A DNA stretch of 34,738 nucleotides, taken from an uncultured Chloroflexota bacterium. GTDB lineage: Bacteria; Chloroflexota; Dehalococcoidia; Lucifugimonadales; GCA-002694895. The notes below the pieces were generated by a model that was given only the letters and a program-made list of their open reading frames with translations, was not told where the DNA came from and ran no database searches. This document shows, piece after piece, positions 1 through 34,738 of this stretch. The position numbers and the translations under genes are program-made. The stretch lies in the NCBI GenBank assembly GCA_913045935.1, contig CAJWSY010000012.1, positions 1 to 34,738 on the forward strand, in the 5' to 3' direction. How positions within the stretch are numbered: position 1 is the first letter of the stretch; each line of letters begins with the position of its first letter.

Positions 1-819
1 ATCATTAACAATTTTTAAGGTATTAAGTGTATCTTTATATAAAAGTTTACCACTCAAACCTCCTTTTCCTATTTTTAAATCAGATTCCTCAGAAGGTAAT
101 GTATTACTTAAAACAACTCCATCAACATTATATTTCACCGAAGTTTCTATAAATTCAATCAATTTATCTTTTTCTTCAGAGCTTTCAAGATCATGAAATC
201 TTGGTATTTTAAGCATAAACGGATGAGTTTTAATTTTATTGAGTTCTGATAATAATAAAGATAAATTTTTATTATTATGAAAAAATTTTAATTTCTCTGT
301 ATTTGGTGAACTGATATTAATTTCAAATCCAACACAATAATCTCGGAGTGATTCATATAATTGAGTGATTTCTTTTACAGAATCACCAGAAATACTTAAT
401 ACCAAAGGAGTTTTCAATTTGTATTTTTTTAGGTTATCAATAATTTTAGTTAATCCATCATTTGGAAACCCTAATGAATTAATCATAGATTTTTCTTGAA
501 TATATCTTTTTATTCTTGGCTTTTGATTTCCTGGTCTTGGGTTTAATGTAATTGTCCCACCAACTATATAACCAAAACCTAATTTGTCTAAAGAATTTAA
601 CATAGAACAATTTTTATCAAAACCGGCTGCCAGAGAGATTTTTGAAGATAGTTGAATACCCATTAAGCTTGTATTTGATTCATTTTTTATGTCGCTAGCA
701 AAAAAACTAGCAAAAAAAGGTCCTAATTTAGAAGACAAAATCATTTGCATTAAATTATGAATCATTTCAGGATCAAATTTAAACAAAATATAATTTGATA
801 TAAATCTATACAAACTCAT
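1..819 (-). CDS. pyrD: Dihydroorotate dehydrogenase, class 2 (quinone-dependent), partial
   Basis: My own translation from ATG at 819 stays open for 273 codons to the left window edge, so the C-terminal part is missing (class 2 enzymes are usually about 340-360 residues). Visible landmarks are an FMN-binding AAGFDKN (residues about 64-70), GTITLNPRPGNQKPR (88-102), MINSLGFPNDG (112-122) and NISSPNT (168-174), which carries the serine base typical of class 2 enzymes. A GGLSGK motif lies near the break. The family oxidises dihydroorotate to orotate in pyrimidine synthesis and passes electrons to membrane quinone. The first 45 or so residues resemble the N-terminal membrane-associating helices of class 2 enzymes, which implies a respiratory quinone pool. 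It is transcribed away from the gene at 894 across an AT-rich intergenic region. No clear Shine-Dalgarno precedes the ATG. Confidence 0.93.
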   Translation of the reverse strand, partial: MSLYRFISNYILFKFDPEMIHNLMQMILSSKLGPFFASFFASDIKNESNTSLMGIQLSSKISLAAGFDKNCSMLNSLDKLGFGYIVGGTITLNPRPGNQKPRIKRYIQEKSMINSLGFPNDGLTKIIDNLKKYKLKTPLVLSISGDSVKEITQLYESLRDYCVGFEINISSPNTEKLKFFHNNKNLSLLLSELNKIKTHPFMLKIPRFHDLESSEEKDKLIEFIETSVKYNVDGVVLSNTLPSEESDLKIGKGGLSGKLLYKDTLNTLKIVND

Positions 820-840
820 TTAAAAAAACAATTTTCACAG

Positions 841-880
841 TTACAATAATTATAATATTATAATAATTTAATCATTAACA
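841..880. promoter_or_regulatory. AT-rich divergent promoter region between pyrD and the 894 gene
   Basis: The gap between the two divergent genes contains two overlapping TATAAT hexamers on the plus strand (851-856 and 859-864) and a TATAAT on the minus strand (849-854). No convincing -35 box stands out on either strand. AT-rich sequence throws up such hexamers by chance, so this is only a likely location for both promoters. Confidence 0.3.
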
Positions 881-893
881 TAAGGTGATAATA

Positions 894-1637
894 TTGGATT
901 TAGTTTTTGAAAGAGGAACAAACAAGTCTCCGAAAGGCCATGCTTTATTATTTTTCACAAATCAGAATGACAGTTCAGAAATTTGGGCTACTTACCTAAT
1001 TACTTTGCCAATAGACGTAGATATTACTAAATACATGCCTCCTTTTTTAATGAATAATAATAATCAAATAAATCCTTCGGAATTTAAATCATTTGCATTT
1101 CCTCCTTCTCCTGAGCTAATTGGTAGTTTTGACAAAGTACAGTCATTAGCCGATCAAAGAGATGATGATTTAATTGATGGAGGATCCATTGACGTTAAAG
1201 ATAGCGCCAATAATATGATGAAAGTAAATGAAATTTTATCTACTTACTTAAACTTATGTAATGAACTAATGAGTGAATCATCAGAAATATTAAATGAAAT
1301 AGAAACAACAGAAGAAAGCAGTGTAAATAGTTTAATGTATGAATTTATGAGCGTGGATGATCGAATGACTGAATTGCAAAAATTAATATCAAAATTAGTT
1401 TATGCGACAGAGAATTTAGAACAAGAATTAATTGAAGAATGCGAAAAAGATATAGAATCTCTTTCAAAATATTATCCTGACAATCATAAAATAAATAAAA
1501 TAATCGAATATACAACAAATAAAAAAACATCTGAAATTGCTGAGTTATATTACAAAAGATGTTTTTATCTTGTAAAAGAAAATTATGAAAAAGTACAAGA
1601 GTATGAAAAACTAATTGAAGAAAAAGATATTAATTAA
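894..1637 (+). CDS. Uncharacterised acidic protein with C-terminal helical region
   Basis: I do not recognise the family. The protein is 247 residues from the TTG at 894. That start is preferred over GTG at 885 because AAGGTGAT (882-889), a strong match to the 16S anti-Shine-Dalgarno, sits just upstream of the TTG and would overlap the GTG. Residues 1-95 look like a compact domain: MDLVFERGTNKSPKGHALLF, then a Trp-Ala-Thr-Tyr strand, a Pro-Pro-Phe-Leu turn and a Phe-Ala-Phe-Pro-Pro-Ser-Pro segment. Residues about 105-240 are acidic, leucine-rich and probably helical or coiled coil. There is no signal peptide or membrane segment, so it is likely cytoplasmic. The stop overlaps the convergent HAD gene by 8 bp (1630-1637). 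Function unknown. Confidence 0.75.
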   Translation: MDLVFERGTNKSPKGHALLFFTNQNDSSEIWATYLITLPIDVDITKYMPPFLMNNNNQINPSEFKSFAFPPSPELIGSFDKVQSLADQRDDDLIDGGSIDVKDSANNMMKVNEILSTYLNLCNELMSESSEILNEIETTEESSVNSLMYEFMSVDDRMTELQKLISKLVYATENLEQELIEECEKDIESLSKYYPDNHKINKIIEYTTNKKTSEIAELYYKRCFYLVKENYEKVQEYEKLIEEKDIN

Positions 1638-2424
1638 CTAATTTTTTCAAATATTGATATATACCCTCAACTCCTTTTTTTTCTAATACATGCTTTGAGA
1701 CAGCTTTAAGTTCGGGAACTGCATTTTCTACCGCAACACCATAACCTAAATTTTTTAACATTTTTATATCGTTATAACTATCACCAAAAGTTAAAACTTT
1801 ACTAGAATTAATCCCTAAGTAATTACATAGCCAATTTATTGAATTACTCTTGTCAGCTTCCAAATTTAGAATCTCACAAAAATGAGGCAATGATCGAGTC
1901 ACATAAACTTCGTTAGAAAATTCTTCTTTTAAAATATATTCAATATTTTTTATATCTGAAGGATTACCTACAAGAACAATCCTAAGCGGATTCACTAATT
2001 TCGATTTTTGATACTTTTCGTCATATATAAATTCAACTTCGTTTCTAAATGCATAATCTTTTAACCACTCATCATTTGATTCACAAGAAATACTTCCTTC
2101 GTACTGGATCATAGTCTTAACATTATATGAATTAATTTTATTAATTATAATTGGGATATATTCTTTGTCTAAATTTATTGTATTTAGATTATCCAAAGTT
2201 TCATAATCTAAAATTTGAGCTCCCTGATATGTAATAATAGGTGCATTGGGAACAAATATGGAATTATTTTTTGCTGAAAGCGACATTCTTCCTGTTGCTA
2301 TAGTAACAAAGCAATTTTGAGATTTAAGAGTGTCTATTATATTCATAAAATTTCTAGACACTAATTGTGAATCATCTTTAATTGTTCCATCTATATCAAA
2401 TACAACCAATTTATAGGGAAACAA
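1630..2424 (-). CDS. HAD-superfamily phosphatase, Cof/IIB type
   Basis: The 264-residue protein carries the HAD motifs in order: FDIDGT (9-14, nucleophile and acid/base aspartates), ATGR (about 43-46) and GDSYNDIKML (about 214-223, metal-binding aspartates). The cap between motifs I and IV is of the Cof/IIB type. Such enzymes dephosphorylate small phosphometabolites (sugar phosphates, FMN and similar), and the substrate cannot be read from the sequence. The start is TTG at 2424 with AAAGG about 10 nt upstream; no ATG precedes motif I. It lies 24 bp downstream of the prpC-like gene on the same strand, so it is probably the last gene of that transcript. Its end overlaps the convergent gene at 894-1637. 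Confidence 0.85.
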   Translation of the reverse strand: MFPYKLVVFDIDGTIKDDSQLVSRNFMNIIDTLKSQNCFVTIATGRMSLSAKNNSIFVPNAPIITYQGAQILDYETLDNLNTINLDKEYIPIIINKINSYNVKTMIQYEGSISCESNDEWLKDYAFRNEVEFIYDEKYQKSKLVNPLRIVLVGNPSDIKNIEYILKEEFSNEVYVTRSLPHFCEILNLEADKSNSINWLCNYLGINSSKVLTFGDSYNDIKMLKNLGYGVAVENAVPELKAVSKHVLEKKGVEGIYQYLKKLVN

Positions 2425-2448
2425 AATAAATAAACCTTTAATTTAAAA

Positions 2449-3573
2449 TTATAATTTTAATCCACGTGGTCCAGTGTAAAGAACTCTTGGTCTAAACAAT
2501 CTATTGTTGTTATGTTGTTCAATCACATGAGCTACAAGTCCAGCTGTTCTAGATGCAAAGAAAATTGGAGTATATAGAGGGATTGGGATACCAAGCATAT
2601 AAAAAAGCAATGCTATGGGATAGTCAGTGTTTGGATACAAACCTTTTTCACGTGCCATAACATTCTCTACAATTTTGTATATATTATGCAATTCTTCACC
2701 ATTTTCAATATTAGATTCTAAATCTGAAATATAATCTTTTAAAAACAAAGCTCTGGGATCATATTTTTTCATATAAACTCTGTGTCCAAAGCCCATAATT
2801 CTTTCTTTGTTTTTTAATTTATCTAAAATATAACGCTCTGCTATTTTGCTACCACCTTTCTCTTTTATATCTAATATCATATGAATTGCAGCTTCGTTTG
2901 CACCACCGTGAAGAGGTCCTTTCAAAGAAGATATACCCCCAACAAAAGCTCCATACATGTCAGATAAAGTGGAAGCTATAACTCTGGCTGCAAAAGTTGA
3001 ATTTGGCATTTCGTGTTCTATGTAGCAAGTTAAAATTTTGTCAAAAATTTCAACTTGTTTTTGTGATACTGATTTACCTAATATCATAGATATAAAATTT
3101 TCAGAAAAAGTTTTACTACTATCAGGTTTAATTATTTTTTGTCCATTTAGTATTCTATGTGAATTTGCAGTCAAAATAGCAACTTCAGCAATTAATCTTG
3201 TTCCTTTATTTAAATTTTGATTCTCACTTGTATCCATTAAATTTTGCTCACTATGAAATCCTGCAAGATATGAAATTCCTGTGCGAATCACATCCATTAC
3301 CATTGAACTTTTGGGAATTAGGTTGAGTAAATCATACGTTTCTGAAGGGAAAGCAGAATCATCTAACAATAATTTTTGAAAACTATTAAGTTCTTTGGTA
3401 TTAGGCAAATTACCATTTATTACCAAATAAGCTACCTCAGGATAAGTTTTAGAACCCGCCAATTCAATTAAATCATATCCTCTTATAACTATTTCTTCGT
3501 TATCTACATCTAAATAACTTACATTTGTATCTGTTGCAATGACACCATCTAATCCTGGTTTAAAATCATTCAT
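2449..3573 (-). CDS. prpC: 2-methylcitrate synthase / citrate synthase
   Basis: This 374-residue citrate-synthase-family enzyme has the complete catalytic triad: His222 in GPLHGGANEA, His264 in GFGHRVY and Asp317 in NTDYP. The C-terminal RPRVLYTGP is family-typical. It condenses propionyl-CoA (or acetyl-CoA) with oxaloacetate. The short bacterial length and its place directly after prpB- and prpD-like genes favour 2-methylcitrate synthase, but sequence alone does not exclude a citrate or dual role. The start is ATG at 3573, with AAAGGAG upstream. A TTG at 3594 would only add seven residues and would contain the Shine-Dalgarno. The start overlaps the prpB stop by 8 bp (ATGAATGA), suggesting translational coupling. 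Confidence 0.9.
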   Translation of the reverse strand: MNDFKPGLDGVIATDTNVSYLDVDNEEIVIRGYDLIELAGSKTYPEVAYLVINGNLPNTKELNSFQKLLLDDSAFPSETYDLLNLIPKSSMVMDVIRTGISYLAGFHSEQNLMDTSENQNLNKGTRLIAEVAILTANSHRILNGQKIIKPDSSKTFSENFISMILGKSVSQKQVEIFDKILTCYIEHEMPNSTFAARVIASTLSDMYGAFVGGISSLKGPLHGGANEAAIHMILDIKEKGGSKIAERYILDKLKNKERIMGFGHRVYMKKYDPRALFLKDYISDLESNIENGEELHNIYKIVENVMAREKGLYPNTDYPIALLFYMLGIPIPLYTPIFFASRTAGLVAHVIEQHNNNRLFRPRVLYTGPRGLKL

Positions 3574-4471
3574 CTTTGACTCCTTTATAATCAATTAATT
3601 GATCCCCGCCAAGAGATTCATCTAATTTAACATATTGATCATAATCAATAAGTTTATATAATTCTTTTCTTGTAAACATATTTTCTACTGCATCAATTTG
3701 TGTTCCATTATTGATAATCATATCAAAAAGGTCATTAACTGCATTCATGGCAATCCTTAAACTACTTACAGGATAAATGATAATTTTATAACCCAATTCA
3801 GCAAATTCATTTGCTTTAAAATATGGAGTCTTACCAAATTCTGTCATATTTGCTAATAATTCAGAATCAACACTATGCGCAAATTTTTGAAATTCTTCTT
3901 TTGTTTCTAATGCTTCAGGAAAAATAATATCAGCGCCTGCATCAATATATAATTTTGCTCTTTCAATTGCTGAATCAATGCCTTCTACTGCTTTTGCGTC
4001 TGTTCGTGCAATAATTTGTAAATTATTAGTTGATGATTTTGCTGCATAAATCTTCTTTGCAAAATCTGATGCTGAAATTAATTCTTTCCCTTCTAAATGA
4101 CCACATCTTTTTGGAAATATTTGATCTTCAATTTGAATCGCAGCAACACCAATTTTTTCTAAATCTTTAGCTGTTCTAACTACATTAATTGCTTCACCAA
4201 AACCTGTATCAACATCCACAATTAATGGTAAATTTGACATTTTAGTTATTTCCATTACAGAATCAAATAATTCTTGAAATGTAAAGATTCCTATATCTGG
4301 AATTCCTTTCATAGCAGAAAAGGAAGCACCTGAAAAATATAGACATTTAAATCCTTTTTTTTCGGCCATCATAGCTACTAATGGAGAAAACACACCAGGA
4401 GTTGGTAAACAATTGTCATTAGAAATTAGTTCTCTTAGTAACTCACCTGGATGTTTTGATTCAGTTTTCAT
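3566..4471 (-). CDS. prpB: 2-methylisocitrate lyase (isocitrate lyase/PEP mutase family)
   Basis: The 301-residue protein matches PrpB in length and motifs. The signature FPKRCGH (119-125, catalytic Cys123) follows the metal-binding VDVDTGFG segment (Asp86, Asp88), and LYFSGASFSA (44-53) forms the substrate pocket start. The reaction is cleavage of 2-methylisocitrate to pyruvate and succinate, the last step of the methylcitrate cycle. The residue after the KRCGH signature is leucine rather than the commoner arginine, so a relative such as carboxyphosphonoenolpyruvate mutase or oxaloacetate decarboxylase is a minor alternative. The ATG overlaps the upstream PrpD stop as ATGA (4468-4471), and the 3' end overlaps prpC, making a coupled D-B-C unit. 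Confidence 0.88.
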   Translation of the reverse strand: MKTESKHPGELLRELISNDNCLPTPGVFSPLVAMMAEKKGFKCLYFSGASFSAMKGIPDIGIFTFQELFDSVMEITKMSNLPLIVDVDTGFGEAINVVRTAKDLEKIGVAAIQIEDQIFPKRCGHLEGKELISASDFAKKIYAAKSSTNNLQIIARTDAKAVEGIDSAIERAKLYIDAGADIIFPEALETKEEFQKFAHSVDSELLANMTEFGKTPYFKANEFAELGYKIIIYPVSSLRIAMNAVNDLFDMIINNGTQIDAVENMFTRKELYKLIDYDQYVKLDESLGGDQLIDYKGVKDE

Positions 4472-5835
4472 ATTTTTAATTCCATAAATATCTCCGATAT
4501 AGATTCGAAATTATTTAGATTGTATATTTTATAAGAAATATCTTTGATTTTTGATTCGCTATATTTGCCAAGTGTATTTTTTTCAAATTTATTGAAAATT
4601 TCTGATCGATCCATTTTGTTATTTGCATGACCTCTTGGGTATTTCACCTCTGATTTATAAACATTATCATTGGTATGGACAATTATTCTATTAGGAATTC
4701 CATCAGGATAACCTTTACTTAATTCAGCATTTTCATTTAGTGTTGAAGCTTTTAACAATCTTTTAATTTCAGGATCATTAATCTTAGCTTGACTGAAAGA
4801 ATTTTGGGTTATTATATTGTCAGCTAATGCTGCCGCTACAGTATACGGCAAAGAATGATCTGCAGTTTCTCTTGTTTTAGGATCCCATTTTTCAGGATCT
4901 TTAGCTATAATTTCATATGCTGCATCAAAAGTTTCAATTTCAATTCTATTGATTTTTTTTGTATCATCTATATCTAATCTCAGATTAATACACGCATCAA
5001 TTGCACTTTGTGCGTGATATTCAACTGGCCATTTCTTAATATAAGTATCTAAAATTCTAGACGTGTTTTTTGAACTCATTTCAGTAAGAATATTTGGATT
5101 AATCAATTTTCCACCTAATAATTGATTAACATATCCCATTTCACCTTCAAAAAAATCATATGGTCCAGTAAAACCTGATTTTACTACATTAGCGGCAAAA
5201 ATAGCATTTCTAACAGCATTAGCTGCCGCTGCTCCTTTCCACATTGATAATTCTCCTACTCTAGTCTGCCTCATTGAAGCATGTGGGATAGAATAAATAG
5301 CCAAAGTAGATCTAATCTGGTCTTTTGAAAATCCTAATAATTTACTTGCCCCTGCAGCTGCACCTAATCCTGTAAAACTAACATGATCCCATCCATATTT
5401 TCTAAGACTTGCTACATCGCATAAATTTACAGCTAATTCATATCCGGTTGCGATTGCCAAAATCAAATCTTTTCCTGATTTGTTATTTTCTTCTGACAAA
5501 GAAATCAAACCTGGTATCATATCACTAGGATGTAAAGGTTCTAAGGAAAGATAAGTATCATTGTAATCTAAGTATCTGACAGAAGTTCCATTTGTGAAAG
5601 CTCCAGTCTCTGAGTCAACCTTTATATCTGTTCCCCATATATAAGAACCATTTACTTTAGTTCTATTTGAGGCGTATTGCCTAGCAGCAATAGGTGCATC
5701 ATCATCAAACGCAGCTATTGCTACTCCAATACTATCTAAGATTCTATCTTGAACTGAATCAATAACTTCAGATGTTAAATCTGAATATTTAGTAGAATAT
5801 ATATAATCAACAATTTGTTTTTCTAACTTTTCCAT
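4468..5835 (-). CDS. prpD: MmgE/PrpD-family protein, probable 2-methylcitrate dehydratase
   Basis: The 455-residue protein is full length for the MmgE/PrpD family. It contains the conserved GTSVRYLDYNDTY and HPSDM region (about 115-140), LSMWKGAAAANA, and the late KYPRGHANN block. In this neighbourhood it should dehydrate 2-methylcitrate to 2-methylaconitate, the middle step between PrpC and PrpB. The start is ATG at 5835, preceded by GAGG at suitable spacing. An in-frame extension to 5955 is rejected because it would run through the promoter at 5879-5907 and into the divergent gene. No aconitase-like hydratase is seen nearby, so methylaconitate hydration must be done elsewhere. First gene of the prpDBC-like operon. 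Confidence 0.88.
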   Translation of the reverse strand: MEKLEKQIVDYIYSTKYSDLTSEVIDSVQDRILDSIGVAIAAFDDDAPIAARQYASNRTKVNGSYIWGTDIKVDSETGAFTNGTSVRYLDYNDTYLSLEPLHPSDMIPGLISLSEENNKSGKDLILAIATGYELAVNLCDVASLRKYGWDHVSFTGLGAAAGASKLLGFSKDQIRSTLAIYSIPHASMRQTRVGELSMWKGAAAANAVRNAIFAANVVKSGFTGPYDFFEGEMGYVNQLLGGKLINPNILTEMSSKNTSRILDTYIKKWPVEYHAQSAIDACINLRLDIDDTKKINRIEIETFDAAYEIIAKDPEKWDPKTRETADHSLPYTVAAALADNIITQNSFSQAKINDPEIKRLLKASTLNENAELSKGYPDGIPNRIIVHTNDNVYKSEVKYPRGHANNKMDRSEIFNKFEKNTLGKYSESKIKDISYKIYNLNNFESISEIFMELKI

Positions 5836-5878
5836 ATCTATAGCCTCAAGATAGTTTATTAATGATGTTAATATACTT

Positions 5879-5907
5879 ATGATATTCTCATAAAGACATA
5901 CTTTCAA
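5879..5907 (-). promoter_or_regulatory. Sigma70-type promoter for the prpDBC-like operon
   Basis: Read on the minus strand, TTGAAA (5902-5907, five of six to consensus) is followed after exactly 17 nt by TATCAT (5879-5884, five of six). Initiation about 7 nt further on would leave a 5' leader of roughly 35 nt before the prpD ATG at 5835. This supports the shorter prpD start. No operator palindrome was noticed beside it. Confidence 0.6.
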
Positions 5908-5938
5908 TAAAGAAACAAAAAATATTGGGTATATTACT

Positions 5939-6688
5939 ATGTTTAGATCAAACAAAATAAAAGAAAATTTAAAATCAGGGAAGCCTTCTATAGTATTAAG
6001 TGGTTATTTTGATTCACCTAATTATATAGAATTTATAAGCTCACTGGGAGTTGACGGTATTTGGCTTGAAGGAGAACACGGCCCAATAGATTTCAGAGAT
6101 ATACCAAACATTTCAAGAGCCTGTGATTTACATAATGTTACCTCTATTTTTAGAATAACATCGCAAGAATATGGGTTAATTTATAGGTACCTAGATTTAG
6201 GCGCACAAGGATTGGTTATTCCTCATGTAAACACAAAAGATCAAGCTCTAGATATAGTAAAGTCTGCAAAATACTATCCGTTAGGAAAACGAGGAATGTT
6301 TACTTCTAGAAGAGGATTAAACATATCCAGGGAAAAATACGCAGAATTTTCCAACAATGATTCTTTATTAATTGTAATTATTGAAGACATTGAAGCTATT
6401 AAAAATTTAGATGAAATAGTAAAAGTTGATAACATTGATATATTTTTTGTTGCACCTAACGATTTAGCTCAGTCTATGGGAATTGATAGTATTAAATCAA
6501 AAGATAAACTAAATTCAGAAATCCATAAGGCTATTAAAAAAATACAACTAGCGAAAAGAAAAGTAGGCACTCTCACAAATGCTGAAAATATAGACTCATA
6601 TATTGACCTTGGAGTGGATTTCATGCTCTACGATTCCAATCAATTCATAAGAGATGGAATAAAAGAATTAAAAAACAAAATAAGTTGA
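5939..6688 (+). CDS. HpcH/HpaI-family class II aldolase
   Basis: The 249-residue protein has the layout of metal-dependent 2-keto-3-deoxy-sugar-acid / 4-hydroxy-2-oxoheptanedioate aldolases. Seen are WLEGEHGPIDF (42-52, with the base-region Glu46 and His47), an arginine in FRIT (72), GAQGLVIPHV (88-97), a glutamate in the VIIEDIEA strand (metal ligand position) and VAPNDLAQSMG (metal-ligand aspartate). Family enzymes reversibly cleave 4-hydroxy-2-oxo acids to pyruvate plus an aldehyde; the natural substrate is unknown. The usual Gln-Ile-Glu motif is changed to Ile-Ile-Glu, so exact specificity is uncertain. It is divergent from prpD and ends 4 bp before the CCA-adding enzyme gene, so the two may be cotranscribed. 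Confidence 0.88.
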   Translation: MFRSNKIKENLKSGKPSIVLSGYFDSPNYIEFISSLGVDGIWLEGEHGPIDFRDIPNISRACDLHNVTSIFRITSQEYGLIYRYLDLGAQGLVIPHVNTKDQALDIVKSAKYYPLGKRGMFTSRRGLNISREKYAEFSNNDSLLIVIIEDIEAIKNLDEIVKVDNIDIFFVAPNDLAQSMGIDSIKSKDKLNSEIHKAIKKIQLAKRKVGTLTNAENIDSYIDLGVDFMLYDSNQFIRDGIKELKNKIS

Positions 6689-6692
6689 AGAT

Positions 6693-7919
6693 TTGGAATT
6701 CGATAAATTAATTCGACAAATAAATAAACATAAAAATGAATTTGATATAGAAATTTATTTGGTAGGCGGAAGTGTTAGAGACTTGTGCCTTGAATTAAAT
6801 CCCACAGATTTAGATTTTGTTTTTATTGACAACAAAAATAATATTGAAAAATTTATAGAAGTCACATTTTGTCCTTCAGATTTAGAAAAATCACTCTTTA
6901 ATACATATAAGTTTAATTACAATAATTATTCTCTTGATTTTGCTATGTGTAGAAATGAAATTTACGAGCAACCTGCTTCCTTACCAGTGGTAAAAAAAGG
7001 GAATTTAATTGATGATTATAAAAGAAGAGATTTCACTGTAAATAGCATGTATATAAATTTAGATACCTTTTCTATTAATAATATAATTGATCACTCTAGT
7101 GGATTAGAGGATTTAAAAAAGAAAGAAATTAAAAATTTACATGAAAAATCTTTTGAAGATGATCCAACTAGAATATTTCGAGCAATAAGATATTCTGAAA
7201 GACTGAAATTTGAAATAGAGAGTCAAACTTTAAATCAAATTCACAAATATTCAAGTAATATTAAAAATTTGACTGGAACAAGAGTGAAAAATGAAATTTA
7301 TAAAATTTTAAATGAAAATAATGTACATGAAATTTTGATTACTTGTAATGAATTAGAAATATTTAACCAATTAGATCTGAATTTGAATTTTCCAATTCAA
7401 AAACCAAATTGGGGGGAAAGAAAATATACAAATTTTAATCATTTGATTAATGAGCAAGAATCTACTCATTTTAAATTCATAGTATTTGTTTCAACTTTTT
7501 TAAATCATATAGAAACATCACAAATTATTAAACTTTCAAATTATTTCGGGTTAGAAAAAAAGTTACAAAAAAGTTGGGAAAATATTGCGATTAGCTATAA
7601 TCAATTAATGAAATTTGATTTTAATAATGGTACTAACAGTGAATTAAGCAAAATAATTAAAAATATAGACATAGAGTCTTGCATTGCATTTACACAATAT
7701 TTAACAAATTCTCAAACTGAAAGAGTATATGAATACTGGGACAAAAATAGAAATCTAAAACCTCAAATAAGTGTTAAAGAAATACTTCAACTTGGAATTA
7801 AGGAAGGTCCTGAATTAGGTAAATTAATTATGGCACTTCAAGATGCAGTCATTGATGGTAAATTAACATCAAAAATTGAAGAATTAGATTTTATAAGAAA
7901 TTTTACAAACCAGGATTGA
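6693..7919 (+). CDS. cca: CCA tRNA nucleotidyltransferase / poly(A) polymerase family
   Basis: The 408-residue protein is a class II nucleotidyltransferase with YLVGGSVRD (22-30) and the catalytic Asp-Leu-Asp pair (39-41). These are followed by RRDFTVNSMYINL and DDPTRIFRAIRYSERLKF, the nucleotide-selecting and neck motifs of bacterial CCA enzymes. It would build or repair the 3' CCA of tRNAs. No C-terminal HD domain is evident, and the tail is more divergent than the head. The start is TTG at 6693, four bases after the aldolase stop; no ATG precedes the GGSVRD motif. The 3' end overlaps the convergent fumarase gene by 17 bp. A poly(A) polymerase role is possible within the same family. Confidence 0.87.
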   Translation: MEFDKLIRQINKHKNEFDIEIYLVGGSVRDLCLELNPTDLDFVFIDNKNNIEKFIEVTFCPSDLEKSLFNTYKFNYNNYSLDFAMCRNEIYEQPASLPVVKKGNLIDDYKRRDFTVNSMYINLDTFSINNIIDHSSGLEDLKKKEIKNLHEKSFEDDPTRIFRAIRYSERLKFEIESQTLNQIHKYSSNIKNLTGTRVKNEIYKILNENNVHEILITCNELEIFNQLDLNLNFPIQKPNWGERKYTNFNHLINEQESTHFKFIVFVSTFLNHIETSQIIKLSNYFGLEKKLQKSWENIAISYNQLMKFDFNNGTNSELSKIIKNIDIESCIAFTQYLTNSQTERVYEYWDKNRNLKPQISVKEILQLGIKEGPELGKLIMALQDAVIDGKLTSKIEELDFIRNFTNQD

Positions 7920-9291
7920 TCATTTTAAATGGATCAAGAATATCCTTGATTTTATCTTCACTTAAATCAGTCATTTCTAATGCAACTTCTGAAATGGTAC
8001 GACCCGATTTCTCTGCTTCTTGGGCAATTTTAGCTGATAAATCATATCCGATTTCTGGCACTAATGCTGTAACCATTGACAATCCTCTGTGTACAGATTT
8101 TGGACCTTCTTCGGAAGCTTCTAGGCCTTTAATGCATTTTTCGGAAAAATTGATCGCTGAATTTGAAATAAGATCTACGCTCTCAAGCATATTATGTGCC
8201 GATACAGGTAGCATTACGTTCAGTTCAAAATTTCCAGTCTGTGCAGACAATTCTACTGCTGAACAATTTCCATAAACATGTGCACATACTTGCAAGAAAG
8301 ATTCAGCAATTACTGGATTAACTTTTCCAGGCATAATTGAGCTACCTGGTGCTACAGATGGTAATATAATTTCACCAAAACCACCTCTGGGGCCAGAACC
8401 CATCCACCTGATATCATTACAAATTTTCATAATTGACAATGAAATTGATTTTATAATTCCAGCTGTTGCCGAAATGGCATCTATAGTGCTTTGTGCCTGG
8501 AAATGATTAGTTGTTTCAACTATTTTCAATCCTATTTCTGAAGAAATTTGTTCGCATACAAGTCTTGAAAAATCTTCATGCGTATTTATTCCTGTTCCAA
8601 CTGCAGTCCCTCCTAAGGCAACTTCAGAAAGCCATTTTTGTGAATCTAACAACTTATTGATAGCATTATCAATTTGACCACAATATCCTTCAAATTCTTG
8701 ACCAAGAGTTATAGGGGTAGCATCTTGCAAATGTGTTCTGCCTGTTTTAATTACACTGCTAAATTCTTCCGATTTAGCTTTTAATTCTTTCGACATATTA
8801 GACAATGACGGAATAAGTTTAGTATCAATAGATTGTATTAATGCAAGATGTATAGCAGAAGGGATAACATCATTGCTTGATTGACCTAAATTAACATGAT
8901 CATTAGGATGTATTAAGCTTTTATCACCTCTATTACTGCCTGATTTTTCTGCTGCAATATTTGATATAACTTCATTCATATTCATATTAGTTGACGTTCC
9001 TGATCCAGTTTGAAATATATCAATCACAAATTCGTCAATATATTTACCATCTAAAATTTCATTTGTGACTTCAACAATCATATCTGATACTTCTTTGTTT
9101 ATAAGTCCTAAATCAAGATTTACAATAGCTGCATTTTTTTTTATTAAAGCTAAGGATTTAATAAATTGTTCAGAAAATTTCAAATTACTAATTTGAAAAT
9201 TTTCAACTGCTCTTTGTGTTTGAGCTCCATAATAAGCATCTTGAGGAACTTTCATTTCTCCTAAAGAATCTTTTTCTATTCTATATTTCAT
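7903..9291 (-). CDS. fumC: Fumarate hydratase, class II
   Basis: The 462-residue protein matches class II fumarases in length and motifs: GSGTSTNMNMNEV (97-109), NLGQSSNDVIPSA (134-146), TGRTHLQDATP (183-193, catalytic His187) and the superfamily signature GSSIMPGKVNP (316-326, catalytic Ser318 on the mobile loop). It interconverts fumarate and L-malate in the TCA cycle and needs no iron-sulfur cluster, useful in iron-poor seawater. The methylcitrate cycle yields succinate, which re-enters metabolism through this step. A TGGAGA Shine-Dalgarno lies just upstream of the ATG at 9291. Aspartate ammonia-lyase is the close alternative, but the lyase motifs here read as fumarase. Confidence 0.95.
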   Translation of the reverse strand: MKYRIEKDSLGEMKVPQDAYYGAQTQRAVENFQISNLKFSEQFIKSLALIKKNAAIVNLDLGLINKEVSDMIVEVTNEILDGKYIDEFVIDIFQTGSGTSTNMNMNEVISNIAAEKSGSNRGDKSLIHPNDHVNLGQSSNDVIPSAIHLALIQSIDTKLIPSLSNMSKELKAKSEEFSSVIKTGRTHLQDATPITLGQEFEGYCGQIDNAINKLLDSQKWLSEVALGGTAVGTGINTHEDFSRLVCEQISSEIGLKIVETTNHFQAQSTIDAISATAGIIKSISLSIMKICNDIRWMGSGPRGGFGEIILPSVAPGSSIMPGKVNPVIAESFLQVCAHVYGNCSAVELSAQTGNFELNVMLPVSAHNMLESVDLISNSAINFSEKCIKGLEASEEGPKSVHRGLSMVTALVPEIGYDLSAKIAQEAEKSGRTISEVALEMTDLSEDKIKDILDPFKMINPGL

Positions 9292-9426
9292 TAATTCTCC
9301 AATAAATTTAGTTAATAAAATTATCTCGGTTTAAATTATTAGAGTCAAGAAGAATTAATTAAGTGCTAGATAAAAATATAATAAAAACATAGAATAAGTT
9401 AATTGAGCATAATATCGAGGTGGAAA

Positions 9427-11025
9427 ATGAGTAAAATGACAGGAGGAGAAGCACTAGCTAAATCCCTTACATTAAATAAAGTAGAAGTTATTTTTGGGCT
9501 CCCAGGTGTTCAGCTTTATCATGCGCTTGATGGTCTGTCTAAAGAAAAGCAAATCAAATTTATTACCACTAGACACGAACAAGCAACAACTTATATGGCT
9601 GACGGTTATAGTAGAGCTTCAGGAAAAATAGGAGTAGCAATGGTTGTTCCGGGTCCTGGGCTACAAAATGCAAGTGCAGGAATAGGAACTGCTTACTCTG
9701 CATCCTCACCGATATTAGTGATATCTGGGCAAATCGAAAGAGAATCTATAGGAATGGATCAAGGTAAATTGCATGAAGTTAATGATCAAATGGACACTAT
9801 AGCTCCTGTTACAAAATGGAGAAAAAGAATAACAGATCCACAAGAAATACCTTCTGCAGTTAATGAAGCATTTAATCAATTACAAACTGGTAGACCAAGG
9901 CCTGTAGAAATTGAAATACCACCTGAAACTTTAGCTGATGTATCATCCATAGATTTACTAGAACCAGAAATAAATTCTCCAATTTCAATTACTGAAGAAG
10001 AAATAAATCAATTAGCAAGCGAGTTAATGAAAAGTAAAAATCCATTATTGTGGGTAGGTGGTGGAGCAATATCTTCTGGTGCTAACGAAGAATTATTAGA
10101 ACTTGTAGAATTTTTACAATGTCCCGTTATATTAACAAATCAAGGAAAAGGTGCTTTTCCAGAAAACCATGAATTATGCCTTGGATCTCTTCATAGAAAT
10201 GAGCCTTACATGGATAAAATGAAAGAACATGACTTGAGTTTGGCAATAGGAACAAGAATGGGAATTGCAGCCACTACTGATATAAACCACAAATTGTATC
10301 AAATCGATATTGATGATAAAGAAATTGGAATAAATCATCCTAGTGCAATTCCAATGGTTGGCGATGCAAAAGTTTCTCTTAAAAATTTATTAATTGCTTT
10401 AAAATCAAAAACTAGCCCTAGAGAACCCAATGTTAAATTGAAAGAATTATTAAAATTTAGAAAAAAAGCTCTAACTGTAATTGAACCTCAGGCTTCATTA
10501 ACTAATGCACTTAGAGATGCAATGCCTGAAGAAAGCGTATTTGTATCAGGGATGACTCAAATTGGATACTATAGCAGAACAGGTTATCCAGTTAATCTTC
10601 CAAGAACTCACATAACTTCGTCATATTATGGTAATTTAGGTTATGCATACCCTACTGCTCTAGGCGCAAAAGTTGGTAGACCTGACCTTCCTGTATTAGC
10701 AGTTTCTGGAGATGGTGGATTTTTGTTCAACTCACAAGAAATGGCTACAGCTAAGCAATTCAATATAAATGCTACTGTAGTAGTGTTTAATGACAACGCT
10801 TATGGCAATGTTATGAGAGACCAAAAACTTTCATTTGATGGCAGAGTATATGGATCAGAATTACAAAATCCGGACTTTAAAAAACTTGCAGAGGCATATG
10901 GAATCAATTACTACAGAGCAGATTCTCCCGAGCAACTTAACGAATATACAAAAGAATCCTTTGGCATAAACGAACCTTCATTTATTGAAGTTCCTGTAGG
11001 GCCAATGCCTAAACCATGGAAATAA
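9427..11025 (+). CDS. Thiamine-pyrophosphate-dependent enzyme, acetolactate synthase-like
   Basis: The 532-residue protein has the three domains of the pyruvate-oxidase/acetolactate-synthase family: an N-terminal pyrimidine-binding domain with the activating glutamate (Glu51 in TRHEQATTYMADGYS), a central domain (about 190-340), and a C-terminal TPP/metal domain with GDGG (428) and NDN (455-457). The start is ATG at 9427, where GAGGTGG (9417-9423) is well placed; a TTG at 9403 is in frame but lacks one. True acetolactate synthase is unlikely, as no regulatory subunit or isoleucine/valine genes are nearby. A decarboxylase or lyase acting on a 2-oxo acid or acyl-CoA is more likely. It overlaps the hydrolase gene and heads a coupled unit with it and an MFS carrier. 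A TATAAT lies at 9377-9382 with only a weak -35. Confidence 0.85.
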   Translation: MSKMTGGEALAKSLTLNKVEVIFGLPGVQLYHALDGLSKEKQIKFITTRHEQATTYMADGYSRASGKIGVAMVVPGPGLQNASAGIGTAYSASSPILVISGQIERESIGMDQGKLHEVNDQMDTIAPVTKWRKRITDPQEIPSAVNEAFNQLQTGRPRPVEIEIPPETLADVSSIDLLEPEINSPISITEEEINQLASELMKSKNPLLWVGGGAISSGANEELLELVEFLQCPVILTNQGKGAFPENHELCLGSLHRNEPYMDKMKEHDLSLAIGTRMGIAATTDINHKLYQIDIDDKEIGINHPSAIPMVGDAKVSLKNLLIALKSKTSPREPNVKLKELLKFRKKALTVIEPQASLTNALRDAMPEESVFVSGMTQIGYYSRTGYPVNLPRTHITSSYYGNLGYAYPTALGAKVGRPDLPVLAVSGDGGFLFNSQEMATAKQFNINATVVVFNDNAYGNVMRDQKLSFDGRVYGSELQNPDFKKLAEAYGINYYRADSPEQLNEYTKESFGINEPSFIEVPVGPMPKPWK

Positions 11026-11927
11026 TGAATAGAAACGAAGCTCACAACCAGCTATTAATAAATGCAGAAAAAGCAGGTATAAATTTTGAAAATAAAATAC
11101 CTCCAGAAGATGGTTGGTTTAAATCTGATGATTTAAAATTACATTTTCTTGATTGGGGTGATAAATCTAAACCCGTATGCATTTTATTACATGGATTTGC
11201 TCAGACTGCACATTCTTGGGATTTCATATCTTTAGGGTTATCAAGTAATTATCGAGTAATTGCTTTAGACCAAAGAGGACATGGAGACAGTGATTGGGAT
11301 AATAATAAAAATTATTCTACTCCCTACTTTGTCAAAGATATAAAAAATCTAATTAAATATTTAAATATTGACAAATTTGACCTTATTGGACTTTCTATGG
11401 GAGGTAAAAACAGCTATTACTATGCTTCAGAAAATCAAGATAAAATTAATAAATTAATCATAGTAGACACTGGCCCGGAAACTATTAAAAAAGGGAAATC
11501 ATCTATTCGAAATTTTGTTCAAATGGATGATCAACTAGATTCAATAGAAGATTTCGTAAAACGTATAAAAAAATATAACCCACATAGGACGGAAGAGCAT
11601 ATAAGGGGTAATATTTTAAATAATATCAAACAACTTGAGAGCGGGAAATGGACATGGAAATACGATTCTTTCCTAAGAACCGGATTTAATGTTAGGCAAA
11701 GAAATGATAACCCAAATGAAGCTTGGGAAGTATTAAAAAAAATATATACACCCACAATGATTGTAAAAGGCGGGAAAAGTGATATTTTATCTTCTGAAAC
11801 TTTAGATAAAATGACAGATGTTATGGATAATGCTATTGCCAAAACTGTTGAGGATGCCGGGCATCTTGTGCCTGGGGATAATCCCATAGAATTTACAAAA
11901 CTAGCTATCAATTTTTTAATGAAATGA
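11025..11927 (+). CDS. Alpha/beta-hydrolase
   Basis: The 300-residue protein has a full catalytic set: oxyanion-hole HGF (about 56-58), nucleophile elbow GLSMGG (122-127, Ser124), an aspartate in VKGGKSDIL and a histidine in EDAGHLVPGDNP near the C-terminus. LDQRGHGDSDW is the usual strand-4 motif. Such proteins hydrolyse esters, lactones or C-C bonds in aromatic and organic-acid breakdown; the substrate is unknown. There is no signal peptide, so it is cytoplasmic. The ATG at 11025 overlaps the preceding stop as TAATG, the arrangement expected for coupled translation. An ATG at 11016 is also in frame and adds three residues. The 3' end overlaps the MFS gene as ATGA. Confidence 0.88.
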   Translation: MNRNEAHNQLLINAEKAGINFENKIPPEDGWFKSDDLKLHFLDWGDKSKPVCILLHGFAQTAHSWDFISLGLSSNYRVIALDQRGHGDSDWDNNKNYSTPYFVKDIKNLIKYLNIDKFDLIGLSMGGKNSYYYASENQDKINKLIIVDTGPETIKKGKSSIRNFVQMDDQLDSIEDFVKRIKKYNPHRTEEHIRGNILNNIKQLESGKWTWKYDSFLRTGFNVRQRNDNPNEAWEVLKKIYTPTMIVKGGKSDILSSETLDKMTDVMDNAIAKTVEDAGHLVPGDNPIEFTKLAINFLMK

Positions 11928-13162
11928 ACCAAGAAAACAAAAAACCAACAAATATATTTTACGGTTGGTGGATTGTTATTTCGGGTACAATTGTAAATGC
12001 ATTGGCTACTGGTACATATTGGCATGGTTTTGGTGCATTTTTTGATCCAATTGTTGATGAATTCAAATGGAGCCGTGCATTAACTTCCATTGCACCTGCA
12101 CTTCAAAGATCAGAAGGTGCTGCATTTGGTCCATTTGTAGGTATTGCTATAGATAAATTCGGTCCAAGAAATGTAATGCTTTTTGGAATCATATTATGTG
12201 GGCTTGGGTTTATCGCGCTAGCTCATACAAACTCATTATTGTGGTTTTTTGTAGCAAGTAGTATTTTAACACTAGGTTTAACTTTTGGGACTTTTCTAGT
12301 CGTTAGCACTGCAGTCGCTAATTGGTTTGTTCAAAAAAGAGCATTAGCTTTATCTGCGGCATCAACAGGATCTGGATTTGGAGGATTTCTTGTACCACTT
12401 GTAGTCTTGCTTATAAGTACATATGGATGGCGAGAATCATTAGAGTATATAGGAATATCTTTTTTTATAATAGGAATTCCATGTTCACTGGTAATGAGAA
12501 GTAAACCTGAGGATTATGGTATGTACCCAGATAATATAAACCCTAAAATTCAAAAAGAAAAAAATATAAAAAAAGAAGTGGACTATGGTACCAAAGAAGC
12601 TTTGAAATCACCTACATTTTGGACTTTTGCGACTGTTGTGGGAATATCTCAAATGATGATGTCCTCAAATGTTCATTTAATTCCAGCTCTAAGTAGCTTT
12701 GGATTTAGTCGTGAAGTTGCAGGGTTAATTATAGGAATAGGAGTTAATATTACAAATTTTGGCGGAAGAATCTTATCAGGGATATATGGAGATAAATTAA
12801 ATAAAAAATACATACTTACTTTTGCATTCTTTTGCCAATCCGTTGGTTTAATTATTTTTTCTTTTAGTAGAACAATTTTTCAATTAATATTTTTTATGTT
12901 TTTTTGGGGATTAGGTTTTGGACTCTCTGTACCAACAAGATTAGCCATTACAGGTGATTACTTTGGGCGAAAAAATTATGGAACTATACTATCCTTAATA
13001 ATGACAGTCAGTGCAATTTATAGCGTTCTTGCTCCGGTTGCTGTTGGATGGGGTTATGATGTATTTGGAAATTATAGACAGCCATTTTTAATACTAGCAT
13101 TAGTGTCGAGCGTAAGCGTTCCTGGAATGCTTCTTATTAAACCGATGGAAGAAAAAAATTAA
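11924..13162 (+). CDS. MFS transporter, monocarboxylate / oxalate-formate antiporter-like
   Basis: This 412-residue protein has about 12 membrane segments. The N-terminal YGWWIVISGTIVNALATG plus a DEFKWSRA turn is typical of the monocarboxylate-transporter and oxalate:formate-antiporter branches of MFS. A loop 2-3 motif (DKFGPRNVMLFG) and a charged central loop (about 200-225) divide the two halves. It probably imports or exchanges an organic acid across the cytoplasmic membrane. Its 4-bp ATGA overlap with the hydrolase gene argues that it carries the substrate of the TPP enzyme or hydrolase, or their product. The stop overlaps the convergent ABC ATPase gene by 4 bp (13159-13162). Confidence 0.88.
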   Translation: MNQENKKPTNIFYGWWIVISGTIVNALATGTYWHGFGAFFDPIVDEFKWSRALTSIAPALQRSEGAAFGPFVGIAIDKFGPRNVMLFGIILCGLGFIALAHTNSLLWFFVASSILTLGLTFGTFLVVSTAVANWFVQKRALALSAASTGSGFGGFLVPLVVLLISTYGWRESLEYIGISFFIIGIPCSLVMRSKPEDYGMYPDNINPKIQKEKNIKKEVDYGTKEALKSPTFWTFATVVGISQMMMSSNVHLIPALSSFGFSREVAGLIIGIGVNITNFGGRILSGIYGDKLNKKYILTFAFFCQSVGLIIFSFSRTIFQLIFFMFFWGLGFGLSVPTRLAITGDYFGRKNYGTILSLIMTVSAIYSVLAPVAVGWGYDVFGNYRQPFLILALVSSVSVPGMLLIKPMEEKN

Positions 13163-14229
13163 ATTATCTTTTGGTTTTTGTAACATATCAAGGGATGTCC
13201 GGGAGTTAACTCTACATCAACTTTTGTTCCCACATTAAAATCATTTGTATGAGATGAAAGGCTTTTTACAATTTTGCCTGAGTTCAGTTTTATGTAATAA
13301 ATGTAATACATTCCTCTATATTCTCTTTGAACAACAAATCCATTTCCTGCGTTATTTTTTGTTATGGTAATATCGTCAGGTCTCAGCATAATATTTACAG
13401 TCTCACCATTTGAAGCATTAGATTGAACTTCTATTTTTCCTAATTCAGTATTGGCATATTTATCTTTAATTTCTCCATCAATAAAATCAGCTAATCCAAT
13501 AAATTCAGCAACAAATTGATTGGACGGATTTTGAAACACTTTTTTATTTTCATCTATTTGCTGTATTTCACCTTCGTTCAATACTATTATACGATCTCCC
13601 ATGTACAAAGCTTCTTGTTGATCATGAGTGACAAATAAACAAGAGATCTTTAAATATTTAAGAATTCTTCTAACTTCCATCCTTAATTGTATTCTTAAAT
13701 TTGGATCTAAATTAGAAAAAGGTTCATCCATCAATAAAATTTTAGGACGTGGAGCTAATGAACGTGCCAAAGCCACTCTTTGTTGTTCCCCTCCTGATAA
13801 TTCATCAGGATACCTGTCACGTAAGTGATAAATACCTGTCATTAACATTAAATCAGTTAAAGATGATAATTGTGAAAGAGATTTATGTTTTGTGTTATTA
13901 ACATCCATCCCATATTGAATATTATTTTCTACTGTCATATGAGGAAACAATGCAAAATCTTGAAAGACAATACCTATATCTCTTTTTTCTATAGGTATAT
14001 CTATTGTACTTGAAAACATAATTTTTTCAGAAATTTTTATAGTTGCTTCATTAGGATTTTGCAATCCTGTAATACATCTGATTAATGAAGTTTTCCCTGA
14101 CCCACTTGGCCCTACTAAAGCTAAAATTTCTGAATCTTTAATTTCAAAATTAATATCTCTTAGTACCTTATTATCATCATAATTAAGTGACAAATTTTCA
14201 ACAATTAACGATTTTTGTTCTTTATTCAT
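13159..14229 (-). CDS. fbpC: Ferric-iron ABC transporter ATP-binding protein
   Basis: The 356-residue ATPase has Walker A GPSGSGKT (40-47), Q-loop Gln89 in VFQDFALFP, ABC signature LSGGEQQR (143-150), Walker B ILLMDEP (163-169), D-loop SNLD and switch His201. Residues about 240-356 form the C-terminal regulatory (TOBE-like) domain common to FbpC, PotA and MalK proteins. It powers the permease encoded 7 bp upstream. Assignment to ferric iron rests on that fused permease and the FutA/FbpA-like binding protein; polyamine, sulfate or phosphonate import use related ATPases. It is the last gene of the operon as seen here, converging on the MFS gene. Confidence 0.88.
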   Translation of the reverse strand: MNKEQKSLIVENLSLNYDDNKVLRDINFEIKDSEILALVGPSGSGKTSLIRCITGLQNPNEATIKISEKIMFSSTIDIPIEKRDIGIVFQDFALFPHMTVENNIQYGMDVNNTKHKSLSQLSSLTDLMLMTGIYHLRDRYPDELSGGEQQRVALARSLAPRPKILLMDEPFSNLDPNLRIQLRMEVRRILKYLKISCLFVTHDQQEALYMGDRIIVLNEGEIQQIDENKKVFQNPSNQFVAEFIGLADFIDGEIKDKYANTELGKIEVQSNASNGETVNIMLRPDDITITKNNAGNGFVVQREYRGMYYIYYIKLNSGKIVKSLSSHTNDFNVGTKVDVELTPGHPLICYKNQKII

Positions 14230-14236
14230 TTAAAAA

Positions 14237-15820
14237 TTATTTATTTTTACTAAATTTTACCTTTATATCTTCTGTATGTATAGATAGATATGTTGGTATA
14301 GCAATTATAATTATTAAAAGTAAACCTGCTAAGCCCGCAGAAGAGAAATTAGCTTCCTCCAATCCATCCCAAATTACTGTTGATAACGTATGAAAATTAA
14401 GAGGTGCTAAAACCAAAGTTACAGGTAATTCTTTTGCAGTTAATATAAAAACGTTTAATAATCCTTTTTTAATACCGGGAGCATATAAAGGTAATGAAAT
14501 TTTATAAAAAGTTTCAAAATAACTTTTTCCTAATGATTTTGAAGCTATTGAATATCTTTCACCTATAAGTTCTGATGAAGTTCTAATTGGACCATAACCT
14601 GTAGAAAAAAATAAAACTATATATCCCATAATCAAAATTATCCAAGTCTGATATATAGAAAAAAAGTAATTGACAGAGAAATATACAAAAGAAAGGGCAA
14701 TTACTAATCCAGGAAGAGTGTATCCAAAATATATCAAATTTTCAAATGCTATTCTTAAACGATTATTATTTTTTGATAAAACATCAATAATTAAGAAAGC
14801 CAAGATCATACATATAATTGCAGTAACAGCAGAACCAGTAAATGTATTGTAAATAGCATCTATTTTAATTGTTCCCATTAATTCAACAATACTTAAGTTT
14901 GTTCTGAATATTAATTCAAAAATCATTATAAAAGGAATCAGAACACTAATTATGGCAATAATTATAAGAGTTAGCTGCACCAAAGAATGTTTGTTTTTGA
15001 CATCATACAAATTTTGATTTATTAGTTCAGATGGTTTCTTAGAAATTTTACGAGAATTTAAAATAGACATATTAATTGCATAAAATATAATGGGCAAAGA
15101 TAATAATATTAAGATTAATGCATATGATGCTGCACCTTCCAAATCAAAAGATCTATACTTTGTATAAATAGCCAAAGTAAAAGTTTGGTATTGCATAGCT
15201 TGCACAGCGCCAAAATCACTTAAAGTATATAGAGCTACTAGTACGCAGCCAGAATAAATTGATCCTTTGATGTTCGGTAATATGATTTTCAAATATGTTT
15301 GATAATGATTTTTACCGAGAACTCTAGATGCGCTTTCAAGTTTTCTATCTACTAATTTTAATCCTGTGCAAATATTTATGTATACATATGGGAAACATAT
15401 AAAAGTTAAACACAACCAAGCACCAATAAATCCATACATATCTGGAAATCTTTCAATATTCAAAAAAATATTAAAAAAATCATATAGTTTGCCTTTAGGC
15501 CCATAAAATAAAATGAACAAATAACCTGCAAAATAACTTGGAATAACAAGTGGAATAACAAGTAAAACTCTCCACATTTTCGCATATTTTATTTTAGCAA
15601 TCTCTGTAGCCCATGACAGATATAAGCCTAATATCAAAGTAGATAGTGTGACTGCAAAAACAAGAGAAGCTGTATTTATTATCAATTTGAGATAATTTAG
15701 TGAGAATATATTCTGAAAGGAATTAAATAAATCTACCAATCCATATGTAAATAAATATACTAAAGGTATGCTAAACAACAATATTAGAAGACAAATAATT
15801 AACCCAATTACTCTTCTCAT
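14237..15820 (-). CDS. fbpB: Ferric-iron ABC transporter permease (two fused permease halves)
   Basis: The 527-residue integral membrane protein has about 12 predicted segments in two homologous halves, as in FbpB/SfuB ferric permeases that replace a permease heterodimer with one chain. Each half holds an ABC-permease coupling motif: near residues 165-185 (SASRVLGKN then LPNIKGSIYSG) and near 440-465 (IASKSLGKS then LPLYAPGIKKG). It sits in the cytoplasmic membrane and passes iron from the lipoprotein to the cytoplasm. The ATG at 15820 has TTGGAG upstream. The 171-bp gap to the binding-protein gene contains a perfect hairpin, so permease expression is probably lower than that of the binding protein. 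Confidence 0.9.
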   Translation of the reverse strand: MRRVIGLIICLLILLFSIPLVYLFTYGLVDLFNSFQNIFSLNYLKLIINTASLVFAVTLSTLILGLYLSWATEIAKIKYAKMWRVLLVIPLVIPSYFAGYLFILFYGPKGKLYDFFNIFLNIERFPDMYGFIGAWLCLTFICFPYVYINICTGLKLVDRKLESASRVLGKNHYQTYLKIILPNIKGSIYSGCVLVALYTLSDFGAVQAMQYQTFTLAIYTKYRSFDLEGAASYALILILLSLPIIFYAINMSILNSRKISKKPSELINQNLYDVKNKHSLVQLTLIIIAIISVLIPFIMIFELIFRTNLSIVELMGTIKIDAIYNTFTGSAVTAIICMILAFLIIDVLSKNNNRLRIAFENLIYFGYTLPGLVIALSFVYFSVNYFFSIYQTWIILIMGYIVLFFSTGYGPIRTSSELIGERYSIASKSLGKSYFETFYKISLPLYAPGIKKGLLNVFILTAKELPVTLVLAPLNFHTLSTVIWDGLEEANFSSAGLAGLLLIIIIAIPTYLSIHTEDIKVKFSKNK

Positions 15821-15871
15821 TAGATCTCCAATTAATTAATTCATTATAAATATTAATTTAGAAAAAGAAAA

Positions 15872-15917
15872 GAAGAGCTTGTAAATGCTAATGTGAGGCG
15901 ACATTTACAAGCTCTTC
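15872..15917 (-). terminator. Perfect 16-bp hairpin, intra-operon terminator/attenuator
   Basis: GAAGAGCTTGTAAATG (15872-15887) and its exact reverse complement (15902-15917) flank a 14-nt loop. In the direction of transcription (right to left) the stem is followed by a T-rich run (complement of 15861-15871). It lies downstream of the binding-protein gene and upstream of the permease gene. It therefore probably ends most transcripts after the lipoprotein, or stabilises that message's 3' end, giving excess binding protein over transporter. Confidence 0.8.
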
Positions 15918-15991
15918 CCTAAAAAAGCTGAACCACTTAATTTTAATAATACACAGTCAGTAGATTAAACTAACTAAACTAAGTGATGGTT

Positions 15992-17098
15992 TTATTTTGG
16001 AAGTGCCCCAGCTTCTTGAAGTAACTTAACTGATCCTTGGATGTCAGCAAGATCAGATAAACTTATATTTGCTTTTGTTATATCAGCCAATGGAGTCAAC
16101 AGAGGATGTTGTTTAACACCTTCTATTAAAGGATATTCCCTGGTTGAATTAACAAAGTAATTCTGAGCGACTTTAGATAACATAAAATCAACAAATTGTT
16201 GAGCATTATCTTTATTTTTTGCTGTGCTCATTATTCCTATTGGAGAAACCATAACTAAAGATCCTGGTCCACCAGAAGCCAAGTGAATGTTTCTTGCTTT
16301 AAACGCATCACCTTCACCCGCATCTAATACGAATTTATACAGGTAGTAATGGTTAACTAATCCTATATCGATTTCTGCTTTACCAGCAGCTTCTACTTGT
16401 GGAGTATTTTTAGGATAAACTTTTACATCGTTATCCATCATACACTTGACCCACGCCATAGCTTTATCTTCTCCCCACATAGTTCTCATAGCAGTAAGCA
16501 TTGTTTGGAATGAGGAGTTAGTTGGCGCCCATCCCATTTTACCTTTGAATTTTGGATCGCATAAGCTATTAAGATCTGTAATATCTGCAGGGTTAACATT
16601 ATCAGTATTGTAAACAATTGTTCTAGCTCGGCCAGAAACTCCAATCCATTTACCTTGGTTGGATTTTGCCCAATCAGGAACTAATGCTAATGAATCTGCT
16701 GATACATTTTGAAGCATACCAATTACACTTCCAACCGCACCCGGATCTTGTGCATAGAATACGTCAGCTGGAGTTTTATCACCTTCTGACATAATTAAAG
16801 AAGCCATTTCTCCGCTGCTTCCATATTTTACTTCTACATCAATACCGCTGATAGCTTGAAATTGTTCTATAATTGGCCCAACAAGACTTTCTTTTCGGCC
16901 TGAGTAAATTACCAAGCTGCCTTTATCACGATCAACTTCTTTTACAACTTCAACTTCTTTTACAACTTCAACTTCTTTTACAACTTCAACTGGAACTTCT
17001 TTTACAACTTCGACTGTTTCTGTTTCAGTACAAGCTATAGCAAAAGCCATTAAGGATGTAAGAGCTACTAAAGTAGATAATCTGAAAATTTTATTCAT
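15992..17098 (-). CDS. fbpA: Ferric-iron ABC transporter substrate-binding lipoprotein
   Basis: The 368-residue protein begins with a lipoprotein signal peptide ending in AIAC (lipidation Cys23), followed by a repetitive linker of Val-Glu-Val-Val-Lys-Glu units (about 26-56). The periplasmic-binding fold starts at LVIYSGRKESLV. Conserved features are AQDPGAVGSV, the GVSGRARTIVYN strand, and a VNHYYLYKF segment whose tyrosine pair matches iron-coordinating tyrosines in FutA/FbpA proteins. It captures Fe(III) outside the membrane and hands it to the permease. AAGGTG lies upstream of the ATG at 17098. It is first in the operon, under a promoter overlapped by a palindrome. Thiamine or phosphonate binders are more distant alternatives. 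Confidence 0.9.
   Translation of the reverse strand: MNKIFRLSTLVALTSLMAFAIACTETETVEVVKEVPVEVVKEVEVVKEVEVVKEVDRDKGSLVIYSGRKESLVGPIIEQFQAISGIDVEVKYGSSGEMASLIMSEGDKTPADVFYAQDPGAVGSVIGMLQNVSADSLALVPDWAKSNQGKWIGVSGRARTIVYNTDNVNPADITDLNSLCDPKFKGKMGWAPTNSSFQTMLTAMRTMWGEDKAMAWVKCMMDNDVKVYPKNTPQVEAAGKAEIDIGLVNHYYLYKFVLDAGEGDAFKARNIHLASGGPGSLVMVSPIGIMSTAKNKDNAQQFVDFMLSKVAQNYFVNSTREYPLIEGVKQHPLLTPLADITKANISLSDLADIQGSVKLLQEAGALPK
16931..17014 (-). repeat. Short in-frame tandem repeat encoding the lipoprotein linker
   Basis: An 18-bp unit (plus-strand reading ACTTCTTTTACAACTTCA) recurs with minor changes and encodes alternating Val-Glu-Val-Val-Lys-Glu residues between lipidated Cys23 and the binding domain. 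The repeats probably form an extended or beta-like stalk. Similar linkers are common in Chloroflexota lipoproteins. The near-identical units are prone to slippage, so stalk length may vary between strains. Confidence 0.75.
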
Positions 17099-17136
17099 TT
17101 ATAAACACCTTAAATTAATATATGTTAATAACATTG

Positions 17137-17169
17137 GTTAATATATATTAACTTAATAGCTTAAGTCAA
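17137..17169 (-). promoter_or_regulatory. Promoter with overlapping perfect palindrome upstream of the iron-import operon
   Basis: GTTAATATATATTAAC (17137-17152) is a perfect 16-bp palindrome. On the minus strand TTGACT (17164-17169, five of six to the -35 consensus) is followed after 18 nt by TATATT (17140-17145), so the palindrome covers the -10 box. A related sequence, TTAATATATGTTAA, lies at 17115-17128. This is the layout of a repressor operator. Control by a Fur- or DtxR-type iron sensor is inferred from the genes served, since the palindrome does not match a classical Fur box. Confidence 0.5.
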
Positions 17170-17242
17170 CATAATTTTGTAAATTATACGATATTAACTA
17201 TTAATCATTTGAATTTATTGTGCAAGTAAACTATTTAAAGTT

Positions 17243-17256
17243 GTGAAAATTCTCAC
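17243..17256. promoter_or_regulatory. Imperfect inverted repeat in the fbpA / membrane-protein intergenic region
   Basis: GTGAAAATTCTCAC is an inverted repeat with 12 of 14 positions symmetric (GTGA arms). It lies about 110 bp upstream of the gene at 17368 and beside a -35-like TTGTGA. It could be a second operator in the 269-bp divergent region. Apart from this and the palindrome at 17137, I see only AT-rich sequence here, with a TTAGGA Shine-Dalgarno before the ATG at 17368. Confidence 0.25.
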
Positions 17257-17367
17257 TAAAAATCTAATACTATAGAAATTGATGTTGAATTAAATAATTA
17301 CACGCTGATAAAATTTTAAATCGTGAGGTATTTTTTTAAAATAAACTTATTCTTTTAGGAATCAAAA

Positions 17368-18150
17368 ATGAAATCTATGGGTTTAACTACAACTGCCATC
17401 TCTCTAATATTAGGATCTACTCTTATTATAATATTCAATTCACTGATACCAGTTAATGCTGCAAATCCGTTTGATTTCTCATTTGACCCCTCAGAAACTA
17501 GTAAAGTAGTCGACGCTACTATGGGAAATCAAGTTAATCTGAGAATATTCAGTATGTTATTAACAATAAGTACTTTGTTAATTCCGCTTGGATTAATTGG
17601 AATACTAAGGCTTTCGGAAAAAGACGATAAAAAGAAATTAACTACATGGGGATTCGTTCTAGCGATAATATCTGTAACACTTTGGGCTATAACTTCAGGT
17701 GCAAATTTGGCCTTTGCCGGTGTTATTTCAGGAATGGTAAGTGCAACAAATGAATTAAATGCAGCACAATCTGCTCTAGCAGGTGCAACAGCATCTAAAA
17801 ATATGGCTTTAGTTGGTCAAATGACAGGAGCAATAACTGGATTGCAAATGGCAATGATGTCACTTACAATAACCGCTGGTACAATAAATGCAATTGGTCT
17901 TGCATCTCACCAGATCGCCACTGTTATATTTCTTCTAGCAAACGCCTTATTGGGACTAGGAATGATTCAAACTAAACCCTTAAACAATATTGTATCTAAG
18001 CTACTTTTGATTGTTGGAGTTATTGGGTTTGTAATTTTATTGATATATCCTGTTAGTTCCGAACCTGGTTACGCATTAGGTGGAATAATATTAACTGCTC
18101 TAGCGGTGCTCTGGATGATAAAGGGAATAATCGTTTACAGATTAAAATAA
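17368..18150 (+). CDS. Multi-pass membrane protein of unknown function
   Basis: I do not recognise this 260-residue protein with certainty. It has about seven hydrophobic segments (roughly residues 8-30, 57-80, 90-118, 147-175, 181-197, 207-226 and 232-255). A short extracytoplasmic stretch after the first (NPFDFSFDPSETSKVV) and a charged cytoplasmic loop (SEKDDKKKL) follow the positive-inside pattern. A glycine/alanine/methionine-rich region around 120-165 lies between segments. The layout resembles small integral membrane proteins of the DUF4386 type, a weak comparison made from topology only. It is divergent from the iron operon and 30 bp upstream of hemH on the same strand, so it may belong to an iron/haem unit. 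Confidence 0.7.
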   Translation: MKSMGLTTTAISLILGSTLIIIFNSLIPVNAANPFDFSFDPSETSKVVDATMGNQVNLRIFSMLLTISTLLIPLGLIGILRLSEKDDKKKLTTWGFVLAIISVTLWAITSGANLAFAGVISGMVSATNELNAAQSALAGATASKNMALVGQMTGAITGLQMAMMSLTITAGTINAIGLASHQIATVIFLLANALLGLGMIQTKPLNNIVSKLLLIVGVIGFVILLIYPVSSEPGYALGGIILTALAVLWMIKGIIVYRLK

Positions 18151-18180
18151 TCATAAATATAAATGTGAGGTATTAATATT

Positions 18181-19269
18181 ATGAAAAATGGATACTTAAT
18201 TCTAAACACCGGAACTCCAGATGCACCTACTATCCCTGCATTAAGAAGATATTTAAAACAATTTCTATCAGATCCCGATATGCTTGATTATCCTTCGATT
18301 AGACCTGAAGAAAGTTCCAAAGGTTTAGATGTATTAAAAAACAAACTTGCATCAGTAATAAGATGGCTCATTGTAAATCTAATTGTTGTCCCATTTAGAC
18401 CTGCCAGAATAAGAGAAGGTTATTCTAGTATATGGACTGAAGAAGGTTCTCCATTATTAGTTAACACTGAAAAATTTACCAAAAAACTTAAAAAATTAAC
18501 AAATGGTAATATTGAAATTGGAATGAGGTACGGAAATCCTTCTATTGAAAGTGCGATAAAAAAACTAAAACAGGCAAATACAGAAAAACTTTTTTTAGTA
18601 TCTATGTTTCCACAATATGCAGAAGCAACTTCGGGATCAACTTTTAGGGAAGTTGAAAGAATACTTAAAGAAGAAAACTATCATCCTGAAATTATAAAAA
18701 TAGATCATTATGCAACCGAAGAATTTTACCTAAATTCTTTTGCAAAAAGTATTAAAGAATCTGAAGAGTATAAAAACTCTGAATATTTACTTTTCAGTTT
18801 CCATGGGTTACCAGTAAGACAGTTAAAAAAAGCAGATCCTTCAGGAATGCATTGTCAAAAGGTAGAAAATTGTTGCGAGAAAATCAGTGAATTTAATGCA
18901 TATTGTTACAAATCTCACTCTGTAAAACAAATAATGAAAATTGCAGAAATGATAGATCCCGACATTCCTTTTAAAATTTGCTACCAAAGTACATTTGGTC
19001 CTGAAGAATGGATTCAACCAAATATTATCGATGTTCTTGAAGAGCTAGCAGAAGATGGGGTGAAAAAAGTATCAGTAGCCTGTCCGTCATTTACTGCAGA
19101 TTGCCTTGAAACTCTAGAGGAAATAGCTGTAGAAAATCATGAAGATTTTGAAAAAAATGGCGGTGAGTATGTGAAATTAATTCCAAGCCTTAACGACAAT
19201 GACTACTGGGTCGAAGCTTTTGCTGATTATCTGAAACAAAAAGAATATGAACTCTCAGAACAAACATGA
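18181..19269 (+). CDS. hemH: Ferrochelatase with a four-cysteine insert
   Basis: The 362-residue enzyme has the ferrochelatase core: LILNTGTPDAP (6-16), LFSFHGLPVR (204-213, metal-handling His208) and SVACPSFTADCLETLEE (298-313, with the conserved acidic pair). It inserts Fe(II) into a porphyrin in the last steps of haem synthesis. Unusual is the segment HCQKVENCCEKISEFNAYCY (224-243) with Cys225, Cys231, Cys232 and Cys242, placed after the catalytic histidine where a plain helix occurs in many enzymes. It may bind a metal or an iron-sulfur cluster. A GAGGT Shine-Dalgarno precedes the ATG. The 3' end overlaps the DUF454 gene by 23 bp. It lies just across the regulatory region from the iron importer. 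Confidence 0.93.
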   Translation: MKNGYLILNTGTPDAPTIPALRRYLKQFLSDPDMLDYPSIRPEESSKGLDVLKNKLASVIRWLIVNLIVVPFRPARIREGYSSIWTEEGSPLLVNTEKFTKKLKKLTNGNIEIGMRYGNPSIESAIKKLKQANTEKLFLVSMFPQYAEATSGSTFREVERILKEENYHPEIIKIDHYATEEFYLNSFAKSIKESEEYKNSEYLLFSFHGLPVRQLKKADPSGMHCQKVENCCEKISEFNAYCYKSHSVKQIMKIAEMIDPDIPFKICYQSTFGPEEWIQPNIIDVLEELAEDGVKKVSVACPSFTADCLETLEEIAVENHEDFEKNGGEYVKLIPSLNDNDYWVEAFADYLKQKEYELSEQT

Positions 19270-19666
19270 CAATTCAAAGGTAAACAAAAATAAACTCATA
19301 AGACTACTATTTGTATTTACTGGAAGTATTTTCGTAGGATTAGCTGTAATAGGCATATTTATTCCTGGGTTGCCAACCACTCCTTTTCTGATAGTTGCAG
19401 CATACTTTTATATTCGTAGTTCAGAAAAGCTTTATAACTGGCTTATAAATAATAAAATACTTGGAATTTATATAAAAAATTACTTGGCAGGAAATGGAAT
19501 GCCAATGAGAGCAAAAATTGTTGCTCTTTTGTTAATGTGGATATTTGGATCAATTGCAGTTTTTTACGCCATTCCTAAGTCTCTAATTTATGTAAGGATA
19601 ATAGTTTTTATAATTTTGATTACTGGAACCATATTCGTGTCTAAAGTAAAAACATTTAAAAAATAA
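19247..19666 (+). CDS. DUF454 (YbaN-like) inner-membrane protein
   Basis: This 139-residue protein has the YbaN/DUF454 hallmark GLPTTPFLIVAAYFYIRSS (about 43-61) within a hydrophobic N-terminal hairpin. LYNWLINNKILGIYIKNY follows, then two C-terminal membrane segments (about 88-106 and 111-131). The biochemical role of the family is unknown. The ATG at 19247 lies inside the hemH coding sequence, a 23-bp overlap that suggests cotranslation; no other plausible start exists before the first membrane segment. No terminator is evident in the 69 bp before the next gene. Confidence 0.87.
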   Translation: MNSQNKHDNSKVNKNKLIRLLFVFTGSIFVGLAVIGIFIPGLPTTPFLIVAAYFYIRSSEKLYNWLINNKILGIYIKNYLAGNGMPMRAKIVALLLMWIFGSIAVFYAIPKSLIYVRIIVFIILITGTIFVSKVKTFKK

Positions 19667-19700
19667 ACTTTGATCATTAATTTATTGTTTTTTGTAATGG

Positions 19701-19706
19701 TATACT
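19701..19706 (+). promoter_or_regulatory. Candidate -10 element upstream of the Ldh2-family gene
   Basis: TATACT (five of six to the -10 consensus) lies 30 bp before the ATG at 19736. No good -35 is found at 16-18 nt spacing, and upstream sequence is T-rich. Weak evidence that this gene has its own promoter rather than depending on the hemH transcript. Confidence 0.3.
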
Positions 19707-19735
19707 AAAGTAATTAGAAATATATAAATTTAGTT

Positions 19736-20824
19736 ATGTTAGAAAGCTTTATTGGAAACGAAAACGAATCAAAAAAAATCAATCACAAGCTATTAAAGCA
19801 AAATGTAAAAGAAATTTTCATAGCCATGGGCGAAAATGACTCTGATTCAGAATTGGCAGCAGACACATTGATATTAGCAGATTTACGTGGAGTTGAAAGC
19901 CATGGAATATCAAACATGCTAAGAGTTTACGTAGATCAATATAAAAATAAAGAAATAAAACCAAAGGCTAAATTATCAATTATTAAAGATAACCTTGCTT
20001 CTAGTTCATTAGATGGTGACAGAGGGTTGGGAATTATCACTACTCCAAAGGCAATGGATATAGCAATAAATAAAGCAAAAACTTCAGGAATTGGGGTAGT
20101 TACAATTAACAATTCAAGACATTTGGGCATGGCTTCATATCATGCTCTAAAAGCTTTAGAACATGACATGATTGGAGTATGCGTAAGTTCTTGCCCTCCT
20201 CAAGTTGTCCCGACATTTGGGACAGAACCATTGTTGGGAACAAATCCTATTGCAATAGCCGCGCCAACAAAAAACAAACCACCTTATGTTTTTGATGCAG
20301 CAATGAGTAGTGTGGCTGCTAATAAGATTAGCATAGCTAAAAGATTAGGTAAAAAATTATTACCTGGATGGATCACAAACAATGATGGCTCACCCTTAAT
20401 GGAAGAATTAGACCCTGATGATTATAAAAAAAATGGAGAAAATTATCTTTTACCATTAGGAAGCACAAGAGAAATGGGATCTCACAAGGGATATGGACTT
20501 GCAGGTATGGTAGATATTCTAGGAGGAATACTAACTGGCGGAGGATACGGAGTCAATCCTGGTAGACCAAATTTTGGGCATATGGTTACAGCCTACAATA
20601 TTAAAGCTTTCATGGATTATGATGATTACATTACTACTATGGATGAATGGTTAGACATGTTTGAAAATAGTAAAGCACTAAAAAATAAAAAAGTTATTTA
20701 TCCGGGATTAACAGAATACAGTACACAATCTGAAAGAATTGAAAAAGGTATACCAGTTCATTTAGAAGTCATTGAATGGTTTGATAAAATAAATAAAGAA
20801 TTAAATATAAAAAATAAAATTTAA
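19736..20824 (+). CDS. Malate/L-lactate dehydrogenase family (Ldh2/MDH2) oxidoreductase
   Basis: The 362-residue protein has the non-Rossmann Ldh2 fold markers: ADLRGVESHGISNM (about 48-61), with the family's conserved RG...SHG arginine and histidine, SRHLGMASYHA (about 126-136), LLGTNPIAIAAP (about 166-177) and GSHKGYGLAGMVDIL (about 248-262). Members use NAD(P)H to interconvert 2-oxo acids and 2-hydroxy acids such as malate, lactate, sulfolactate or ureidoglycolate. The substrate cannot be chosen from the sequence. It is monocistronic or follows the hemH unit, and its stop overlaps the convergent MFS stop by 4 bp (20821-20824). Confidence 0.9.
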   Translation: MLESFIGNENESKKINHKLLKQNVKEIFIAMGENDSDSELAADTLILADLRGVESHGISNMLRVYVDQYKNKEIKPKAKLSIIKDNLASSSLDGDRGLGIITTPKAMDIAINKAKTSGIGVVTINNSRHLGMASYHALKALEHDMIGVCVSSCPPQVVPTFGTEPLLGTNPIAIAAPTKNKPPYVFDAAMSSVAANKISIAKRLGKKLLPGWITNNDGSPLMEELDPDDYKKNGENYLLPLGSTREMGSHKGYGLAGMVDILGGILTGGGYGVNPGRPNFGHMVTAYNIKAFMDYDDYITTMDEWLDMFENSKALKNKKVIYPGLTEYSTQSERIEKGIPVHLEVIEWFDKINKELNIKNKI

Positions 20825-22197
20825 ATTTCTTTCTTTAATGACTCATTAAATAGGTATATACAAATTGAACCTATAATTACAATAATCCCTCCTAATCCAA
20901 TAGATATAGGGACACCGATATGATCTGTTGCTAATAATCTGTCTAAAAAACCTCCTACAAGACCAGAATATAATCCTCCCAAAGAAATTATGCTATATGT
21001 AATAGTATAAATTCCCATTATTCTTCCCCTTAATTGATCAGGAACATTTAGTTGGATTGTACTAATAGCAGACAACATATAAACAGAACTAAAAAGACCA
21101 ATTAAAAAAACAAAGAACATAGTTATATAAAAGCTTTGAAATTGATATGCTGTAAATGCAAACAGTAAAATTGAAATACCAGAAAAAAATGATCCAGCAC
21201 TAATTCCCATTCTTCTATCATTAATACCAGCTCTAGCAAATATGACAGTTGGAATAACTGCTCCCATTCCAGCAGATGTCATTAATATACCTGTTCCAGA
21301 CGAGTCAACTTTCAAAACTTGTACTGCCATATAAGGCATCATGGTTAAATAAACCCATCCAAAAAAACCTATAAAAAATGAATAACCAATAATAGTAAGA
21401 AAAAGTTTGTTTTTATATATAAATAACAAACCATCAATTATATCTTGTAGAGGGTTGCCTTTCTGTTGTAATTTAGAAATATCTACGTGCGTCAAATTTA
21501 AGAAAAAAATCATTAATAAGAAACAAACACAACAAATGAGAAGTGTGGTTGTTCCTCCAAATAAAGCTATTAATAAACCTGCAATAGCTGGTGCAATAAC
21601 TCTAGTTCCCTGCCAAGTCATTGAATTCATAGCGACAGCGCTAGGCATTGCATCTTTGTTAATCAAAAGTGGATAGTAAGACATTCTTGCAGGTAACTCA
21701 AAAGCATTAATTGCCCCACCTGCTGCTGCAAAAATGTAAATATGCCAATATTTCATAAAATCTATCTGATATAAGAATGCAAATAATCCTACGCCAAAAA
21801 ATGTAAATATTTGACAAACAGTGATCAATAATTTCTTATTGAACCTATCAGCCAACGCACCTCCAAATAGATTTAAAATTATAGTTGGCAATGCTGTAAA
21901 CAAACCAAGTAAACCCAAAGCTTCTGGAGATTCATTTAATTCATGGGTGATCCAACTTTCTGTAAACATAAATATCTGAAAACCATTTACAGAAGCAAGG
22001 CTACCTAAAAAATATAAAAAATAATTTTTTGATTCAAAAGCTTTTGGAAGAATTGATTGTCGATTTTTTTCTTGATTATTCTTATTAATATTTAAAATCC
22101 TATGACAAATTAACTGAATGGATTCTACATTAATAACAAAAAGTGTACAAGTAAAATACAATCTGGTTTTTATTATAAAAATTTCAAAAAAAATCAC
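20821..22197 (-). CDS. MFS transporter, EntS/MFS_3-like exporter; start uncertain
   Basis: The conserved part (from about residue 52, LPKAFESKNYFLYFLGSL) is a 12-segment MFS_3-type carrier with motif ALADRFNKKLLI (about 98-109). It is typical of siderophore or drug exporters, and the substrate is unknown. The 5' end is odd. The frame opens at GTG 22197, giving 458 residues with an extra hydrophobic N-terminal stretch, or at TTG 22161, and neither has a clear Shine-Dalgarno. An AGGTGAT at about 22192-22198 is followed by a TTG in the wrong frame that stops after a few codons. A run of eight T at this spot could hide a sequencing error or slippage. The carrier body itself is intact. Confidence 0.8.
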   Translation of the reverse strand: MIFFEIFIIKTRLYFTCTLFVINVESIQLICHRILNINKNNQEKNRQSILPKAFESKNYFLYFLGSLASVNGFQIFMFTESWITHELNESPEALGLLGLFTALPTIILNLFGGALADRFNKKLLITVCQIFTFFGVGLFAFLYQIDFMKYWHIYIFAAAGGAINAFELPARMSYYPLLINKDAMPSAVAMNSMTWQGTRVIAPAIAGLLIALFGGTTTLLICCVCFLLMIFFLNLTHVDISKLQQKGNPLQDIIDGLLFIYKNKLFLTIIGYSFFIGFFGWVYLTMMPYMAVQVLKVDSSGTGILMTSAGMGAVIPTVIFARAGINDRRMGISAGSFFSGISILLFAFTAYQFQSFYITMFFVFLIGLFSSVYMLSAISTIQLNVPDQLRGRIMGIYTITYSIISLGGLYSGLVGGFLDRLLATDHIGVPISIGLGGIIVIIGSICIYLFNESLKKEI

Positions 22198-22265
22198 CTA
22201 CTGTTAACAATATGTAGGACTATGTAGGTTTTTCTTAATACTATCCCATTTAATTCGTCAACCAA

Positions 22266-24098
22266 TTATTCCACAGTGACTGATTTAGCTAAATTTCTTG
22301 GACGATCAATATCTAAATTCCTAGAAATTGCAAGATACATTGCAAACAATTGAACACACACAGTAGATAAGAAAGGTGACAAGATATCATCTGTTTTATC
22401 AAAAGTAATAATATCGTCGTACCAAGAGGAATCTAGTTTTTCAGGGCAATTCGTTAACACTATAATTTTACCCTTACGTGATTGGATTTCTCTTATATTT
22501 GATATCATTTTATTCAAATAAGGACCGTCAGTGACTATGTTTATGACAGGCATATTTGAATCTATTAAGGATATGGGACCATGTTTCATTTCTCCTGCCG
22601 GATATCCTTCAGCGTGGACATAGCTCAATTCTTTTAATTTAAGAGCGCCTTCCATAGCAATAGGATAATTTTGTCCTCTTCCTAAAAATAAAAAATTATT
22701 ATTAGAAGAATATTTATTTGATAATTTAATTATCTTGTCAGAGTTTTTTAAAATATTATCAATGTAAGAAGGAATAATTTTTAGTTCATCAAATATATCA
22801 GAAAGATCTTCATTAACATGATTTATCTGAGATAAGTACAATGCAATAATGAAAAATATCTCAATAGTTGCCATAAAAGTTTTAGTTGATGCTACTCCAA
22901 TTTCAGAACTTGCTCTCATCATGATAGAATTTTTGGTTATTCTTTCTAATTCAGAATTAGTTGTGTTAGTGATACAAATTTGGTCTACTTTTAGTTCTCT
23001 TGCTAAGTTTGATGCTGACAATGTATCAGCAGTTTCTCCTGACTGAGAAACAGGCACTATTAGGGTATTATTTTCAATTACAGGGTTGCGATATCTAAAT
23101 TCAGACGAATTACTACACTGTACAGGGATTTTTGAAATTTTTTCTAACCAATAAGAAGCTAGCATACATGCATAATAGCTTGATCCCATGCCAATCAAAT
23201 GTATTCGTTTGATGGTTGCTAGATCGAGATTATTAAATTCATTAGCAAAATTTACAGTTTTTTTATTGAAATCGACACGACCCTGAAAATTTTTTAAAAA
23301 TACATCAGATTGTTCATGAATTTCTTTTTCCATAAAAAATTGATAATTATTCTTTGATACTATTTCTTCATCTTCGTTAATTGGTAACCATTTTTTTCTA
23401 ACATTAGATTTTCCATTTGAAATCAATATACCATCTTTTGTAGCTACAACTCTTTCGCCATCTTCTAAAACCATATATTCTTTCGAATTTGAAATTAAAG
23501 TTTGGAAATCACTTGCTATAGCAATTTGCTCATCACTTTTTCCAATAAGCAATGATCCTGCAAAACCTTTTTTAAATCCATAAATTGTAGAAGGGTGATC
23601 TTCTGATAATATTAAAACTGCTGCATGACCAGTTATTTTTTCTATAGTAAAATCAATAGCCTTGGTAATAGAATAACCATCTTTTATATAACTCGATATT
23701 AAATTTGCTATGCATTCGGTGTCAGTATCAGTTACAAATTCATAACCTTTAGACTGAAGATAAGTTTTTATCTCCAAATAATTTTCAATTATTCCATTGT
23801 GAACTACCGCAAGAGTTTTGTAATAGTCAAATATGGGGTGAGCATTATTATCAGAAGGTATTCCATGAGTAGCCCATCTTGTGTGACCTATTCCTATTTG
23901 ACCATCAGATTTATTATCTTTATATTTAGACAAAAAATCGTCAATTTTACCTTCACTTTTAAGAATATCAATTGCTTTATTATTATTAACTAAAGCAATT
24001 CCTACACTGTCATATCCACGATATTCTAATTTTTTCAATCCTTCGATCAAATTGTTTTTTACTAGAGATTTATTTATATTTCCTACTATTCCACACAT
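22266..24098 (-). CDS. glmS: Glutamine-fructose-6-phosphate aminotransferase (isomerizing)
   Basis: The 610-residue enzyme is complete. It begins MCGIVG with catalytic Cys2 of the N-terminal glutamine amidotransferase domain, followed by HTRWATHG and the HNGIIENY loop. Two SIS domains follow: GMGSSYYACMLASYWLE and SQSGETADTLSA in the first, GRGQNYPIAMEGALKLKE in the second, ending in RPRNLAKSVTVE as GlmS does. It makes glucosamine-6-phosphate from fructose-6-phosphate and glutamine, the first step towards UDP-GlcNAc for the envelope. It lies 38 bp downstream of plsC and 68 bp upstream of the MFS gene on the same strand. I saw no glmS ribozyme-like sequence in the short upstream gap. Confidence 0.96.
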   Translation of the reverse strand: MCGIVGNINKSLVKNNLIEGLKKLEYRGYDSVGIALVNNNKAIDILKSEGKIDDFLSKYKDNKSDGQIGIGHTRWATHGIPSDNNAHPIFDYYKTLAVVHNGIIENYLEIKTYLQSKGYEFVTDTDTECIANLISSYIKDGYSITKAIDFTIEKITGHAAVLILSEDHPSTIYGFKKGFAGSLLIGKSDEQIAIASDFQTLISNSKEYMVLEDGERVVATKDGILISNGKSNVRKKWLPINEDEEIVSKNNYQFFMEKEIHEQSDVFLKNFQGRVDFNKKTVNFANEFNNLDLATIKRIHLIGMGSSYYACMLASYWLEKISKIPVQCSNSSEFRYRNPVIENNTLIVPVSQSGETADTLSASNLARELKVDQICITNTTNSELERITKNSIMMRASSEIGVASTKTFMATIEIFFIIALYLSQINHVNEDLSDIFDELKIIPSYIDNILKNSDKIIKLSNKYSSNNNFLFLGRGQNYPIAMEGALKLKELSYVHAEGYPAGEMKHGPISLIDSNMPVINIVTDGPYLNKMISNIREIQSRKGKIIVLTNCPEKLDSSWYDDIITFDKTDDILSPFLSTVCVQLFAMYLAISRNLDIDRPRNLAKSVTVE

Positions 24099-24136
24099 TC
24101 GACTATTTTAATAATGAATTGTTAAATAATTATTAA

Positions 24137-24763
24137 TCATTTATAAATACCTCTCATGTCTGAAGGTAATAATTCAGCGATTTTTTTCATTATCTTATCT
24201 AATATTTCATCAATTTCATCACGATTAAGTGCTGAATTAGATTTTTCAAATTTAAATGGTTTCCCAATCTTTATACTGATTTCACCACTTGGTGCCAGTA
24301 CACCTTTAATGCCTCTACTTTGATTTGTTCCTTGAATGCCAATAGGTATGATATTTGCTCCTGATCTTATAGCTAAGTGCACAATACCAGGTAATCCTTT
24401 TTTCATAACTCCATTTGTTCTAGTACCTTCGGGAAACAAGCATAATGCTTCATCATTTCCTAAAATTTTTAATGCCCATCGAAAAAAAGTCAGGTCCAAA
24501 CCAAATCTATTAATTGGATGAGCTCCATACATTTTAAGTAAAGCTGCAATAGGATAAAATTTAAAAGCTTCTTTTTTTGCTAAAAAATTAACTTTTCTAG
24601 GTGAAATCACGCTAATTATACTTGGATCAATAAATGCTTGATGATTTGCAATATAAATTAATGGTCCATTTAAAGGAATATTACCTTGCCCTTCGATTTT
24701 AAATTCAGATAAATTTTCTAGTAATTTTAATTGAAAATAATTACATATCTTATTTAAATTCAT
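24137..24763 (-). CDS. plsC: 1-acyl-sn-glycerol-3-phosphate acyltransferase (PlsC family)
   Basis: The 208-residue acyltransferase has the NHQAFID catalytic motif (His41, Asp46 in the HX4D pattern) and the FPEGTRTNG glycerol-phosphate-binding motif, then GIVHLAIRSGANIIPIGIQG. It transfers a fatty acyl group to lysophosphatidic acid at the membrane in phospholipid synthesis. There is no strong N-terminal transmembrane anchor, as in many short PlsC proteins. It starts 2 bp after the cmk stop, an adjacency (cmk-plsC) seen in many bacteria, and is almost certainly cotranscribed with it. Confidence 0.92.
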   Translation of the reverse strand: MNLNKICNYFQLKLLENLSEFKIEGQGNIPLNGPLIYIANHQAFIDPSIISVISPRKVNFLAKKEAFKFYPIAALLKMYGAHPINRFGLDLTFFRWALKILGNDEALCLFPEGTRTNGVMKKGLPGIVHLAIRSGANIIPIGIQGTNQSRGIKGVLAPSGEISIKIGKPFKFEKSNSALNRDEIDEILDKIMKKIAELLPSDMRGIYK

Positions 24764-24765
24764 AT

Positions 24766-25431
24766 TTAATCCAAAATTATATTCTTCATTAAATCAACTG
24801 TTGCATTCAGATCTATGTGATCATTGTATATGATAATAGCATCTTGAGCAGGTTTTAAGGGAGATAAATCTCTTGATTTATCGATTAAATCTCGGTTTTT
24901 AATGCTATCAAAATTTTTATCAATTTCATCTTGATCATTAATATTTATTTTTTTTTGATCCATTCTTCTTTTAGTTCTAGTTTCAATATTTGAATCTAAA
25001 AAAAACTTGTATTTAGCTTTTGGCAAAACAACTGTCCCGATATCTCTACCTATCATAATTAAATCTTTATCAAAAGCAATGTTTTTTTGTTCGTTAACCA
25101 AATATTTTCTAACAGAATTAATACTAGAAAAAAATGACACAATATCAGTGACTTCTTTTGAGTATAAATTACCAGAAATGTTTTCATCATTAATATACAA
25201 AATATTGGAATCATCTAAATCCATTCTTATATTAGATGCAAAATCAAAGTTTTCAATAACATCACGATTTTCAAAATTTTCCACATATCTAATCATAAAA
25301 TAAGTCAAACCTCTATACATTATTCCAGTATCAATATATGGAATAGAAATATCTTGAGATAATTTTTTGGCCGTTGCACTTTTGCCGGAAGCAGCTGGAC
25401 CATCAATTGTGATATGTAATTTATCATTCAT
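24766..25431 (-). CDS. cmk: Cytidylate kinase
   Basis: The 221-residue protein has the P-loop GPAASGKS (11-18), the DTGIMYRGLTYF substrate segment, MIGRDIGTVVLPKAKYKFFLD and the C-terminal RDLSPLKPAQDAIIIYN, all characteristic of CMP/dCMP kinases. It phosphorylates CMP and dCMP with ATP for nucleic-acid and phospholipid (CDP-diacylglycerol) synthesis, which fits its coupling to plsC. Start ATG at 25431. It is divergent from the small membrane-protein gene at 25510, with 78 bp of AT-rich sequence between. Confidence 0.94.
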   Translation of the reverse strand: MNDKLHITIDGPAASGKSATAKKLSQDISIPYIDTGIMYRGLTYFMIRYVENFENRDVIENFDFASNIRMDLDDSNILYINDENISGNLYSKEVTDIVSFFSSINSVRKYLVNEQKNIAFDKDLIMIGRDIGTVVLPKAKYKFFLDSNIETRTKRRMDQKKININDQDEIDKNFDSIKNRDLIDKSRDLSPLKPAQDAIIIYNDHIDLNATVDLMKNIILD

Positions 25432-25509
25432 TATTGTTCGATTATATATTACAGAGCATTAAAGTTTATATTACAATTAAGACATTAATAAAAATTTATA
25501 AATTTTATA

Positions 25510-25992
25510 ATGAAATTATTAGACAACGAAAATATTATTGTAGACACAGAAATATGTAAAATAACAAATTTGAGAGTTATTACAGGTAAAACAACAAAAA
25601 ATAATACTTTTAAACAAAAAAAATCTGCTTATTTTGATGATATAAACAGTTACGAAACAATAATGAATAATGGTGAAAAAAGTCGTATCAAAGAAGGTTT
25701 GAAATATATATTTGCCGGATTAGTTATACTAGTATTAATATCATTAATCCCTTTTCTCAATAACCATCAAACATTACAAAGTATCTTTTTCTTAATTGGT
25801 ATTGTTCCACTAATATACGGAGCATACTTAGTGCCAAAAAGTATTTTTAGGCTTAAAGAGCATTCTACTATTTTCTTATGGCTACAAAATGGTAAATGTA
25901 TAATAGTGAGCTTTTCCAAATTTGATGACCCATCTGCAAAAAAAATACAATCTCAGCTATTTGAGTCGGGAGTCAGGCTATCAACGAAATAA
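25510..25992 (+). CDS. Small membrane protein with PH-like ends, unknown function
   Basis: I do not recognise this 160-residue protein firmly. The first 55 residues (NIIVDTEICKITNLRVITG, then an AYFDDINSYE strand) look like a small beta-rich domain of the bacterial PH/YdbT type. Two membrane segments follow at about 67-83 and 90-107, with basic residues on the cytoplasmic sides. A soluble C-terminal tail (about 118-160) contains a WLQNGKCIIVSFSKFDDPSAKKI stretch, again suggestive of a PH-like half-domain. Such proteins are usually membrane-associated with no known reaction. It ends 2 bp before the convergent SDR gene. The start is ATG at 25510, with no obvious Shine-Dalgarno. Confidence 0.7.
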   Translation: MKLLDNENIIVDTEICKITNLRVITGKTTKNNTFKQKKSAYFDDINSYETIMNNGEKSRIKEGLKYIFAGLVILVLISLIPFLNNHQTLQSIFFLIGIVPLIYGAYLVPKSIFRLKEHSTIFLWLQNGKCIIVSFSKFDDPSAKKIQSQLFESGVRLSTK

Positions 25993-25994
25993 CA

Positions 25995-26726
25995 CTACCC
26001 TCTTCCAACATATAATTGTTCAATTGGTAACATAACACTTTCTAATAAATTCACATTGTCAGGTAATTTAATAGATAGGTAAACTAATTCCGCTATATTT
26101 TCGGAATCCATCATAGGCTCAGAGTCTTTATCTTCTTTTCTTATTTGTCTTAATTCAGTTAAAACATTTCCAGGATGAATAATTGACACAGTTATATTAT
26201 GTTCTCGCCCCTCGAGAGCTGCCGCTCTTGTTAATCCTGACAAAGCAAATTTAGATGTAGTATACGGAGTGGAATGCATTCTGGGAACCTGGCCAGAAAT
26301 ACTTCCTATGTTTATTATTTTACCTGATTTCTTAGGCTTCATAATTATAAATGCTTCTTTTAAACACAGAAATGCTCCTCTAAGATTGATGTTTAATACC
26401 TTGTCCCATGTAGATATATCCAATTCATCTAGTGGACCACCATCAAATACCCCTGCATTGTTTACTAACACGTCTAATCGTCCAAATTTTTTAATAGTCA
26501 TATTAAATAAATTTTTTACACTTTCAATATCCGTCACATCAGTTTTTACAGTCAAAATTTGATCAGCATTAATAAATTTAAGGCATTCATTCTTAACTTT
26601 TTCTAGATTAGAAACATTTCTACTTGCAAGAATGAGATTATAATCATTTTTGGCAAGTTTTAATGCAATTCCTTTTCCTATTCCCGTTCCTCCTCCTGTA
26701 ATTATTACAGTTTTATTATCTTTCAT
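25995..26726 (-). CDS. Short-chain dehydrogenase/reductase (SDR)
   Basis: The 243-residue classical SDR has the cofactor-binding TGGGTGIGKG (10-19), structural NNAG (89-92) and a catalytic Ser142/144, Tyr155, Lys159 set (GSISGQ... then YTTSK). The glycine motif followed by ASR (about 34-36) favours NADP(H). It reduces or oxidises an alcohol/ketone, and the substrate is unknown. ATG at 26726 is preferred because GAGGGA sits just upstream; an in-frame ATG at 26738 would place that site inside the gene. It is divergent from the CoA-transferase gene. Confidence 0.9.
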   Translation of the reverse strand: MKDNKTVIITGGGTGIGKGIALKLAKNDYNLILASRNVSNLEKVKNECLKFINADQILTVKTDVTDIESVKNLFNMTIKKFGRLDVLVNNAGVFDGGPLDELDISTWDKVLNINLRGAFLCLKEAFIIMKPKKSGKIINIGSISGQVPRMHSTPYTTSKFALSGLTRAAALEGREHNITVSIIHPGNVLTELRQIRKEDKDSEPMMDSENIAELVYLSIKLPDNVNLLESVMLPIEQLYVGRG

Positions 26727-26750
26727 TTTTTCCCTCATATGTTTTATAAC

Positions 26751-26779
26751 TTGAAATTTTGTCTGTAAAACCTTAATAT
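26751..26779 (+). promoter_or_regulatory. Candidate promoter for the CoA-transferase gene
   Basis: TTGAAA (26751-26756, five of six) is separated by 17 nt from TAATAT (26774-26779, four of six). The predicted transcript would start about 40 nt before the ATG at 26825. Moderate match in AT-rich DNA. Confidence 0.35.
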
Positions 26780-26824
26780 CATCTCATATTAAAATGTATA
26801 CACAGTAATAACAAGGCTAGATTA

Positions 26825-28084
26825 ATGAGTGGACCTTTATCAGGGATAAAAATAATAGAATTCAGTCAAATAATTGCTGCTCCTTTTGCAGGATCTATGC
26901 TAAGTGATATGGGGGCCGAGATAATTAAAATAGAGCCTCCTACTGGGGATCCATGGAGGTATGCACTAGAGATAATTCCTGGAGTTCCTGGATTTGGGCG
27001 CTCATTTTTCGCTCTTAATAGAGGAAAAAAAGGCATTACTCTTGATTTGAAAAATCCAAAATCCACAATAGTTGTAAAAAAATTGGTAGAAGAATCTGAT
27101 GTTATGATTATCAATTCAAGACCAGACGTACCAAAAAAATTAAACTTAGATTACGAAAATATTAAATCTTATAATCCCAAAATTATTTATTGCTCTAACA
27201 CAGCATTTGGCAGATCTGGACCCGATAGTCATAGACCTGGGTATGATCTGATTGCACAAGCAATCAGCGGACTTATGTCTGGAGAAAACAAAACTATAGA
27301 AGGTGTACCTCAGCCTATACAATCATCAGCAGTGGCTGATTATACAACAGGATTAGGAATGGCATGGAGCATATGTGCTGCATTATTTCACAGAGAAAAA
27401 ACAGGCTTAGGACAAAAGATTGAAACTACTTTGCTTGGTTCTGCTCTAAGTTTACAGAACGGTAAATTTTTTGAATCAGACATATTTGATAAAGAAATTA
27501 GAAAAGAATTCAAACATAATATCAATACAATGAAAAATAGCGGCAATACATATTCTGAAATTCAAAATGAATATCAAAAAATGATACACAAAACAGCACA
27601 TAATCATTATTACAGAACTTATCAGGTGAAAAATGGAATACTTGCAGTTGGGTGCCTCAGTGATCCTTTAAGAAAAAAAATGGCTGATACTTTGGATATA
27701 TATGATATAAGATTTGAGGATGGATATGACCCGTACTCTGAAAGAGCATTGAAATTTAATGAAAGTCTTATACCTAAATTTGAATCTAAAATGATGAAAA
27801 AAACTGTAAATCAGTGGTTAGAAATTTTTGACAAAGCAGGAGTTCCGTCCGGAGAAGTTAAATTTGTGGAAGAACTTACAGATGACAGACAAGTCATTGA
27901 AAACAATTTAGTAACAGAAATCCAACATTCTGTATTAGGAAATATTAAGATGGTTGGGCCTATGTTGAATATGTCTGAAACTCCTTTATCTGTAAATTCT
28001 CCTGCACCAGAACTTGGTGAGCATACAGAGGAAGTACTTAAAGATCTGGGTTTTGATGATGATTTAATTGCTGATGTACGCTAA
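26825..28084 (+). CDS. Type III CoA-transferase (CaiB/BaiF family)
   Basis: The 419-residue protein matches family III CoA-transferases. It opens with GPLSGIKIIEFSQIIAAPFAG, carries GADIIKIEPP-like AEIIKIEPPTGDPWR (31-45), LNRGKKGITLDLKNP (64-78), and has the catalytic aspartate Asp172 in SSAVADYTTGLG. It moves CoA between an acyl-CoA and a carboxylate through an aspartyl-CoA intermediate. The natural pair is unknown; the family covers succinyl-, formyl- and carnitine-CoA systems. With the organic-acid genes in this window it fits a heterotroph that activates imported acids. The 3' end overlaps the phosphoesterase gene by 11 bp. Confidence 0.92.
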   Translation: MSGPLSGIKIIEFSQIIAAPFAGSMLSDMGAEIIKIEPPTGDPWRYALEIIPGVPGFGRSFFALNRGKKGITLDLKNPKSTIVVKKLVEESDVMIINSRPDVPKKLNLDYENIKSYNPKIIYCSNTAFGRSGPDSHRPGYDLIAQAISGLMSGENKTIEGVPQPIQSSAVADYTTGLGMAWSICAALFHREKTGLGQKIETTLLGSALSLQNGKFFESDIFDKEIRKEFKHNINTMKNSGNTYSEIQNEYQKMIHKTAHNHYYRTYQVKNGILAVGCLSDPLRKKMADTLDIYDIRFEDGYDPYSERALKFNESLIPKFESKMMKKTVNQWLEIFDKAGVPSGEVKFVEELTDDRQVIENNLVTEIQHSVLGNIKMVGPMLNMSETPLSVNSPAPELGEHTEEVLKDLGFDDDLIADVR

Positions 28085-28616
28085 AGAAATCAGTTTGGAA
28101 ACATTTAATTCTAAGATAAATAAAATACTTGTTATTTCTGATACGCACCAAAATTATTACACAGATATTGACAATGAAATAAAAAAACAAATATTGATTG
28201 CTGACTTAGTAATTCATTGCGGAGATATTATATCGAATGATGTGATAAATGGAATAAAAGAAAATGCAAAAAATACTTTAATTGTTCACGGAAACTCAGA
28301 CCCTCCAAATATACGTAAAAATATACCTGGTAAAATTGTATTTAAAATAGAGAACTATGTTTTTGGAATAATTCACCCGTATTGGGGAGGACCTCCTCCG
28401 TTAGATTTTGATTTAATGCTTGAAGAATTTGAAGAATACAAACTAGATTTTGTATTATTTGGCCATACTCATGACGCTCATATAGAAGAATACAAAGGAA
28501 TAACTTTTATAAATCCTGGACAAGGTTATTCAGAATTTGTTGTACCTATGAGTTTTTGTTTAATAGAAATAAAAAAATCAAAAATTTCAATTAGTATAAA
28601 TAAAATCTCACCTTAA
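28074..28616 (+). CDS. Calcineurin-like phosphoesterase, YfcE/MJ0936 type
   Basis: The 180-residue protein has the binuclear-metal phosphoesterase motifs in order: SDTHQN (22-27), HCGDI (48-52), HGNSD (72-76), a histidine in GIIHPYWGG and FGHTHDA (about 132-138), then FINPGQ. Relatives are Mn-dependent phosphodiesterases with broad activity on cyclic or artificial diesters. The usual Asn-Cys-Asp is Asn-Ser-Asp here. The ATG at 28074 lies inside the CoA-transferase gene; a TTG at 28068 is also in frame. It overlaps the convergent YqeK gene by 9 bp (28608-28616). Confidence 0.87.
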   Translation: MYAKEISLETFNSKINKILVISDTHQNYYTDIDNEIKKQILIADLVIHCGDIISNDVINGIKENAKNTLIVHGNSDPPNIRKNIPGKIVFKIENYVFGIIHPYWGGPPPLDFDLMLEEFEEYKLDFVLFGHTHDAHIEEYKGITFINPGQGYSEFVVPMSFCLIEIKKSKISISINKISP

Positions 28617-29171
28617 TTTATCATAATAAATTATTGACTCAGGATGAATGTCTATATTTTGGGTTTTTAAAAATTCAAATTGTATTTCAAAAAATGCTAA
28701 TACAGCATTTTCTAAATCTTGAAATGCAAGATCATGAACATATTGAAGTTCTGGTCGTTTATTGATTTTATAGGGCTCTAATTTGTCAGCTAAAAAAACT
28801 ATTTGATTTTCTTTATCAAAGGTTTTATGACCCGACGTATGCCATCTTATAGAATTAAACATTGAAAAATCATCACTTATATATTTATCTAATTGAAATG
28901 CTGCCACTGGCCCGTGTAGTACTTCTGGATTAGAAAGTTCAAACTCACTACAATCTATTTCATTAATTTTCACTATTTTAATTAATTCGTTATTAGAATA
29001 TGTTTTTGCAAAATCGTGTGCAAGTGCTGCTAATTTACATCTAAAAGTACTTACTTTATGAGTTTTTGCTAATTCAATTGCAAGATCTGAAGTTCTATTT
29101 AAATGAGCACTAAGTCCCGTTGGTAGTTTTAAAAGATTCTTTTCTAGATATACCTCTAATTTCTTTAACAT
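28608..29171 (-). CDS. yqeK: HD-domain hydrolase, YqeK-like (probable Ap4A hydrolase)
   Basis: The 187-residue HD-fold protein has metal ligands in the YqeK order: His23 (LSAHLNRT), His52-Asp53 (AHDFAK), His86 (LHGPVAA), His111 (RWHTSG) and Asp129 (FLADKLEP). The last motif and length point to the YqeK family, shown in Gram-positive bacteria to be symmetrical diadenosine tetraphosphate hydrolases. The usual nadD or rsfS neighbours are absent, which lowers confidence in the exact role slightly. No clear Shine-Dalgarno precedes the ATG at 29171. It is divergent from the protease gene. Confidence 0.85.
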   Translation of the reverse strand: MLKKLEVYLEKNLLKLPTGLSAHLNRTSDLAIELAKTHKVSTFRCKLAALAHDFAKTYSNNELIKIVKINEIDCSEFELSNPEVLHGPVAAFQLDKYISDDFSMFNSIRWHTSGHKTFDKENQIVFLADKLEPYKINKRPELQYVHDLAFQDLENAVLAFFEIQFEFLKTQNIDIHPESIIYYDKLR

Positions 29172-29186
29172 ATAACTTATTTATAA

Positions 29187-29216
29187 TTGTGATGATTGTT
29201 AAAATATATTTATAAT
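29187..29216 (+). promoter_or_regulatory. Promoter for the trypsin-like protease gene
   Basis: TTGTGA (29187-29192, four of six) is followed after 18 nt by a perfect TATAAT (29211-29216). Initiation near 29223 would give a leader of about 25 nt to the ATG at 29248. Confidence 0.45.
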
Positions 29217-29247
29217 TAACTTTACTACATTGAACAATTCAAATTAA

Positions 29248-30573
29248 ATGAAAAACAAAATATATTATTCAGCAATATTAATTATAAACATATTAATAAT
29301 TTCTTCTGGTTTTTATTTTATACAGATTAACCAGGAAATTAACTTGAATAATTATTCAGAAACTATAAATACAAAAATAAATGACACAGTATTTTCAGTA
29401 AATGAATCGTTAAGTAAATCTGACCAATATATTAAAACGGCAAACGAAACAATAGAAAATTCTAATTCAGCAATCAAAAAATTAAATGAAGAAAAAACAA
29501 CTCTAGAGAAAACAAATTACGAAACACTTGCCGAGTTACTTGAAGCAAAATCTAAATTAAAAGATGAAGAAAATAAATTGTTAAAATCAAATTTTGAATT
29601 AAGTTCTGAAAAAGAAAAAGCAAAAAGACTTGAAGCTGAATTAAGTTCTGAAAAAGAAAGAGCAAAAAGACTTGAGTCAGAATTAAAATCTGAAAAAGAA
29701 AAAACCGAATATCTTAAAACATCAGCAGATAAATACGATGACTTATCTTCTAAAATTGAAAGTCAAAATAAAATTATTAATAATATTCAAACTCCAAATT
29801 CAGACATCGTAGAAAATACAAAAAGAATAAATAATTTAGAGTCCATTACTTCAACTAGAACTTGGCCATCTGTTATATCATCTGCAAAAACATCAGTGGT
29901 TCGTATTCAAAATTCGTCTAATGGAAAATGTTCTGGATTTATATTCGATATTTCAAACTTAAATCATATAGTAGAACCTGATACATATTATGTTTTAACT
30001 AACAATCATTGCTTCCCAAAAACTGCTTCAGGATCAAGAATATACAATAATATTAAAATTACGGTTGATGAAAAAGAAGTAATTTACAATGCAACCTTGA
30101 TTAATAAATACGCAAACTTAGATATAGCTATCTTGAAATTTCAATCTTCGAAAAACTTAGATCTTTTGAACATTTTGTCTGACGAAGAATATGAAAAAGT
30201 GAAAATCGGTACAGAAATTAATGTTCTTGGTTACCCGCTAGGAGTAAATGTTCTAAGAACAACAAAGGGTGTAGTGTCAGCAAAAATATATAAATCAGGA
30301 ATTGCTGATGGAATAAGATATTCAGAAAGAGGTACTATACAAACAGATGCTGCAATTAATTCTGGTAATTCTGGAGGTCCGGTAATTACATTGTCTGGAG
30401 ATGTAATTGGAATGACAGTGACTGTACTAAGAAAAGCTAATGGAACAGATGTTGAAGGTACTGGTTACGCAATATCTTCTGAACAACTCAATGAATCTAT
30501 TTCATGTTTAACACCTCCATCTAGACAAAAGTTTGTGTCTGGTGGAGGAAATTGTAAATACCTCCCCAACTAA
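29248..30573 (+). CDS. Membrane-anchored coiled-coil trypsin-like serine protease
   Basis: The 441-residue protein has three parts. Residues about 7-26 form a single N-terminal membrane anchor or uncleaved signal. Residues about 45-200 are a long charged coiled coil with a duplicated 14-residue (two-heptad) unit at 118-157. Residues about 205-430 are a trypsin-fold domain with His254 (VLTNNHC), Asp292 (NLDIAIL) and Ser375 (NSGNSGGP), so the catalytic triad is complete. It resembles HtrA/DegP proteases but lacks a PDZ domain, and the coiled coil takes the place of the usual short linker. It should face the extracytoplasmic side, cutting damaged or specific surface proteins. Four cysteines in the catalytic half could form disulfides. 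The MFS gene follows after 9 bp. Confidence 0.88.
   Translation: MKNKIYYSAILIINILIISSGFYFIQINQEINLNNYSETINTKINDTVFSVNESLSKSDQYIKTANETIENSNSAIKKLNEEKTTLEKTNYETLAELLEAKSKLKDEENKLLKSNFELSSEKEKAKRLEAELSSEKERAKRLESELKSEKEKTEYLKTSADKYDDLSSKIESQNKIINNIQTPNSDIVENTKRINNLESITSTRTWPSVISSAKTSVVRIQNSSNGKCSGFIFDISNLNHIVEPDTYYVLTNNHCFPKTASGSRIYNNIKITVDEKEVIYNATLINKYANLDIAILKFQSSKNLDLLNILSDEEYEKVKIGTEINVLGYPLGVNVLRTTKGVVSAKIYKSGIADGIRYSERGTIQTDAAINSGNSGGPVITLSGDVIGMTVTVLRKANGTDVEGTGYAISSEQLNESISCLTPPSRQKFVSGGGNCKYLPN
29599..29724 (+). repeat. Tandem 42-bp repeat encoding coiled-coil heptad pairs
   Basis: Two adjacent near-identical 42-bp units (29599-29640 and 29641-29682) and a diverged third (29683-29724) encode LSSEKEKAKRLEAE-like 14-mers. 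The unit equals two heptads, so changes in copy number would keep the coiled-coil register and only alter stalk length. Confidence 0.75.
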
Positions 30574-30582
30574 GTGTGAACT

Positions 30583-31806
30583 TTGAAAGTAATTAATACC
30601 GTTCCAAATACAAGATTATTAATCAGTACTTTTAGTGTTTGTTTTTCAGTTTTTCTGTTTACAATTGGACAAGGCGCTACTAACCCTATACTTCCTATTC
30701 TAGTACAAAACTTAGGAGCCACAACATCAATGACTGGTTTTGTTGTAGGGATATTTGGGGCGGGGCGATTTTTAACAAATTTACCCGCTGGATTTTTTGC
30801 TCAAAAATTTGGTAAAAAACCAATATTAATTATCGGACCTGCAATAGCATCAATAGGATATTATTTAACTGGATATTTTGATTCAACTGGGCTTATATTA
30901 ATATCTAGATTAATTACAGGATTGGGAGGAGGAATACATTTCGTTGGTGCAGGAATATATTTAAGAGAAATTTCCACATTAGATAATAGAGGAAGAATAT
31001 TGAGCCTGCAAACTATATCAATATTAGTTGGCCAAACCGTAGGCCCGATAGTAGGAGGATATATTGGTGAAATTTATGGATTAAACAGCCCTTTTGTTTT
31101 TGCTTCAGTAGCGTTAATATTTGCAATTTTTCTTATATTAACAACAGTAATTGAACCACAGTCAAAATTATCAGAAAAAAATAAAACTAAAAAAGACAGT
31201 ACAAAAAATGAAAATATTCTAAATGTTATTTTGATATTTATCAAATCAGGATTAATTCCTATAGGATTAATGACTGTGTCTACATTTTTTCACAGATCAG
31301 GAGGACGATTTACTGTTGCACCACTGCTAATAAAAAATAAAGGTTTTTCAACATCCAATATAGGTACATTTTTTAGTGTCACATCTCTTTCTCAACTAAC
31401 ATCTTCTTCATTATCGGGTTATTTAGTAGATAAATTAGGCAGAAAAAAATTAATAATTCCAGGTGTTTTAATTATATTGATTTCATTGTTTATGTTTAAC
31501 AAATCTGATAATTATCAAATGATATTATACGTTGCAATACTATTTGGAATTGGAGAAGGTGCGTTAAATGCATCTACAAATACTCTTTTTGCTGACAAAG
31601 CACCAAAAGGATACGAAGGGCTTACGATGGGCCTTTTAAGAACTTTTGGAGATCTAGGTTTTATGATCGGCCCGCCTATTTTAGGATTTATAATTCAAAA
31701 ATGGAATTATAGTTCTGCATTACTTACCGACGGAATAATATTAGCAGTATGTTCTAGCTTGGTAATTTTCTTTACAGCAGAGACAAAAATTAAAAAAGAT
31801 TATTGA
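30583..31806 (+). CDS. MFS transporter, drug/sugar-efflux type
   Basis: The 407-residue protein has about 12 membrane segments and the MFS motif A in loop 2-3 (GFFAQKFGKKPILIIG, about 70-85) with a related DKLGRKKLIIPG in loop 8-9. A charged central loop (about 192-212) separates the halves. The first helix ends with TIGQGATNPILPILVQNLGA, as in many multidrug or metabolite efflux carriers; the substrate is unknown. The start is TTG at 30583, 9 bp after the protease stop, and no ATG precedes the first helix. It is probably cotranscribed with the protease. Its stop codon lies inside the hairpin of the terminator at 31803-31843. Confidence 0.85.
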   Translation: MKVINTVPNTRLLISTFSVCFSVFLFTIGQGATNPILPILVQNLGATTSMTGFVVGIFGAGRFLTNLPAGFFAQKFGKKPILIIGPAIASIGYYLTGYFDSTGLILISRLITGLGGGIHFVGAGIYLREISTLDNRGRILSLQTISILVGQTVGPIVGGYIGEIYGLNSPFVFASVALIFAIFLILTTVIEPQSKLSEKNKTKKDSTKNENILNVILIFIKSGLIPIGLMTVSTFFHRSGGRFTVAPLLIKNKGFSTSNIGTFFSVTSLSQLTSSSLSGYLVDKLGRKKLIIPGVLIILISLFMFNKSDNYQMILYVAILFGIGEGALNASTNTLFADKAPKGYEGLTMGLLRTFGDLGFMIGPPILGFIIQKWNYSSALLTDGIILAVCSSLVIFFTAETKIKKDY

Positions 31807-31843
31807 GCAAAGCTGTAAATTATAAAACTACAACTTCGCTCAA
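31803..31843. terminator. Bidirectional hairpin terminator between convergent genes
   Basis: TTGAGCAAAGCTGTA (31803-31817) pairs with TACAACTTCGCTCAA (31829-31843) in a 15-bp stem with two mismatches and an 11-nt loop. T-rich sequence follows on the plus strand, and A-rich sequence on the left gives T-rich sequence in the minus direction. It should stop both the MFS transcript and the repeat-protein transcript. Confidence 0.7.
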
Positions 31844-31853
31844 TCTAATAATT

Positions 31854-34738
31854 TTATTTTAATTTAAGTTTAAAGTTACCAAAAATACTGGTTGGGATTT
31901 TACTTACTGTTGGTTTTTGAATTTGTATTGACACATCGGATTTTGCATCTTTAATTGCATCTAAAGATGCTTTGTCAGCATTGAAAAAATTCGCACCTAA
32001 ATTATCAACAATGGAAACTTTCTTGTCATCTTTCAAATCTGCAATTTGCGTACCTTGTACGCCACTCATCATTGAAGATAATGAATCAGTTCCTAAAGAT
32101 TTGACGTCATTGACATCAATTTTATCTACCATAGTAACTAGCTTGTCAGATCCAAGGTCTGTTATTTGCTTAGGATCTATACCAGATGCTAGTCCAACAA
32201 TTTGATCACTAGCTAATGTTTGAATGTCATCTTTTTCCATTGCTTTAGCCATACCCTTTGCCTTATCACTACCAATTTCTTTTAGTGTATCACCACCCAT
32301 AACTTTAGCCATGGTCGCTACTTTGTTTCCACCAAGGTCTTTAAAGTTATCGTCATTTAAATTTTTAGCAATATCAGCCGCTTTATCTGATCCTAAAGCT
32401 GCTATGTTTGTAGGATCCATTGTCTTTGTCATATCTACTAACTTAGCACCACCTAAATCTTTCATTGCATCTGGCGGTAAAGTCTTAGCAATATCTACTA
32501 ATTTACCACCACCTAAATTCTGCATATTAGCTGGATCTAAATTCTTAGTAATATCTACTAGCTTATTTGCGCCCAAAGCCTGCATATTAGTTGGATCTAA
32601 ATTCTTAGTAATATCCACTAATTTAGCACCACCCAAATCTTTCATTGCATCTGGCGGTAAAGTCTTAGCAATATCTACCAACTTACCTCCTCCTAAGTTT
32701 TGCATGTTAGTTGGATCTAAGTTCTTTGTTATATCCACTAGCTTAGCAGCCCCTAGTGCCTGCATATTAGTTGGATCTAAGTTCTTTGTTATATCTACTA
32801 ATTTACCTCCACCCAAAGCCGCTATATTAGCAGGATCCATAGTCTTAGTTATATCCACTAGTTTTGCACCACCTAATGCAGCCATATTATTAGCATCCAT
32901 ATTTTTAGTCATATCAGCTAGTTTTGCTCCACCTAGAGCAGCCATATTAGTGGGATCTAGGTTTTTAGTCATGTCAGCGATTGCAGCTCCTCCCATTATA
33001 GAAAAAGAACCTGCATCTAAAGTGGTTGCTATATCTACAAGTTTTCCTGCACCCAATGCAGCCATATTATTAGCATCTAAATTTTTAGCCATACCTGCTA
33101 AAGCTTTTCCGCCCATAGCTTGCATATTAGCCGGGTCTAAGGTCAATGCAATATCTTTAATTTTACCAGCACCCAATACAGCAAAGTTATTTGCATCCAT
33201 ATTTTTAGTCATGTCTACTAATTTTGTTGCTCCTAGTCCTGTTAATGCAGCTGTATCTAGCGTTGCTGTCATCCCAGCTAATGCACTTCCTCCCATCGTA
33301 GCAAAGTTTGCAGGATCCATAGCTTTCGCCATATCTAAGACTCGTGTTTGATCAAGAGCTTTAAAGTTATTAACGTCCATGTTCTTCGTCATATCTGCCA
33401 ATTTACCTCCGCCTAGACCAATTAAGCTTGCTGGATCCATTGTTTTTGCCAAATTTGCAACTGCTCCTCCACCCATAATTTGGAATGCTCCTGCATCCAT
33501 TGTCTTAGTCATGTCTACTAATTTCGCATCGCCTAAAGCAGCCATATTGTTTGCGTCCATATTCTTAACCATGCCACCCAATGCTTGTCCACCCATAGCT
33601 TGGAAATGAGTAGCATCCATTGTTGCTGCCATGTCTTTAAGTTTAGTTCCACCTAGTACAGCAAAGTTATTTGCATCCATATTTTTAGTCATGTCTACTA
33701 ATTTTGTTGCTCCTAGTCCTGTTAATGCAGCTGTATCTAGCGTTGCTGTCATCCCAGCTAATGCACTTCCTCCCATCGTAGCAAAGTTTGCAGGATCCAT
33801 AGCTTTCGCCATATCTAAGACTCGTGTTTGATCAAGAGCTTTAAAGTTATTAACGTCCATGTTCTTCGTCATATCTGCCAATTTACCTCCGCCTAGACCA
33901 ATTAAGCTTGCTGGATCCATTGTTTTTGCCAAATTTGCAACTGCTCCTCCACCCATAATTTGGAATGCTCCTGCATCCATTGTCTTAGTCATGTCTACTA
34001 ATTTCGCATCGCCTAAAGCAGCCATATTGTTTGCGTCCATATTCTTAACCATGCCACCCAATGCTTGTCCACCCATAGCTTGGAAATGAGTAGCATCCAT
34101 TGTTGCTGCCATGTCTTTAATTTTACCAGCACCCAATATTGCAAAGTTGTTAGCATCCATATTCTTAGTCATGTCTACTAATTTTGTTGCTCCTAATCCA
34201 ATTAAAGTTGAGTTGTCCAGGGTTGCAGTCATACCTGCTATAGCTTGACCTCCCATAGCCTGGAAGTTATTTCCATCCATGGTCTTAGCCATATCTAAGA
34301 CTCGAGTTTGATCAAGAGCTTTAAAGTTATTAACGTCCATGTGTTTCGTCATATCCGCCAATTTACCTCCGCCTAGACCTATCAAAGCTTGCTGGTCCAA
34401 AGTCTGTGCCAAATTTGCAACTGCTCCTCCACCCATAACTGAAAACGCATTTACATCCATTGTCTTAGTCATGTCGAGTAGCTTATTATTACCCAAAGCT
34501 TTCATATTATCAGTATCTAAATTCTTAACCATGCCTCCCAATGCTTGTCCTCCCATTTTTTGAAAATGAGTAACATCCATTGTTGCTGCCATATCTTTAA
34601 TTTTATTTCCTCCAAGAGCCTGGAAGTTATTTACATCCATATTCTTTGTCATGTCTGCAAGTTTAGCTCCACCTAATGCCTGGAAGTTATTTGCATCCAT
34701 GTTTTTGGTCATGTCTGCAAGTTTAGCTCCACCTAATG
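31854..34738 (-). CDS. Giant 20-residue-repeat protein, N-terminus beyond the window
   Basis: The frame is open through the right edge; 960 whole residues are visible and the first in-frame ATG (34712) lies inside a repeat, so the true start is off-window. The visible protein is 46 back-to-back 20-residue units with no insertion or deletion, then a 41-residue tail rich in Lys, Ile and Pro ending in an alternating Lys-Leu stretch. A typical unit is ALGGAKLVDITKNLDPTNMQ: a helix start at DPxN, a Gly-Gly turn, and a second helix with Leu, Met or Ile every three to four positions, suggesting a short two-helix solenoid. Units near the C-terminus are the most diverged. No signal peptide, sorting signal or catalytic motif is visible. 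I do not know its function; surface structure, scaffold or ligand-binding solenoid are all open. Confidence 0.85.
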   Translation of the reverse strand, partial: LGGAKLADMTKNMDANNFQALGGAKLADMTKNMDVNNFQALGGNKIKDMAATMDVTHFQKMGGQALGGMVKNLDTDNMKALGNNKLLDMTKTMDVNAFSVMGGGAVANLAQTLDQQALIGLGGGKLADMTKHMDVNNFKALDQTRVLDMAKTMDGNNFQAMGGQAIAGMTATLDNSTLIGLGATKLVDMTKNMDANNFAILGAGKIKDMAATMDATHFQAMGGQALGGMVKNMDANNMAALGDAKLVDMTKTMDAGAFQIMGGGAVANLAKTMDPASLIGLGGGKLADMTKNMDVNNFKALDQTRVLDMAKAMDPANFATMGGSALAGMTATLDTAALTGLGATKLVDMTKNMDANNFAVLGGTKLKDMAATMDATHFQAMGGQALGGMVKNMDANNMAALGDAKLVDMTKTMDAGAFQIMGGGAVANLAKTMDPASLIGLGGGKLADMTKNMDVNNFKALDQTRVLDMAKAMDPANFATMGGSALAGMTATLDTAALTGLGATKLVDMTKNMDANNFAVLGAGKIKDIALTLDPANMQAMGGKALAGMAKNLDANNMAALGAGKLVDIATTLDAGSFSIMGGAAIADMTKNLDPTNMAALGGAKLADMTKNMDANNMAALGGAKLVDITKTMDPANIAALGGGKLVDITKNLDPTNMQALGAAKLVDITKNLDPTNMQNLGGGKLVDIAKTLPPDAMKDLGGAKLVDITKNLDPTNMQALGANKLVDITKNLDPANMQNLGGGKLVDIAKTLPPDAMKDLGGAKLVDMTKTMDPTNIAALGSDKAADIAKNLNDDNFKDLGGNKVATMAKVMGGDTLKEIGSDKAKGMAKAMEKDDIQTLASDQIVGLASGIDPKQITDLGSDKLVTMVDKIDVNDVKSLGTDSLSSMMSGVQGTQIADLKDDKKVSIVDNLGANFFNADKASLDAIKDAKSDVSIQIQKPTVSKIPTSIFGNFKLKLK
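31980..34738. repeat. 60-bp tandem repeat array (46 units) with 480-bp and 180-bp super-repeats
   Basis: Counting back from 34739, units of exactly 60 bp run to 31980. A higher-order 8-unit super-repeat of 480 bp occurs at 34140-34619, 33660-34139 and 33180-33659, plus a diverged half copy at 32940-33179. A smaller 3-unit (180-bp) duplication with Leu-Pro-Pro-Asp units is seen around 32401-32760. G+C here is clearly higher than in neighbouring genes (28 of 60 in one counted unit), largely owing to Gly/Ala/Asp-rich coding. Confidence 0.93.
33177..34120. repeat. Identical 464-bp direct duplication within the repeat array
   Basis: Positions 33177-33640 and 33657-34120 appear identical base for base, offset by 480 bp. 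Identity ends abruptly on both sides, where the copies differ by several bases. This includes synonymous positions, so it reflects recent duplication or gene conversion and not protein-level selection. An assembly artefact is possible for such a repeat. Confidence 0.9.

Follow-up and report, generated by a model that had tools for sequence, protein, structure and literature searches.

A conserved palindrome over the -10 box of an fbpABC promoter in SAR202-type Chloroflexota, a probable operator of a divergent DtxR-family repressor

A perfect 16-bp palindrome, GTTAATATATATTAAC (positions 17137-17152, without strand; hereafter O1), encloses the -10 box of the promoter of fbpABC, a ferric-iron import operon, in the 34,738-nucleotide stretch of Chloroflexota DNA that was analysed (hereafter the window). 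Our analysis confirmed this arrangement, and comparisons among related genomes make it probable that a metal-activated repressor of the DtxR family controls fbpABC with the palindrome as its operator. The DtxR-family protein encoded in the same genome (contig C25, 11830-12558) would then be the binder and repression the outcome, as we infer from these comparisons. The palindrome is not a word repeated throughout the genome; its significance comes from conservation upstream of fbpA.

The operon occupies positions 13159-17098 of the minus strand. It comprises fbpA (15992-17098), which encodes a ferric-iron-binding lipoprotein whose best solved relative is 7w3w, a ferric iron ABC transporter iron-binding protein (E 2.5e-74), together with fbpB (14237-15820), a fused 527-aa permease with a BPD_transp_1 domain, and the ATPase gene fbpC (13159-14229). 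Relatives of the fbpA region were found in ‘Chloroflexi bacterium NAT190’ (96% identity), ‘Dehalococcoidia bacterium PW3.metabat2.41’ (76%) and ‘SAR202 cluster bacterium bin22’ (49%), and the organism accordingly belongs, in all probability, to the SAR202-type Dehalococcoidia. Residues of about 29-55 of FbpA (16934-17014, minus strand) form a repetitive VEVVKEVPVEVVKEVEVVKE linker behind the signal peptide, and Saprospiraceae records entered the search for relatives by way of stretches resembling this linker. The fbpA match in the nearest relative (G004, locus L005, 1501-2598) carries one in-frame TGA and has many N upstream, perhaps a matter of assembly quality.

The first-pass annotation had described a perfect palindrome over the -10 box of a TTGACT promoter that serves the importer, and both elements were found. 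A promoter-pattern search of the gap ahead of fbpA identified, on the minus strand, a -35 hexamer TTGACT (17169-17164), an 18-bp spacer and a -10 hexamer TATATT (17145-17140) that lies within O1. This pair, a 10/12 match, outscores the four other promoter-like matches of the gap, and it is not significant by itself because shuffled sequences give 3.4 such matches on average. The related sequence that had been noticed nearer the gene is also present, as a weaker operator-like site (O2, ATTAATATATGTTAAT, 17114-17129, without strand) that is identical to O1 at 13 of 16 positions, and its offset proved to be 23 bp instead of 22. On the other side of the same intergenic region, a divergent plus-strand reading frame (17368-18150, 260 aa) resembles a membrane protein by eye, has no match in Pfam or NCBIfam, and sits just ahead of a ferrochelatase gene (18181-19269).

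Symmetry is weak evidence here, because the window contains several AT-rich palindromes of similar length: four perfect palindromes with arms of at least 8 were seen in these AT-rich 34.7 kb, compared with 1.8 in shuffles, although only 4.3% of shuffles of the 269-bp fbpA gap contain one. We therefore dropped palindromicity as an argument. The other perfect palindromes of the window, with arms of 8 or 9, are composed of A and T only (849-864, 2443-2460 and 25491-25506). In the organism's own assembly (1.33 Mb, about 76% complete) the exact 16-mer occurs once, and at most two mismatches yield three places, as against nine for the reversed control. Of the places with two mismatches, one falls within a reading frame that we take to be tilS and the other lies between reading frames that are presumably phoH and a gene for a SAM hydrolase. 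Scattered random copies in AT-rich gaps, which would have counted against an operator, were thus not seen. A search of this genome for further copies ahead of iron genes gave no close match to the genus operator apart from that at fbpA, and a large iron regulon was accordingly not found.

Conservation within the genus provides the first line of support. The 14-bp core of O1 (17138-17151, layout TTAATNNNNATTAA) is retained as TTAATATATATTAA before fbpA in all five genus genomes, our own included. An alignment of the five upstream regions has 52 invariant columns among 155 ungapped ones, and the longest invariant run is precisely this 14-bp core, a length reached by none of 20000 column shuffles. 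The surrounding elements vary: the -35 hexamer is clear only in G000 and G004, while O2 is clear only in G000, keeps its left arm in G004, matches at 9/14 in G002, and was not found in the fbpA upstream regions of G001 or G003. A search of the five genomes for exact TTARTATATAYTAA, a pattern derived from the genus fbpA sites themselves, returned eight places, one at fbpA in each genome and three at the 3' ends of reading frames not recognised as iron genes, two of which are apparently the same gene in two species.

A related form of the palindrome can be recognized throughout the order. Among the 60 genomes searched, fbpA was detected in 50 (own included), and the 53 matches with E <1e-50 gave 52 rows after G019, where the contig ends, was omitted, and 47 rows once the genus was removed. 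De novo motif discovery in these 47 upstream regions returned T[TA]AGT[AG][TC]ATACT[TA]A with a log-likelihood of 204 (400 seeds), whereas three shuffled sets, searched more lightly (150 seeds), gave values from 54 to 59. This motif, derived without the genus, ranks O1 first when both strands of the window are scanned (15.3 bits; next 14.5). Matches to TTAGTATATACTAA at a level of at least 11/14 were found in 23 of the 47 regions, compared with 2 for the reversed control, 2.2 for shuffles and 1.1 for random windows of the same loci; at 12/14 or better, the corresponding numbers are 16, 0, 0.23 and 0.25. The motif falls below 11/14 in 24 of the 52 rows. The palindrome is therefore conserved in relatives, on which its reading as an operator had been made to depend, and the suggestion of a repressor-operator arrangement gains substance from the five genus genomes and the 23 order regions alike.

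The relationship between the motif and the promoter also extends beyond the window. Of 28 rows, 11 have a TTGACA-like hexamer that begins 16-18 bp before the operator does, so that the -10 box falls inside the operator; the distance is exactly 17 bp in seven of them, and random anchors give four at most. The offset of +23 seen between O1 and O2 is likewise the best second-site position across 28 rows (mean identity 6.5/14, compared with 4.3, sd 0.5); part of this signal may come from self-similarity of the motif, because offsets of -11, -23 and +11 follow closely behind.

When 250 genomes of the order were searched for exact TTAGTRYRYACTAA, 31 places were found in 26 genomes (18 places for the reversed control), and 21 of these, in 19 genomes, are at fbpA, counting one in G033 that lies about 1 kb ahead of the fbpA match. 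Two more are at imelysin genes (PF09375; L206, 217-1491 and L189, 282-1511), and one is at a Peripla_BP_2-like protein that scores 25.2 bits, below the cut-off of 27.5. The remaining seven are at genes for a nitroreductase, a Fic protein, a zinc-binding dehydrogenase and an epimerase, inside two reading frames, and at one other location. We consider imelysin a likely second member of the regulon; the five genus genomes, which are incomplete, yielded no imelysin gene. Among individual relatives, an operator-type sequence, TTAGTGTATACTTA, precedes dtxR itself in G041, another lies between divergent dtxR and fbpA genes in G022, and the fbpA of G035 bears two perfect operators.

Two family searches found one DtxR-family and one Fur-family protein in the organism's own genome. 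The DtxR-family assignment is based on three domains, all above their cut-offs: PF01325 (27.6 bits; cut-off 26), PF02742 (60.0; 27) and FeoA (39.2; 23). Its nearest solved relatives by sequence are ScaR and SloR (3hrs, 5cvi), followed by a third metal-dependent regulator and by DtxR; in NCBIfam it matches an MntR best, at 73.1 of 350 bits, far under the cut-off. With PF01325 as the sole criterion, 8 of 37 genomes have a DtxR gene no more than 5 kb from fbpA. Several genomes with an operator gave no DtxR by this domain, and an alignment search recovered the protein in most of them; with that search added (G008 and G054) linkage is seen in 10 of the 45 genomes that have both genes. G043, one of these ten, has a DtxR from outside the clade next to an fbpA paralogue that lacks an operator. 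In the genus, dtxR is not linked to fbpA, and the best motif score upstream of our own dtxR is 10.8 bits.

Occurrence of the two genes across genomes points the same way. Both are present in 45 genomes, fbpA alone in five, DtxR alone in four and neither in six (Fisher p 0.0014, uncorrected for kinship). Among the 27 genomes that have an operator at 11/14 or better, DtxR is present in 25, where each genome was scored over the 500 bp ahead of the match start such that the site of G033 lies outside this count. DtxR was not found in G003, a genus member that is 65% complete, or in G058, which has a 12/14 site and is 88% complete. Two genomes, G028 and G031, lack DtxR and operator together, and 18 genomes with DtxR have an operator score below 11/14. 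For tree building and residue comparison we aligned 35 DtxR rows, a subset of the search matches, of which 30 make up the clade and five are other DtxRs. The genus proteins, which a long branch of 2.55 changes per column leads to, group with the fbpA-adjacent DtxR of G035 (support 93/88, below the starred level), in a tree that has further long branches for G015, G032 and G011.

The protein and its proposed site can be compared residue by base with IdeR. According to PMC8464063, the full IdeR/DtxR operator is the 19-bp TTAGGTTAGSCTAACCTAA, a single dimer occupies the 14-bp TTAGGNNNNCCTAA, and each subunit reads the half-site CCTAA; the one direct hydrogen bond runs from Gln43 to C1, T3 is contacted by Ser37 and Pro39, and changing C1 and C2 together to T abolishes specific binding, which neither change does alone. 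O1 departs from the one-dimer site: the spacing and the outer TTA/TAA agree, but two inner base pairs in each half-site differ. Its best match to the 19-bp box is 12/19, equalled by 9% of shuffles, so the earlier statement that this is not a standard Fur or DtxR/IdeR box stands for DtxR/IdeR as it does for Fur (see below). As expected of an operator of this class, the site does sit on the promoter of an iron-uptake gene. Half-sites read ACTAA in the order, where C1 is lost and C2 and T3 remain, and ATTAA in the genus, where both cytosines are replaced, C1 by A rather than T. On the protein side (residue numbers follow IdeR-type numbering through the alignment), the position of Gln43 is Gly, Ala or Ser in all 30 clade rows, Ser37 is retained in 27 and Pro39 in 28, and the interval from Met10 to Pro39 spans 38-39 residues, compared with 27-29 in the five other DtxRs. 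The genus has Thr at position 42, which is found in none of the order rows, and Thr for Ser at position 40, which is shared with two of 26 order rows and hence is not decisive.

The metal site is similarly distinctive. The sulfur ligands Met10 and Cys102 that mark the IdeR subgroup are replaced by Asn and His in all 30 clade rows, and Glu105 and His106 are kept. The MntR subgroup has Asp or Asn at position 10 and Glu at 102, as given in PMC10317159; the Asn of the clade fits this description, but position 102 is His instead of Glu. The primary site of our own protein (Asn, His, Glu, His) thus conforms to neither the IdeR nor the MntR type. Of the ancillary ligands, also characteristic of the IdeR subgroup, His79 is retained in 26, Glu83 in 25 and His98 in 22 of the 26 order rows, and these positions have become Phe, Ser or Gly, and Phe in all four genus rows. 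The first-pass proposal of a lineage-specific iron regulator is supported and can be made more precise: gene neighbourhood, co-occurrence, the tree and the recognition-helix residues favour a lineage variant of the DtxR family, and iron would be the signal metal because of the target genes.

Other readings of the site deserve consideration. Binding by Fur or a Fur paralogue seems quite unlikely to us, even though a Fur-family protein is encoded in our genome and in 55 of the 60 genomes searched (own included). O1 matches the 19-bp Fur consensus, GATAATGATAATCATTATC, at only 11/19, where shuffles average 11.3 and 81% do as well. Moreover, Fur was not found in G035, G021, G055 or G029 (the last 74% complete), all of which have operators of at least 12/14, and it lies within 6 kb of fbpA in none of the 44 genomes with both, the nearest being 7.4 kb away. 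We therefore disfavour Fur as the binder on grounds of a chance-level box match, the failure to find it in these four operator-bearing genomes and lack of linkage. The Fur-family gene of our own genome (contig C1, L034, 1474-1887) is followed by a gene (1957-2760) that we take to encode a NicO-like transporter, a hint of another metal, and this Fur may be a regulator that responds to nickel or zinc.

A transcription factor of another family, of the Rrf2/RirA, MarR or ArsR type for example, is an unlikely binder in our estimation. Our regulator searches covered the DtxR and Fur families, and the assignment of the binder is predicted from sequence, which leaves such a factor some room. Against it, TTAG...CTAA half-sites arranged over 14 bp characterize the DtxR family (PMC8464063), and the linkage and co-occurrence of DtxR with fbpA are strong. 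It is far less probable still that no regulator is involved and that an AT-rich -10 region, palindromic by chance, has been conserved purely as a promoter. Such a reading draws on the similar palindromes elsewhere in the window and on the greater abundance of the reversed pattern genome-wide; however, both arms are invariant outside the -10 hexamer in five genomes, whereas the -35 varies, and the arms of the de novo order motif contain G and C, with most of its occurrences at fbpA.

If a DtxR-family repressor is indeed the binder, control of fbpABC might work as follows. In an iron-replete cell, a dimer carrying Fe(II), or a different divalent metal, would bind the 14-bp inverted repeat and cover the -10 box, thereby blocking RNA polymerase, and a second dimer may occupy the weaker O2, which lies 23 bp further downstream at a distance of roughly two helical turns. 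Under iron shortage the metal would depart, the repressor would release the DNA, and the importer would be made.

We give roughly even odds to a broader evolutionary proposal. An order-wide pairing of ACTAA half-sites with a loop-extended DtxR that lacks Gln43 and has an Asn/His primary site would have been altered in the genus, where both arms became ATTAA, DtxR evolution sped up, the ancillary site was lost and the protein may control only fbpABC. Repressor and operator would thus have changed together, yielding a single-site sensor with rewired recognition. What is unusual about this system is that operator, recognition helix and metal site appear to have drifted together. The absence of both a DNA-contact residue, Gln43, and the base that it contacts would be a natural example of an operator and its repressor evolving together, in a protein fold that has been studied in depth. 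SAR202-type bacteria are widespread and largely uncultured in the ocean, where iron limits much of life, and the operator site could allow iron control in this lineage to be read from sequence by computation. Among the matches listed by literature searches on SAR202 DtxR and iron uptake, on DtxR of Chloroflexi, Chloroflexota and Chloroflexus, and on the 14-mer, titles and the beginnings of abstracts do not mention this operator or regulon.

Comparison with established systems helps to place these findings. A Fur box is likewise a palindromic operator for iron import, but the sequence resemblance is at chance level. The candidate protein shares the PF01325, PF02742 and FeoA domains and the Glu105 and His106 ligands with the DtxR/IdeR and MntR/ScaR/SloR repressors; it differs from them in having 9-10 extra residues ahead of a recognition helix that lacks Gln43, in the Asn and His that stand at Met10 and Cys102, and, in the genus, in the loss of the three ancillary ligands. 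With respect to the IdeR/DtxR operator of Actinobacteria, CCTAA is replaced by ACTAA in the order and ATTAA in the genus, and the second overlapping pair of half-sites at an offset of 5 gives way to a weaker site about 23 bp off. What the two operators have in common is a 14-bp inverted repeat with an identical 4-bp centre and half-sites ending in ..TAA, overlap with the promoter, an iron-import target and, in some relatives, a DtxR-family gene beside that target.

Follow-up and report, generated by a model that had tools for sequence, protein, structure and literature searches.

A 20-residue repeat array at the contig edge

The window, by which we mean the whole stretch of 34,738 nucleotides that we analysed, is the entire contig C12 of a 1.33-Mb metagenome-assembled genome (MAG) that is 76% complete. 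It ends in a reverse-strand gene with an open frame of 960 codons that reaches the contig edge. Because the window is the whole contig, the 5' end is missing, and the gene does run past the window, as had been claimed. An ATG at 34712 falls within the array; it is probably not the real start codon. As for the missing 5' half, no other contig of the same MAG has the repeat. From the contig edge inwards, the gene comprises:

31854..34736, reverse strand: open reading frame (960 codons and a stop codon) for the 20-residue-repeat protein, open to the contig edge with the 5' end cut
34680..34736, reverse strand: 19 residues from one more unit, which the contig edge interrupts (from cutting in 20-residue steps)
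31980..34679, reverse strand: 45 complete 20-residue units, consensus ALGGxKLxDMTKNMDxxNFx, with two short predicted helices each (20-residue steps, lag identity, and AlphaFold2)
33660..34079, reverse strand: units 11-17, copy one of a 420-nt identical block, within an 8-unit superrepeat
33180..33599, reverse strand: units 19-25, copy two of the same 420-nt identical block
31980..32399, reverse strand: units 39-45 (the last seven), the C-terminal cap, conserved position by position between genomes where the interior is homogenised instead
31857..31979, reverse strand: non-repeat C-terminal tail with low model confidence, ending in TSIFGNFKLKLK (sequence and AlphaFold2)

In 20-residue steps, the protein consists of 19 leading residues, 45 full units, and a 41-residue tail, with zero insertions or deletions. 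The initial annotation had described forty-six units without an indel: the absence of indels held up, and the count did not, as there are one partial and 45 full units, of which units 44 and 45 have diverged. Residues 920-960 are non-repeat; the tail ends in TSIFGNFKLKLK, similar to the F(F/S)GxxLF-type termini found in relatives. The self-identity of the protein at a lag of 20 residues is 0.377, as compared to a mean of 0.090 and a maximum of 0.123 in 1,000 shuffles. Scores of 0.31-0.60 are reached at lags that are multiples of 20, and no other lag exceeds 0.13. A longer period, of 8 units (160 amino acids), is superimposed with an identity of 0.60, and the DNA of units 11-17 and of units 19-25 is without any difference over 420 nt. 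This seven-unit block is either a recent duplication or an assembly error. Since the two copies are identical, the exact number of units in the window gene hinges on the assembly.

Such identical blocks could be mis-assembled, and the antisense frame is open too, which would fit a low-complexity, non-functional, or spurious reading frame or an assembly artefact. We consider this explanation very improbable. Independent relatives are present in 23 other genomes, the C-terminal cap is conserved, the flanking genes are conserved in two sister genomes, and strong purifying selection contradicts it. The relatives in the sister genomes (L025, from a MAG of a Chloroflexi bacterium, and L026, from a Dehalococcoidia bacterium) have last units that correspond one to one with those of the window, and both loci keep the four neighbour genes that we tested, including a convergent MFS transporter at 30583-31806. 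Over the last 160 aligned codons, the window gene and these two relatives of the same genus differ with dN of 0.09-0.13 and dS above 1; because dS is saturated, only "dN/dS well below 0.1" can be quoted. The window ORF is a selected protein under strong purifying selection and not a chance frame. Compared to the gene of L025, its nearest relative, the window gene has three additional units midway along the array. The remaining shared part is colinear, so the array changes by whole units.

Two other reading frames deserve mention. Inside the repeat gene, on the forward strand, there is an antisense ORF of 375 codons (32224-33351) whose translation itself matches the repeat; it is probably a by-product of periodic codon use. 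At 29248-30573, the window encodes a coiled-coil-like protein with an N-terminal hydrophobic segment, which is found in the same place in the two sister genomes at 52-66% identity, as compared to 58-84% for its neighbours.

Relatives and a lipoprotein gene partner

A profile of the C-terminal units (A3) detected the repeat protein in 24 out of 250 genomes from the window's order. In a sample of 400 genomes from the phylum, which had few genomes of this order, it found only the window's own genome. The nearest named relatives are from Chloroflexota MAGs, which is where the initial annotation had suggested looking. A viral origin and viral spread were considered and rejected, as a search with the window protein found no relative in viral contigs. 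Nearly every copy of the repeat gene is cut by a contig end. The complete relatives (from G243, G050, G005, G231 with two, G227, and G215) have 487 to about 1,197 residues; the window gene is cut at the edge, so the description of its product as "giant" is unproven.

Relatives with an intact 5' end share a layout of signal peptide, low-complexity segment, and array. Signal peptides, which we called by eye rather than with a predictor, are present at the start of the repeat ORF in, for example, G005 (complete at 695 amino acids), G050, G082, G085, G215, G110, G028, and G037. The G243 protein has a hydrophobic N-terminus with no obvious cleavage site. Among complete and truncated relatives, the low-complexity segments vary (GGNQ, PPDMG, VYEEP, or PAPAP). 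From the signal peptides in relatives with an intact 5' end, we predict that the repeat protein is secreted, which favours the surface or secreted role that had been proposed for it.

For 12 repeat genes of the 20-residue type, the 5' end could be read, and every one of them comes immediately after a lipoprotein gene of the same orientation (G005, G050, G085, G048, G026, G082, G110, G215, G227, two in G231, and G243), and in each case the two genes are separated by tens of bases or overlap. (In G231, two lipoprotein-repeat pairs are arranged in tandem, at L092:1468-8228.) The lipoprotein has a Pro/Thr-rich linker (PTPTP) and a domain that ends in GGLIGAWxC...VQIRFDxxLDNFxC. Across 18 aligned partners, the lipobox cysteine that follows the hydrophobic signal is invariant, as expected for a bacterial lipoprotein. 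Comparisons of the domain with Pfam and with PDB sequences gave no recognised family; a PsbP-like fold came up for 1 of the 18 members only and was not significant (E 0.055).

Of the 250 genomes from the order, 39 gave a match to a profile of the lipoprotein domain (A5), and the phylum sample gave no match beyond the order; both proteins occur in 16 genomes. The assemblies themselves point to what follows the lipoprotein gene. A contig end lies within 1.7 kb downstream in 30 of 41 cases, where about 4 would be expected, and upstream in 3 cases. Downstream ends are what we would expect if a repetitive gene follows the lipoprotein. In nearly every readable case, the ORF that starts downstream encodes a secreted low-complexity or repeat protein. 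There are a few departures from this arrangement: in G223, the order is reversed, with the lipoprotein gene (L089:3218-3901) downstream of the repeat gene; one lipoprotein copy in G040 (C33) looks unpaired; and the partner in G234 (L142:1118-2083) is a secreted protein of 321 residues in which no repeat is clear and which may be a degenerate or an ancestral version. We also considered whether additional neighbours are conserved, and rejected this, as the genes that flank the cassette beyond the lipoprotein differ between genomes of different families.

The repeat protein is normally one half of a two-gene cassette with the lipoprotein; in the window, any signal peptide and the upstream neighbour of the gene would lie beyond the contig edge. 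The cassette is not a universal feature, as only a minority of the genomes gave a match. The window's genus is a special case: all 5 of its genomes lack a match to A5, even at E ≤ 10, and among carriers of the repeat, the lipoprotein was detected in 16 of 21 outside this genus as compared to 0 of 3 inside it. That is more misses than chance easily gives. Since nothing there matches A5, the partner may have been lost, may have diverged, or may be unassembled. Our impression is that the window gene had the same lipoprotein partner as its relatives.

The secreted, repetitive protein and its pairing with a membrane lipoprotein would also suit a component of an S-layer or another lattice in the envelope. 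The Chloroflexota are considered to be monoderm, and some have multilayered envelopes (PMC13319060). We view a lattice component as unlikely, given how few of the 250 genomes from the order have the repeat protein (24) or the lipoprotein (39), and given that the length and composition of the repeat protein are very variable, unlike those of a constitutive S-layer.

The variation in composition is illustrated by the repeat protein of G026 (L028:1-3270), which is extremely acidic, with FEDDQLYGFVDNMDWEDFDDIG units, while the window protein is rich in Lys and Asn; the core is the same. Strong charge differences between lineages, together with identical units that would be multivalent, could indicate some unrelated function, such as binding to minerals, metals, or ice, or recognition of self and non-self, with the array providing multivalency. 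This seems quite unlikely to us: there is no direct sign of any of these functions, and we identified no conserved metal-binding motif.

Predicted fold and comparison with known repeats

It had been suggested that the array is a solenoid of short helices, and the structure predictions agree. For residues 600-960, with an input alignment that combined L025, L026, and segments of the window protein taken in register, AlphaFold2 gave a mean pLDDT of 88 (about 96 over the array) and a pTM of 0.82. In the model, each unit forms a helix of about 9 residues and a helix of about 7 residues, and the units stack in a regular alpha-solenoid. Modelling of all 960 residues gave the same architecture, with a best pLDDT of 87.5 and a pTM of 0.61; the five full-length models ranged from 52 to 87.5, with the four others at 52-78. 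AlphaFold2 can be over-confident on perfect repeats, as demonstrated for beta-solenoids (PMC11795689), so the predicted fold needs an independent check.

The pattern of hydrophobic residues offers an independent argument for a short-helix alpha-solenoid. At positions 2, 7, 10, 14, and 19 of the unit, a strongly hydrophobic residue is found in 90-100% of the units of three family members and in 62-100% of those of a fourth (the 62% is position 7 in G005). This core is kept even though, over the C-terminal region, some of the compared members share no more than about 21% identity with the window protein. From the models and the conserved core, the 20-residue unit is predicted with good confidence to be a short-helix alpha-solenoid.

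Comparing the predicted structure to known structures, which the initial annotation had proposed as a check, led to no characterised family. Foldseek, run against PDB and viral libraries, gave generic solenoids only (TM at most 0.32); the lack of a closer match in these libraries carries no evidential weight. The best structural matches, from VIA, were the armadillo arrays of importin-alpha and beta-catenin, with Z at most 9.3 and an rmsd of 9 Å over about 315 residues; such Z values are common for repeats. The grooves of these armadillo arrays bind extended peptides, so a binding superhelix is worth weighing: a cell-surface receptor that captures a ligand, either peptide or polymer, and that the lipoprotein anchors. 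The strong dependence of the solvent-facing residues on lineage (Lys/Asn-rich in the window, Asp-rich in G026) would fit with this as well. But the structural matches are generic in both TM and Z, the interior units are homogenised rather than individually specialised, and we identified no conserved pocket residues, so we think that a binding superhelix is unlikely. The likeness to Armadillo and HEAT proteins would be one of stacked helices in a superhelix, generic in score and rmsd. Their units have about 40 residues and longer helices, and no Armadillo or HEAT family of Pfam was listed for the window protein at E ≤ 1.

More generally, searches of Pfam, NCBIfam, and PDB sequences with the window protein gave only summed or sub-threshold matches or none, and explain nothing about the array, which thus lies outside the catalogued repeat families, as had been claimed. 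AnkX_ins (PF22170), the single Pfam match to get just past its cut-off, reached 27.7 bits for the whole protein, with a cut-off of 27; it is probably not the true family, as no single stretch passes and the G005 relative has E 0.49. The N domains of MgtE (the intracellular domain, PF03448) and FliG (PF14842) have short helices and LDPxx-type helix starts in common with the repeat, and they gave weak summed matches in one relative and in the window protein, below the curated cut-offs and with no significant stretch. Specifically, MgtE_N was not listed for the window protein at E ≤ 1 and scored 22.9 bits in G005 (cut-off 25.9, and no stretch passes), while FliG_N scored 15.4 bits for the window protein (cut-off 25). 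Both domains are cytoplasmic and come from membrane or flagellar proteins.

The initial annotation had also raised the possibility of a recognition array like that of TAL effectors. There is a superficial likeness, as both units have a helix, a Gly-containing turn, and another helix. TAL-effector repeats have 33-35 residues per unit and a variable recognition position (PMC3978159). In contrast, the window unit has exactly 20 residues and no match to the TAL-effector family, the interior units are homogenised, and the relatives are secreted, to judge by their signal peptides. We rejected both TAL-like and LRV-like repeats, for which there was no family match.

A match to a sequence in the PDB turned up through relatives with a different unit length. 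In family f28 (G142, G143, G163, G167, and G168), the unit has 16 residues (NFDPNAVGGFNADQFA) and the lipoprotein partner is unchanged; in G066, the unit has about 21 residues. (The 16-residue repeat protein of G167, L134:1970-2731, appears to begin with a lipobox of its own.) The G168 protein matches HeliScrew4 (PDB 9zem) over 103 residues with no gap (E 6e-10), and both have a core spacing of 5,3,5,3. The 20-residue profile finds HeliScrew4 weakly (E 0.011). The window unit differs from it, with 20 rather than 16 residues and a spacing of 5,3,4,5,3, so the 16-residue register of HeliScrew4 is present in G168 and not in the window protein; we compared HeliScrew4 by name and sequence only, and it was absent from the structural matches listed. 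The complete G168 protein also matches the ALTTAQ repeat (PF20080) at 47.8 bits as a whole protein (cut-off 26.4), although no single stretch passes. The window protein is below the listing level for ALTTAQ (E ≤ 1), and a genome search for this family found none in 247 genomes of the order, while the control genome matched.

Judging from the spacing of the core, the 20-residue unit is the 16-residue pattern plus one helical turn. The shared operon and the shared core pattern suggest that the two kinds of unit have a common ancestor.

A putative surface rod and its implications

We favour, with moderate confidence, the view that the repeat protein is a secreted alpha-solenoid that serves as a surface fibre or spacer and is associated with the lipoprotein. 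Each 20-residue unit would contribute two short helices that pack via the five hydrophobic positions, and a stack of dozens of units would form an extended superhelical rod with the conserved C-terminal cap at its end. In the relatives, the protein would begin with a signal peptide, followed by a flexible low-complexity segment. The co-encoded lipoprotein would be anchored in the cytoplasmic membrane and would bear the Pro/Thr-rich linker and the conserved domain. The rod could then project through and past the envelope of a monoderm cell, with a reach that is set by the number of units and that changes by whole units. Physical attachment of the rod to the lipoprotein and its display on the cell are inferences on our part, as is the biological purpose of the cassette.

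A broader proposal, which we put forward tentatively, is that this is a new surface-display system of one order of Chloroflexota, in which a conserved lipoprotein is combined with a fast-evolving solenoid of short helices. The reach and the surface chemistry of the solenoid would shift by the gain and loss of whole units, and the unit itself, with 16 or 20 residues depending on the lineage, would vary in length by one helical turn, with no change of partner.

As far as sequence searches can tell, neither the repeat protein nor its lipoprotein partner matches a catalogued family, although the 16-residue relatives match HeliScrew4 (PDB 9zem), and our literature searches found no published description of the repeat family. 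Repeats break the contigs of short-read assemblies, which is probably why the cassette was overlooked. The lipoprotein is a non-repetitive handle that can be used to find the system in other genomes. If our interpretation is correct, then the 20-residue unit would be among the shortest units of two-helix solenoids. It would also suggest that a repeat can lengthen by one helical turn while its core is kept, which would be useful for understanding and designing repeat proteins. And it would mean that a type of bacterial surface protein has gone unnoticed across one order of uncultured Chloroflexota.
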